Shown here piece by piece: positions 1 through 64,000 of a stretch of DNA of 64,000 nucleotides (position 1 is the stretch's first letter; every line of letters begins with the position of its first letter). The stretch spans positions 18,936,427-19,000,426 of the forward strand of contig OX442315.1 in assembly GCA_949358305.1 (NCBI GenBank), read 5' to 3'. Both the position numbers and the translations under genes were made by a program. The notes beneath the pieces are model-generated. The model worked only from the letters and a program-made list of their open reading frames with translations. It was not told the origin of the DNA and did no database searches. Source of the DNA: Strigamia acuminata (taxonomy: Eukaryota > Arthropoda > Chilopoda > Geophilomorpha > Linotaeniidae).

Positions 1-42
1 CAAAACGGTTTTATACCCCAAAATAGTTTGGTGAAATTACAT

Positions 43-279
43 TCAAATAACTGACAGTTTTCTAAGGAATATATGTAGTTTCCAAAATTCAACGTGTAAA
101 TATGGATATTGTTGCAAAATATCTACCGGTAATGTACTTCGAATTGTTAGGAGAACATCGAATTGTCCAAAAGGATAAAATACAGTATTCATAGTATCAC
201 CAACAACTAAAGTTCCTACCCTTAAAATTCGACAATTAAACGGATCTAAAACGTCGTACGTTTTCCAACCGACATTAAC
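43..279 (-). other. 78-codon open frame directly after the CFAP410 stop, same frame
   Basis: After the TGA at 282-280 the same frame stays open for 78 codons to a TGA at 45-43. It has a protein-like composition, including LRVGTLVVGDTMNTVFYPFG and FDVLLTIRSTLPVDILQQYP. A run this long without a stop is unlikely by chance in AT-rich DNA. It could be a stop-codon read-through extension, an alternative last exon of CFAP410, or the relic of a neighbouring exon. I do not recognise the peptide as a known domain. Confidence 0.35.
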
Positions 280-2142
280 TCAATCATCCAATTCATCCAT
301 CCGACATCGTACGGCCATTTCTACGACTTCCAGACTTGCATAATCCAATTCTTTAATGAGACACAAAACTGCCGACAAAATATTGGAATTCTGCGCAAAT
401 AAAAAAATTAAAATGTTAACATATTACTCCGCTAAATCAAACTTCTATACCCTTGTTTTAGGCCGTACTGGATAAGGGCGAGCGGGCGAAATGCGCCCGT
501 GAGTAGATGATGTCATATTAGTGTACGCTGTTTGATTCGTTTCCTGCGAGTTTGAGATCCGTATATTTGCATTTTCTTCCTCTTTGAACACTTCCACGGG
601 ATGTGGTCTCGACTGGTATACCGCATTCGTGTCCGGCAGCGGATTTGACACAGGTCGATTACCGACGGGCGGAGAAAAACTGCACGGTTCTCCACCAAAA
701 CTACCAAATATTGCGCTAGCTCTTGAACTAAACAACAAAACAATTCCAAAAACATCGTTATTCGTACTTAAACATTAGTTAGTGTACGAGCAAATTATTT
801 GAAACCGACCTTCACCCATGCAAGTTGAATAACCTTTCGTGTTTGTCCTCAAATCGACTCACCTACTTTGATCGCCTGCTGGGTTTGAACCTGACTCGTT
901 AGTGCATGCATTGTTAGTATTATTAACGCCGTACTGTTGTATTGTTTGTTGGGACGAGCGTCTTTCCAGTTCTCTTCGTTGCTCCTCCTCTTTTTGAGCT
1001 TGGATCCTCCTTCGATATTCTTCTTCTTTGATCTGCAAAGCTCTTCTGTCGAGTTCCTCCTGGCGTAGTTGTTCCTCTCGTCTGTTTATTTGCTCTTCAC
1101 GTCTATTTATTTGTTCTTCGCGTCTGTTTATTTGTTGCCTGGTGTTACTGTTGAAAATATCGTATTCGTCGTTTGTGCATCTCGAATTCTTGTGTTCGTT
1201 GTCGGATCGACAACTATGCGAAAGCGACGACGTTGACGTGGACATAAATGTAAAATCATTTTTGTTTTTATCTTCAGGATTCTCCAATTGAAGACCGTAC
1301 AACGCTGCCTCGCGGAGTTCTTCGGGTAAAACAGCTAAAACAATAACATATTTGAATAGTAAAATTGGCTTAATTAACACTCTAATTAGCTCGGTGGATT
1401 TACCCAGATTATCAAGCTTCTGCAGTTGAGGTAACATCCTAAGTACCGTGAGACGGTACCTGAATACAAATGAAAAATAAAATGCTACATGAAAAAGGTC
1501 ACGCATGCCTTAATGTGTTTTTTCTCACTTGTCCCCCACTGCACACGGGTTGTCCTCCAGCCATAAATTTCGTAATTTAGGCAATTCTTTCAAGTACCAT
1601 ATGTCTCCTATCTCTTTAATTTGATTTTTGCGAATGTACAATTCCTGTAGGTTGTGACAGTACTGAAAATCCGCCAACGACTTGATATTGTTCACACTGC
1701 AAAAGAATAATAATGTTCGATTATATAAAAGCGTAGTGACGATTCAAGGCTACGTAAGCCGCTAAAGGGCGTAATTAACCACACCCTGTGCGCTAAATGT
1801 TAAGGCCGTGTATGGAATGTGTAAATGATTTTTAATTTTTGGTAAATTCCGGAAAACGAATTTTTACCTCAAGGAAAGCACTTCAACGTTAGATAGTTTT
1901 CGAATAAGACTGACGTCTGACAATTCGCTGCCCCTGAAAGTAGAGTTTGCGTTGTTTATTTCAATTTGTATTATGGATAATTATCTCGATGGATTAAATG
2001 TTTGTTTTGATTTTTTTCTCTTTCTAACCGCCTTATTTTTACTCAACACTCGAATTACTTACCAACAATTTAATTTTTTTACGTTTTCTAAATCAGTAGC
2101 TCTTGTTCGAGCTATCACCATGCCCTCCGTCAGCTTGGCCAT
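280..2142 (-). CDS. CFAP410: CFAP410 (C21orf2/LRRC76-type cilia and flagella associated LRR protein), 7 coding exons
   Basis: Exons on the minus strand: 2142-2063, 1933-1868, 1696-1529, 1459-1404, 1334-863, 727-451 and 390-280. They total 1230 nt (409 aa plus stop), phases agree at every junction and all introns are GT..AG of 60-171 bp. The start ATG at 2142 has an in-frame TGA upstream. The N-terminus reads MAKLTEGMVIARTRATDLEN followed by VKKLNCWGSELSDVS, matching the family start (human MKLTRKMVLTRAKA..KLNCWGS). Leucine-rich repeats follow, then the LRR cap YRLTVLRMLPQLQKLDN, and a conserved C-terminal helix (NSNILSAVLCLIKELDYASL) matching human NVLTAILLLLREL. Family knowledge: the protein acts at the basal body/ciliary base and with NEK1. 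Odd: it is much longer than human (256 aa) because the exon at 863-1334 adds a charged Glu/Arg coiled coil with a threefold repeat. It lies head-to-head with the Hsc70-like gene at 2489. Confidence 0.93.
1074..1136 (-). repeat. 21-bp coding tandem repeat in CFAP410 (QINRREE x3)
   Basis: Three head-to-tail 21-bp units encode the heptad QINRREE three times in the coiled-coil region of CFAP410. The unit length equals one coiled-coil heptad, so copy-number change would lengthen the helix without a frameshift. The units differ by a few silent bases, so this is not a fresh expansion. Confidence 0.85.
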
Positions 2143-2488
2143 TTTCAGTGTTTGCTCAGGAACGGGCTGGAACCTTCACCGAGAGCAGATTCTAAGACTG
2201 AGTGTGAGTGAAAAGCCACAGACCAACCGAATGACAGCAGACAGTTCATTGACGTCCATTACCACCAACACATGATTTAATCCCGCAGAAAATACTTTTT
2301 AGATACTTTTTAGATGAAAAATATTTATATTTCTGTTTTATAAATTATAAAACCGAGGAAACATTTATGCTTTTTTAAAAAAATTGCATAGTTTACATAA
2401 ATATAATTTCTAACCCACGCAAGCTGCGGAGGCGCAGCTGTACGGTAGGCGGACAGTTTAAAAATTATTACTTCACCTCGGATCGAGA
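2143..2488. promoter_or_regulatory. Short head-to-head intergenic region between CFAP410 and Hsc70-like copy A
   Basis: About 350 bp separate the CFAP410 start codon (minus) from the first base similar to the hsc70 leader (plus). Promoters for both directions must lie here unless one transcript starts further in. I see no TATAAAA and no triple heat-shock element like that of hsc70; the nearest TATA-like run is TTTAAAAATTATT near 2457. The part at 2321-2458 recurs in diverged form at 5938-6050. Confidence 0.5.
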
Positions 2489-2862
2489 CGCGCGCAGACT
2501 AATCTTGCAGATCATTTTTCCTATGCTCAAAACCACCACAACTTTGTCCTAACACAGAATAGTATAGAAGACACACAGGCAGTTTACGTCGAAACTACAC
2601 GAGGGAGGAACACTTCTTTGTTCTTGAACATTTGGAACTTTTAAGTAAGTAAACTAGTTTTTGATATATTTTTAAAAAATTTAAATTTTATTCTACTCGT
2701 ATAAGGTTAATTTTACTTTAAAACGCAACAAAAAAAATAAATTTAAGTAAAATTTGTGATTTTTTAAATTTAGTCATTGAACATTGTAAAGTGAAATCGA
2801 GTGTGTTCCGAGATGATGTGGCTATAATGAATGATTTCCTTTCCGTTTCAGTTTGCCGAAAA
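2489..2862 (+). other. hsc70-derived 5'-UTR exon and 5'-UTR intron of copy A
   Basis: From CGCGCGCAG at 2489 the sequence follows the hsc70 leader (9359 downward, minus strand), including GTTCTTGAACATTTGGAAC, the donor GTAAGTAAAC at 2645 and an intron ending in CCGTTTCAG at 2851. Similarity begins only a few bases downstream of the hsc70 TATA box, so the hsc70 core promoter is not included. A short insert (CTCAAAACCACCACAAC at about 2525) is a deletion remnant of the element intact in copy B. Confidence 0.85.
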
Positions 2863-3768
2863 ATGGCCACTAAAACACCTGCAGTCGGGATCGATCTTGG
2901 AACAACTGGCGAAATTGAAATCAGCGATAACGATATGGCCACCTACTACGCGAAGCACTTCTACATGAAACGTTTTAGCAATGATGAGACCAATAATCTT
3001 CCGTCATTCCAGTATGCCGTTTGTGGTAAGTACTAAAACAGACGAATCGATAGGATATTGTCCAATCTTGGTGGACCAAGTATGTCTAAATTTGAGATGT
3101 GAAACATTAAAATTTTAATTGTTATAGGTCTTTATGACAGCGGATATGAAATTAGCCCAAGTTCTATTGATGATCCTTTCGAGGAAATAATTCCTACAGA
3201 TTTTGAAGATTTTCAGTTTTTATCCCGAGGTAATGGTAAACTTGCAGTATTAATATTTGTATATATATATATATATTTTTTTTTAAAGGTCAACATCTTG
3301 ACATCTGGACACTTGAAAGCGATGATTATTTGAAGAGAGCAAGGAGTCACTTAGAAACATTTATTTCGGAATTAGAAGCTGAGAGGCTTAAAGAATTAGC
3401 AGCTTCAGACAGTCTGGTGATTACTGTATAAACTAACTATAACTAACAAATTCCTAACGTGTTTAATTACAATGATTTTTCTATCCATACAGGATGAATT
3501 AGCCAAAGTAACATTGTTAGATGAAATTGAACATATTGATCAAATGCAGAAAAGTGGACAGGCATCAGGAATGGAACAACAAATGGTCGTTGGAGGTGGT
3601 AAGTTAAAATTATTTTAGTTTAAAAAAAAAAATGTTTAGTTTATTGTGTTGCTTTTAATTTGGTGATTGGCAGAGTTTTACGAGTTATTTTAAAGCTAAG
3701 GACAACAAAATAGTACACAAATGTTATTTTTATTTACAGCGGAAGGAATGGAAATGGAAGGTGATTGA
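2863..3768 (+). CDS. Hsc70-derived fast-diverging protein, copy A (175 aa, 5 coding exons)
   Basis: Exons 2863-3025, 3128-3229, 3289-3416, 3493-3598 and 3740-3768 join in phase to 528 nt; all introns are GT..AG, and AATAAA follows at 3881. The protein begins [15 protein letters not shown], identical to hsc70 next door and including the first phosphate-binding loop. It then lacks the hsc70 stretch YSCVGVFQH and continues GEIEISDND, a recognisable alteration of hsc70 GKVEIIAND. The donor GTAAGTACTAAAACA is also shared with hsc70 intron 2. Downstream exons encode an acidic, partly helical tail (YLKRARSHLETFISELEAER; end AEGMEMEGD) with no Hsc70 ATPase motifs and no EEVD. It cannot be a working chaperone; a role as an Hsc70 interactor or decoy is only a guess. 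I recognise no family for the tail. Confidence 0.8.
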
Positions 3769-3880
3769 AATGGATTAACATGTTTGGATGAATAGAAACT
3801 GAAGTTGGAGGCAGTATCAGGACTCCAACTTTATACTTAAATTCCTCATGCCTAGACAACATAAATTTAGAAATGATCAT

Positions 3881-3886
3881 AATAAA
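3881..3886 (+). promoter_or_regulatory. Polyadenylation signal AATAAA of copy A
   Basis: Canonical hexamer about 115 bp after the copy A stop codon, in AT-rich DNA with no competing hexamer between. Confidence 0.55.
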
Positions 3887-4229
3887 CATAATATTAAATA
3901 CAAAATTACCACGACTGTGCTTTTAAGAATTCCCAACAAATGATGTACATTATTATCTGCGAAGCTAAAAATAGAAATATTGATATCAGTGGTATCATCG
4001 CAAATAATTTTTTCAGAGGTTGCGCTTTAACTACGTCAGTAAATGCATTGGAGTTGCCAACTAAAATTAACATAAAATAGTAAGATTAATTGCAATTTTT
4101 TATTTACATTAAAAACTACCCTACATAAAATAGCAGGAATATCACTAACTTGTAAGAGCGAGGTCCCAATATAAATATACTCTGTCAGACAGAGTATAGT
4201 AACCATCATTAGGTCTAAGCCCGATCTAT

Positions 4230-4287
4230 AAATACAAAAAACAATCAAATACAAAAAACAATCAAATACAAAAAACAATCAAATACA
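4230..4287. repeat. 17-bp tandem repeat
   Basis: About 3.4 perfect copies of AAATACAAAAAACAATC lie between copy A and copy B. The copies are identical, so the expansion is recent. Confidence 0.9.
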
Positions 4288-4437
4288 ATTATCAATCTTA
4301 ATCAGCACATAAAACTTACATAGATCAAAATAAGTGTAACAAATAAGAGAGAAAAACAATAAGCAACTTCGTACTTAAAAATTCCAGTGCAGACTAATCC
4401 ACAGATCTGTGGACTAATCTTGCAGATCATTTTTCCA

Positions 4438-4599
4438 ATACTCAAAAACACCACAACGTTGTTTTAACACAGAATAATATTATATATCATATTGTACTCT
4501 GTATATAATATTATATACTCTAACCCAGGGGTTCCCAGTTAGGCGTAAACTGGCTTAGCCAATAGGAGTCAGATCAACATTGTGGTGGTTTTGAACATA
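4438..4599. mobile_element. Small inverted-repeat element (MITE-like) inside the copy B leader
   Basis: The ends TACTCAAAAACACCACAACG and, on the other strand, TATGTTCAAAACCACCACAA form diverged inverted repeats around an AT-rich core. hsc70 lacks the segment at this point of its leader, and copy A keeps only a short end of it. The insertion therefore predates or accompanied the duplication and was later deleted internally in copy A. The ends resemble those of the perfect element at 18501-18962. Confidence 0.65.
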
Positions 4600-4885
4600 G
4601 AAGACACGTGGGAAGAACGCTGCATTGTTCTTGAACATTTGGAACTTTTAAGTAAGTAAACTAGTTTTGATATATTTTTTTAAAATAAAATAAAATTTAA
4701 AATTTAAATTTTATTCTAGTCGTATAAGGTTAATTTTACTTTAAAACGCAACAAAAAAAATAAATTCAAGTAAAATTTGTGATTTTTTAAATTTAGTCAT
4801 TGAACATTGTAAAGTGAAATCGAGTGTGTTCCGAGATGATGTGGCTATAATGAATGATTTCCTTTCCGTTTTAGTTTGCTGAAAA

Positions 4886-5401
4886 ATGACCACTAAAACA
4901 CCTGCATTCGGGATCGATTTTGGAAAAAGGAAAATTAAGATGTTCAAAAATGACGATAAGGACAACTACGCCTTCATTTGTAAGTACTAAAACAGACGAA
5001 TCGATAGAATATTGTCTAAACTGTATGAACCAAAGTATGTCTAAATTTGAGATGTAAAACATTAAAATTTTAAATGTTATAGCTCTTGATGACAGCAGAG
5101 ATGTTACCAAAATTAGGCGAGGTTTTATCGATGATCCTATCGTGCAGTTACGGAAGCCTTCTCCTTTTAAGCTATTTAACCTATTAAAAGGTAAACATGC
5201 AGTATTAATATTTGGATATAATGTATATAAATTTTTTTTAAAGATTCATCTGGCCGAGTTATTGGTAATACCCCTTCATACATGCTGCCACTTGAAAGCG
5301 AAGATAATATTAATACGGAGAAAGAAATTAGTCGATTTCTAAGACCATTTGGTTCCGGTGCCGAAGAAGAAAAGAAGAAGAAGAAGAAGAAGAAGAAGTA
5401 G
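4886..5401 (+). CDS. Hsc70-derived protein, copy B, truncated by a poly-lysine expansion (119 aa)
   Basis: Exons 4886-4979, 5083-5190 and 5244-5401 join in phase to 360 nt. The start MTTKTPAFGIDFGKRK is the hsc70 start with the phosphate loop damaged (LGTT to FGKR). Exon 2 contains RRGFIDDPIVQ..PF, which can be aligned with hsc70 [11 protein letters not shown]. Exon 3 ends in three Glu codons, nine AAG Lys codons and TAG, where copy A has a normal exon ending in a splice donor. The leader, 5'-UTR intron and introns match copy A almost base for base, while coding parts differ strongly. It may be a recently broken gene or a short basic-tailed variant; transcript data would decide. Confidence 0.55.
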
Positions 5402-5752
5402 TCGCCTAAAGGATTAGCAGCTTCAGACATTACAAACAAATTGTAACATGTTTAATTATAATGATTTTTCTATCCACACAGGATAGATTTGCTAAAGTAT
5501 CATTGTTAGATGACAGCGAACATCTTGATCAAATGCTGAAAACAGAACAAGTATCGGGAATGGAACAACAAATGGTCGTTGAAGGTGGTAAGTTAAAATT
5601 ATTTTAATTTAAAAAAAAAATGTTTAGTTTATTGTGTTGCTTTTAATTTGGTGATTGGCGAAGTTTTACGAGTTATTTTTAAGCTAGGGCAACTAAATAG
5701 TACATAAATGTTATTTTTATTTACAGCGGAAGGAATGGAAATAGGAAGGTGA
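5402..5752 (+). pseudogene. Orphan 3' exons of copy B
   Basis: Beyond the TAG, the end of exon 3 (GGATTAGCAGCTTCAGAC) and exons equivalent to copy A exons 4 (5482-5587) and 5 (5727-5752) persist with intact acceptors and the intervening GTAAG donor. The exon 3 donor CTG|GTGATT of copy A is gone here. The last exon has a one-base change of frame relative to copy A (ATAGGAAGG for ATGGAAGG). These exons can be translated only if the poly-Lys exon is skipped or spliced differently. Confidence 0.7.
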
Positions 5753-5937
5753 TGGATCAACATATTTGGATGAATGGAAACTGAATGATGGTAAATGAAC
5801 AAGTTGTGCAGGTTGCACTTTAATGTCACACTATATGGCTTACGGTAATATTTTTTTCGTGTTTGTTACATTGATATTAATAAATCATTTCCATTCATTT
5901 TCATCTACACATTATAATTCGATTGAATAAAATTATA

Positions 5938-6050
5938 TTTCTGTTTAATTAATTATAAAACCGACAAAACATTTCTGCTTTTTTTTTTTTTTAAAAAAAT
6001 TAGGTACATTTGCATAAATATAATTTCGCGAGCTGCACAGGCGGACAGTA
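5938..6050 (+). repeat. Second copy of the region upstream of copy A
   Basis: TTCTGTTTAATTAATTATAA and the following bases, up to GCACAGGCGGACAG, repeat 2321-2458 in the same orientation with small indels. It lies just after copy B, where the leader of a third unit would begin, but no Hsc70-like sequence follows. Confidence 0.7.
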
Positions 6051-6518
6051 GAGTCTCGTTAGACTTCAGGCTGAGTAACAAATATAAAGACACTATTTCT
6101 GGATCAAAACAAAAATTGTATACATGACACTGTTTCATCAGAAGTTTTAAACATTCTTGCAAATGAATTTCTTTTACAACCAATGAAGGATCTGGTCTTG
6201 GGCTGAAAAGTCAATGTTCAAAGCTTAATTTCGCTCACAAATTATGTAAACAACATACCGTTTTGCGACTGAGCCTCGTTTAACTTCTAATTGATGTAAT
6301 GATCCTTCTCTGGCTCATCTATGAAAGTATAATTCGACGTGAAAACTTAATGCTCCCTGATAATTAAGTTTGGTAATAATAGGTCACAAAATATCATTTG
6401 ATAATTCGGTTATTAAAATAAGCTTTTTTATATGTCGAAATTAATTAGCTACTTTACAATAATCTTATTTTTTATAATATTTTAGTTAGAAATGATTAAA
6501 TTAATTCCAAAGAATCAA

Positions 6519-6839
6519 AATTATGTACAAACTATCAATCGACCAAATAAATATTGAAATTTTCATTTACCACTGCACACTCTATACATACCAAATGCAA
6601 GTGAAATGACCTTAGCGGACCGATTACGATTTTATTTCAATTTCCTTTCACAATCCAAAATAAACAATAAAATCAGAGCTCAAAACGAATTTATTACAAC
6701 ATTAAAAAATACAAATACTGGAATGAATAATTCTAAAAAAAAAATATTACTTGACAACAGAAATTTTGTTTCAAAAGTTATTATGCACAACTATCAATCG
6801 ACCAAATAAATATTGAAATTTTCATTAACCAGTGTATCT
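6519..6839. repeat. Direct repeat of about 45 bp in the hsc70 3' flank
   Basis: ACTATCAATCGACCAAATAA followed by ATATTGAAATTTTCATT occurs at 6531-6570 and again at 6789-6826, about 257 bp apart in the same orientation. The second copy lies within 30 bp of the hsc70 stop, so the repeat probably duplicates part of the hsc70 3'-UTR. Confidence 0.8.
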
Positions 6840-6854
6840 GCTTAACATTGCGTT

Positions 6855-9029
6855 TTAATCTACTTCTTCAATCGTAGGACCGCTTCCAGCGCCAGGTGCA
6901 CCTCCAGGGGCTCCTCCCGCACCGCCAGGTGGGAAGCCAGCACCAGGTGGAACTCCTCCAGACTGATAAATCTTGGTCACGATTGGATTGCATACGTTCT
7001 CCAACTCCTTTTTCTTGTGTTCGAACTCGTCTTTCTCAGCCAGCTATGGAAAAAACAATTAAAAAAGATTATTAATAAACAAAATAACGAATTTTAAACA
7101 AATATTTCTCCATACCTGATTGGCATCGAGCCATTTAATAATCTCATTGCATTTGTCCATGACGATCTTCCTGTCAGCTTCGCTAATTTTGTCTTTCAAC
7201 TTTTCATCTTCGACAGTCGACTTCATGTTGAAAGCGTAGCTTTCGAGAGCATTCTTCTCAGAGATTCTTGTTCGTTGTTTCTCATCATCAGCCTTGTATT
7301 TCTCCGCTTCCTGTACCATTCTTTCAATTTCCTCTTTACTCAATCGGCCCTTATCATTAGTAATTGTGATTTTGTTTTCTTTTCCAGTACTCTTATCAAC
7401 GGCCGATACATTCAAGATACCATTAGCATCAATATCAAACGTTACTTCGATCTGGGGAACTCCGCGAGGTGCTGGTGGGATGCCAGTTAACTCGAATTTG
7501 CCAAGTAAATTCTGAAAATAAATAAATTAAATTAATTAAAAAATTAAATTTCAATCATTAAAAAAAAAAAAGTATCTTTCTTACATTATCTTTGGTCATG
7601 GCACGCTCCCCCTCGTAAACTTGAATCAAGACTCCGGGTTGGTTGTCCGAATAAGTTGTGAATGTTTGAGTCTGCTTGGTTGGAATGGTGGTGTTGCGCT
7701 TGATCAGCACCGTCATGACGCCACCGGCAGTTTCAATGCCGAGGGACAGCGGTGCAACATCGAGCAACAACAAATCCTGGACTGCTTCAGATTTATCGCC
7801 ATGCAATATCGCGGCTTGCACAGCAGCGCCGTAAGCAACTGCTTCATCTGGGTTGATGCTTTTGTTTAATTCTTTGCCATTAAAAAAATCTTGAAGCAGT
7901 TTTTGGATTTTAGGAATACGGGTTGAACCGCCAACAAGAACGATGTCGTGTACTTGAGCTTTATCCAGCTTTGCATCGCGTAAGGCCTTCTCGACTGGGT
8001 CCAGCGTAGAACGGAACAAGTCCGCGTTCAATTCTTCAAACCTGGCTCGGGTGATCGACGTGTAAAAGTCGACGCCCTCGAACAACGAATCAATTTCGAT
8101 GCTGGCTTGAGTACTGGATGATAGGGTCCTCTTCGCACGTTCGCATGCTGTTCTAAGTCTCCGCACGGCTCGTTTGTTGGAAGTCAAATCCTTCTTGTGT
8201 TTTCGCTTAAATTCTTGTACAAAATGGTTCACCATTCTGTTGTCGAAATCTTCACCGCCCAAATGGGTGTCTCCAGCGGTCGATTTCACTTCAAAAATAC
8301 CGTCTTCGATCGTCAAAATCGACACGTCGAAAGTGCCGCCGCCCAAATCGAAAATAAGCACGTTTCTCTCTCCACCAACCTTCTTGTCAAGTCCGTAAGC
8401 AATAGCTGCGGCGGTGGGTTCGTTGATGATACGAAGCACGTTCAGACCTGCAATGGTGCCCGCATCTTTGGTGGCTTGACGTTGAGAATCGTTAAAATAG
8501 GCTGGCACGGTGACGACTGCGTTGTTTACAGTTTTGCCTAAATAAGCTTCGGCGGTTTCCTTCATTTTCGTCAGGACCATCGATGAGATTTCTTCGGGGA
8601 AAAAGGTTTTCATTTCACCCTTGTATTCGACCTTAATTTTGGGTTTGCCGCCATCGCTGATCACATCAAATGGCCAGTGCTTCATATCGGATTGCACGGA
8701 CGAATCCTCAAATTTGCGACCGATCAGACGTTTCGCGTCTAAAAATTAAATTTCAATAAATTTATTTTTAAAAAAATATTTATAGATATTAAATAAAAAT
8801 TCAGTTTGTTTTAGTACTTACCAAAAACGGTGTTCTGGGGGTTCATTGCCACTTGATTCTTGGCCGCATCACCGATAAGACGTTCGGTGTCTGTAAAGGC
8901 GACGTAGCTGGGCGTAGTGCGGTTGCCCTGATCGTTAGCGATGATTTCAACTTTGCCATGTTGAAATACTCCTACGCACGAGTAAGTTGTTCCAAGATCG
9001 ATCCCGACTGCAGGTGTTTTGGTGGCCAT
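6855..9029 (-). CDS. hsc70: Heat shock cognate 70 (cytosolic Hsp70 family), 648 aa, 4 coding exons
   Basis: Coding exons on the minus strand: 9029-8822, 8738-7585, 7511-7116 and 7043-6855 (1947 nt, in phase). It is an ATP-driven chaperone of the cytosol and nucleus. Visible are the signatures [27 protein letters not shown] and [13 protein letters not shown], the linker [15 protein letters not shown], the substrate-binding domain, the helical lid, a Gly/Pro-rich tail and the C-terminal EEVD that binds TPR co-chaperones and marks the cytosolic type. Length is normal for the family. A non-coding exon follows a 5'-UTR intron (9043-9245; donor GTAAGTAAAC). Having introns suggests a constitutive member, yet the promoter carries a good heat-shock element, so it is probably both constitutive and inducible. 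It is the evident parent of copies A and B. Confidence 0.97.
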
Positions 9030-9337
9030 TTTTTTATAATAGCTGAAACGGAAAGAAAATCATACATTATAGCCACGTCATCTCGGAACACTCTCGATTT
9101 CACTTTACACCGATTAAGCTTAACACATTACAAAAATTTTACTTGAATTTAATTTTTTTTTGTTGAAATTTAATGTAAAATCAAACTTATACGCACAGAA
9201 TAAAATTTACAATTTTTAAAAATATATCAAAAATCGTTTACTTACTTTTCAGTTCCAAATGTTCAAGAACAAAGAAGTGTTTCTCTCTCGTGTAGTTTCG
9301 AGGTATACTGCCTTTCGGTCTTCTGCGGAAAATGATC
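9030..9337 (-). other. hsc70 5'-UTR: leader exon, intron and 13-nt UTR before ATG
   Basis: The leader exon runs from about 9337 (inferred start, 25-30 bp from the TATA box) to 9246, the intron spans 9245-9043, and the second exon begins at 9042, 13 nt before the ATG. The leader contains GTTCTTGAAC, a two-unit TTC/GAA heat-shock half-site kept in copies A and B. Confidence 0.75.
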
Positions 9338-9361
9338 TGCAAGATTAGGCTGCGCGCGGGG

Positions 9362-9368
9362 TTTTATA
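9362..9368 (-). promoter_or_regulatory. hsc70 TATA box
   Basis: On the minus strand this reads TATAAAA, about 28 bp downstream of the heat-shock element and about 30 bp before the inferred start of the leader. Confidence 0.8.
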
Positions 9369-9396
9369 CTAGGAAACAGAGGACGTGACGTTGCTA

Positions 9397-9409
9397 GAAT
9401 TTTCTAGAA
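9397..9409 (-). promoter_or_regulatory. Perfect three-unit heat-shock element
   Basis: GAATTTTCTAGAA holds three alternating units GAA-nn-TTC-nn-GAA, the trimeric HSF1 binding site, placed just upstream of the hsc70 TATA box. Copies A and B have no equivalent site because their similarity to hsc70 starts downstream of it. Confidence 0.85.
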
Positions 9410-9420
9410 AATAGTAACAG

Positions 9421-11933
9421 TTTAAACCAATCGCTAGTAACTTTGAGGTTCGTTTAAAAAACTGCAACCAATGGGCTAAGACAACACTAAACCGACTGAT
9501 GCGACATCGAGTGTGGAATTACGCAAGTTAACAATTTTTTCCGCCTTGATGACGCGTTTCTCCACGCTGACGAACACGATAGAATGGAATTAGGGATAAA
9601 ATTAAATCGACCATTTTCTCGAAAATTCAACATCCGTCTTCAACATCGTGACCCGACATTTTCCCGAATTAATAACTGCGTATTTCGTAGCCGACGACGA
9701 GATTAAAAAAACAGAAGTGAGCCCGTGTATTATTAAGATAAAATTACTTGGATTTGTAGAAAACGCGATTTCTTTGTCATGAGGGCGGGAAAGAAAAGTA
9801 GGAAGACAGGCTGTGGTTTTAAAATGAGAAAGACCCTTTTTTTTATATAACTTTTTCTGAAATTAGGTCCAAAATTGAGGCCATTGATAATTTTGTCAAG
9901 TGATGTAATACGTAGTCGTAGGTTGAATTGATTTATCATGTATTACTAGCGCGTGGTCGCTGTTGCCGCCGTGCCGCGCGTGTTAAAACATTTGTGGAAA
10001 AAATTGTAAGTAAAATTTGGAACCTAATTTGCTTGATTTATGAGTTGAAAATCTATTTTAGTGCAACTAAAATAGGTTGAGCTAGTAAATAATTCACCAA
10101 AAATAGAAATTAGTATTACATATTTGAAAAACTTAGTAATTTTATCGGCGGAATTCATTTCAAAAGTTTGATTTCGACAGTCGAAATGAAAGGTACAGGA
10201 GTCCATGATTGGCATTTTTGCGTCATCTATTGGTCTCCACGTGCTTAGACCTTGTGTTTTACATCATAGATGTTGTGTTTGTTCGTGAGTTATTAATCTA
10301 ATCTATGAGACTTTTACTAATTATCCGGTTACGTAATTCTAAATTAACAAACTTTGTTTATCTAAGAAACTTTTATTGTTCATTGTGTTCGATTGTGCTG
10401 GAAAATTCCCCGGAAAGTTCACGCAAACACGTGCGACCTGTTTAGATTTTTTCCCGTACAAGTTTGTTTTAAATATTTTACTATTTAAATCTAAGAAATT
10501 GGTAAAAATAACTTTATTGCGGACGAAAAGGTTTTTTTTTTTTTTTAATTCGCTTCATCCGCACCAAATTTAGTGAAGTGTGGCGCTCGCACGGTGCGGC
10601 GGAAACTGCGTGAACTAAAATGGCGGAATGCGAGGAATATTTGTGTCAAGAAAATAATCTGCTTTTGCATGATAATCATTCTTAACTAGATTATCGATGC
10701 ATCAAAAATATTTGTTAAGCGGGCCAATTCAATGTGTCATGGTCAAGCTTGAAGCATTCCTTGACCCTTTTCCTTGTTTGGGTTCATTCCATCTCAGGAT
10801 AGTCTTTCCCTATATGGGGTGGTAACCGGCTTTTCCTTTATTTGGGTAGTCCCACGAATGGTGCATTGGATTAGTTTTGAAATTCACGCTGTGCCATCTT
10901 AACTTTTGTTACTTGGGATTTTTGTGAAGCTACAAATCAATCAATAAATAAATTTCAAGTGCAGAAGCCAGGGGGGGGATAATGGGATGGTTTTCGTGTA
11001 AAGAAAGTGTGGGAAGTCACGATTTCTATTAAAAAAGTTGATAATTTTAATTTTGGCCTAATTTTTTCGTTAATTACAGTACTTACAAAAGATAAATTTC
11101 AACATTTGTAACAGTAATTTTTTTTTCTTTCGTTCTTTTCTTCATTTGGCTGTATAGTCAGTGGAAAGGCTTTACCTAAAACATGTTGTTTAATATTTTT
11201 ACAGGAAATATTTGTTTCTGCCTTTTGTAAATAAAAAAAAAACAAGCAGTTGGAACCGCGAACAGGGTACAAAATGTGATGAACTTTATAATCGCCGTAT
11301 TTGTATTTTTTCCTACTAACTTATCTTGCATGTGACATTACATCGTTTAAGTTGCAAGGAATAATTGAGCCATCATAAAGTATTTACAGCGAATTTTTAT
11401 ATAATTTGGCAAAGAAAATGAATTTTTTTTTGGCTTTAATTGGAATCAAAATATATAAGTAACTCGAAAATAATTAATTATACATGAAATTCTTTTCCTT
11501 TTTTTAAATGATGAAATATAATAAAATCAAAGTGAGCAGTCAGAGATATAATCGAGGGGAAAACCAGATAATCGAGGGAAATTTTATGAAACAATCTGAA
11601 AATCAAAAATACATCAATTTAACATTTTCATGATCAAGGAGTATTTAATTTTTTTTTATAAGTTGCTGTAGCACTCTTATAGAAAGTAGTACAATTATGC
11701 AACAGAATTCAAAACTAACTTTTTTTTACACTCTTCGAGGAAGTAAATAAAAAATGTAAATGTTTTTGGATCAACAAGGATCACAACAAACCCTCCTAGG
11801 AGACGTCTTACACCAAAGTTGGGGACCTGACTGCCATTTTTGTCAACAAATGGACTAGTGGTCAATAACAAATGGACGTATTGTCCAATCAAAGTTTTAA
11901 AAAAGACCTATTTCACAAGTCCATTCTCGGTGC
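9421..11933. other. hsc70-myosin intergenic region
   Basis: No protein gene can be supported. CCAAT boxes at about 9425 and 9469 may belong to the hsc70 promoter. A CpG-rich patch at 9950-10015 ends in a splice-donor-like GTAAGTAAAA, and another at 10572-10625 has a pyrimidine tract, an acceptor-like AG and ATGGCGGAATG; these could be non-coding first exons of a plus-strand transcript, but the frame closes after 20 codons. The rest is AT-rich DNA with T runs and the myosin 3'-UTR near 11650-11933. Confidence 0.5.
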
Positions 11934-14900
11934 TCATAAAATTACTTCCATGCGATTTGCTTTTCTCGTTATCTTCATTTGTCCAGGTTGAAATTCCGGC
12001 AACTCTGATGACTTAAAACTAAATGTAACTATATGATTTCCGAAATTGGTTTCAAACCTGCAGTTAAAAAAAGAAGCGTTATTATTATTTTTATTAAGTA
12101 TTGAAGTTTTGTGTTGAAATTCGTAATACATGAATAGAATATTAAAGTGAAATACATTGAACTCTCTCTAGGCCGGGCATAAGTGGATCCAGGAAAAAGC
12201 ACCTGGTTTAGAGTGGTACCCGGTCTCCAGAGAGACGCTAGACTGGACGTCCGGTCTTCAGGGAGACTTTCTGGAGACTGAGCGCCCAGTCTATGGTGTG
12301 TTGTCATCTGGAATTTTTATATATTGTGTACGTTGTACTGAAACTGGGTATTTATTGGGGAGTGTTTTTTCAATGACACATACTTGATTGTAATCCTACC
12401 CCCTAGTGGAAAAGGAAGTAGCCACGTTATGGTCACTTTTCGGTTTGCGTTATAGAGGGAGGCAATTACAGAGCCCAACATCCGGTCTAGAGGAAGTTTT
12501 TAGCATTATCGGACATAAAAAGGGTTTGGATTTCTGAGTTTTATTTTATCCTTGGTATGTCCTTTGTAGAGGGAGTTAATTATGGTTCCAGAATTATGGG
12601 TCAGTGCCCAGTCCTTAATTTAGAGGAAGTTTTTACCATTACCGGACATTAGGGTCCTTGAATTTTGCCCGGTCTTTGGTGTGCCCTGATTAGAGGGAGT
12701 TTAGTGTAGTTTCTTCTATTTCTTTCATGTAAAGTGGGTTTTTGTTATTTGTCATTGCCGTTATTACAATTAACAAATAAAATAAACACCTACACTGAAG
12801 TATAAACACTGCAAAACATTTATTCGCTGACCTGGCACGGCTTAACTGCCCTTGCCCGCTTCATTCGGGTAAAGTAGTAAAAAATAAACCCACTGCAGTG
12901 AATTTGCGAGGAGAGGACGATAAAATTTAAGCGAGCTTATTTTTCAATTTCATGTCATACTTGGAGTGTGGGTATCCAATTTGATTTTACTTACTCTGAG
13001 GCTATATTAACCTCTGGTGGCTTTCCTGTTGCATTCTGAACCACGAGGTAGACCTTCGTAATAATCTCGATGACATGACCAGTTTGAAACACAAAATCAC
13101 CTTTTGTCTTGGTCATTTCCGTCTGTAAAAAAAATAAAATTGAAATATGGTGATTTCTATATTGAAAAATTTTGCACCGGCACGTGTGAGCAATAATTCG
13201 AATTTTGGAACTTGAACGTATCTCGGTAACATGTTTTTGCGTTCGTTACTGAAGACCTCGAATTATTGCCCGTGATTTGTGCGTGTAAAAATAAGACTCG
13301 ACTTACTGGTCTCACATGGAAGACAGCAATGTCATCATAGAATGGGCTCAGAGACAACCGGAATATACTTGATGCTGGAACCCGGTATTTTATCTGCATA
13401 GTGCGATGATCCATCACTAACATGGCACAAGTTGACACCACAAAAAGGATGGGGACACACTTGAAACGAAAAGAAGTTTTTGGTAATTATTGTGTTTGCT
13501 ATAATTGCTATTGTGGGTTGTTGCTTCAAGGATTAAATGTTTTGGTGTGTATTATGTAGTCTGTGGGACAGATAAACTAAATTTTTTTATCTCTAACACT
13601 TTTCTTTTCTTTCTTTTATAGATGCAAGATGCGAGACATATTAGACGACTGTGAAAAACAGGTTGGTGGATCTATTTTACTGCTTTTAATTTTCAAATCT
13701 CTTCTCACCAGAAAAATGTTATACAGTCAAAACTCTTTATAACGAATCGTGATATAACGAATTATCGATATAATGAATCATCGATATAACGAATACCTAA
13801 AAATGGATGGTTTGGTTGACTGGCTATAGAGCACCATGTTAAAAAATTTCGATATAGCAACTTCTCGTTATAACGAATCGATTTTTCGGGTCCTTTGCCA
13901 TTCGTTATAAAGAGTGTCGACTGTAGTTAAAATATTGACTGCATCAGGGCTTCCCCATTGGTCAAGAACCGCTATCTTATAAATATGTAAAATCTTTTAT
14001 GCAAAAATTGTAAAAAGCCACAAGGAAATTTGAATGCATCACTTGATGCCAAGTGAAATATCTATTATTAGTTTAAATATTGATTCCCCGTAGTCAGTGA
14101 TATGAAATGCTGCCACAAAACTTTCCATTATTTGCAAAGTGGTCCGAGAGATGGCAGGACAAGTAGTCCAATTTATGTAGCTGGGAATGAATGCTGTTTC
14201 TATCGCGCCAACCCTACATGGTTCAAAAACATCCAAGTTGGAGGTTCACTTGTAATTTACTAGCAAGCCCGCTCATCTTATTAGATGAACAGTTTTTAAG
14301 AGGAAAAATTATTTTAATATTAATGCAACTAATCTGAAACGTAGCGCGGAGATAGAGATAATATGCGGACAGACGGAGAGGCTATACACAATTAATATAA
14401 TGATATGGAGGATACCGCGCACATACCGTACACAAAAGGTTTATCAGGCTTTACATTTTACCCATTTATGGGTTTTTCTGGCGGTGGCTAAATTATGATA
14501 TATCCGTAAGAAGGCATCTGGCACTCATGGGTTACAAAATTTACTATAGGAGTAACTTAATGTGAAAATGCATTTTTAATTGCAGTGCAAATGCATATAG
14601 TAAATAATATCATGGGAGGAGCCTTTCCCAAGCTAGACTAGACCGAGGACTAGTTTATGAATCTGCGTGCCATCTATTTACACAATAAACTTAAATCTGG
14701 GTGTCAAAGCATAATTATTAGGAAAGGATTTATTTGGTCGCACTTTTAATTTTAAAGTTTTGAGAAAATGTTCTGGTTTAAATGTAATGATGAGTGAGTT
14801 GAAACTAGTAATAAATAAAATAATGGCCTTTTGTTTTCTTGTTATGAAGTATTGTAATTGGAAGGGCGCCTATTTTTGGCAGTTGCCACTCTTCCATTAT

Positions 14901-17900
14901 GACACATTTGAAGAAGTGGCGTTTTAAGCTTTTAAGTGGTTTGCAGCATTTAAGCTCTGTGATTAAGCTTTTGAGCAGTGTTGTGTGTGTTGTCTTTGTT
15001 GTGTATTCTTTATTCATTCTTTTAAAGATTGTTGGTGAAGGAAAAAGGCGTTTGTCGGTGGAGACAAACAAAGGATCTCTGGGGCCTTTCGTATTTTTGC
15101 ATTTTTATGCGCGTCTTCAGTTACACGGCGTTTGAAAATACGACCAAACAAGAAATGTGTATCAAATAAATCGATTATATCTTAAATTAAGGGGTTCTTA
15201 ACTTATTTTTGGCGAGTGGAGACGCTTGTTTACTTTGCATTATTAAATTTAATAGCAAGAATTAATTATTTTTGATTGATTAGTGCTTTAAGTTAAAACA
15301 AAGCCTCATTGATTTTCGTGAATTATTTAACAGAATTCGCAACTTTAACAAATAAATAACGCGTGGAAAGGTTGAAGGAAATATACGAGAATCAGACGAG
15401 GAAAAATAACTTTTCGAAACGTGTATTGACACAAAGTGAAATAGATGTATTAGAAGAATATGATCGATTTAATATGATACCAACTGAAGTTTTGCAATGC
15501 GGTTTCCTAGTAGAGATTAAATGGAATTTAATTGATTAGTCATAATGGCCAATTACCTTTCCTCCAGAGCGTGTGACCTTATTGATGATGTCAGCAAACA
15601 CCACATACTGATCATTCGTCTCGGCACAAATCTTTCTCCATTGGGCATTCTTTCTTAATCTGACATAGTCACCCTGGAATGGGTGTGAAACACTGAAAAA
15701 TACAATGCACGGTGAACAAACAAAAATAAAAAAAAAGTGTTATCAAAGAAAAAAGAAATACCTTCGAGGATAAGAAGCTTTCTTATCCCTGAAGATAATA
15801 CTGGCAGTCACTTTTTCTCGCATTCGATTTCTGGCAGTTTGATCATACTTTAATCTGTACTTGTTACACTGGAAAAAAATACACGTCAACTCTTCTGTTG
15901 ACTAATAATACGGATATAAAAACAGGGCCGGCCTTAGCAATTGCGGGGCTAGATTTGGACCATTTTGAAGGGGGTCTCATGAAGATTATATTTCAAATTA
16001 AATATCAGGCATATAAAGTGACCATTTCCTCTCCCTACCCCGCAAAAAATCCTGGATGAATGGTCACCTGTTACCGACGATGTAGCCAATCGCAAAAGTC
16101 GCATATGAGATTTTGAAATCCTGTTTGATCTTAGAGATTTCAGAATTTCAGGCGATTTTTTTTTCTTTTTTTGATTTTACTCAATTTTGTTACAATTTCT
16201 GAGACAATTTGTAAGATTTTATGGATTTTGAAATCCAAAATTTTGTTTTCGCCGGTTAATAGTAATTGTAATGGTATTTGGGCCGCATATGACTCTGATT
16301 GCGGGGTCCCCGTGTGGTGTTGGGCCAAATTAGATCCAACTGGCTTAAGGCCGACCCCGTAGAAAAGAAATTACCCTCCATTTATGGAAGAGCTTGCGTA
16401 TTGCTTGACTTATTTCTACCATATTTGCAGGCCCATTGGGCCATTCACGAGCAATTGGTGAGTTGGACGGCAAATGTTGTGACATATAAAGTAAATATTT
16501 TCGTTTTTTCCAGTTCTTGTAAGTTTTTTGTATAATTCCTGCAGCCCAATTCATTTTCTTTTTGTGTTTTAACTCCATGAGTTCTTCTCTAGCCTGTGAA
16601 AGAAAAATGTAATTTGATTAGAAATGAGTGTTCGGTGCAGTTGGGACGGGCTATGTTAGTATTTGGTTTGTTGTAATCAAATGTGTGTTAGGTTTGTGCT
16701 TAAACCTGCTCTAAATCGTCATTTTGTACCGAAGGCCTCTTTGGACTCGGCGTCCGGGCCGTCTTTGTGTTTTGCGATTTGTCGTTTTTGCTTGACGAAA
16801 TTTGTTTCGCTCGTGGTGAATTTCTAGGCTTGGGACAGTGAACCTCGATTTCCGGCACTATCTCGATACCACCTCGATTTTGACTCAATTCGATTTGAAT
16901 TTCAACTTTGTTTTTCGAGCGACCTTTCCGACTTTTCACATTCTCACTTTTCCTGCTCGAATGCGGTTCGACAGTGTTTTCTTTTATTTTTATTTTTATT
17001 TTTGGGCTCGCTTTACGCCAATGTTTTTGTAGCACTAGAGTCGCTTCACGTTTTCGTAAATATTCTTTTCTGGTCTTTATTACATATAAATAAAAAATAA
17101 AAAAATAAAAAAAAAATAACATCAACAAATAAAAGTTAAATAAACACACCAGAAAGAACAACAAACAATAAGAAAAAAATGAAAAGTGAATAATAATAAG
17201 AAAAAAAAGGACTAGAGAGTGCGAGTTTATGACTAAGCGGGTAATTTACATAATGTGGACTCACTTTCCATCTTCGCCATTGCGCCGCGATGAGGGTTTG
17301 ACTGTTTTTAGCAGTAAGAAACTTCTTTCTCTGCTTCCATCCTCGGTATGTTTTTTGGATGAGTGTTGCCAGCTCATCCAGTCGCAGCCGCCTATAATCT
17401 TCCATTTCCATTAGCTGTGTGGAGAGAACAATCAATTCCCTAATTACAGTCAATGCAAATGACACAAATGACGTACTGTGCGTGGATTTTTGATGAACAA
17501 TTTGCTTCTACCAAATGCAAACTCTGAGGGTGGGATGGGAAGATCTCTGAGTAAGTAAGTGACGCCTTCAGCTGCAAGGCCCCTCCAACTTGGCCAGGTG
17601 TGCAACGAGAGCACTTTATACCGGGCCAGGAACTGGTCGTATGACTGTCGATAGGCATATCCAGCCCGACGAACCCTCACATTTTCTACCAAACTGAAAC
17701 CATGCAAAAGAGTACAGAAATTTTTTTTAAATTAAATATTTTGTTGTAATTTTTTCCAATTCATTTATTATTCATTTATTATTTATTTATTCTTACCCCA
17801 AGTACCGGACTTGGTGTTGTACTAAGGCCATCTCGAAAATTCGGGGTTGTTTGAGCTCATTGGGCTGTACAGTAAATAAGAGAGATGGGTGAATAGTGAA

Positions 17901-20900
17901 TGCCTTTATTTCTGTTCCATTTCACTTGGTTTTTTTCTTTTGTTTAATTAAGCAGCCATTGAAAACCTGCGGGCTGCGGCCCAGCATTTTAAGCGGCCCG
18001 TAGAGATCGCGTGTATGGTAAATTAATTTTTTTTGAAAATTTTGAAAATTAAAGGGAAAAGAATATGAATCATACGTGTGAAAAATATTGTGCATGACTA
18101 GAGAATTCACAAGGAGATTTTCGTAAAGAAAATAGAATCGACAGTCGTTCAAAAAGAAAATTGAACTCAAACCGCAGTTCTCCTTAGGTGACATTTGCAC
18201 TACCACAGACAAATAATCCCTTTCAACCACTCGTCACGCAGACAAGAAACCTGCGGTTCAATTCCTAGATCCAGACCGTTATTTTTCAACCATACTAAGC
18301 ATTGGTGGTTATGTAACGTTTAATAAATTTTTCTAATTAGTAGGAAACATTAGAGAATTTGCGGCAGGTACTTTTCCCTTACAATTATGACATTTTTTAC
18401 ACTATATTTAGTGTAAGGTCAAAGTGGGTTGCGGTTGAAATTTTAAGTTATCGTTATAAAATTGGAGTTAACCTTATACATGTCACGTGAGTACCGAAAC
18501 TATACTCAAACTCACCATAAGAGACACACCACTAACAACAGTTCCTATTGGCCGCCTATTCACTGGTGTAGGGCTACATAAAAGTAGGCCAAAATACAAA
18601 CGCTTGAGTTACGGGAAGCCATTTTGTGTCCAGACATAACAATCAATCTTACATTTGAAAACCAGCTGGAGAAAGCAACCGATAAATTTAACGAACTAAA
18701 CAATCATGTAATTTGAAGAAGTTAAAACATAACACATTGCTTTCAGACTTTTTAAAATATTTTATTACTACATCTAAGTCAATTTACATCTTTTCAAACA
18801 CCGAAAATAATCAAAGTAATAAAAATCACAACAAACCTACTTTTCCTGGTAGAATAATACAGGGAGCAGTAAGGAGTAAATAGGCTCGGCCACAGTTTCC
18901 GGTGGGCTCGGCCAATAGGAACTGTTGTTAGTGGTGTGTCTCTTATGGTGAGTTTGAGTATAGTAATGTCTCATTCGCATAAAAAGAGAAAATTCCTGTT
19001 TTCAACTGTTGCAATACAATGCTGCAACTTTATCATTGTGAATTTAGAAGAATTTAAAGAACAAACAATTAGATAAACCGACTTGCACTTGTTTAAGTTT
19101 TTAACTTTCATCACGTGCACGACATTCATCAATTTGCCTCTACTTTCAAACAATGATAAATCTAATTCCTGATTCCCCTTTCAACGAATCAAAATTTAAA
19201 CTTTTTTCTTTTTCTTTTTTGGTTAAAAAATTTCGGAGAATTCAAAATGGCGGCCAAACAGGTCAATGCTAATCCAGATTTTTAGTTAGCGACGTAAATA
19301 GTGGAAAACTACCGGATTGGCTACGCTATTTTCACTTATAGTGTAAGCTCCGATAGAGTTATAAGTTTTCCACTGTACTTATAGGCTTAACGGAAGTTTT
19401 TTATAAGGGAAAAGTACCTGCCGCAAACTCTCTATTGCAATTATTTCAATTTCACAATATATTGCTTTTCACTTACGAAGAAGAATTTTATTTTATAATA
19501 CACTTGAAAAAATGCATTTAGAAACCAATAGCATGCAAAAATGTATTACAAAATGCATTGTCGTGAAACCCAATGCATTTCAAAATACATTGCAATATAA
19601 TTTCAATGTACTTTTCAACTAGATTTGAGATAATTAATTGTAGGTAAATCTTTTGTTCTTACCTTGACGCATCTAATATAATTGGGGCACTTGCTTTGCA
19701 AGTTTTTCATCAGAGCACCAATGGAGATTTTGAATTGGGTCCCTGTGGTTGTTGGACGTTTCAAAGTGGTTCTTTTTGGATTACCTGGGGAAAAAAGAGA
19801 TGAGATATATGAATATTTTTAGCATATATCAGTGTAAATGTTGATATTACCCTCTGGAAATAATACTTTAAGGAGTGTATGATCACACTTGAACATTGCG
19901 TGTGATAAATCACGGTAGAGCAAATCGCTGTTTTTATCTATAAATCCCTGCACACTATATGTCACCTAACAAAGAAAGTTTGGGAGTCACAGATGGACGG
20001 ATTTAATACTTTTGTTGTAAGATATAGTTACAGTTCCGGCATAGTGCCTTATCCTAAAGCAATCAGAAGAGAGGACGGGAGCATCGGCAGATGTGTTTGG
20101 GTTTCGACAGCTTCGACTCTCGTAATGAGGGTGTCCTGTGCACATCTGATCCAATTTGTGGAGAAACGTTTCATCAGAGACATGACCAGGCCGCAGACAT
20201 TCTTCGTCCAAAGTTGCTAGGATGCCGTGGTTATTCTACATTTTTCAAGAATCTCATCAAAATGGTGATATTTGAATGCTACTACATCAGAATTTGCCAT
20301 AAAATAAGTTTGAGAAATAACACGCATAAAACGCAATTCAAAGGAGTGGTCGGACAACTATTTCCAATATGTCGCTTGTTTACTCCCCACCCATTGATTG
20401 GTTGCTCATTTAATTTTCTCATTGAAAAATTTGATAAAAGAATAATTTTTAAATATTTTTAATGTATTTTTGATTTAATGCTTTTATGACCCTGGCCGCC
20501 AGGGTCAGTTTCACTCAATAACCGAACGGTAAACGATCACAAATTTGATTTGGAATGGAAAACGACCACGAATTGAAAATGAGGCGAAACCGAATACGGT
20601 ACATTGCAAAACGAAACAATTACCGACGTTGAGAAATCTCACCGCAATGAGAAACGATATTACGATTACGAATTACGATTAAAATTACATTAGCGATCAA
20701 GGGACGATTGCCAAGAAAAGGTGGGTTGAGTGAACCTGGCTGTCAGGGTCAGTTTCAACCAATTTCCTGATAGGAAATAAAGTTAGTTAATTTATCAAAG
20801 TGCTGCTTTACGCTTCTCAAGTCTTAAAGAAGAAAAAAGAAAAAATGTTGAAGATGTTTACCTTTTCTATTAAGTCGCATATGACAGCATTATTGAAGTA

Positions 20901-23900
20901 ATCTACATGACACCATTGAATCCCCTGAAAAATTAAGACGATCATAAAAGTTAGTTTTATTGATATTGCACTTGTTTACCTCTCGTATATACTCCTCCTG
21001 CTCTTCCTTTAATGTTAATTCAATAAAGATTTGTTGCAGCTTTTCATTACAGTAATTAATGATTAACTGCTCAAAACTATTGTGCTGAAATTATGCGTAA
21101 TAAATAATTTGATTAATGAAACTATTTACGCCTTTTTACAAACTGACAAATACTCACTTCAAACACTTCAAACCCATAAATATCGAGCACTCCCAGAGCT
21201 TTTCTTTTACCGTATTTTTTCACCTGAGAAGGGAAAGCTATAATATTTTCCTTATATCGAAAATCACTCAGTTTATGGAGTTCATAAAATTTTCTAAAAC
21301 TTGTATTATATAGTAGGAATAAATAAAAATGTACACTGTACCTTGATGCCATCGTTTATTCTGTTTACAATCCAAGTGAATAATCTACTGTATAAGGCTT
21401 TGCATAAGGAATCTCTGCCGTACGTTGCCTTTAAATTTGTTAAATAAAAAAGGAGTAATTTTTTTGGAATGATAATTAGTGAAATTGATGATGTGAAACT
21501 CATCACCACCTTACCTACCTCCACTGACGTGAGATCAGTGATAATCATTTCGTGTCGAGCTTCGATCACACGCTGTGTTAGGGCACTTTGTAAATTATTA
21601 ACATCACATCCAAATACTTCGCAAATGTCATATATCTCTGTAAAAGCGTCAGAGCGGGTAATGACGAGATAATGCACCGTTTGATCGGGGTAATTAAAAC
21701 AAATTACCGTATTCATTAGTCACTATGCAGCCCTCCGTGCCGTCCATATTGGCATGAGGAATGAACTCGATGTTGCCTAATTTCAAGACACCTGAAACCA
21801 TTTGGAAGACAGAGTGGATTTCTTCAGTTGAGAGCCCCACAACTTCCATTGCTCTCTGGTGACGAGACAGAAGCAATCTGATTCCACCACTAGAATAATA
21901 TTTCACTCGCGTTTCACTCCAACTTTACCTTAGTAATGGCAAAATTCACTTTGTCTTCGTTAATGTCTTGTGGGGATGTGCACGTGCGATTTCTCAAAAT
22001 GGCATAATTATCAATATTACGCTGAAGCTTTAATGATTCTGCGATAGAAGGTGAAATTGGGTTACAAGTGTAGGATAACCGGATGAATCTTTGTAGTTTA
22101 AATTTAATAACAATTGGAAAAAATAACGTTTTAAGTGATTCTGAATAGTTGATCTCATTTGTTTAGTGTGCAAATTGGCTCAACTAGCGTAATAATGAAA
22201 TGTGTCATCACTCGTGTTTAGGATTTTTATTTAACGTGTCATTCGCGTCGAGTTGTTGTAGTTTGGTTAGCGTTTCCAATTAGTGATGACACTATTATTT
22301 TTTTTTTCATTGAATAGTAATTTAGAAAAAATACTTACTGAGAAGCTGAATATCAGCTCCCGTTAACATTTGATAAAATATATGAAAATTCCGCTCTCCC
22401 GGGGTATGATTTGTAACACGAGACTGCAATTACACGGCAGAAAAATGAGGCATTATGTAGTCAGCTTTTCTGTCATTATGATTCATATATGATAAGTAAA
22501 TGCACTTATTGGAAAAGAAAAGAAAACCATTCGTATTGCTCCGTGGAATTTGTAATTTTGCCATTGAAAATGATAACTTTTTGTATTTAAAGAGAAATAG
22601 AACTGAATTCAATATGAAATTGATCAGTTTCCAAATTGGGACGAGGAAATACACTCACTTTCTCCAGGAGATCTGAAAAAGAAGAGGAAAGACGTTTAAT
22701 TAGATTGGAAGTGTTGACGTTAGGTATAAAGTATTAGCAGTTTTAATGTGTGCGCAATTTGTCACTTGGTAAACTTGGAAGATTTTGGTGTAAGCGGATC
22801 CAGCAAATTAAAGGTTTCTAATTGTCTTAAAGTTCGAGTCGTTGGTTCATGTACTGTGCCTTAATCAGATTTGTGTTGTGAACAAAGATTGAAGGGTTAA
22901 AAAGGAAACTCACAATTGGTGATGATCCCTCCTATTGGGTCGCCTTTGAAGTCGAATTCAATGTCCATGTATTTACCCTTTTAAATAGGAAGCGTCGTGT
23001 TGCAGCAAGAACAAACGCGTAAACAACATGTTTTTTGCATTTTATACTTACGAATCGCGAAGAATTATCATTGCAATGCGTTTTGGCATTACCAAAAGCT
23101 AGAAATAAATTTAAAAATATTAATTATTTATATATCGTGAGTTGAAATACTATTTTTTTTTTAAAGTTTGGGATGATATAATTTACACTTTGAATTATGA
23201 TACGAGGGAAATTTCGTGTCATTTTGAACAAATGAAAGTTTTGCTGGCGGAGATTGAATTCTGCATTTCTGAAATTCTCAAGAAGAATATTCACTTTTTA
23301 AAGCCAAAAAAGGAATATTATCACCAGCACCGACATTGCAAGTAGAAACGTTTACTTTTACGTGCTGGCACCGATGTTGGGCAGGGAGAAACGTCGGTAT
23401 TTGCATTTTGAATTCTTTCCAAGAAGTAAAGTGAAAAAGTTCTCGGGAGCGTTTAATCAAATAAGGCCAATTAAATGTGAAAGGAAAGTTGTGAAAAAGG
23501 AGTGTGGGCATGTTGTTTAACATGAATAGAATTTAATAAACGAGCCTCGTTTAAATATAATGTTCTTGATGGCTATTAAGTGGCGTTATCAAAATGCAAG
23601 TTGTAGTCTGCATTTAGGTGATTTATTTTATTGGATCGGCAAAATTGGCCATGAAATCAGAGATGGGGTTTAGTAAATCTGACCAGCAGGTCTTTACTAT
23701 GTTTGTAACGGTTCCTGCGGGAGTGTTTTTGGAAGGCTTTGCGCCATTAATACGATATTCATGAAACGTCTCTCAAGGAGATTTGGAAGAATATAAAAAA
23801 AAGAGCGGCAGCATAAAATTGGAAGTGTAATTTATTGTTCTCACACAATAAACTAAAAGGGGGGAAATTTTACAAGCAAATCGCATTGGAAATGTTTATT

Positions 23901-26900
23901 GTTTTATTTTAGAATTGTGTATACGAGAAGGGTCCGTTTTGACGAGGAAAAGGATTTGAGCAATTTGTTCGCTATTAAAGTGCTGATTCGAGGGATGTGG
24001 AACGGGCAAATGTTCCCAGTTGTCAGATAGAATAAATTAAATTGTTTGACACGAAGATATGAGTGAAATTGTGTATGGTGAAAGGCTCTGATCGGGTGGC
24101 AGCATGTCGAAGGGTATCTCCCGACTCGTCTTTGCGTTTAACATGGAAAATCTGTCAATTGGAAATCATGTGTTTTTCAAACGAGCAAATGAAATCCAAG
24201 CTAGCGAGCGAAACGGGAGATGCCTCGTCTTGCCTCATGGGAACTTAAACGAGTGTGTGAGTGCAGCCATGAGTTGTTACCTTCCAAAAGTGGATTGGAT
24301 TGCAGCAGTTGTTCCTTGATGCAATCCACTTCTCTCCCTTTCCCCGACACAGCTGCCACATAATGCATCACCAGCTTGCTCGCCTCTGAAAAGATGACAA
24401 AACAACGTCAAACGCCATATTTCAAGCTAGTTTAGATAAAAAGGAAAAAAATAACATATTGGGTCACAAATCTTTGTATTTGCGGTCGAATGTCTTTTTA
24501 TCTAGGTCAACCTAGTATTCATAAAGACGTTCGTCTGGAAGGTGCAATAACTTGCCTAGGAAGGAAAAACTATAGGTTTTGATATCAGATTTTTTTTTTC
24601 TTTATTTTTTTTTTGAAGAAAAAAAAAATTATTTTTAAATTTATAAACGTTTTTTTATTTTTTATTTTAGCACAGAAACAGCACTTTTGCGTCAAGAGAA
24701 ACTTCCTGACTGGCAAAAATTATTTTTTTTTAGAGCAAATTGATATGGCTTTTTAAAAAAAAAGAAAAAAGTGTCACGTGCTGATGGCTTATGAAAACAC
24801 TGATGGCACGTTATTGCCTTCTAGCACTTTATAAATGCAATTTTAAATCGTGAATTAGGTGCAGTTTTTCAGGGTATTTGCAAAAAAAAAATGAAATTGT
24901 TGAATACGAGAGATAAACACGAATTGGAAATGGAAAAGTTAGCAGCATTTTTGTTTGAGATGAAGGTTGACCACTTTTTAAGCCTTTAATCAAACCGCAA
25001 AGTCTAAAGAAACAGCTCAACTGCTCATTTTTCTAACTCTTTTTAATCGCCTTTTCTCGACGTGCTGTGACACACTGGCTTCACGGCGGCAACCGATTTC
25101 GTAATCAACTCTGAGGTCGACCTATTTACAATGAACTAACAAGGTGCAACCGATTTTTGTTAAACGAAGATGAAGTGCTTTGCAAAATCAGTTGTTGCGA
25201 CCCAGGTTCCAAATGAGATTATTAGTGAGGAAAAGTCATCATCATCATCATCACAAAAGTCGCCGTTTGCTCCTTTATGCTACAGACTGTCGCAATATGG
25301 CATTTCTTAACCAAAATGAGGTTAGATTAGAGAGGATTTGGAGGCCGAACCCTTAGCATCATTCAGATGGAATTGTGAAGGATATTAAATGAGTGCGCAC
25401 TCACTGCTTTCACATGTCAATAAAATAAAAGGAAAGTCGGCTTGTTGCGAATTAAGAATTCTGAGGTTTTTGAAAGATAAACATAAAAATATCTATAAAG
25501 CGAGTGTTTTGTTTTTGTTTCCTCTGTTTTCTGTTTAAGTTTATGGAGTTATTGGCTAATGAAATACTAACATGTTGTGTTTTAGTATCAGCCCACAGCC
25601 GTAAAAGATTATGTAAACAAGTGCTGGTGGCTGAGCTGAAGATTGGCAACAGATGCAAGATTTCGGTTTTAGCCTGGAACATGTTTATGAAATTAATAAC
25701 CGTTTAATTGCCATGTTACGACAGTCATTAATAAAGCGGTACACCTCGTAATAAGGTGGTGGTACTATTAATTTTAAATTTAGATCTGGGAATGCACTTT
25801 AGCTGCTTGTAAACACGAGCTTTAATCTAGATTATTAGTGGCAAATAAAGATAATACGATGGTTTATTTATTTACCAGTTTTTCCTGAACCACTTTCTCC
25901 AGAGATAATCATACATTGATCCAAGTTTATGTCTCTCATGGACCTGTATGCCACGTCAGCAATGGCGTAGCTGTTTTTTAGTTTTAGTTGTTTTGTTTTT
26001 AAAGGGAAAAAAAATCAAAAACAAAAATTAAAAAATGTAAAAACGAAGAATAAAAAAATGTACGGAAGTGGTCAACTTACATGTGTGGTGGCAGGTCGAA
26101 CATGCTGCGGCTTTGATAGGCCTGAATTACATCTCCCGAGTACAATGCGAGTTTCTTATATGGATTCACTGATATTACAACGTTCCCAATATATGTCTGT
26201 AATTAAATTGAATAAAAATAAGATTATTGATCGTATATTAGTAAAAACAGTTGATGAAAGGACAAAAGAGATTGTACATTTGTGCTGTAAATTCGCCATC
26301 AAAGTTGAACTGTTGATGCTGAAAGCGATAGGATGATAATAAAAAATGTAAAAACATCAGAGTCATTCTTATTGGCACCATTTCCTGAAAGCGTCGAAGT
26401 GCAAGTGTTATCAGACTGATTCGGCTAATTTTCTTCCAAGATCGTTCGCAGCTAGTCAGTGGGATCAGCAGTCAAAACCCGCTCTGAAATGACGCTCACC
26501 ATAATGTGCATTCACCTCGAAGAGAGAGTAAGAGAAAGTTAACGCACACTCAGCAAAATAGTGAATGAATGCAACGTCGACTTTAAAGCTGTCATTGTGC
26601 GCTGTTCTCTTTTCAATAGTTGGTGTTGGCGAATTTTCACTTTTAAATTTTATGCGCAATTATGCTTTCTAATTAAGACTATTAGTGTATTAAATGAAAT
26701 GACATCTAACGTTACGGTTTGTAGATGCAATTAGAATAGATCTAGGGGGACCATGTGGCAATACTGATTTTCCCTAAGCTGATTTTGTCTCGGGGAAATT
26801 TGTAACTGTTGTGAAATATAAATGGCAAAGGGGGATTAAAATTAGTTATTCAATAGTTGATTTTATTTAGGTTACATTTATTATTGTGTCCACAATTTTA

Positions 26901-29900
26901 CTCGGAATTTCCGCTAAAAATTAATTTAATTAAATATCCCCTACAGTTCAAACTTATGGTTTAATCCTTTTTTTTTTCTTATTTATTTTCACCAAAAAAA
27001 AAAAATCGATTTTTCCACTCATATCATTTGACACTTATTTATTACTTAATTATGCACTTCGCGCATTATATGGGCGGAGGAAAAACTTCTTTTCCAAATT
27101 GTGTGGAAGCGCATAAAGTTGTGTAAGTTTAAAGATGAGATGAAAAACATCAACAGATTGTGGCGATTGCAAATTTTTAAGTGATTACTCAGCAAAGAGG
27201 TGTCTTTTTGTCTTCGTAGCAGTGCGATTGTCAAAAGAAGTTGAATTGTTTTATACTACCGATGTTCACACTCATTCATCTGTCGCGCAGTGGGGAATTC
27301 CTTGTGAGACGAAGATAAAAATTGGGGAATTGTACGAGAATGGAGTCATTAAGGCAAAAATTATTTTGACGAAAATTCGAGAAGCTGACTTGCCGGAACC
27401 GGAGAAGAAACAATTGGGAGAATTTCTTAACAACTTCCCATCGTTTCGTTCGGAGAATTGCAGAAGGGTTGAACGAGTGGAAACTGTAGGGAGTGTATAA
27501 TTCTGTTTATTTTTAAAGGGAATTTCAAGGAAAAATAGTGGACCATTAATTTACACTTAATTTTATTATAGTGAGTGCATCAATATTTGAATTTAATATT
27601 TGATTTTGAATAACGTGGCAAAGTTGAAAGAAGAATGTAAATAAACAAAATATTCATTTGAATTCCATTGAAGCAGTAAAAAATTGCATGCTCGATTTCT
27701 CTATGTGAGCAAATAAAACAAATGCTTTTTTATTAAATTGTTTTCGCTTGTATAAAAACCACAAATGTATGTACGTCGTAGATGAAACAGATGTTTAACT
27801 TTAAGTTGTAGATTTTGGTTTTAAACTGTTTGTTGAAGTGATTATCTGTGTGGTCTAACTGAAAATATGAAGACATGCATCAGAAGTGGAAGAAGTTTTA
27901 GGATCCACGAACACAAACACTCAACAGAAAGTTATTGCCGATCCTAGCTTTAAAACAAATCACTGAATAAATAACAAACAAAACCAACTAAAAATATCCT
28001 CAGTTTTAAAATTTATATATTTACATATCTACAATTCACATACCGTACTGCCTCGATTTAACGCCGGGGCGTTTATTCATTTTTTCTAGTTGACCCCCCC
28101 GGCGTTCATTCAAAGCCCGGCGATTATTCGCGCCGGGCGTCTACCCGAAAAAAAAAATTGGAAAGCCACTCATTGCTAGCTATTCTTCGATGTTTCGACC
28201 AAAAGACCTCTCAAAACGTTTAAAAAACGTTTCAACCCGGCGTTTAAACAAACCCGGCGTTCATTTAAGGCCGGCGTTTATTGCCATTTCGTCCTCAGTT
28301 TGCCCGGCGCTTAATCAGGAGCCGGCGTTTAGATACGACCGGCGTTAAATCGAGGCAGTACGGTATTTGACTTCCTTTCAAATATTGAACTGGCTAACTG
28401 AAATCTATAGTCAAGAATATAATGTTGGACTAAACCTGTGTTATCAACATTAAAATTTTAATTTCGTAACAAACTTTTAGCCCATAAACTTCATTGGCAT
28501 TCAAAACCTGCGCTCTTTCTTCCAAGTTTAATATTTCAAGATACCCCACTCGGGGCATTTGTGCATTGCTTGATGCAGTACAAATTACCAAACGATACTA
28601 AGTGCACTTAACACGAACATACAAGATAGAACGAAATAAGCAGTTTTAAATTTATGTTGGTGTTTTAAATTTATAGCTTGTGTGTCCTTACTGCTGTTTT
28701 ACATACAAACACGATACAAACGGTTTAACCCACAGAAATATTTTCATCTCTGAGCAGTAATATATTTTGACATGAAGCATTTAAAGATGGCATTTTTATT
28801 ACTCTTGTCACAACGAGTCCTTAGTCTAATTATTATACCGTGCTAACAGCAAGTATAGTAATTCCCCTCATGCTAATTTCTGCAGAAGAAGTTGAGTAAA
28901 CGATGTGCTTAGTGTAATTATTTCTCGCATGCACAACGAAAAGATTCATGTGTGAACTCATGAATAACTTAAGGTCACCTTTTACATAATTTAAGTAGTC
29001 AACAGGCAGGAGATGTTAAAAGGTACTGCAACTCGAATTATGCAAAAGGAATAAAAAATTGACGTAAAATTGAGGTTGAAGTATAAATATAGTTTCTTTT
29101 TTTTTAAAGATAAAAGATAAAAAATAAAAAAAACATTCTATTTTGTTACTAAACTTGGCAGTTAAGCTCGATTTTAAAAAACTTTAATGACTTTTCTGGC
29201 TGATGCCTAAAAGCTGTAAAGAAGAGAGTGATAAGGATGAAAATTGTTTGCAACATTGAATTAAAATGTCTTCATTTAGGTTAACCTCAAAGTTATGCAG
29301 GTGGTTAGTAAGTTTCATTTTAAATGCTGCGTGTAATGGATGTTGCAGGGCATGACGGGATTTTATTTCTCTCGTCCTTTGTATTAGAGGTCGCTGGATG
29401 TGGGATAGCGAGCCATTTTTCTGCTTGGATGTCTAGGTCTCGAGGCAATGGACAGAATGCTAAGATTTTTCTTTTTTGAGATGTCAAAGGCCGATTTACT
29501 GTTTGTTTTGGGATACGGGATGACATGGTGTTCGATTGAATGGAATTTGGCCTGGTGAAATGTCGAAGGATGAGATCACTATGACAACGGTTTTTTTTTT
29601 GTTGAAGGCAATATTTTGGATTACTTTGGCTTCCGAACAATACGAGAGCCTGGCGTCATTTATATTCAGTGCAGAAACGCAGTTTATTGTATATGAAAGT
29701 GCATGATGGGAGAAGTTTTGTGATATCCAAGGAAAAATTTGAAAATTAATTTTTTTTTTGAATCTAGAAAGTGATTTGGTAAAGAATATTAATTTAGTAA
29801 AATTATTATTAAATCGTGTCGAGGAAAGCACGGAAAGACAAAGAATTAGATTTTATAATTATGTAGGCAGGGGGGAAGATAGAGAAAGCAATTGGTTTGA

Positions 29901-32900
29901 AGCCTGTTTTACTACTCTGCCAAGTTTACATCAGCAGAACGTGATTACGCCATCCGCAGACAGCAAATGGAAGAGGAAGATGGCGATAATAATCTGCGGG
30001 TGCTGTTCGCAGTTAAGTTCATCATCCGTACGACCACATCGAGATGATGATGTGGAGAAATTTTAAAATCGATATTTCTTGTATGCGTTGCACGGGTGAC
30101 AATCAAACGATGAAAAGTGGCCAGAGAGACAACATCCGACTTAAATGGACATGAATGGTTGGATGGTTTGCAAGTGTTGTTTCGAAAGCAGGTACAGAGA
30201 GGGAGACCATAACGAACATGTGAATGAGCAATTAACGTTTAACGAGTATTTCTGGTTTATTAATGAATTATAAATGATTGTTAGAACGTTAATGCTTTTT
30301 AATGATAAATAAATGGTTTTAATTTTAAGTGTAAAGTTGTGGTTAGTTTTAGATATGAGAATATTTATTATTTTGAATTATGCTGCATTCTCTTTTATTC
30401 TGCACTTGCGCAGTTACCAGAATCAAGTCTCGCCCCGCGCTCTATTGGAGACTCGCGGTCTAATGGAGACTGTTAAGTCTACGAGAAAACCATTAAAAAA
30501 AACTCACTTTTTGTTGCAAATTCAAATTTTCCTCAAATTTTCCATAAAATTCAATTTTTCCTAAAATTTTCCATAAAAATTCAAATTTTTCCTCAAATTT
30601 TCCATAAAAATTCAAATTTTCCTCAAATTTTCCATAAAAATTCAAATTTCACTATATGTTACATTAAAAAATTGTAAAATTGTAAAATTTTATTCCATGA
30701 CTTTTTAGTCCGTATAAATACTTTGTCATAGTGCACGGGTCTCCACTAAAACGCGGCGTTATAATAGAGACCTGCGCACTAATTACATATTTTAATTTTT
30801 TTAATGGGGGGCCGCGCACAATAAGAATTGTGTTTTTAGCAAGGGTTTCAGGTTTGCATTTTGCGACTACGGTATGCTAACTTAATAAATTTACCATGAC
30901 GGTTCGGTATAGAGATTATTCCTTACCTTGATCTGTCTATTCAGATCTAAACTTATGCCAAATACTGTTGGGAAAAGGGAAGGAAATTTGAATTGAGAAA
31001 AATATCCCCCGGATGAAATCCTCCTTATCAAATCGTAGTGACTTTTGACGGAAAAGTCATTCCTTCAAATTTATCTGATTTCAAAATACCTAGTTGGAAT
31101 TATAATTTTCAATTTTTTTTTCTTCAATTTTTTATTTTTATTTTTCATAACTTTTTTTGCGACTTGACAATTTATCGGAAAAGTGGTAACTTTAAAGGTT
31201 TATACTAGTATCCAATGATGCTCATCCGCGTTCTTATCTTTACACGCATATTTTAATCTATACTGATTAATACTTATTTTAAAGCTTTAACTCGCGGGAG
31301 GGAAACTTGAAATGTTGAACAAATCTTAATAATACTAAATCTCATTAGTCTCTGCTAATTCTCGTAAATCTTTTCTAAGCTCTTTTTGCGTTATTTTTCT
31401 TGTTTCTTGACTTGATTTTCTTGGCCTGAATTTACATTTTAAGTTCAAATTAAATTCTGATTACTCTGCACGAAATATTTAGTCAATTTGTTGGCGATTT
31501 TTTTATTTATTTATATAAAAAAGAGAGACTCGTTTGTGAAATGTAACATAAGTCCACACATTTTTCTAAACATTTGATTGCCTTTGCGGGAAATGTTGAA
31601 ACAGCGATTTTCAAATATGCTGTTCGTCTATACTTTTTAAACAATGTCTACTGCTGGTGAATTAACTTGGTCGAAAAAGAATTCAGTTGCTTCAAATAAC
31701 AAGAGGAGGGAGGGCGCAACTCGTGAAATAAAGATGAGGATGTGGAAAATAATAGAAGGAAAAAAAATGTATATATGTGATAAGAAAGAAAATTCAACTG
31801 GAGAAGTGAACGCACCCGGGTTGAAAAGCCTATATCATTCCAATGAGCGCCAATATTTTAGTCATTTGTATATAAAAGTTGAACATTAACACATCAAATT
31901 TTCAAACAACACTGAGTTTTCTCAAGAGCAGCACTATATCAGATTACGTACACACAATAACCCAAGCACGCTGCATGTACTATAATCTTGATGGTGGGTT
32001 TCATTAAATTATCTTGCAGCACTAGTACTCATCGCATTAAATATTAGAACTGACCTTTGGGAGTTATAAATTGAACCCCTGAGCTCGAATATGAGCAGTT
32101 TCAAAAAATTAATTTGCTTGGAAAACAAAGCACATTTAAAAACGTCATTTCGTAACAATTGTTTTTAAATTATATGAGGCTGGGATTTTCAATCACGTGT
32201 TTTCCACGGGCTAATTATAAGGTGGATGGAACCAACACAAATATTATTATTATTACTATTACGAAAGATGTTTTAGCGTGGTAATAATATCACATTTTTA
32301 TTCAATGTTTTTATTGTATAACATTGAATTTTTTTTTTTCTTTTGGAAAAAAATTTTTTTTTTTTGTAGATTTATATTTGTTGAATTTTTATATTTTTTA
32401 AGTGACATATTTACGACCGCTATAAAGATTTAACCACGCGCCGTTTGTACTATGCCGGGATTTTGCTTTTTATTTCATATTTCTTAACATTTCACTATTC
32501 AACTTTTTTTTTCTTTCTGTGAAGCCTTTTGTAAATGAATTATGAACACAATTAGATTATGAAATAATGAGCAGAAGATATGTAACCAAGCAAGCTTTTT
32601 AATCTTGTTTTATTCAAACACATAAAATTCTTCGGTGTGTAAAGTATAAACACATTTTTTTTCTTCTTTAAACCGCGAGAGAAAAGGCGTTAAAATGCAT
32701 AACAAATAAAATATATAAAAAATGACTTTTAATTAAAAAGATTTATTTTATTCGTGGGTTGAAAAACACAAGAGAGAAAACAATATTTACACATTTCCTA
32801 CCCGTATGTTTTTTACTCGCATTCTGCATCATCGCTCATGTTTAAACATCAAATTTGAACATCCTAAATGATTTATTTTATGTATTTGTTTATGGAAATA

Positions 32901-35900
32901 CAATAAACATTTTCTCGTGCACAACAATTTACATATCTAACCAAATTTTGAAAATAAACCGTTTATAAAAATTGATTGCTGCTATTGTTTTGAAAAGCGG
33001 TGCATTGACTTGTGTGGATTTTATATGCTAAAATAACAGCTTAAATCTTGTTGGACGCGATGAATTTAACATTAGATGCTTTCAAAGTTTTTGTGTATTT
33101 GGTTTATGGTTTTCTTTACAACATTCATAACTTTCGTGATTTCATTTTTGGTTTGTTTGTTTTTATTGTAGGTTAGAATGGGGGAGATTTTACAAGTCGA
33201 TGACAATTAAAGTTTATTCATTTTACACACAAGAATAAATTTTGGTCCTCTTGTGTGTGCCTAAATTATGACTATGCTCGTTTTTGAGGCCACACGAGTT
33301 AGATCAGGGATCGAATTTGGCTATAAATACTACGAAGCATAAATTATTTCAAAACCCACTGGTTGTTTACGGTTTGTTTTTTCGTGTCCATTCTGTTATA
33401 AAACCCTAAAAACATAAAAAAACAAAACCTTCGAATACCCCGAGATAAAAGATATCAATTAAAATTAGCGGCAACAAGAAATACTTATTATCTGTCATCC
33501 ATCCATTCAATCATGTGGCTAATCTCATGTGATCTCGTGTCAAATCACGTGCACTTTCACAGCAAATCTCGTGCGATCTAGCAAAAAATTTCTTGCAACA
33601 TAACGCTCACCTTGAGCAATTTCGAAATGTGATTAGCTGATAACATCGTGTGATGAACTGAAGTTGAGCTTGTTTCAACTGTGGACTTATGAATGCGTAA
33701 GAAGAAAGCTTTTCATTGGCTTATTATTAATGTGTGTTTGTAACCTCCGAGGTATACTCGTAAATGCACCTTTAGGAGGCTTTAGTTAGATTCAGCAACC
33801 TGTCTTGGCAGCTAGCAAATGCAGGAATGCAAATCTGTCTTGTCATTTCTCCCAGTCTTTCATTTGCACCGCATAGTGCACGAAAATCGTGTGTTGCAAG
33901 GTGCCGAGTTTGCTTTTAAATATTTCAAAACGGAGTGTATATTTATTCTGTTATCTTGTTTCTGTTGTAACTTAAAGGTTTGGCTATCCTTTCAGCGTTT
34001 GTATAAAAGTTAAATAAAAACGTAAATATCACTTTATCTGTCATTGAGAATCGAAATTTAGTTTAAATAAGCAGCGTAATGACTCTCAAGTGACAAAGGG
34101 AATGTTCACTAGGCGAAAAAATCCATTACATCGTTACAAACCGTTTTCCATTTCCTCTACTCAAGTGAACTCGAAAAGGGAAAAAAAATCAGCTGTGTTG
34201 AAAAATCAGACTATAATTTCTCAAAGACCTCAAGTGTTTAATTCCCCCGCGGTGGCTTCAAACTTCCCAACCAATTTCCGTCGAGAAATCAATATTTTAT
34301 TACTTTCTCGGTGATCGATTAATGAGCCGCACCGACCTTTGTCAAAAGGCTCGTACAGTGGCTTAATTTGAAACCGCAACTTTGAAGTGAAATGGATGGT
34401 GGTCAACTTTTATTTATTGGAATACTTTCCGAACAAAAGAAAAGAATTCACACATTCTGGTATTAACATTTACCAGTAAAAGGAATTGCGTTGCCTCATT
34501 TTTGACATGATACAAAAATTGGATTTTCTGCCATCAAAAAGAATGCACCAAAAAGGTTTCTAGCTTTGAAATTAAATAAAGATAAATTGTACATTTTAAA
34601 TTATATATACGTATAAAGAGGAATTTTTTTTTAAAAAATATTATTTATTATTTGATTTCTGTCCATGTTTTATTTTTTTATTAGTTGGTATTTTGCCAAT
34701 ACTTTTTATTTTAAAATATTTAAATCGCTAATCGAAAACTGAAAGTATTATGCAGGATGTGGCTCTTTAATTGAATATCTAACTTCTGTCTTTCAATTAA
34801 AAAAGTATTTTTCCAAGCCACATCATATTTTTATTATAGAAGCACGATTTCTAAAAAAAAATTTAATGCAAACAAAAAAAAAATCGTTTAATCCAATATT
34901 TGCAACATGTCAAAATGAGAAAAGTCTGCTTTTGATAGTTGCGGTTTCCTTTTTCATCCAAATTTATACGGAGATACCAGAGGTCAAGAGTAAGTTGAAT
35001 ATTTCAAAGAATTCTTTTTAATTTGTCGGATCTCATAACCTTTTGATCCAATAAGTGAATAAACGCATTTTCCATACTTTATGACCCGTTAACCTTTTTG
35101 GATATTTACTCGGGGATAAGACCTCGTATTAAAAGTGAGCAATACCTGTAAGAAAATGTTGAAAAGTTAAGAGTGTTTTCCGATATTAGCCCATAAGCGC
35201 ATTTTATAGCGGAAAAGTGTTCGTGCACCACGCGTGAACGAATGTAAAGGAGCACTAGAACCCCTTCTCCTTCCTTCAGAATGAATGTATGGTACCATGG
35301 AACATGTTATGTTAATATATTGACGAGCATTGCAACGACGCATGGTTCACTTGCCCTGTTGTACAGCCGAGTTTGTATTGGCTTTAAGGGAGCCTTTAGC
35401 AAACGGAACATGATCGTGAGGCCAAGTCTACACAATGTTTGGCCTTTCTCCAAATATCACTAAAACCCTTTGAAAATACTTTTTCCCCTTTGCAATATTG
35501 TGGTATGCCAAAAAGTAAATATTAAGAATTCGTATTTTTGGCAAAGGAGGAATATTTTTTTAACAAGTTAGTCGAGGCTCCCCGTGCCACCCAAGTGGAA
35601 AAGTGATGATGTTTTTCTTTATTAACCACGTTACTTTGAGTTGGTTAGCGGCTAATAGAAGCACGTAGCCACTGATTGAATTAATGGCGAGTTGGTTTTT
35701 TGATTCTATAGAGACTTTTGTTAATCGCATTACGATGGCGACGGGAGAAGTCACTAAAATTCCATGTCTGTTTGCGCATATTGCAATTGGCTTTTCGGGC
35801 TGGTTTCATCAGGACGTAGGATTGGAGGAAGCGAGGTTAAATGAGGATCACGTCGTCCTAAGTGTAGAATTACGATGATCGGAGGTTATGGGAACTGATT

Positions 35901-36818
35901 GATGAGATTTATTGCTTGGCTTCACGCCTGTGCACGTTGGTGGCCTCCAAGGAGTCGGTTCGATTTTGTTTTCTTTGGGTTGATCATTCAGGAAGAGGGA
36001 AAATGTCTCTGCTGTCATAGAATTTAAGTTTGGCTTTGATCGAATTGAATGAGATTGGAAGCGAAGTTTGGAAAAGGAGAAATGTCGAGAGTTTCTGTGA
36101 TGCACTTTTCACGTCAATAAATAAACAAAAGTTGGATTTAATATTGATATAAATGCTTTTTGATGGTTCGTGGTTCGTAATAAATCCGACTGGGCCATCA
36201 GTTTTAATTTAGAGAACTGAAAGAATTAAATTTTTTAATACTTACGGTGGAGATTTTAAAGGAGTGTTTTTGATGCGTGTCAATGAAATTTCTTATTTTT
36301 TCGTCTTGCTTTGGTTTATTTTTATTTTTATAAAGAGTTAAGCTTATCACGTTTTCTGTTGGCATTAATATTCTTTGTTCAAATTGAGCCTCATTTTGCG
36401 GACTCGGTAAAACTGCAGATTAGTCGTTGAGCTCTTTAAACACCATTTTGAATAAATATTCTCACAAATAGCTACTAAGGGTATTTACAAAACGCAGGTT
36501 TGTTTGAAAACACATCTCAGAGTGTGCAGAAACCATTAAAGCTATTAAATAGATGAAAAGACTGAAAGGAGTTTAGCAAAGAAGCCTAATTTCGGGAAGC
36601 TTTTAGAAAGAAGAGAGAGAAAAATGCGGTGGCTTAGAGGCGGAATAAATGAAGGAAATGCGACAGTAGTGTATGGTTTTACTTACGTATATCTGATCTC
36701 TCTTAAAGCGTTGATACAAATTGGCTATGAATGCTTCTTCTGTTAAGGGTTCCAAAAGTACAACGTCACTGACACCGACCTCCTGATCGAGGCTGAGGGC
36801 GCCACGACTGCTCATCAT
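11934..36818 (-). CDS. MYO1B: Unconventional myosin class I, MYO1B-like, 28 phased coding exons, 1155 aa
   Basis: Minus-strand exons: 36818-36687, 26196-26081, 25970-25876, 24385-24281, 23098-23052, 22977-22914, 22672-22659, 22423-22339, 22038-21929, 21855-21708, 21637-21519, 21428-21342, 21223-21158, 21084-20980, 20924-20862, 20235-20032, 19965-19851, 19784-19663, 17864-17797, 17693-17477, 17414-17265, 17074-16706, 16593-16375, 15868-15762, 15692-15557, 13459-13307, 13122-12995, 12057-11934. Total 3468 nt, in phase throughout. It is a membrane-linked actin motor. Seen: [12 protein letters not shown]-loop GESGSGKT (about 107-114), switch I NDNSSRFGKYM, switch II LDIYGFE (about 387-392), SH3-like converter [15 protein letters not shown] motif [15 protein letters not shown], the family-typical exon ending [16 protein letters not shown], and a TH1 lipid-binding tail. 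Length is close to human MYO1B (1136). The start MMSS at 36818 is chosen by comparison; the frame stays open upstream, so a 5' exon is missing. Confidence 0.93.
12150..12740. mobile_element. Degenerate repeat cluster of CCGGTCT..TAGAGG..CCGGACAT type, in a myosin intron
   Basis: The motifs TAGAGGAAGTTTTTA and ATTATCGGACAT / ATTACCGGACAT recur several times between 12170 and 12720, with CCGGTCT blocks. They resemble the intact MITE at 47916-48101. This looks like one or more old, broken elements; no clear outer termini remain. Confidence 0.4.
13722..13925. mobile_element. MITE with TATAACGAAT termini and TA target duplication
   Basis: CAGTCAAAACTCTTTATAAC and, inverted at the far end, CAGTCGACACTCTTTATAAC form near-perfect terminal repeats flanked by TA on both sides. 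Repeated ATAACGAAT motifs fill the interior. The TA duplication and CAGT end are typical of Tc1/mariner/pogo-related non-autonomous elements. It sits in a myosin intron. Confidence 0.85.
15923..16359. mobile_element. hAT-like non-autonomous element with CAGGGCCGGCC end
   Basis: The left end CAGGGCCGGCCTTAG and, inverted on the right, GGGGTCGGCCTTAAG have matching follow-on blocks (CTAGATTTGG / TCTAATTTGG). CAGGG termini are common in hAT-type elements. The right end lies about 14 bp from the splice donor of the myosin exon 16375-16593, so it has pushed close to the intron border without destroying it. No target duplication could be confirmed. Confidence 0.55.
16706..17074 (-). other. Myosin exon with long low-complexity insertion in the lever arm
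   Basis: This 123-codon exon begins as an IQ-like helix ([20 protein letters not shown]). It then turns into about 100 residues of Lys/Ser/Pro-rich sequence ([27 protein letters not shown]) before the next helix [13 protein letters not shown]. Vertebrate MYO1B has repeated IQ helices here instead. The frame is open across the whole exon and both borders are good, so it appears translated. Confidence 0.8.
18353..19432. mobile_element. 1.08-kb inverted-repeat element with TA duplication, host of a nested MITE
   Basis: 29-bp terminal repeats starting GAGAATTTGCGGCAGG on the left and GAGAGTTTGCGGCAGG (inverted) on the right differ at one base and are flanked by TA. No transposase frame is visible inside. 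It lies in the myosin intron between 17864 and 19663. Confidence 0.85.
18501..18962. mobile_element. 462-bp MITE with perfect 53-bp inverted termini, nested
   Basis: The left end TATACTCAAACTCACCATAA through CCTATTGGCC (18501-18553) is repeated exactly in inverse at 18910-18962. Identical ends imply recent transposition, and it interrupts the older 18353-19432 element. Its ends resemble the element in the copy B leader. Confidence 0.9.
19447..19620. repeat. Dispersed repeat, inverted copy at 47700-48170
   Basis: Sequence such as ACCAATAGCATGCAAAAATG and CCCAATGCATTTCAAAATAC matches the reverse strand of 47700-47790. ATATTGCTTTTCACTT matches the reverse strand of about 48145-48165. It is rich in TGCATT. 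Class unknown. Confidence 0.75.
20488..20750. mobile_element. 263-bp MITE with GACCCTGGC..GCCAGG termini
   Basis: Left GACCCTGGCCGCCAGGGTCA and right (inverted) GACCCTGACAGCCAGGTTCA are imperfect terminal repeats. The left one is itself a near-perfect palindrome. Located between myosin exons 20862-20924 and 20032-20235. Confidence 0.7.
22659..22672 (-). other. 14-nt micro-exon of the myosin gene
   Basis: Between acceptor TTTTTCAG and donor GTGAGTG lies only ATCTCCTGGAGAAA. It supplies the end of a Tyr codon plus LLEK, giving ITNYLLEK, the invariant myosin motif before the next exon SRV. Skipping it would shift the frame, so it must be constitutive. Confidence 0.9.
27222..27500 (+). pseudogene. 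Fragment resembling a transposase (MULE/FLYWCH-associated type) domain
   Basis: A 92-codon frame contains [31 protein letters not shown] and [14 protein letters not shown]. This arrangement (His pair, 'I-x-E-L-x-x-x-G-V' helix, Pro then 'QL-x-x-F/Y-L') recalls the N-terminal part of animal MULE-like transposases. It has no catalytic region and no visible terminal repeats. The match is from memory of the pattern, so it may be wrong. Confidence 0.3.
28041..28365. mobile_element. 325-bp MITE with perfect 27-bp TACCGTACTGCC termini
   Basis: TACCGTACTGCCTCGATTTA at the left is repeated exactly in inverse at 28339-28365. The interior is a series of GC-rich CCGGCGTTTA-type motifs in both orientations, giving strong self-pairing. 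Located in the myosin first intron. Confidence 0.88.
30409..30783. mobile_element. Inverted-repeat element around GGAGAC/TCTCTATT motifs
   Basis: The left part carries CTCTATTGGAGAC and CTAATGGAGAC; the right part carries GGTCTCCACTAAAACGCGG and AATAGAGACC, in inverse relation, with GCGCAG/CTGCGC near the outer ends. An A/T tandem repeat fills the centre. Termini are diverged and the exact ends uncertain. Confidence 0.5.
30514..30650. repeat. About 31-bp tandem repeat, roughly 4 copies
   Basis: Units of the form AAATTCAAATTTTCC plus TCAAATTTTCCATAA repeat head to tail with one- or two-base differences. Confidence 0.85.
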
Positions 36819-39800
36819 CGGGTCCTGGGCCGCCCTAGGCCCACCCCCGCCCTGAAAATAAAGGTTATAAAAAATGACATGAGATTTGTTATCAAGTAAA
36901 ATCACTTCAGAAAAGGCATCATGGCACGCTGTGCACTATATTTTGTTATCGTATTCGCGTTTCCCCTCGCTCTTCATCGCTGCAAACTGCTTAAAGATAA
37001 CATCATTTAATCTTGCTTGCTAAACCTGACTTGCATTTGTAAAACATAAACAAAGACGTTTCTCGAGTTCTCCCAAAATTCGGGCTAATATTTTTCCGTT
37101 CAAGCTTGTGGTTTCGGTTTAAGCGGAGGAATAAATAAAGCAAATGGGCGGAGAATGGGAAAAAAATTGCAGATGTGCTAGAAAGTGTGGGCAATTAAAA
37201 CGCAATTATAGTTTGCAAAGCAGAATGAAAATATGCAAACTCTATAAAACCCGTTCTTCCAGCAGACTGTGTATAATCTGGAGAAAGCAATTAATTTCGG
37301 GTGGCAGTTTTTAGCGGTGGCGATTGCATTGAGGCAATTAATTGAGTTTACAAATGAAGTGCCAAAAGACTTAACCTTTTTCAATTGATAATAATGGCTA
37401 GTGGCGATAATTAAAGTCGTTTGTTATTGTGATGCGTAACTTGGAGGGGGAAAAAGTTATTCGCTTCATTTGTCGTCGTGTTTGATTAGCATCATTACAT
37501 ACGACTACGAGCATCCAATGCTCACAACTAGAACGGGCAGGAGGAGTTTTAATTCGGTGCATATGTTGTTGTTGTTGTCGGCCAATCTGGCACCATGGTG
37601 GGGGTCTGTAAAATGAGCCCGACGTCGCATTAACATGAGTGGTGATGAGTGTCATGGCGTCGTTCTGTACGTTTGTTTTGCCGTGTTTATGTTGGATCCA
37701 CGAATCGAGGGTGGTTGCCAAAAAGTCGTGGTTGTAATTTAATGTCGGCTGACAGAAATCGAGTGTCGATCTCCTGTAGTATTTGAAGCATGGGTGAACA
37801 AACATGTGTAATGGCTTCTTACGCTATGACGACTCCTCGTTTTCTCAAGATGGTGCCTTCAACAATCTTCCTGCTGATCCTTTAATCTCCTCGCATTTTA
37901 CCGTCTTTACAACTTTAGGTGCTTTTTTTTCCTTTTCCTTTTCTTTCTTTTCTTTTCTGAGGCTACTTTTCTCTACTCTTGTACGTAAAAAAATTGAATT
38001 TGATGGCGCTACTCTTGATCATCAAAATGAAGAGTACATTTTGTAATTTAAATATCCGGTTTGGCTTTAATTGGAAAATCGGTGGCTTTAGATCAGAAAG
38101 TAATTATCTAGAAGAAAATGAGAAGACACACGCCCCAGTCATTTTCATTATCAACAAACCACCTGACCTTGTCTTATAGGCGACTAAGACAAATTCTATG
38201 CCAAAAACTAAGTTTCATTAAAGTTTTTTTTTTTTTTTTTTTTTTTTTTTCTATATATATTTTTTTTATTTTAAATATCCTTGAGGGAGAAAAAAAAAGA
38301 TTGACGCATTCAAAAATTTGGCAAGAGAAACTGGGGCAAGACATTTTTCTTCCCTTCTTTTTCTATCGTTAACTTTCTTTACTTGTCTGCAGTCAGTTGC
38401 ATATACCACGTCGAAAAGTTGACTTGTCCGTCACCAATAGCAACGGATGGAAAAGCCATCCTCCACCTTTCACAACTGACTTGAAAAACAATTCTGAAGA
38501 ACTGAGCCACTTTGATGGCGTCTTTTTGGCTGTATTTTCAAGATTGCAAACTATTGGTCACTTATAAACAAAAAAAAAATACACACGAGATAAAAAGGAA
38601 ATAGTTTTTTAGTATATATCGAAGATAAACTTGAAATTGAGAAAAGAAAAATGCTATAACGAACAAATATTTTTTGCTATCAGTAGAAAACACGGGTCTA
38701 CTAGTAGCGAAGTATAAAATCGTTGACATCCAAAAGTAATCAATTTTGCATGGGTTCACTAAACGATATGTTGGGGTCCTGGAACGTGGGAAAGGGAAGA
38801 GAGATAAGGAGTATCGCACCTGCATTAGTCTTTGGCGCCTACGTGAAGGTTTTCCTTCAACCATTTGACATAATCACTCATAACATACTAAAATCTACTT
38901 GTGTATGAGCTTGTCAAATGTTAAGTAAATTGAAATTGATTTAAAATGATAAAAAAAAATGAAAATACGGTTATGGAAAAGTCGATGATTGCATATACGG
39001 TATACTGTACGCTGTGCCCCTGTCGTTTCTTGTTAATTAGTAAAAGTGTGGAAACTGCTCGCCATATTTTACGAGGCAAAAACTTTGCCATTAATGGGTT
39101 GTAACCTAATTGTTAAAAATTGCAGTGTCACTTACAAACGACCCTTTAAAACTTGCATGAATGTGTAAAATATAGGTACGCGCTACGCGTACTGTTTGGA
39201 TTTTAAAAATAAAATTAAAAATTAAAAATTGTTGAAATGATTCACGATTCGGTTCGAGGTTTGATGAATGTCGAATTCTGAATCGATTCAGGCTCCACAA
39301 TGTTTTTGGTTAGTCTGGTTACATAATGTATGGCATTATAACGTGTATTTGAAGATTTATCGTGGGAAGCGAGATATTATTTCCACTATTGGGTCGAGCT
39401 TTGAATTGTTTTTCGAATCAATTCACAATTTAAAGGGAATCTGAATTGAATTCACATTTTTCGTTGTAACATGACGAGATTAAAGAAATGTTTGATTCTA
39501 TCTACGGAATTTAATATACAGCATGTACTTTCTTGTCTGTACATTTTTTGCTGATCTTTACTTTTAATATCGGTGTTATGGTGAATGTGCTACAGTGCTA
39601 TGTGCAAAAGGTGAACTTTCTACCCACCAAAAATATTAAATTAAACTTGCAGTTGCGTAAGTTAAAAGTCCGTTATGTGCAAGGTTTATGTATTTACTTG
39701 TTAGTCAGATAGAAAATGCTGACAGTTGAGATTTTTATTTTGTCCTGTAAGGATACTGCAGCATTCAAAGTTGTGACAGTTTTATGCAGTTAACATGTAT

Positions 39801-40059
39801 TGCAGAAAATAATAACTACCGTATTTGGCTGTGATCCCACTTGGCGCTGTACGGCTGTACTTGGCTAGTTTTGTAACAAATTTTATTTCGTACACTTTGT
39901 CGGTAATATCTCGTAATCATCATTAAGTTTTTTAAAATTTTTTTTTAATGTTTCATTTAACACCAAACAATAAAAAAAATTAAGTTGAGTGTTAAAATTG
40001 TGTGAGGGCGCACACGCCCTAGTTATAAGTGGTAAATGTTTATTGCATTTGTGGCCCGG

Positions 40060-40172
40060 TGTAAAGCAGCACTTTGAGGTGCGCATATGCACTTAAAAAG
40101 TGCATTTTAGCACCTAAAAATGGGCACCTTTGCGCATTAAAAGTGCACTTTTACTTCTAAACGGTGTCCATT
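40060..40172. repeat. Cluster of GCAC/GTGC palindromes
   Basis: TGCACTTAAAAAGTGCA, AGCACC, GGGCACC and AAAGTGCACTTTT lie close together and can pair into an extended imperfect hairpin. It may be the core of an unrecognised inverted-repeat element. Confidence 0.45.
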
Positions 40173-43100
40173 ACGCCACATTGTTTTGCACCTATAATAC
40201 ACACCCACTTTTTATTTCCAGTTGCACCATCAACCCTAGTAACCCCATTGTCACTTCATTTCATTAAATCTAGAAAAATGGCTGAAATGGAATAGTGAAA
40301 AAAAATTGAATAGCGACTAAACCTCAAGAATTAAATTGAATAATTTGCAGATAAAGGATTAAAATTCGGTTAGATTTAATTTCTTTTTTATTTCTGGCAC
40401 TCGGAAAAGGTTAGTGACGTGCTACTTTTATTCAGGAGATAAAAATTATGAATATTTATAAGCATAATTAGAATTTAATCTTTAGAATGTCATATTTGAC
40501 TTGGAGCTTATAAATTTGAAAGAAAACAGAAAAACGCACTTCATTTAATTTTTAATGCATTTTTTATTTTTATTTCTAACTATAAGAACTATAAGAAATT
40601 TAAGAGCAAGCGATGATAAGAAGTGAGAAAAAAATCGTGTGACATCGTCTGATCATTTAGTTGGGATTACCATTATTATTGCATGGGGTAATCCGATTGC
40701 GCTAATTCATTATAAAGGAAAAGAATAGGAGGTAATGCTATTTATTACGTTTTTCTTGCTTAATCCAACTCCGGAAAAATAACCCCATCAAGCTGACGTG
40801 CGTTTGGGATGTGGAAGATAGCAAGAGGAGAATGTTTTTGAATGAGTTTGAGACACGAAGATGTGGATTAAATCCTAGGGGATTAATATCACGTTGATTA
40901 TTAACCTGCTCCTTTTCTATAGCTGGAGTGAATAGTAGCGTCTGCTTAATTAGAGTAAACGTTGCTCGCGATGATAATTAAATTGTCTTTCAAAATGGAA
41001 CCGCAAATAATTGAGTTTTGGAAATTTTATTGATTTTTCAAAACATTTAAGATCTCTGCTTAAACGTTTGAAAAGTTGGAGGAATTGGTCAGTTAAGTAA
41101 ACAACACTAGCAATTCTTTTAGATAAATAAATGTATAAAAAGAAAATAGACAAGGAAAAAATTGAAAGCTAAACGTTTCGTTTGAAGTCTAAAAGAAGAG
41201 GCTGTGTAGCCGGCAGAACTGATGTTTTGTAACGTATGAGATTTGAATCTGTTTACTAGACACAGCTGAAGTCTTTCCTTAAAGTTCCTGTCTCTCCTCA
41301 CTTCTTTTTATCTTTTAAATTGGATGTTTGGTCTTATCACCTGGCGTAGTTCTCACCGTTTTAACGTATAAAAAGAAAGAAAGTAAAAAATAAAAAAGAG
41401 AAAAAAATCTCTAGACCTATTCAACATTTCCATATAGTGAGTGATGAAATATATTGGATGATGAAGCCTACTCAAGATGGAATCAGTGGAAACGAGAACA
41501 CTGTAAAAGCAGACGAAGTGAGAAAAGAAATAAAAAATAAAAAAAAATAAAAAAATAAAGAAAGAAGTTGGTGGACGTGCGGGTTGTGGCTGGGGTCACG
41601 AACAGCAAATCCTCGGAATAGGGTGTGAAGAGCCCGGTGGTTGAATTTTCGTTTTGTCGATTTAAGAAGGGAATAAAAAGGGAAGAAAAAAAATAAAAAA
41701 AAGACCCTCAGGACGTGGTATGAGAGAGAGAAGTGTATATGGGAATGGATGCGATTTCCACATTATCTCCCTCGAACGACAAGAGGACCTTGAGAAATTT
41801 GCTGATTGGTAATAGCTTCATATTTCAAGCCCAATGGCTAAAAGGAAGGAAGAGAGAGGCTGCATTATCCATTGGCAATGTGCCACTGCAGTCAGCAAAG
41901 AAGTGATGAAGCCGACACTGTTGCTTGATAGTGTTGTAGAGCCTAGTTGCAAGTTGGGCTTGCTCCTTAGCTGTCTCGTGCAGGAGGCTGGAGCTGCCTA
42001 AAAGACCACACAGCAGTATCAGCTTGCGCACAATTTGTCTTGGCTCTATGCGTGACAGTGTGCGTGTGTGTAATACGTGTTCGTTGAGGCTAAAAGTGAC
42101 AGCCGTGTCCAATAAAGTGCGTGACGGTCTCAAGTATTTCCGACTCCAACAAATGAGATAAAATCTTTTTTTAAGGACTTTGATTCCACTTTGTCTGTAG
42201 GCTAAAAGCAAGGCAAGTGTTTTCTACGGTATTGAGTTTTATGATCGACTGCCTCCATATGATCTAATCAAGCGGTTAAATTACCGAAATTGCTCTGGTT
42301 TCTTCCCTAACAATTTAGCCCTCTCAAGCGTCTGTGAGAGGTTAAATGAAGAGATTTCTTGGGTCAAATTTTTATTGGAAAAGAAGGTCGTCAACTGGAA
42401 TTCGTTTGCTCCGATGAGCACGCTAATGCGAGTAGCCTAGCTCAATTGAGGATGAGGAGGCGATGTGACAAATGTGCGCGGGATAATTAGCAAGTCTTAA
42501 ATAATTCTGCGATGAGATTTGCAACGGGTTTACGCCGGAAACGCTTTTATCTAGAATCAAGGCCAGTAAACCACCGTGGACGATGCATGGCTGAATCACT
42601 GAATCACTGAATGGCTCATGGCTGTTGCTGGTTAAAGATTTGCTTTTCCTTCTCGCGCATTCAGGCTTCTGTGCCTGCCGCTGCTTCCTAATTAGCACTA
42701 ATGAACGCGCTCATCCCCTAGGTCACTGCTCGGCCTTTAACTTCATCCGCGGATGCTGAGCGTGGATTCCCGTCAACACGTGAGTCGATATTCTCAGCAG
42801 ATGACTGAGACGATATATTGCGTCTGCCTTTGCTGTCCACCTTTCACGCCTGCGAAATATGACAAGGGGGAGTACTTATTGACAGGGATGATATGAATTT
42901 ATGAGAATGATTGACGGTGTTTTAACAAGTTTTAGACGTTTAAAAATCTGAAAAGTTGTTGCTGACATCATCTTTTTTGCTCCTGCAGCGAAGGAATTGT
43001 GCATTTTATCACTGGGATTCTTTTTAATCCTGTCTAATAAACTTGTGCATAAATTCTTGGACGTCTTTTGTTTTTCATTTTGTAATGAAGCAATTTGGGA

Positions 43101-46100
43101 GGCCAAAAATATTTCATGCACTCGCAAAACACACATCTTGCGATTGATGTCTTTTTAAGAATACGCTTTTTTTCGAGGGTTTATTAATCGGGTCTCTATT
43201 CTGCACTCACCATAAAACAAACATAAAATTTTCAGACATGAATAACATGAGCAACGAGCAAGGAGTTATTGATTTCCTTCAGTCATTTGAGTCAATAGGT
43301 TTCTTTCAACTTTAAAAGCAAAGAGTTTGTAGATGTTTTTTTTTCTTTTTTTTCTTTTTTTTTCGCCTTTTGCTGGTGTTTTTATTTAAAGGACACTCTA
43401 AATTCCATTTTCTGCTATTAAGTTCACCACCAACAAAAGCCGGTGGAGTTTTTCTCGTCTGCTAAAAGACAATCATAAACATTTGTTTAAACTTTTTTTT
43501 ATGGAAATTGGAACTGTTATATGCATTAGAAAAAGGAGACAATTTTCACGTCTCTCGCGTTCATGTACAGAAAAATAAATATAAGATACACGAGGAAAGA
43601 ATAATACAGAATTGGTAAAGTGTTTCGTACTTTTTTTAATTTTGCAATTTTAACAATTGAACTTTGGCATTTCACAAGGAATTTTTACGATAAAGATGAA
43701 ATCGACGGAGCAACTAGGCACTTGACACTGGCACAATAATAGCGGACCTTGCTTTCGAACTTTGGTGTTTATTCTGCTCGGGTTTGCTTTGCCAAGAGAT
43801 TCAGATTTTATTTTTCAGAATAATTTTTCATTTTAATGTTAAATTTTTGTGAAATTGAGATTCAAACTGCCAAGTGCGAAACAGATTAAGATTACCCCTA
43901 GTGTTTTAAAAATTTAAATACCGCGTAGCAGAATTGCTCTCTTTGCTAATAGACATTGGACCTTCAGACGTGTGAAATACAAATCTCGCTGAAACGGTTT
44001 TAGATGTGTTTTTATAATATTTTCGAATACCAACACATGAAATGTTATGATCCATTTACAAACAAATGGCAATAGAAATTAATTTTTTCTTTCGTTTTGC
44101 AAAATTATTAAAACGGTTGCATTCAACATTAAAATAAATTAATGACAATTTGTATACCTAAGTAGGTTTTAATTTCAGGTAGTGAATTGCTGCTAATTGC
44201 AGCTAATTTGTTTATTTTCAATAGCTTTTATTTTATCTAAAACAAAATTTGAAATGACCATAAATATTTTATTTTTTTAGTTATTTTATAGTCTATTATA
44301 TTATTTATTGTAATAAGTCACTTTTGGAGACGATTGCAAACAAAGGTAGCAGGAAATTTATTGTTGTATTTTTTATTTCTTTGCTTTAGTATTTGTTGTG
44401 TGCATGGTTTGTGGTTTGGGTGCTTAGCAACCGTTCTGCTAGGTTTCCTTGAGGACCGTTTGAGCCTCGTGATCGGTTAAGGACATTGCAGTATTGCCAA
44501 TAGACCTTGACCTCAAGAATAAGTTTTATTCTGCTCTGAACTCGATGTGAAATATTGCTGTGAAACACTTGGCTTGTGGCATATTTATCGCCCACTCCAG
44601 TTTAATAAAATGACTCGGGAAATGAAAAAACTTTATCCGGAGCACAGTACTTATTCAAAAGCAATTTCATGTAAATTCATGTGTATTGTGTTTTTTATAC
44701 TGTACATATAGTACTTGATTGATTTTTTTATTTGTATTCTGTTTGTGTGTTGTTGATTCAAGTTCTTTCACAATTTTCTTGAAAATTTTTCGTTTCAGGT
44801 GTTTACAAGCTATTAAGGAAAGTGTACACGAAAGTGTATACGAAACGGTTCTGCTGTCGTTGCTCCGCAATGCCATGTTGACATATTTTTCGGGATAACT
44901 TATTGACAACATTGAATGCAATATTTGAAAACATGCCACCTGCTGGAAATTAGCAACCGCTTATCATTTTTCAGGTACATGCAATTATTTTTATATTTAA
45001 ATAGTAATATTTAAAATTGTTTAATTTATTTAATGAGTGGTGAACCACCTGGAAGTGCACTGGTCTTTAAAATGTCTTTAAAATACATTAACACTTTTTG
45101 CCAATACAAACTAATGCAATTTTCTGAGGGCGCGCGAATTTTCCAGAATATACATTTGCTGCTTTTTTATATTCAAACAAAACCGGAGATGGAGAAGTTA
45201 ACCTTTTAAATATTAAATATTAAATATTAGGAGTAACTTTAAAATTTATTGAAAATGTATCTATTTTTTATGTTTGAACTTTCCATTTGTAAATGGGGAG
45301 AATATTTATGGGCTTTTTGAATAAAACCAGAAAAAGGAAAAAAATTAATTTATTGAGATTAATTACCTAAATATTTTCAGAAAAATAGAAGTATTTAATA
45401 AGGTAGTGAAGATTGCTCGCAGTACAGTATAGATATTAATTTGAACTAAATCTTAGAGCAAAATTCGTATCGGTTTTATGGGGTTCATTTTCAAAAACTA
45501 ATTAGAGGTTTGTCAATTTCACAGTTTCTCAATCTAAAAAATCATTAGAAAGCAGTTACTGAAAAAAATGAGATTAAAATTTTAATATTAAACAGAATCC
45601 CTATAGTTGTATGTTAATAAATCGCCTAAAACATTTTTTTTTTGCTTCAAAGTAACGTTCAATTTGGGATTTATCAATTTAATGTCTTTAGAGTACATTA
45701 TTTACAGAATTAGTTGGTTATCAATCACATGATAATGGAGGATGGAAACTGCAATGCATCTGTCTGTCGTCATTGTGGAGAGTTCCGTGTGTAAATACTG
45801 AAGGCAACTGTCATGGGTAATGTATAGCTACAAAGACGTGCACTTGCAGCAACACAATTCCCAACGATTTACGTCATTGTCATCCTTTCCTCTATTGCCG
45901 TGAGTCTTTGTAATGGCGCCCATCATGACATCAGTGCTAGAAATCACAGGGGTGAGGTGCTATATGATTCTAGCAATAACTCTTGAGCTCGTAAAGAAAA
46001 GGCCCACAAAATTGTTTGCTATAGGGCTTCCCAATATGTAGTATAACTCACAACTTTTCCTTTGTGCCAACATTCTGAATCTCGAGTGCACTCATAAAAA

Positions 46101-46171
46101 AACGTCGCCATTTTACTCCAATTGAGGTGTCCTGTGTGAGTTACTTCATAGAGGAGTAAAATAAGGATAAA

Positions 46172-46202
46172 TTATGAAGTGAACTAAAGATTCACTTCAT
46201 AA
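46172..46202. repeat. Perfect 12-bp stem, 7-nt loop hairpin
   Basis: TTATGAAGTGAA is followed by a 7-nt spacer and its exact inverse TTCACTTCATAA. A further ACTTCATA occurs at 46143. Confidence 0.8.
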
Positions 46203-46521
46203 ACTGCGGTTAACATTTAAATAATACAAGCTGGTTCGTGTGGCTCGACTTACGAACGACTCAACTTTAGGTTAAGTACATAATACAGTAACTTATACCA
46301 AATGAGAAATGAATAAACAATTAAGAGTGTCCATACTCCCGGAAGGACAAAGTGAACTAGAAAATGCACATTTATGCCTATAGCACAAGCTATATCATGT
46401 TTACTGCATCTGTTAAGTGCATCTGATATTCACTATTGGTTTAAATTTGTTTGTTAATGTTGTTAGTACAACAAAAGCTTTTTGTGCCTTAGGAAAATAG
46501 TCCAACCTGGTTGTGTACTGG

Positions 46522-46549
46522 AAATTAAATTAAATTAAATTAAATTAAA
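46522..46549. repeat. (AAATT)n microsatellite
   Basis: Five or more perfect AAATT units, followed by T and A runs. Confidence 0.9.
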
Positions 46550-47699
46550 ACCTTTTTTTTTAAAAAAAAATGTCAAGTTGGATTGAAATCAAGTGTTTTG
46601 TAGTTTAGTGTTAACCGAAGCGAATTTCAATAGTGAATCTTTGGTGTCTTGTAACGGCTAGTGAATACGCTTCATAAAGCCTGACAGAGTCAGCATGTGT
46701 CAGGTAGGGCGTCTCAGTCTGCTCATGTCTCCCTCAGCTCGATCGATAAGATGAGAAAAGGATCTTTTACTCCTCTTCCCACATGCAATTATCACGTCAT
46801 GGATGACGGAAGTGCGTATCTGGCGTTTACACAGAGATATCCGGCCATTCGATCCATTTCTATACCTTTCAGCCTTTTGCTTTTCTCTGTAGTTTTCTGA
46901 ACGAGAGAATATGACAGCGTTGTTTATAGTCCTTAGTCTGACATGATGCACTGCGAAGCCTGCGACGCCTCCGCCCACAACTAACGGCGCAAAGGAGCGA
47001 AAAATAATTTGGTGTCGCATACAGCAGCTACAGTCAAAAACGCAGTGTTATTTTCCACATTTCGAATGATATATATCTGTGGTCGGTTGGGATATGTGGA
47101 TGCTGTTTGTGAGAGTGGTCATTGGAATGCGAAAAGTTGCTTATGTACAAGAACATGCAAACCTTAGGACGCAAAGGGCTGCTTTCTCGTCTACTATCAA
47201 GATCTCATTTGCACGTCGTGCTACTGGTGCGTGGGTGTGGATGCATAATAGGATAGGCGGTGGCTTGTTACTGCTTGCGGCTACACTTTTGAGGTCTGCG
47301 CTACGTGCAATAGATTGTAAGGAGCAAAAAATGGATGAAGTGTGGGGAAACGTTAGATTCGGAATTTTCTTGAATGTTTTGCCCTGCTTGCGTAGTTGCA
47401 CTAGTGCAGCACTTGCTTAAGATGGTAGTGCGGGTAAATGGTTTAGCGTAGTCGCTCGATATGGGATTAGGGGTGTTGGGCTGCTCCTGCTTACACTAGC
47501 ATGCTTCTAACGCCTCGTCGCAAGGTCTTAGTCTGCGGACCATGTGATCTAATCTCCAGTGAGACATTGGGAGGATAGTAAAGGTATAATCAGAGGGGTT
47601 GGTCTGCTCCCATAAGATATCTATTTAAATTTGTGGGAAGTATCTATCGTGAAGTTAATATTTAAAATTAATATCCACGCGTATGGTTAAAAAGAAACA

Positions 47700-48170
47700 T
47701 TTGAATTATATATAAATGTATTTTGATATGCATTGGGGTTCATGAGAATGCATTTTGTAATACATTTTTGCATACTATTGGTTTGTAAATGATAATTTTG
47801 TAAAATGTATTATTAAATTATTATTGTTTGTCAAATATGAATGCATTTTTAAATATTTTTGTTTTTCAATTGTATTATGAAATGCATTACCTGTATTTAA
47901 TGAATAAATAATATACAGTCAAAGCTGTGTAGACCGGACATAGGACGGGTCCCAGAAACTTGTCCGGTCTAGGGAATGTCCGGATGGGAGAGGCGATTTA
48001 ACATTGCTGGGTATAGGGCGGGACCAAATTAGGCCCTCCAAACTGTCCGGTCTACACAGCTGTCCGGACGGTGCTATGTCCGGTCTACACAGCTTTGACT
48101 GTACTGTACTTAATTTTGCGAAGCGCTGTACATTTTGGAATGCATTAAGTGAAAAGCAATATGTTGTAAA
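47700..48170. repeat. Dispersed repeat (inverse of 19447-19620) split by a MITE
   Basis: The reverse strand of 47700-47790 matches 19519-19612, and that of 48145-48165 matches about 19455-19475, with the same order. The MITE at 47916-48101 lies between the two matching parts. Confidence 0.75.
47916..48101. mobile_element. 186-bp MITE with perfect 28-bp CAGTCAAAGCTGTGTAG termini and TA duplication
   Basis: CAGTCAAAGCTGTGTAGACC at the left is repeated exactly in inverse at the right end, flanked by TA on both sides. The interior has GTCCGG motifs in alternating orientation. The CAGT start and TA site suggest mobilisation by a pogo/Tigger-like transposase. Confidence 0.9.
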
Positions 48171-51100
48171 ATATACTAGTATTTTTGATCCAATTTTGGT
48201 TAATCACGGTTTAAATTTAATTCCTTTTTATCTCACTGTTTTATTTCAGTTTATTTTATGCAGTTAGGAATGATTTTAAACCATTCGTGGTAGGATCATT
48301 CCATTTTGGCAGCGATTTTGTAAAGCACACAGCAGAACACTTTGACTCGGAAAAATCATAAAATACACAATAACAAAATGCAACTTTAAAATAAGAACAA
48401 AAACAAAAAAACTCGGGCATCTTTTGAATGTAATATAATTACTTCCGAATTTGCTTTAAAACAAACAAAACATGTGAATTTTACTCCAGTAATTTAATCT
48501 GAATATTTATTTGTTTGAATAACACTTTTTGTGCAGCCGTATTAATGAAAGGTAAAGCGCTAAATTGAAACATGTTTTTCATTTATTTTTCAAGCGAATT
48601 TCTTCTTTGTTGTGCGAAGCGAATTTTTATGTTATTCAATATAGTTCGTATGGTTAAACACGGCTGAAATCGCATTAGCTGCTATCAAAACAGAGGTAAT
48701 GAGGCAACTATTGGCCCTCTGTTTCATCAAATATTCATGATTAATAGAGGATAACTCATCACTTTTCCCGTCATACTCGATAACGACTCGCCAGTTTTAT
48801 AGCATCTCGGCCCTTCTTTTAGCATTTTGCACATGCAAGGGCGTAACTATGTTACAGCCTTGCGTGTGTAATCTGATTTCCAGTGGCGCGTGTCTCATCC
48901 TTGTTAACCCGAATCAAGTGATGTCCTTTTTCATCCTTTTTTCATCTCTACTTAGCGCGCTCTCAATTCCATATCTTACAACTAAACTCCATTGTGTGAC
49001 CCACACGACACTCAGTCTTAGTCTTAAATCTCAAAAACCCAAATGACATAATATATTTGTCTGTTTACACAAACATGCGTCTGTTATTCAAGTTGAATTG
49101 CAAATTAGTGCGTAGAAACAAATTGAATCAAAAATCAATTAATAGTTTATAAAAAGAAGGGAAGGAAAGGTGTTATTCTAATGTTATTGTCATTATTATT
49201 ATTTGTAAATGACCGTATTTTACGAATCGGTTGAATAACTTTAGACACGATTCTTATGATCTGTTGAACACAACAGAGCAACAGATTTTTCCACATGGCT
49301 GGAAATGTAAATCTAGTCTTCATTGAATAAATAAACTTCCACCGACCGTTCTTTGTTTCGGGAACGACTCCGGAAATATAAAAATCTCAGTTGAACAAAA
49401 TATTGCTAGAAAAAAAAAGAATCTCTTTGATGTCAATATATGAGGTGCACAAAACGAGACATGGTTTTACACTTGTCAATTACCAAACTAGAAATCTGCA
49501 CGTCTGCACCTGACTAAAGGGGATGGCACTCGTCAAGTTTTTATGAGAGCGTGGTGACACTTCTTATTTCTTCCTCGCATCCATACCTGTCCCTTGCAGT
49601 TTTTTTTCTTATATTTTTTTTTTTTTTTTTTTAAATAATATGTCACTTTTGGAACTTATTTTTGAAACGCGACTATTTCTGTGCTCTTTTTCTTTTTAGG
49701 GAGAAAGCGAGGGCTTTGAAGAATAAATGTGCAATTGTAGAAAACAATCAAAATTTTTGAATAGTTGAAACAGTTTTACTTTCAATTGAATTATAACGTA
49801 TATAGGGTCATTTTAAAGGTATGAGATAATTTTTTTTTTTGCTTTCCCAATTCAAATTCAATTTGAAATTCATTGATTGCAATTTATTCTATCGTCTTCT
49901 CTTTTCCTCGATAACTTTTCTTTTGCCAATGCGAGGAAGAATGGATGAAGCACTGCCTTTACTGTGTATGGTAGTTCCTCACGTTTAATCTGATGGAAAA
50001 ACTTCTTTTGAAGAAATGAAAAGAAAAAAACAGGGAATTATTTTTTTTTTTTGGATGGGAGGAAAAAATAACGATTGAAACGCTTTGGACTTTTTTTTCG
50101 CATTCAAGTTTTAATGAAGATATATGAATTGCATGCTTGAAAGAATATGGCTTTTACTCGTTGATAATAAAACACGCGTGCATGTTTACTGCAAAATTGT
50201 CGTATTGTTTGAATATCACAGCATTTGCCTGGCCTGGACGAACCATGACCCAACACATGTATTTTGCACACAATAAAACCGCTTTTCTCCCATTTCTTTC
50301 GGGATGGCGAAAGGAATACGGGACTTTTATTAAAAGGCGTTCGTTGTCATGCCAACGGCTTGCACTGTGCTGAATCTGACATAGAATACCAGACTGAATT
50401 GTGGCTTTCATAGCCAACCGTATGCCATTTTTGAGAGTTTTAAATAAATCCGGAACCACTTTTTATGGTGCATAATGGGATTTTTGCACGAGTTTGTTTG
50501 CAAGGGTTAAAAATAACTTGAGACTTTCCCCCAAACGTTTTAATTAAAATTGTAAATAAAAACATGAATTGTTTGTGTAGTTTTAGATATAATTTTCGCA
50601 GAAAACTCATTTTACGTTACAATTAAGTTTGTTTCATTAATATTTTTAGTTAGTATGCAATTAACTTTTATTTAACAACTGGGGGGGCTTAATTTTTTTT
50701 TTATTTCTTTTATTTTTTTCTTAACTGTAATTAGCTGATGATGGATTATTTTCTGCACTGAATTGCCTAAATGTTCCTTTTTTTCCCTTCTATCTATGAA
50801 TCAGAGGAATTGTTATTGAGTTTTACCGGTAATCGAATGCTGTCTCTCAAGTGGAGTTTGGTCGAGTACAGTTCAGTTTCTCTTTCACCCGAGAGTTCTT
50901 ATCCTCTTGGCCCAACGATTCTGTCCACAGCCCACAAAAGCCGACATGTCACTCGAGGTGATGCGAGGTGAAACTCAGCAAAGGTGAGGGGTAGGGAAGT
51001 GCGAGTATTTTGAATTCGCACAATTTAACTTGCGAAATAGCTGCAAATGCAACAAGGTGTGATTTTGTGCTGTTGCGCGGAAAATCTTTTCCAAGCAGAC

Positions 51101-51822
51101 GAGCGGGCAATGGCACACAAGTTTTTCCTTATATTTGCCTCGTCTTCGATTTGTTTGCTTTTTCTCTTCAGCGCCGCTAGTGCAAACATAGAAAGAGGAT
51201 ATCCGTCTTAAACAACGTCGCACAATACAATACAATAAACTGGGTTGAGACCATTTTTCCGTATATATCTACTCGATAAAATGATGGACCGATTTTGGTA
51301 ATAGCGCGTTTCCATTGGAATGAATAAATATTTCGTTCAATTTTGTTTGTTTTCGGTTCGATTCACGTTCCGGTAAGCAATTGAAATGCAAAGAAGCTGT
51401 TTAAAAAGTTTGTTTTCTTATCTTTTTTTGATAAAAAAAAAATGAGATTAGAGGGAAAAAATATTGGGCAAAAAAAAAAGATAATTTCTTTATTACATTT
51501 TTTTTAAAAGATTATTTTAGGAGAACTAAATTAACGCTTTTTTTTCCTATTGCGCCAAAACTGAAAATGATTTTAATTCTCATCATGTGATTTTTAAATT
51601 AAATTGTTCTATTGGAGCAAATTGTAAAATCATTAACAATCCATTCCTTCACTCAAGCTGAAATTAATTACATTTAAATTAATTTGATATATAAAAAAAA
51701 AAAACAAGTTATAATTAAATTTTTATGAAATGTTTATTTTTGTTATTAAAATATATAAAACGGATTTTGATGACTGTATGAGAAGATGAGGGAAGGATGG
51801 AAGCGTTAATTGGATACTTTGA

Positions 51823-51826
51823 CAGA

Positions 51827-51857
<31 letters not shown>
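51823..51857. repeat. (GA)n microsatellite
   Basis: About 17 GA dinucleotides with one interruption (GTGA). Confidence 0.95.
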
Positions 51858-54800
51858 GAAAGTGGTTCTATTTGAAAAAAGGAAATAAGTTTGTTTCGTG
51901 CACCTGGTCACCTTAAGGTGTGTGTACGTTGTTAGTCTAGTCCTATCTTTTAGAATATTGATTTTACCCTTGGAAGAGCAGAAGGGGCAGTTTGGATGGA
52001 AATGAGTCTCTCGTGTTCATACACACCAAACCAAATAAGAGGCCACGTATTTGAGCAGCTCGCGGAATGTCATTCAACGATGCTCGTAATTCAATTTCAT
52101 ATTAGCTTGACATCCTCTTCTAGTCAAGACTTTCTTTTATTTTTTTATTATTATTAAAAACTGGCTTTAGTGATTGATAAATTTTTTCCATGAGCGGTTA
52201 TTATCATCATCAGCCTTATGAGGATAAAATTGGATTTTGTAACAGAATGCAAACAAATTGTCAAGGAACAAAGCTCCATCTAATGCGCACTTATTTTGTA
52301 TTTGACAAACCTAACGCCCTCTGGAGCCCGCATGTCTTGACGGAGGTCATTTGTATTCAGATCATGGTTCGTTGTGGCCCTAGTACTTCTATAACCGGAG
52401 CGATTTGCATCGGTGCAGGCGGGAGTTTGCCTTAATCAAGAGCATTATGAGGCAAGGAGGACTCTGGGGAATAAACATTCTTTTCTACTCTTGGTCTGTC
52501 ACGTGCAAGTATGGAAGCAAGGCAGATGAATCGTGCCTTCGTGACTCTCATTTCCTGATTGCTCCCTCAAGTGGCAGTGGAAAAAAAGATTTGAACACCA
52601 ACTATATTTTGATAAATCTGAATGATTGTTGTTGTCCGGTTCCACGGCTCTGTTTCCTTTTCTTTTCTTTTTTTTTCTTTTTTCCTCTTTTCTCTTTTTC
52701 TTTTTTTTTGTATGTGGCAAATAAAAAGAAAAGTTTTAAAGAATATATCCGCTTATGGTAAAAGCTCCTCTTAAGATTCTTCCCTGCATGACTCGCACTT
52801 GTGTGAAAAAGTGCGGTGATTCAAATTGTTTTCTTAGGTTTGTTCCAATTAACGGAAAAATTGACTGCCTTAAGCAGATCACAGATGATTAGCAGTATTT
52901 TTATGTGCGAGCAAATAAACAAATTTGCGAATTTAAAGACGAGCATTAATTATTGATTTGGTTGTTGCTTTGTATTATTTTTCTTAATTGGATTAATTTT
53001 TTTTCTTTTGTTTTTGTTTATTTTGCGAATTGTGTTAGAAAATATTTGTAAAAGAAAAATAATTTTCAAATCGAGGAGGCATTTTTATTTTTATTTTTGC
53101 GTTTCTAAAGAAAATTCAATAAAGTGGAAATTGAATCGATTATGGAATAATAGTGCAAAATTCGCGGAATGTAATGAGTGTTAAGTGTTGGGCGCTTTGG
53201 CGTTGGTTCCTAAAGTTGGCTAACGAGAGAATAAACTTGGATTTGAAATCGATTTTTCTAGTGAAAAAGAGGGGAATGAGGGAGGTGGCGAGAGAGAAGG
53301 AATGCATTCTAAGTTCCGTTTCGGAACTGATATGAATTCTTTCATCGACCTTGGAGGCGTGGGTTTTTGTGGAAACTAGTAACTTTATAAGGGCAACAAC
53401 ACGTGTACTTGAATGGGATGGTATAAAAATGTAATCAGTTTCAGTTTGGCAGGCAACGCATGCACAAAGATTCATTGACAGCGAAACGCATTTCGTTTTT
53501 TTAAAAAGAAAAAGAGTTCGCGCTTCCTTTTAGTGCAAAGTTAAGGCGATAACCTAATTGCTGGTCAAAAACTGATTGGAGGCAGGGAGGAAGAAAAAAA
53601 AAGAGACGCCACCGCCAGTCGTAAATTGAGTGGCGTTCAAGCGTCCACTAATCAATTGTGGATGCTCCACTGCTCTCCGTCGCGCTGTTTGCAATTAAAC
53701 GAAAGAGATAGGGCTGCCATTAAAATCATGTTTCCGAACGGCAAAAGAATAAGAGAAAAAAGGGTTTTGTTCGAACGAGTCCGTTTGGCCTCAAGTGAAA
53801 GCGAAACAATTAACTTGTAAATGAGTGTGTTTGGTCGTTAAGTGGCATAAATTAGAGTTTGGAAATGCTATTCACGCCCGTTGTATTACAACAACTTTAA
53901 GTTTGGACTCGCACTTCGCAGCAAACTTGCACTTTTATGAACATTGTTTATTTATCATTTATTGCGCCCCCTACTGGTATCAATTTGTTGCAATGAAAAC
54001 TGAAGTGCAATTTATCACAGGTGGGTCTTGTCATCCATCATTTGAAATTTTCTCTTGCGCTGAAATTGTTGCAGAAAAAGTGCAAGCTGCTTTAAAACTT
54101 GAAGAAACGAAGAAAAAAGCGAAATACTGTACGTAGTTCAATTAATAAATGTCCGGATTTCTCTATGCCAAAGTTATTATTAATAGTGGAAAATATAGCA
54201 AGACAAACATAGCATGAGATAATTAAAACTGGATGCCGAAAGTTGTCAATTAATCATGGTAATAATTCACAAATCCAACGAAATGCGTGACAGTTCTTTG
54301 CTCGTAGGATGGCCATCCCTATTTATGGTTTGAAAAGTTGTGTACTGTATGAAATGTCATTTTAAAGTGTATGCCATCTCGCTAATGTGTTATCAATAAG
54401 GTTAATGACGTCGGGAGAGCAGATCTGAGAGCTGCAACTGCTATTGTCAGATGAATTAAGCGCAGCAGTCGTTTGCTGTTTGTATTTGCTCTGTATACGC
54501 TTTTTCATCCACTCGCACATGGAAACGGATAGGCCTGCTGTATGTAAATCAGTTTTGGCCATTGTCACATTTTCGTAAATATGCTGCAAATGACGTTCTA
54601 TATTTTACACAATGTGGACGAGCGTTGTTTTTGTGCGTTTCGTGGGATTGAGAAACCTCAGTGCAAAGAATTGTAACGAGGCTATTTGCTCTGTGATGAG
54701 AATTCGAAGTGAGGAAGCACGCACGATTTGTTCCCTCCCAGCTGTGGTATCAAACCTATGATTGCTTTTTCGAACAGTATTTAAAAACAAATTATCTTTG

Positions 54801-57800
54801 GGTAATTGGTTTTGTTGTTGGGTATTGTTTTGAGTATAAATTTCTTTTAAATAGCGGTAAACCGAGTAAAGTTAGGGCGAGAACCCGTGAATGTGACGCT
54901 CTTTGACAAGAAAATCTATGAGTGTGGGCAGAACTGGCCAACACACTCTGAGAAAAAAATGTTTAGCCGGTAGAATCGGGTTGTAACCTTTATCTCCCTT
55001 GTGGTCAGAAGGTAATGCTAGATAGTTGCTATATTTTTCTACAAGTCGCAGCGAGAGAACAAAGCTGGGGGAGAAACATGTAATCCTTTCTGAAAATGAA
55101 AAAGTCGAAAAATTGCCGAAATGGATGGAATTTCAAAATTGCATGCAGGTTTAATCAAATAAAATGCATTATTTATTTATTTGTTTTCTTTTCTCTTTTT
55201 TCTTTCGCTTTCGGGTTTATCGTTTTAAAGGTATTTTGAACTGGCTGGAGAATTGAAGTGCATCTACTGATCTAGAATAGAATGTGCGAGGATCCTTTTG
55301 TGAGAAATGCTAGGTTTAACAACAAATCTCTGTTTCAGAGTTGTACTTTTCTATTGCCACTGCTTTTAGTATCAGTAAAAAGAAAACTGGATAGTAGAAT
55401 CTCTGAATTTAGAGCTGTTTGAGCAGTGGTTATGTTTGTGCACTCACCATTTACCTGTCGTTCTTTCTCACATCGATTATTTTGCAATTTGTCAGAGGAA
55501 GAGCTTGGTTGGTTGTGCATTAAGAAAATTAATGCAAATTTAGCCTTGTTCCTCAGATAAGTTGGTTGGCAAATGGTACTTTTTTCCGTGTATAGACGCG
55601 TGGGTATGCATATAAAAAACGAAAATAAGGGTTGCTACGCCTTGCCTTCTGCCTTTTAACGATGAGGTGTAATAAATTCACTATACAGATGTTAAGACAT
55701 AAAAAAAATCCATTTTCAGCGGTCAAAAGAAGAAGAAGAAAAAAAAGCAAGGAATAGAACGAAAGCAAAAACTAAAACTGCGTGAGGCAAGTTGTTTTTA
55801 TAAGTGGTAAAGTGTGTACACGCTGTGCGAAGATGTAAAGGTCCCAGTTGACCAAACTGGTCATTCCTTAAGCGACTCGCCTTGTTTACTTTTTTTCACT
55901 TTCTATCACTGAGCAACTTGTAAAAAAAAAGGTCCGCACCGATAAAAAAAAATTAACTGAGGGAAAAAGACCAAGCGAATGTCCCTTTGGACGCAATTAT
56001 CTCATGTGTTAAGCTGTTTTTCGTTTCTTTATTCTTACTTTGCTACCCTATATAATTTTCTCTCTTCTTTTCTTGATGAAATAACATCGTTAAAAAAAAT
56101 TGTGAAACTCGTAAAAGAAGTGTACATCGACATCTTACACACAAGTTGGTAACAAATTGTGGAGGGAAATTACGGTAGTAAAGTAAACAAAAATATTATG
56201 ATAAAAGTGGAATTGATAAAAGCAATAATAAAAAAAAATACGGAGTATTTCATTTGGTGATTTTTTCATGATTTTTAATGGATTTGTCGTGTTTTCGAAG
56301 TTTCGTTGATGCAATCATGGATTTTCACTCAGCCAGTATTGGTCAGTAAATGTTAAAAAGATAGCAAAAGCATATGAAATTAAATTGCGTCTTGCTGTAA
56401 TTTGAATAAAGTGCTAACTTTTGAATGAAAAATCGATTTGTTTACGACTGCAAATATTCCAATTTTAGCCAAGTGAACATATTGAATAGCGCTTTCCTTT
56501 TGTCCAGCACTTGGGTCATCCATTTTCAATGGCGACGAATCCAATCCAAGCTGAACTTTGACGGAGGAGAGCGCAGGGAGGGGCGAAAGCTGTCACTGAT
56601 TACATTTGATTTGTAGTAGCGGAGGCCTTTTCCACTTGGTTCGTTCGCACTGAATAGTCGAGCCATTTTTTCCACGCTCGCGCAGTCGTCATCCTAAATG
56701 CCAGTGTTAGAGTAGAATGAGCTGTTGCCAAGCTTAAAGGTCGGGACCGATCGAAGTCGACTTGATTGTGGCGATTTCTCTAGGGCTTGTCACGCCTGGC
56801 ATGCCACTAGCACACGTGGCCCTCAAAAGCAAGAAGAAGGCAGTCAATGTCACGTTTCCTTAAACGCCCCCTTTTCCGTCCCACAACTTCATTACTTCCT
56901 GCCTCTGGATACCGGAGTCAGTGGACTTCATCATTCGCTTTCCCCGCATGCCACTCTTTTCAATTCCAGACTCCACCCCGCGCTTTCAGGTGCTTGAAAA
57001 TGCGAGTTGGGAGGAGTGAACTATTCTTGGGTCTGTCATTTTGACTTTACCAATAGGGGACAAATTGCTGGTTATTATATTGCTGCGTAATTCCTTCGTA
57101 TATTGCATGCGAGATTATAAACCGCAATGATATTTTCATTTGGCGCGAATCCAGTTTACTTTAAGACGAAATTTGGCTTTGCGTTGGACCTCAGCATTGT
57201 GGTGTGTTCACTTTGTATTCATTTGGCGTCCAGCTTCATATACAAGGACGGAAATGCGCATCCATCATCTCTTATGTGCAATACGCAAACGTACAATTTT
57301 TCTTCTTTCCTACGTTTAATGCTCGGTTGGCCAAGTCTGTTTTTAATTCAAGGGTGAAGAGTTCCAAATCATTTCGAAAAAATGCAAGGTTACGAGCGAA
57401 AGATTTTTTTTTCCTTCTCGTTTCCTCATTCAAAATGGATTTCAATCTCGTTCTGGCAGCCATGCAAGTTTTTAAAATACATTTTAAGATATTTTTTTGC
57501 ATTGTGCATTAAGAATGTCACTCATTTTCAAAAATGGATTTGACTATTTGAATCAATTTTTCGATGCAAGTTTTGCGCCGTCGCTTGATATTAGACGAAG
57601 AGATTTTCGGGTTTTACAATATGATATACGAAAGAGATTGAAAATAATGGTCTGGTGAGAGTGCTTAAAATTAGAATACCCTGCACTTGTAATATATTCA
57701 TTGATTGAATCCCCGTGATGCTTGTATATAGAAAATGCTCTCGTTCAACTTTTTCTCCTCTTTTGCTCAATTTAGTTTATCGTGAAGGGGATAAGCGGTG

Positions 57801-60800
57801 TGCAGGAGGGGCCAAGGTAGTTATTTTCAGCAGTAAATGGGTGAAGGGAATTCTTTTCCCCAATCGCGCAATAAAGTGTATTTTTTTTTTCTTTTTTCTT
57901 TAAAACTGCCACAATTCCCAGGTTGAGTATTAAATTTTGTCGACTGTTCATCCTGTCATTGATTCTGTTTCCAAAATTTTGAAATGTAATGTGACAATAT
58001 AATGTCGTCGAGGAGAGAGGGAGAGATGGGAGGGAAAGGTGGAATAGTTTTTTTCCCCCCTTCTTCTACAACAAAAAAAAAAAGCTTTAGCCAAGCCGAG
58101 ATCATTAAATCAAGAAAATCCGATTTATTTATTTTTTTTCCACTTTTCATTCTTTTTTCCCTCCTCTTTTTTGAATATTTTTCAACCAAAGAATATATTG
58201 ATTTTTTTTTCATTTTTTTTTTCATTTGGGTTATTGGAAAGTTTTTTTTTTTTATTATTTATTTTTAAATTAGGAAGGAAAACTTGTGATGTTTATTGAC
58301 TTTGTTGAAAACAACACAGCGCGCAGATTGTTAAACAAATAGAACAATTCGTGAGGGTAAAAACTAGGAGGATTAATCGTCTAAGGGATTATTTTCATTC
58401 AGGAATGGGGAAATGGAAACAATGTATTGTGTTATTGTGAGGGAAGTCGCCTTATTTGCTAATTGAATTGAAAAAATAAGAAACAAGCTCGAGTTGATTG
58501 TATGCAAAACAAGGTAAGGTAACATTTACAATCGAAATGTTTAATTAGTACTGCTGAGTAAATCCACTGCACGTTTCAATCAATCCAGGTTTGCACTTCA
58601 GACTCAATTTCCAAGCTACTTCAAATTCAAGTCCGTGGTAGTTCGCGGGGTTAAAGATCGTTACATTGCAAAAATCTTTACAAACATTTTTAATTAATTC
58701 TTATCCAAATTGGACCTCATTTCCATGAGCGAGAATTAAATATTAAGAGATTTTTTTTCTATTATCTTGCACAGATCTCCAAATGCAATTTCAAATAATA
58801 ATAAATAATAAAATATATTTTTTTTTATTTTGAGACAGGTGAATTGGATTTTTTTTTATCAAAAATTTAACATTTGAAAATGCAAAAATAATTGCTTCAC
58901 ATTTTTTTTTATTACTTTTTTGTTGCCGTAAACTTTGTATTTTTGCATAGCTATGTGTCAATATTTAACGAAAGACGCTCGGCGTCCCATACTGCAGCTT
59001 AATGCTTGACATTTTTTGACCTAGCAAAGCAGGGCGTTCTGAGTACTTGGTTCGTAATGCCGGTTGCCTTCAGTGGGACTTCTATGGCTGCGTAATGGCG
59101 TCGTCGTGAATTTCAATGTTACTCATCTCTTTCTCTCTTTCTCTCTTTTCTCTTTCTCTTTTCTATTCTGTTTTTTCTTTTTCTTTTTCATTATTATTTT
59201 ATACACAAAAAAAAACACTGATAGTTCCATAATCCCGAAAAAAAATAAGAAAAATAAATTGTCTGAATTTCGAATTAAGTTTTTTTAAAAAAAAGAATTT
59301 AAAAAAAAAAAACAAACATATCCTTTTTTTAAGCGTCAATAAAATGTGAAATTTTTGTTTGTAGTTGAATCAAGAAACAGTTAAGTGTTGTCCTCCAGCG
59401 CACAATGCTGGATAAATGCCAAAAGACCTCCCGTTGTGTATGCCAACCGATATTTAGAGCCAAGCAATGGCTAATTAGTGAGACCAAACGATGTGACAGA
59501 GTTTTCATTGAAAAGTCCAAAAGGTTGGCTTTTTGCAATCCTTTAATGCCTTCAGAGCACCGCCTTACGACAATAAAATGCCATTTGCACGATACTTTTC
59601 ATTTAATGCTAAATGGTGCATTCCATGATAAACACATTTATCCGTTACCGACGGAAAAAAAATAACATTTTACCCATCAATCAAGTTATTCAACTGTTTA
59701 TCGGGACTTGTCAAGACTTGAAGTGAAGTTCTATAATGTATTTTTCACTTTGGGCTCACTTCATCAGGCTACAGCTGTGAGCAAGATGTAGCCCTAATGG
59801 ACAGCTTAGTAGTATATGCCCACAGCTCCTCATGAACTTCTCAAAAAAATCAATTGCAAGATTTTTTCTCCTGCTGACTAATCTAACATGTACTGTCAGT
59901 GCTCTTTTTTCGTTTTCAGCTTCTAAACATAGAGAAAAATGTTCGAAACTAAAAGTATGCCTGGCGATTGTCATGCTGGCAGTCCATTTCCTTTGAAAAC
60001 GAACTCATGTTGAACCAATTCATCATCGTGTCTTGTCACTGTGACGTGAATCTATTTTGAAAAGTTGTTTTCGTATGGAAATTAGTGAACGTGCGCTGAA
60101 GTAAACATTTGGTTGAAAGTATTTTATGAATTTTATGTTATAGCTAAAATTTAAAATCTTAATTTTCAGTTTATTAGCTTCGTTTAAAGTTGTTGCGCGG
60201 CTTTTATTCAGACGATAATTTGGAGAAAACTTACAGATCAAGTGTTGACAGCAACAGAAATGGGATTTTATCTCGTTCGAATCGACTTTAGTAGCGTGAA
60301 GTTTTTGTTCATCCAAGATGCTTGTTAGAATTGTCTTTATGACGAAAGCGATTATTAAAATCTTTTCCGCAATTATTCGCAAATTTTATTGCAAGAAGAA
60401 AAAAGTTTATTGGTTTTTTTTATTTGTGAATATTTTGTCAAGTGAGCTAAAATGTCGGGTACGGGTTTATGAGATTTGGTTTGTGAAGCTTTATCTTTTG
60501 TTCTTGGAAATTACTCATTCATTTGATCCGTGTATTCTTCTTCATCTATTGTTCGTGTACATGCGATAAGAGGAACTGACGAATTACGAGCGAGATATGA
60601 GCTGGCAAGACCAATATTCAGGTCAGTTGTGGTCAGAATGAGCAGTCCTTCTCTCGGCAAACGACCTGCACTTACACCTGCTTGGCAATAATAACACAGA
60701 GCAATTTTCTGCTTCATGTGAGCCAAGCAAGAAATGATGAAGTTGTGGACGAGTAACCAGCAAGAACTAAATATTTCATAAGGCTCGGTTTAGACCATGC

Positions 60801-60885
60801 TCTTTTGTTTTGTTTTTGTTTGTTTTAGCTGTTTTTTTTAATCCCTTTGACATTTTACATCCCAATTTTCGAGCTGTTTTTTTGG

Positions 60886-60978
60886 AAATAATAAAATAAT
60901 AATAAATAAATAAATAAATAATAAATTTTTACGATAAAATTTATTTATTTATTTATTTAATTAATTTATTTATTATTT
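60886..60978. repeat. (AAAT)n facing (ATTT)n, self-complementary
   Basis: AATAAATAAATAAATAAATA is followed within about 20 bp by TTATTTATTTATTTATTTAA, so single strands would fold into a long A/T hairpin. Confidence 0.9.
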
Positions 60979-61845
60979 TTTGTTCGGCACTTAAAAACAG
61001 ATTTAAAAACAAAAAGAAGAAAGAGAAAAAAAAGTGACAAGGGACAGGGGGGAGCTGAAACTAGACCAAATTAGGTAAGCTCAAAAAGAGCTCTTCCAAG
61101 GACTCTACATCCTAAAATCCCTATATATAAATCATAGCTAGCGTCATCTGTTACGACAAAAAGTGATGAATATGAATTAGAGTTGTAAAAAAAAGAGAAT
61201 TCCACTTTTTAAAAAGGTGATATCACTTTCCATATTTTTGTATAAATAAAATATGTGACCTTGCCAGTTTGAATCTGAATATACCCATTAACGACCAGTG
61301 ATATGGAATGATTTACATGACTACGTATGGTCTAGAGTTTTTCAGTTTGAAACGTACACTGGAGCAGGCTGCTCGTGCGTTCTCATCGATCAGTGAGACC
61401 CTCTTGAACAGTCCTCTTCCATTTCCTTTCCCCCCCTCTCCAGGCTAGCGCTATCTAGTGCCAAGTGGACAGAAATCCTTTAAATCAAGAACCTGCCTCT
61501 GTCTATGACTTTGGCATCCTCTATTCCTTAATGCTCTGTCTCTTACCACTATAACAATCTTAGAGAAACTATGGTACGTTCTCGTTCAGTGTCGTTATTG
61601 AAGATTGTGGACTGCTTTTCGACGCGCATGACAGATAGAGCCGAGTGAAACTTGTGCATGGGAGAACATCACACGCGAGCAATTTTATTCACATAATCCA
61701 GCTTATGTAATATCGCCTTGCAAATAAAGCTTGTGGATATATTAAAGATTTTCTTGTTCTATCGAGATTAAAAATTTATTCATTATGTGGTCTTTACACG
61801 CTAAAACGAAAACTAGAAATATTTGGAAAAGAAAGATATTGTTAT

Positions 61846-62108
61846 TACCGTATTTTACCAAATAAGAGCCGCGGCTCTTATTGAAAACTGCCACTTTGAG
61901 CTGCGGCTTTAATTTGGGGGCGGCTCCAATTCGGGGGCGGCTCTTATTTTAAATAGTGGCCAATACCGTACTATTACGTTCATTGAACGTATATAGCCGC
62001 GGCTACTATTCGAGGGCGGCTCTTATATCAAGTCGCCTATCTCGGCCGCGGCTACAATTCGAGGGCGGCTACAATTCGAGAGCGACTCTTATTCGGTAAA
62101 ATACGGTA
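61846..62108. mobile_element. 263-bp MITE with TACCGTATTTTACC termini
   Basis: TACCGTATTTTACCAAATAA at the left and, inverted, TACCGTATTTTACCGAATAA at the right differ at one base. The interior repeats GAGGGCGGCTCTTAT and GGCCGCGGCT motifs. Its terminal TACCGTA resembles the 28041 element, hinting at one transposase for both families. Confidence 0.88.
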
Positions 62109-64000
62109 ATTTTATTTTTACTGTTTATAACATGTTATAATTTTATTTGTAATATTTTTGTTGTTACTGTATTTTTTCTGCTTAATGTTTACTCTTGCAT
62201 TTTTGTGTTTGTGTGTGCGTGTGTGTACTGTTCCCATGAGTGACATAAAGAGGAAAAGTGCAGAAGAGAAGCATCATTGTGATGACAACAACAGGAAAAA
62301 GTTTGTTTTTTTCTTTTAAAATATATTTTTGTTGCTCTGTGTTTATTTTGGTACATTTTTACCTGTCTCGTCACTTGGTATTATAGACCATAAGAAAAAA
62401 AGTGTAAAACTGGGCAAAGAGAAGAGGAAGAAGAAATTTTATGTAATTAGGTAATGGGCAAATCTTAAGAGAAGGGGATGGGAAAAAGAAGCCACATGTG
62501 CTCGATCCAGTATAGTAACCGATTTAGCAACAGCTTTTGCTCATGCTTCAATGCGGAAAGTGTTTTGTGGAGCGGAACAGCGGCCTCATCAACAACCAAT
62601 GTACTTCACTTATTATTAGCAAAGCAAACCAGGAGGAATAAAAAGGAGTAGCCAAATTTGAAGAAAAGAAATCTCTGCCCTTGCACTACTGAATAATAAA
62701 AGGAAATTCTTGTAGTCTGCTTGAAAATGATGAGAAGATGGGGGTTAAGTGGGTGATCCTCACCAGGCGTCTTAGGATAGTGGCAATAAAAGAAATTCTT
62801 ATTACATTTGCGGTGAGAAGGGGCCAATTGTGCAGCATTCAATCGTGTGGAGAGTGCAATATGAGCGGTAAAGTTTTTTTTATTTTTTTTTATTTTTTTA
62901 TTTTTTTTATTTTTTTTTATTTTATTTTATTTTTTATTATTTTTTATTTTATGTTTTATTCTTTTTTTTTCATTTTTATTTTTATTTTAACACTTATGAG
63001 GGGATAAATTTACGCTTTATTTTATTTGGTCGGATATACAGAAGATGTGATAATGAATTTGAAGTTGGTCGAGTATATTTACGGAAGAAAGAGTTAATTT
63101 AGCAAGGAGATGCAGTGGTGCTAGGTTGTGAAATTATCATGAGAATGAAAATGAACATATTTGCTCTCGTTTTCAGTCACCTTTCATTGTGCGCGATGAG
63201 GAACGAAAACAAAAGAACAAAACAGATGCACTCGTTTGAAAAGTTTTCATTTCTCTTTCATAGATACGCATCAAAAGAATTTGAACACCAATCTAAACAA
63301 GATTAAAGTGCGCAAACGTAAATCATTTTGCCTTTCTTGCAAATTAAACGATTCTTTGCTGCTATAATCACGTTAACATCACACACATAACAGGCAAATA
63401 TCGTAAAAGTGCGCACTGTGTTTAGTTTTTAATGAGTCGCGCCTCATTACCTCGCTTAATATAACACAGTATGAGCCCTTTAAATAAAATTAATAATCAT
63501 TTGGGAGGCTGTCAGTAAGTCAATTTCTGCGTTGGTGGTATTTCTGGAATTTACAAATCGATTTACTTCCTTCCTTTCTTTCTTTCTTTCTTTTTTAGGT
63601 CTCGGATTTGAACCAACCCAGTCTTTTCGTTCACAGCTCACTGTCATTATAAGCATTGCTGATGGTCAGTGACCAAAGCTTAGTGGACTCCAGGCGCCCC
63701 AACTTATCCTCAATCTTCAGGGACGCGATGGGCAGAGATGAGCTAAAGTCAGACAGTGAGGAATGCGCTTTCCCGTCTAGTCACTGGGATGAGAGAATTT
63801 GCTTAGTGGATCTGAAGTCTCATCCTCGATTTGTGGCTGGAAACGCACAGGGCATAGACTACTCGAATAAACTGGTATCATAAAACTACACACGATTCTA
63901 AAATATTTTATTTAAGTCACAGGGTATCTAACTTGTATTCAATTTGCCAATTTTACCACACAAAAAAATAATCATGTCTAGCGATATGCCAATTGCAAAT
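62109..64000. other. Right end of window: low-complexity and unassigned DNA
   Basis: T-rich low-complexity DNA at 62872-62992 and a (TTTC)n run at 63565-63591. The latter is followed by a tRNA-type B-box on the minus strand and by an unassigned 75-codon open stretch (63656-63883). No gene can be called. Confidence 0.45.
63604..63614 (-). promoter_or_regulatory. tRNA-type B-box next to a (GAAA)n tail: possible SINE end
   Basis: On the minus strand the site reads GGTTCAAATCC, an exact RNA polymerase III B-box. It is followed 8 bp later by an A-rich GAAA repeat, as at the 3' end of a tRNA-derived SINE. No clear A-box is visible 40-60 bp upstream and no cloverleaf folds, so this is not a tRNA gene. 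Confidence 0.3.

What the first reader, a model, noticed from the sequence alone, without database searches (positions are those of the whole stretch)
2863..5752. Hsc70-derived gene pair in which introns are conserved and exons are diverged
Seen: copy A and copy B have nearly identical 5'-UTR introns, intron 2 (GTAAGTACTAAAACAGACGA onward) and last intron, with only scattered differences. Their coding exons differ far more; exons 1-3 are barely alignable at protein level (GEIEISDNDMATYYAKH versus GKRKIKMFKNDDKDNYAF). Neutral decay would make exons and introns diverge equally, so faster exons imply positive selection on the protein, as known for venom toxin and some immune or reproductive gene families. 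Inference: a young, adaptively diversifying family built from a chaperone gene. I know of no described family like this.
Basis: partly seen in the sequence, partly recalled or inferred. Interest (0 to 1): 0.9.

Follow-up and report, generated by a model that had tools for sequence, protein, structure and literature searches.

The report
Fast-changing chimeric genes in a centipede
In a centipede, the start of a chaperone gene was joined to the end of a splicing-protein gene, and the resulting small family of at least six genes now changes its protein-coding parts several times faster than its introns, which suggests selection for novelty in proteins of unknown job.

Summary
The genome matches Strigamia acuminata. 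A and B belong to a family of at least six copies on three chromosomes. They are chimeras: Hsc70 5' sequence and N-terminal codons, a middle of unknown origin, then 3' exons, introns and flank of the U2 snRNP A' gene, which lies intact about 650 kb away. Exons 1-3 differ more than introns 2-5 in 15 of 15 pairs (21-43% against 5-10% in 14; B-C 6.7% against 3.4%). Exons 1 and 2 keep phase in 6 of 6 copies. A site test that ignores introns favours positive selection: 30-38% of codons with omega near 7, p 1.5e-4 to 5e-6. Gene-wide omega is 1.2-1.9, p < 0.05 in 9 of 18 fits. Against a simple reading, synonymous sites outrun introns three- to fourfold in codon models, so introns are not a clean neutral clock. 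The proteins begin like Hsc70, not like secreted toxins. No relative was found in 5.8 billion proteins. The pattern has a precedent in Hessian fly salivary genes; the chimeric origin appears new. Expression and function are untested.

The parts
2497..2644 (+). Copy A: Hsc70-like promoter-proximal segment and 5'UTR exon (begins downstream of the position of the parent's TATA-like box)
   Evidence: Alignment with Hsc70 and the other copies; 2489-2518 is 97% identical to the Hsc70 5' region; exon end inferred from the GTAAGT donor
2645..2851 (+). Copy A intron 1 (Hsc70-derived)
   Evidence: 2676-2905 is 97% to copy B and 82% to Hsc70; 23 of 172 differ from Hsc70
2863..3025 (+). Copy A coding exon 1: first 11 codons nearly Hsc70, remainder diverged
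3026..3127 (+). Copy A intron 2 (only its first ~15-20 nt match Hsc70 intron 2)
3128..3235 (+). Copy A exon 2, source unknown, highly diverged
3236..3288 (+). Copy A intron 3
3289..3425 (+). Copy A exon 3; 3' part derived from a U2A' exon
3426..3492 (+). Copy A intron 4 (U2A'-derived; 8 of 61 differ from the U2A' gene)
3493..3598 (+). Copy A exon 4 (U2A'-derived)
   Evidence: 10 of 106 differ from the U2A' gene
3599..3739 (+). Copy A intron 5 (U2A'-derived)
   Evidence: 7 of 138 differ from the U2A' gene
3740..3768 (+). Copy A exon 5 to the stop codon
4604..4651 (+). Copy B 5'UTR exon (Hsc70-like)
4652..4874 (+). Copy B intron 1
4886..4979 (+). Copy B coding exon 1
4980..5082 (+). Copy B intron 2
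5083..5190 (+). Copy B exon 2
5191..5243 (+). Copy B intron 3
5244..5401 (+). Copy B exon 3, ending in a lysine run and a stop codon
5482..5587 (+). Copy B exon-4-like stretch, probably 3'UTR because the frame stops in exon 3
5588..5726 (+). Copy B intron 5 (U2A'-derived; 4 of 138 differ from the U2A' gene)
5727..5936 (+). Copy B 3' end: U2A'-derived 3'UTR and flank
   Evidence: 5394-5876 is 85% and 5874-5936 is 98% identical to the U2A' gene region
6855..9029 (-). Parent gene: intact Hsc70 coding region (four coding exons by my reading of the sequence)

Best explanation
A and B are two of at least six members of a young, multi-exon, protein-coding gene family in the Strigamia acuminata genome. 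Shown by sequence: each copy carries Hsc70 5' sequence (5'UTR exon and/or intron 1, plus N-terminal codons) joined to the last exons, introns and, in most copies, 3' flank of the U2 snRNP A' (SNRPA1) gene; both parents are intact on the same chromosome. The junction on the Hsc70 side lies about 15-20 nt into Hsc70 intron 2; the U2A' side begins within exon 3; exon 2 and the start of exon 3 lie between and have no detected source. Inferred: the fusion arose once, spread by DNA-level duplication with introns retained, and the part between codon ~11 and exon 3 was then driven apart by repeated amino-acid-changing substitutions, in-frame indels and codon-repeat growth, while frame and most splice signals were kept. 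In at least two copies (B, F) the U2A' tail has been lost from the protein, so the job most likely lies in the diversified middle. Most likely role (inferred, weak): small, charged, probably disordered intracellular proteins in an evolutionary conflict, for example in the germline or against parasites.
For: Six copies plus one U2A' and one Hsc70 parent. U2A' identity: 97% to Strigamia maritima U2A', E 1.8e-93 to human U2A' in the PDB. The 3' part of 6 of 6 copies matches the U2A' gene at 78-89% over 437-748 nt, introns included. Exon 1 lengths 163, 94, 94, 163, 85, 91 are all 1 mod 3; exon 2 lengths 108, 108, 141, 75, 126, 132 are all 0 mod 3; intron 2 and intron 5 lengths take every residue mod 3. 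A, C, E and G are open from the ATG to the ancestral intron-4 donor position; a neutral simulation at 0.2 substitutions per site gives 0.06-0.07 per lineage for no stop. Exons 1-3 exceed introns 2-5 in 15 of 15 pairs. M2a over M1a: B-C-G 2dl 17.6 and 18.2, p 1.5e-4 and 1.1e-4; A-B-C-E-G 2dl 24.6, p 5e-6; omega of the selected class 6.7-7.5. In the clean B, C, G pairs four-fold sites changed 4 of 68 against introns 51 of 968, while first and second codon positions changed 166 of 726 (my sums). 3' flank of B, E, F and G is 84-100% identical to the U2A' flank in aligned pieces, and the 5'UTR exon of A, B, C and F is close to that of Hsc70, so the strong divergence is in translated sequence.
Against: Gene-wide omega is 1.24-1.93 in 18 tree fits, 9 of 18 below p 0.05 (six of these fits are three pairs of identical results). 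Full-length pairwise ML is above 1 in only 5 of 15 pairs; C-G (2.2) and A-C (2.0) depart upward and A-F (0.47) downward at nominal p < 0.05, and two fits ran to a bound; most pairs cannot be aligned throughout. Codon models need a neutral tree length of 0.22-0.23 for B-C-G against 0.069 in introns, and 0.56 against 0.14 for five copies, so introns may be slowed or homogenised. The five-copy test uses the intron topology, whose B-G node has support 67, whereas exons join B and C. Exon 4 also exceeds introns, for example B-F 17.5% against 8.1%, although it is probably untranslated in B and F. B-C, the closest pair, shows omega about 1 and exon excess only at p 0.057. E lacks the Hsc70 5'UTR exon and G lacks the intron-1 donor, so their expression is uncertain; C and G have GC at the intron-4 donor; F is frame-shifted in exon 3; G has a stop in exon 4. 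No transcript evidence was available.
Confidence: 0.7

Rival explanations
1. Introns and flanks are homogenised among copies by short-tract gene conversion, or are constrained, while the exons are older and drift with little constraint; the contrast then comes from slow introns rather than selected exons.
For: Neutral tree length in exons is three- to fourfold the intron length; dS exceeds intron divergence in 11 of 12 filtered pairs at the 0.6 filter; exon 4 outruns introns even where probably untranslated; intron 1 groups A with B whereas introns 2-5 and exons group B with C; the Hessian fly study invoked homogenisation for the same pattern (PMC2955719 section 7).
Against: The A-B/B-C contrast is not significant (p 0.097 and 0.061). 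Copies sit on three chromosomes and the introns would have to be converted without the exons between them. Introns 4 and 5 of the copies are 3-15% from those of the U2A' gene, about as far as from each other. M2a does not use intron distances and is still significant.
Confidence: 0.17
2. The copies are decaying pseudogenes and the exon divergence is misalignment or relaxed constraint.
For: B and F stop in exon 3, G stops in exon 4, C and G have altered intron-4 donors; E and G lack parts of the 5' end.
Against: Neutral decay does not make exons diverge 2.0-6.7 times faster than introns in 15 of 15 pairs; exon phase is kept in 6 of 6 for exons 1 and 2; frames stay open where the other two frames hold 2-22 stops.
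Confidence: 0.08
3. A non-coding host gene whose introns carry conserved small RNAs while the exons are free.
For: Conserved introns with diverged exons are a known sign of snoRNA host genes (recalled).
Against: No Rfam match at E up to 1 in window 1-12000; conservation covers whole introns and flank; coding frame is kept.
Confidence: 0.02
4. Selection acts on the mature mRNA sequence, for example to escape small-RNA silencing, so synonymous sites are driven apart as well.
For: Synonymous sites outrun introns in several comparisons; exon 4 is elevated even where probably untranslated.
Against: The 5'UTR exon and 3' flank are not accelerated; four-fold sites in the clean pairs are at intron level, 4 of 68.
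Confidence: 0.03

Closest known systems
Hessian fly small secreted salivary gland protein genes (SSSGP; PMC2955719: outline with abstract, passages and section 7 read)
   Same: Duplicated genes with conserved promoter, UTRs and introns and highly diversified coding region; dN/dS above 1 where alignable; coding regions often too diverged to align
   Different: SSSGPs are secreted, salivary and clustered within short regions; here the proteins start like cytosolic Hsc70, the genes are chimeric, and copies lie on three chromosomes
Snake venom toxin families with accelerated exons (PMC2474615: listing and start of abstract only; PLA2 recalled)
   Same: Accelerated evolution in the coding region of duplicated genes
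   Different: Secreted toxins with signal peptides; no chimeric housekeeping origin (recalled)
Chimeric new genes such as Drosophila Sdic and jingwei (recalled)
   Same: New gene made by joining pieces of two older genes, followed by fast evolution; Sdic is multicopy beside its parents
   Different: Parents here are Hsc70 and U2A'; copies are dispersed and far more diverged in exons than in introns
Hsp70 (DnaK family)
   Same: 5'UTR, intron 1 and first codons
   Different: About 120-180 residues, no ATPase domain; no Pfam HSP70 match in 3 of 3 copies tested
U2 snRNP A' (SNRPA1)
   Same: 3' exons, introns 4-5, 3' flank
   Different: No leucine-rich repeat domain; only the tail, and that is lost from the protein in at least B and F

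Membership tests
Hsp70 / Hsc70 | Complete actin-like ATPase and substrate-binding domains | tested here: not met
   Copies encode about 119-180 residues; A, E and B (3 of 6 copies) gave no HSP70 match in Pfam at E up to 1; their only matches were two below cut-off, Flavodoxin_1 in A (16.7 bits, cut-off 25) and Arc_PepC in E (12.9, cut-off 23.4)
Hsp70 / Hsc70 | Descent of the 5' part from the Hsc70 gene | tested here: met
   A-Hsc70 84% over 348 nt; first 11 codons differ at 1, 3, 2, 10, 2 and 5 of 33 bases in A, B, C, E, F and G
U2 snRNP A' | LRR_9 domain | tested here: not met
   LRR_9 at E 1e-84 in the parent, absent in A, E and B
U2 snRNP A' | Descent of the 3' part from the U2A' gene | tested here: met
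   6 of 6 copies, 437-748 nt including introns at 78-89% identity
Gene families with diversified exons and conserved introns (SSSGP type) | Coding region more diverged than introns and UTRs across paralogues | tested here: met
   15 of 15 pairs for introns; UTR and flank conserved where present
Gene families with diversified exons and conserved introns (SSSGP type) | Positive selection on the coding region | tested here: met
   M2a against M1a p 1.5e-4 to 5e-6; gene-wide omega above 1 at p < 0.05 in 9 of 18 fits only
Gene families with diversified exons and conserved introns (SSSGP type) | Secretion signal peptide | tested here: not met
   N-termini judged by eye only: M-x-T-x-T-x4-I-D in 6 of 6, as in cytosolic Hsc70; no signal-peptide predictor was on hand
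Gene families with diversified exons and conserved introns (SSSGP type) | Tissue-restricted expression | not testable with these tools
   no transcript data

The most novel reading that the evidence does not exclude
A newborn chimeric gene family, made from a chaperone's 5' end and a spliceosomal protein's 3' end, is locked in an intragenomic or germline conflict in one centipede lineage. It keeps frame, most splice sites and (in five of six copies) a short Hsc70 start, replaces its protein body at a pace otherwise known from toxins and effectors, and spreads through the genome as an intron-bearing unit without recognisable transposon ends.
Probability: 0.2. Interest if true: 0.8.

Novelty: new variant of a known kind. 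Interest (0 to 1): 0.6.

Why it matters
Genes whose exons diverge several-fold faster than their own introns are rare and are known mostly for secreted toxins and effectors (recalled, and PMC2955719). Here the pattern sits in apparently intracellular proteins born by fusion of two housekeeping genes, both parents still present, with six paralogues and a sequenced sister species. That makes the birth of a gene, the onset of diversifying selection and the question of intron homogenisation directly testable.

Tried and rejected
Venom toxin: unsupported (Hsc70-like N-terminus, no secretion signal seen by eye, no toxin family in Pfam for A, E and B). Pseudogenes: rejected for the family because of exon excess and phase retention, though B, F and G are partly truncated. 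snoRNA host: no Rfam match. Transposon-borne dispersal: the copies share no common ends (A, C and F stop matching the U2A' flank at different points), so no element was recognised. Source of exon 2: DNA and protein searches of the own genome found only the family, U2A' and short simple-repeat matches. Relatives elsewhere: none at E <= 0.01 with A (62 candidates) or at E <= 1 with the six-copy alignment (5192 candidates) in 5.8 billion proteins; the database does hold S. maritima U2A', but gene prediction there may have missed such genes. Gene conversion A-B at intron 1: suggestive, not significant. Whole-length dN/dS: unusable for most pairs because of alignment. Structure prediction was not tried, as the spliced proteins are not contiguous translations and relatives are too few.
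Full report
What and where. The window is C3:18936427-19000426 of a 237,517,015-base genome in 157 contigs. The U2A' protein of this genome is 97% identical to that of S. maritima but not the same. The window therefore lies on chromosome 2, an autosome.

Anatomy. An intact Hsc70 gene lies on the minus strand (6855-9029). Copies A and B lie on the plus strand beyond its 3' end. Searches of the whole genome with pieces of A, B and E found the copies C (C3:18.798 Mb), E (C9:7.320 Mb), F (C3:20.593 Mb) and G (C1:47.401 Mb) (the tool calls its counts lower bounds). A seventh match, C3:18.293 Mb, covered only the 3' half. It proved to be a U2 snRNP A' gene with open coding exons: LRR_9 at E 1e-84, E 1.8e-93 to human U2A'. 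The copies are therefore chimeras. Their 5' part is Hsc70: A-Hsc70 84% over 348 nt, junction about 15-20 nt into Hsc70 intron 2. Their 3' part, from within exon 3, is U2A', introns included (78-89% over 437-748 nt in 6 of 6 copies); A and C leave the U2A' sequence early in the 3'UTR, the others run into its flank. Exon 2, intron 3 and the start of exon 3 have no source that I could find.

Coding state. With splice sites placed by the family's own donor and acceptor strings (so their presence is partly by construction), exon 1 is 163, 94, 94, 163, 85 and 91 nt in A, B, C, E, F and G, and exon 2 is 108, 108, 141, 75, 126 and 132 nt. All exon 1 lengths are 1 mod 3 and all exon 2 lengths 0 mod 3. 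Introns 2 and 5 show no such rule. Counting distinct lengths only (4 and 5), chance gives about 1 in 2000 (my arithmetic). A, C, E and G are open to the ancestral intron-4 donor position. B stops in exon 3 after a lysine run, F runs in a shifted frame and stops in exon 3, G has a stop in exon 4, and C and G have GC instead of GT at that donor. Exons 4-5 are thus coding in A and E, uncertain in C and G, and probably 3'UTR in B and F. E starts within intron 1 and G lacks the intron-1 donor, so their promoters are unknown.

Divergence. Exons 1-3 against introns 2-5: A-B 36.4 against 7.3%, A-E 27.8 against 5.4, C-G 23.9 against 7.0, E-F 43.2 against 7.2, B-C 6.7 against 3.4. The exons are higher in 15 of 15 pairs, ratio 2.0-6.7; Fisher p is below 2e-9 in 14, and 0.057 in B-C. 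The pairs are not independent. Intron 1, left out of these sums, differs 3-24% where alignable and is most different in pairs with E. The 3' flank of B, E, F and G is 84-100% identical to the U2A' flank in aligned pieces. Exon 4 is intermediate (6-21%), and it exceeds introns even between B and F, where it is probably untranslated (17.5 against 8.1%); measured against the U2A' gene it is 9-17% beside 10-15% for intron 4 and 3-9% for intron 5. Against Hsc70, exon 1 of A after codon 11 differs at 42 of 130 bases and intron 1 at 23 of 172.

Selection. Full-length codon alignments are poor for most pairs. Pairwise ML omega is above 1 in 5 of 15 pairs and two fits ran to a bound. Counting methods give dN/dS 0.62-1.85 unfiltered in the 12 of 15 pairs shown; filtering to locally aligned codons gives 1.1-6.0 in 12 of 12 at the 0.6 filter, and at the 0.7 filter two fall below 1 (A-F 0.85, E-F 0.88) and two are undefined. 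B, C and G align cleanly. One-ratio tree fits gave omega 1.24-1.93 in 18 settings, 9 with p < 0.05; the six A-B-C-E-G fits are three results given twice, since both aligners agreed. Site models gave M2a over M1a at p 1.5e-4 and 1.1e-4 (B-C-G, 112 and 101 codons) and 5e-6 (A-B-C-E-G, 60 codons, intron topology), with 30-38% of codons at omega 6.7-7.5. With three sequences there is only one topology, which limits false signals from gene conversion. In the clean pairs, four-fold sites in locally aligned codons changed 1/31, 2/17 and 1/20 against introns 11/324, 17/317 and 23/327. That filter favours conserved contexts. The other seven pairs in that table, with few sites, gave 11 of 75 (my sum).

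Against a simple reading. With branches free, codon models need three to four times the intron tree length (0.22-0.23 against 0.069; 0.56 against 0.14); dS from pairs at the 0.6 filter is 0.6-3.4 times intron divergence. Introns deviate slightly more at G/C than at A/T sites (14/372 against 33/1332), so composition explains only part. Slow or partly homogenised introns remain possible. A-B are closest in intron 1 and B-C elsewhere, as conversion between neighbours would give, but the contrast is not significant (p 0.097 and 0.061). The ratio of exon to intron divergence thus overstates selection; the site test does not depend on it.

Mechanism. Most likely a fusion gene inherited an Hsc70 start of transcription and translation and a U2A' end with splice sites and polyadenylation, duplicated as DNA, and its freed middle was driven by selection. 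The proteins are 119-143 residues over exons 1-3, charged (pI 4.3-9.8) and rich in residues favouring disorder. The target of selection is unknown; conflict in the germline or with parasites is a guess by analogy.

Literature. My searches brought up nothing on these genes: Strigamia with gene family and positive selection, 26 papers, 15 listed; chimeric gene with Hsc70 and new gene, 1 paper, unrelated by its title and abstract start; Strigamia with Hsc70, 1 paper, likewise. The library holds open-licence papers only. The pattern itself was described for Hessian fly SSSGP genes (PMC2955719; outline with abstract, passages and section 7 read).

Noticed in passing
L034 (C3:18288000-18297900) about 5880-7460: Beside the U2A' gene, repeated short cysteine-rich open stretches (CKCDPCKCCKCCEACPGHREG-like on the + strand from about 6960; the part before it may be the same on the other strand), looking like a metallothionein-like gene array.
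   Followed up: no
window 2310-2484, 5918-6027; L065; L032 downstream of copy G: A non-coding segment recurs upstream of A, downstream of B and of G, and at C3:18825045-18825227, where no chimera was found in the 3.2 kb held; possibly a trace of lost copies.
   Followed up: partly
L037 (C3:32686372-32686536): Hsc70-like fragment, 76% identical over residues 16-69 in a 91-residue open frame; maybe another partial Hsc70 duplicate.
   Followed up: no
L031 copy F exon 3: Copy F exon 3 holds an in-frame tandem repeat (EYDSEAEF units) and reads the U2A'-derived stretch in a shifted frame.
   Followed up: partly
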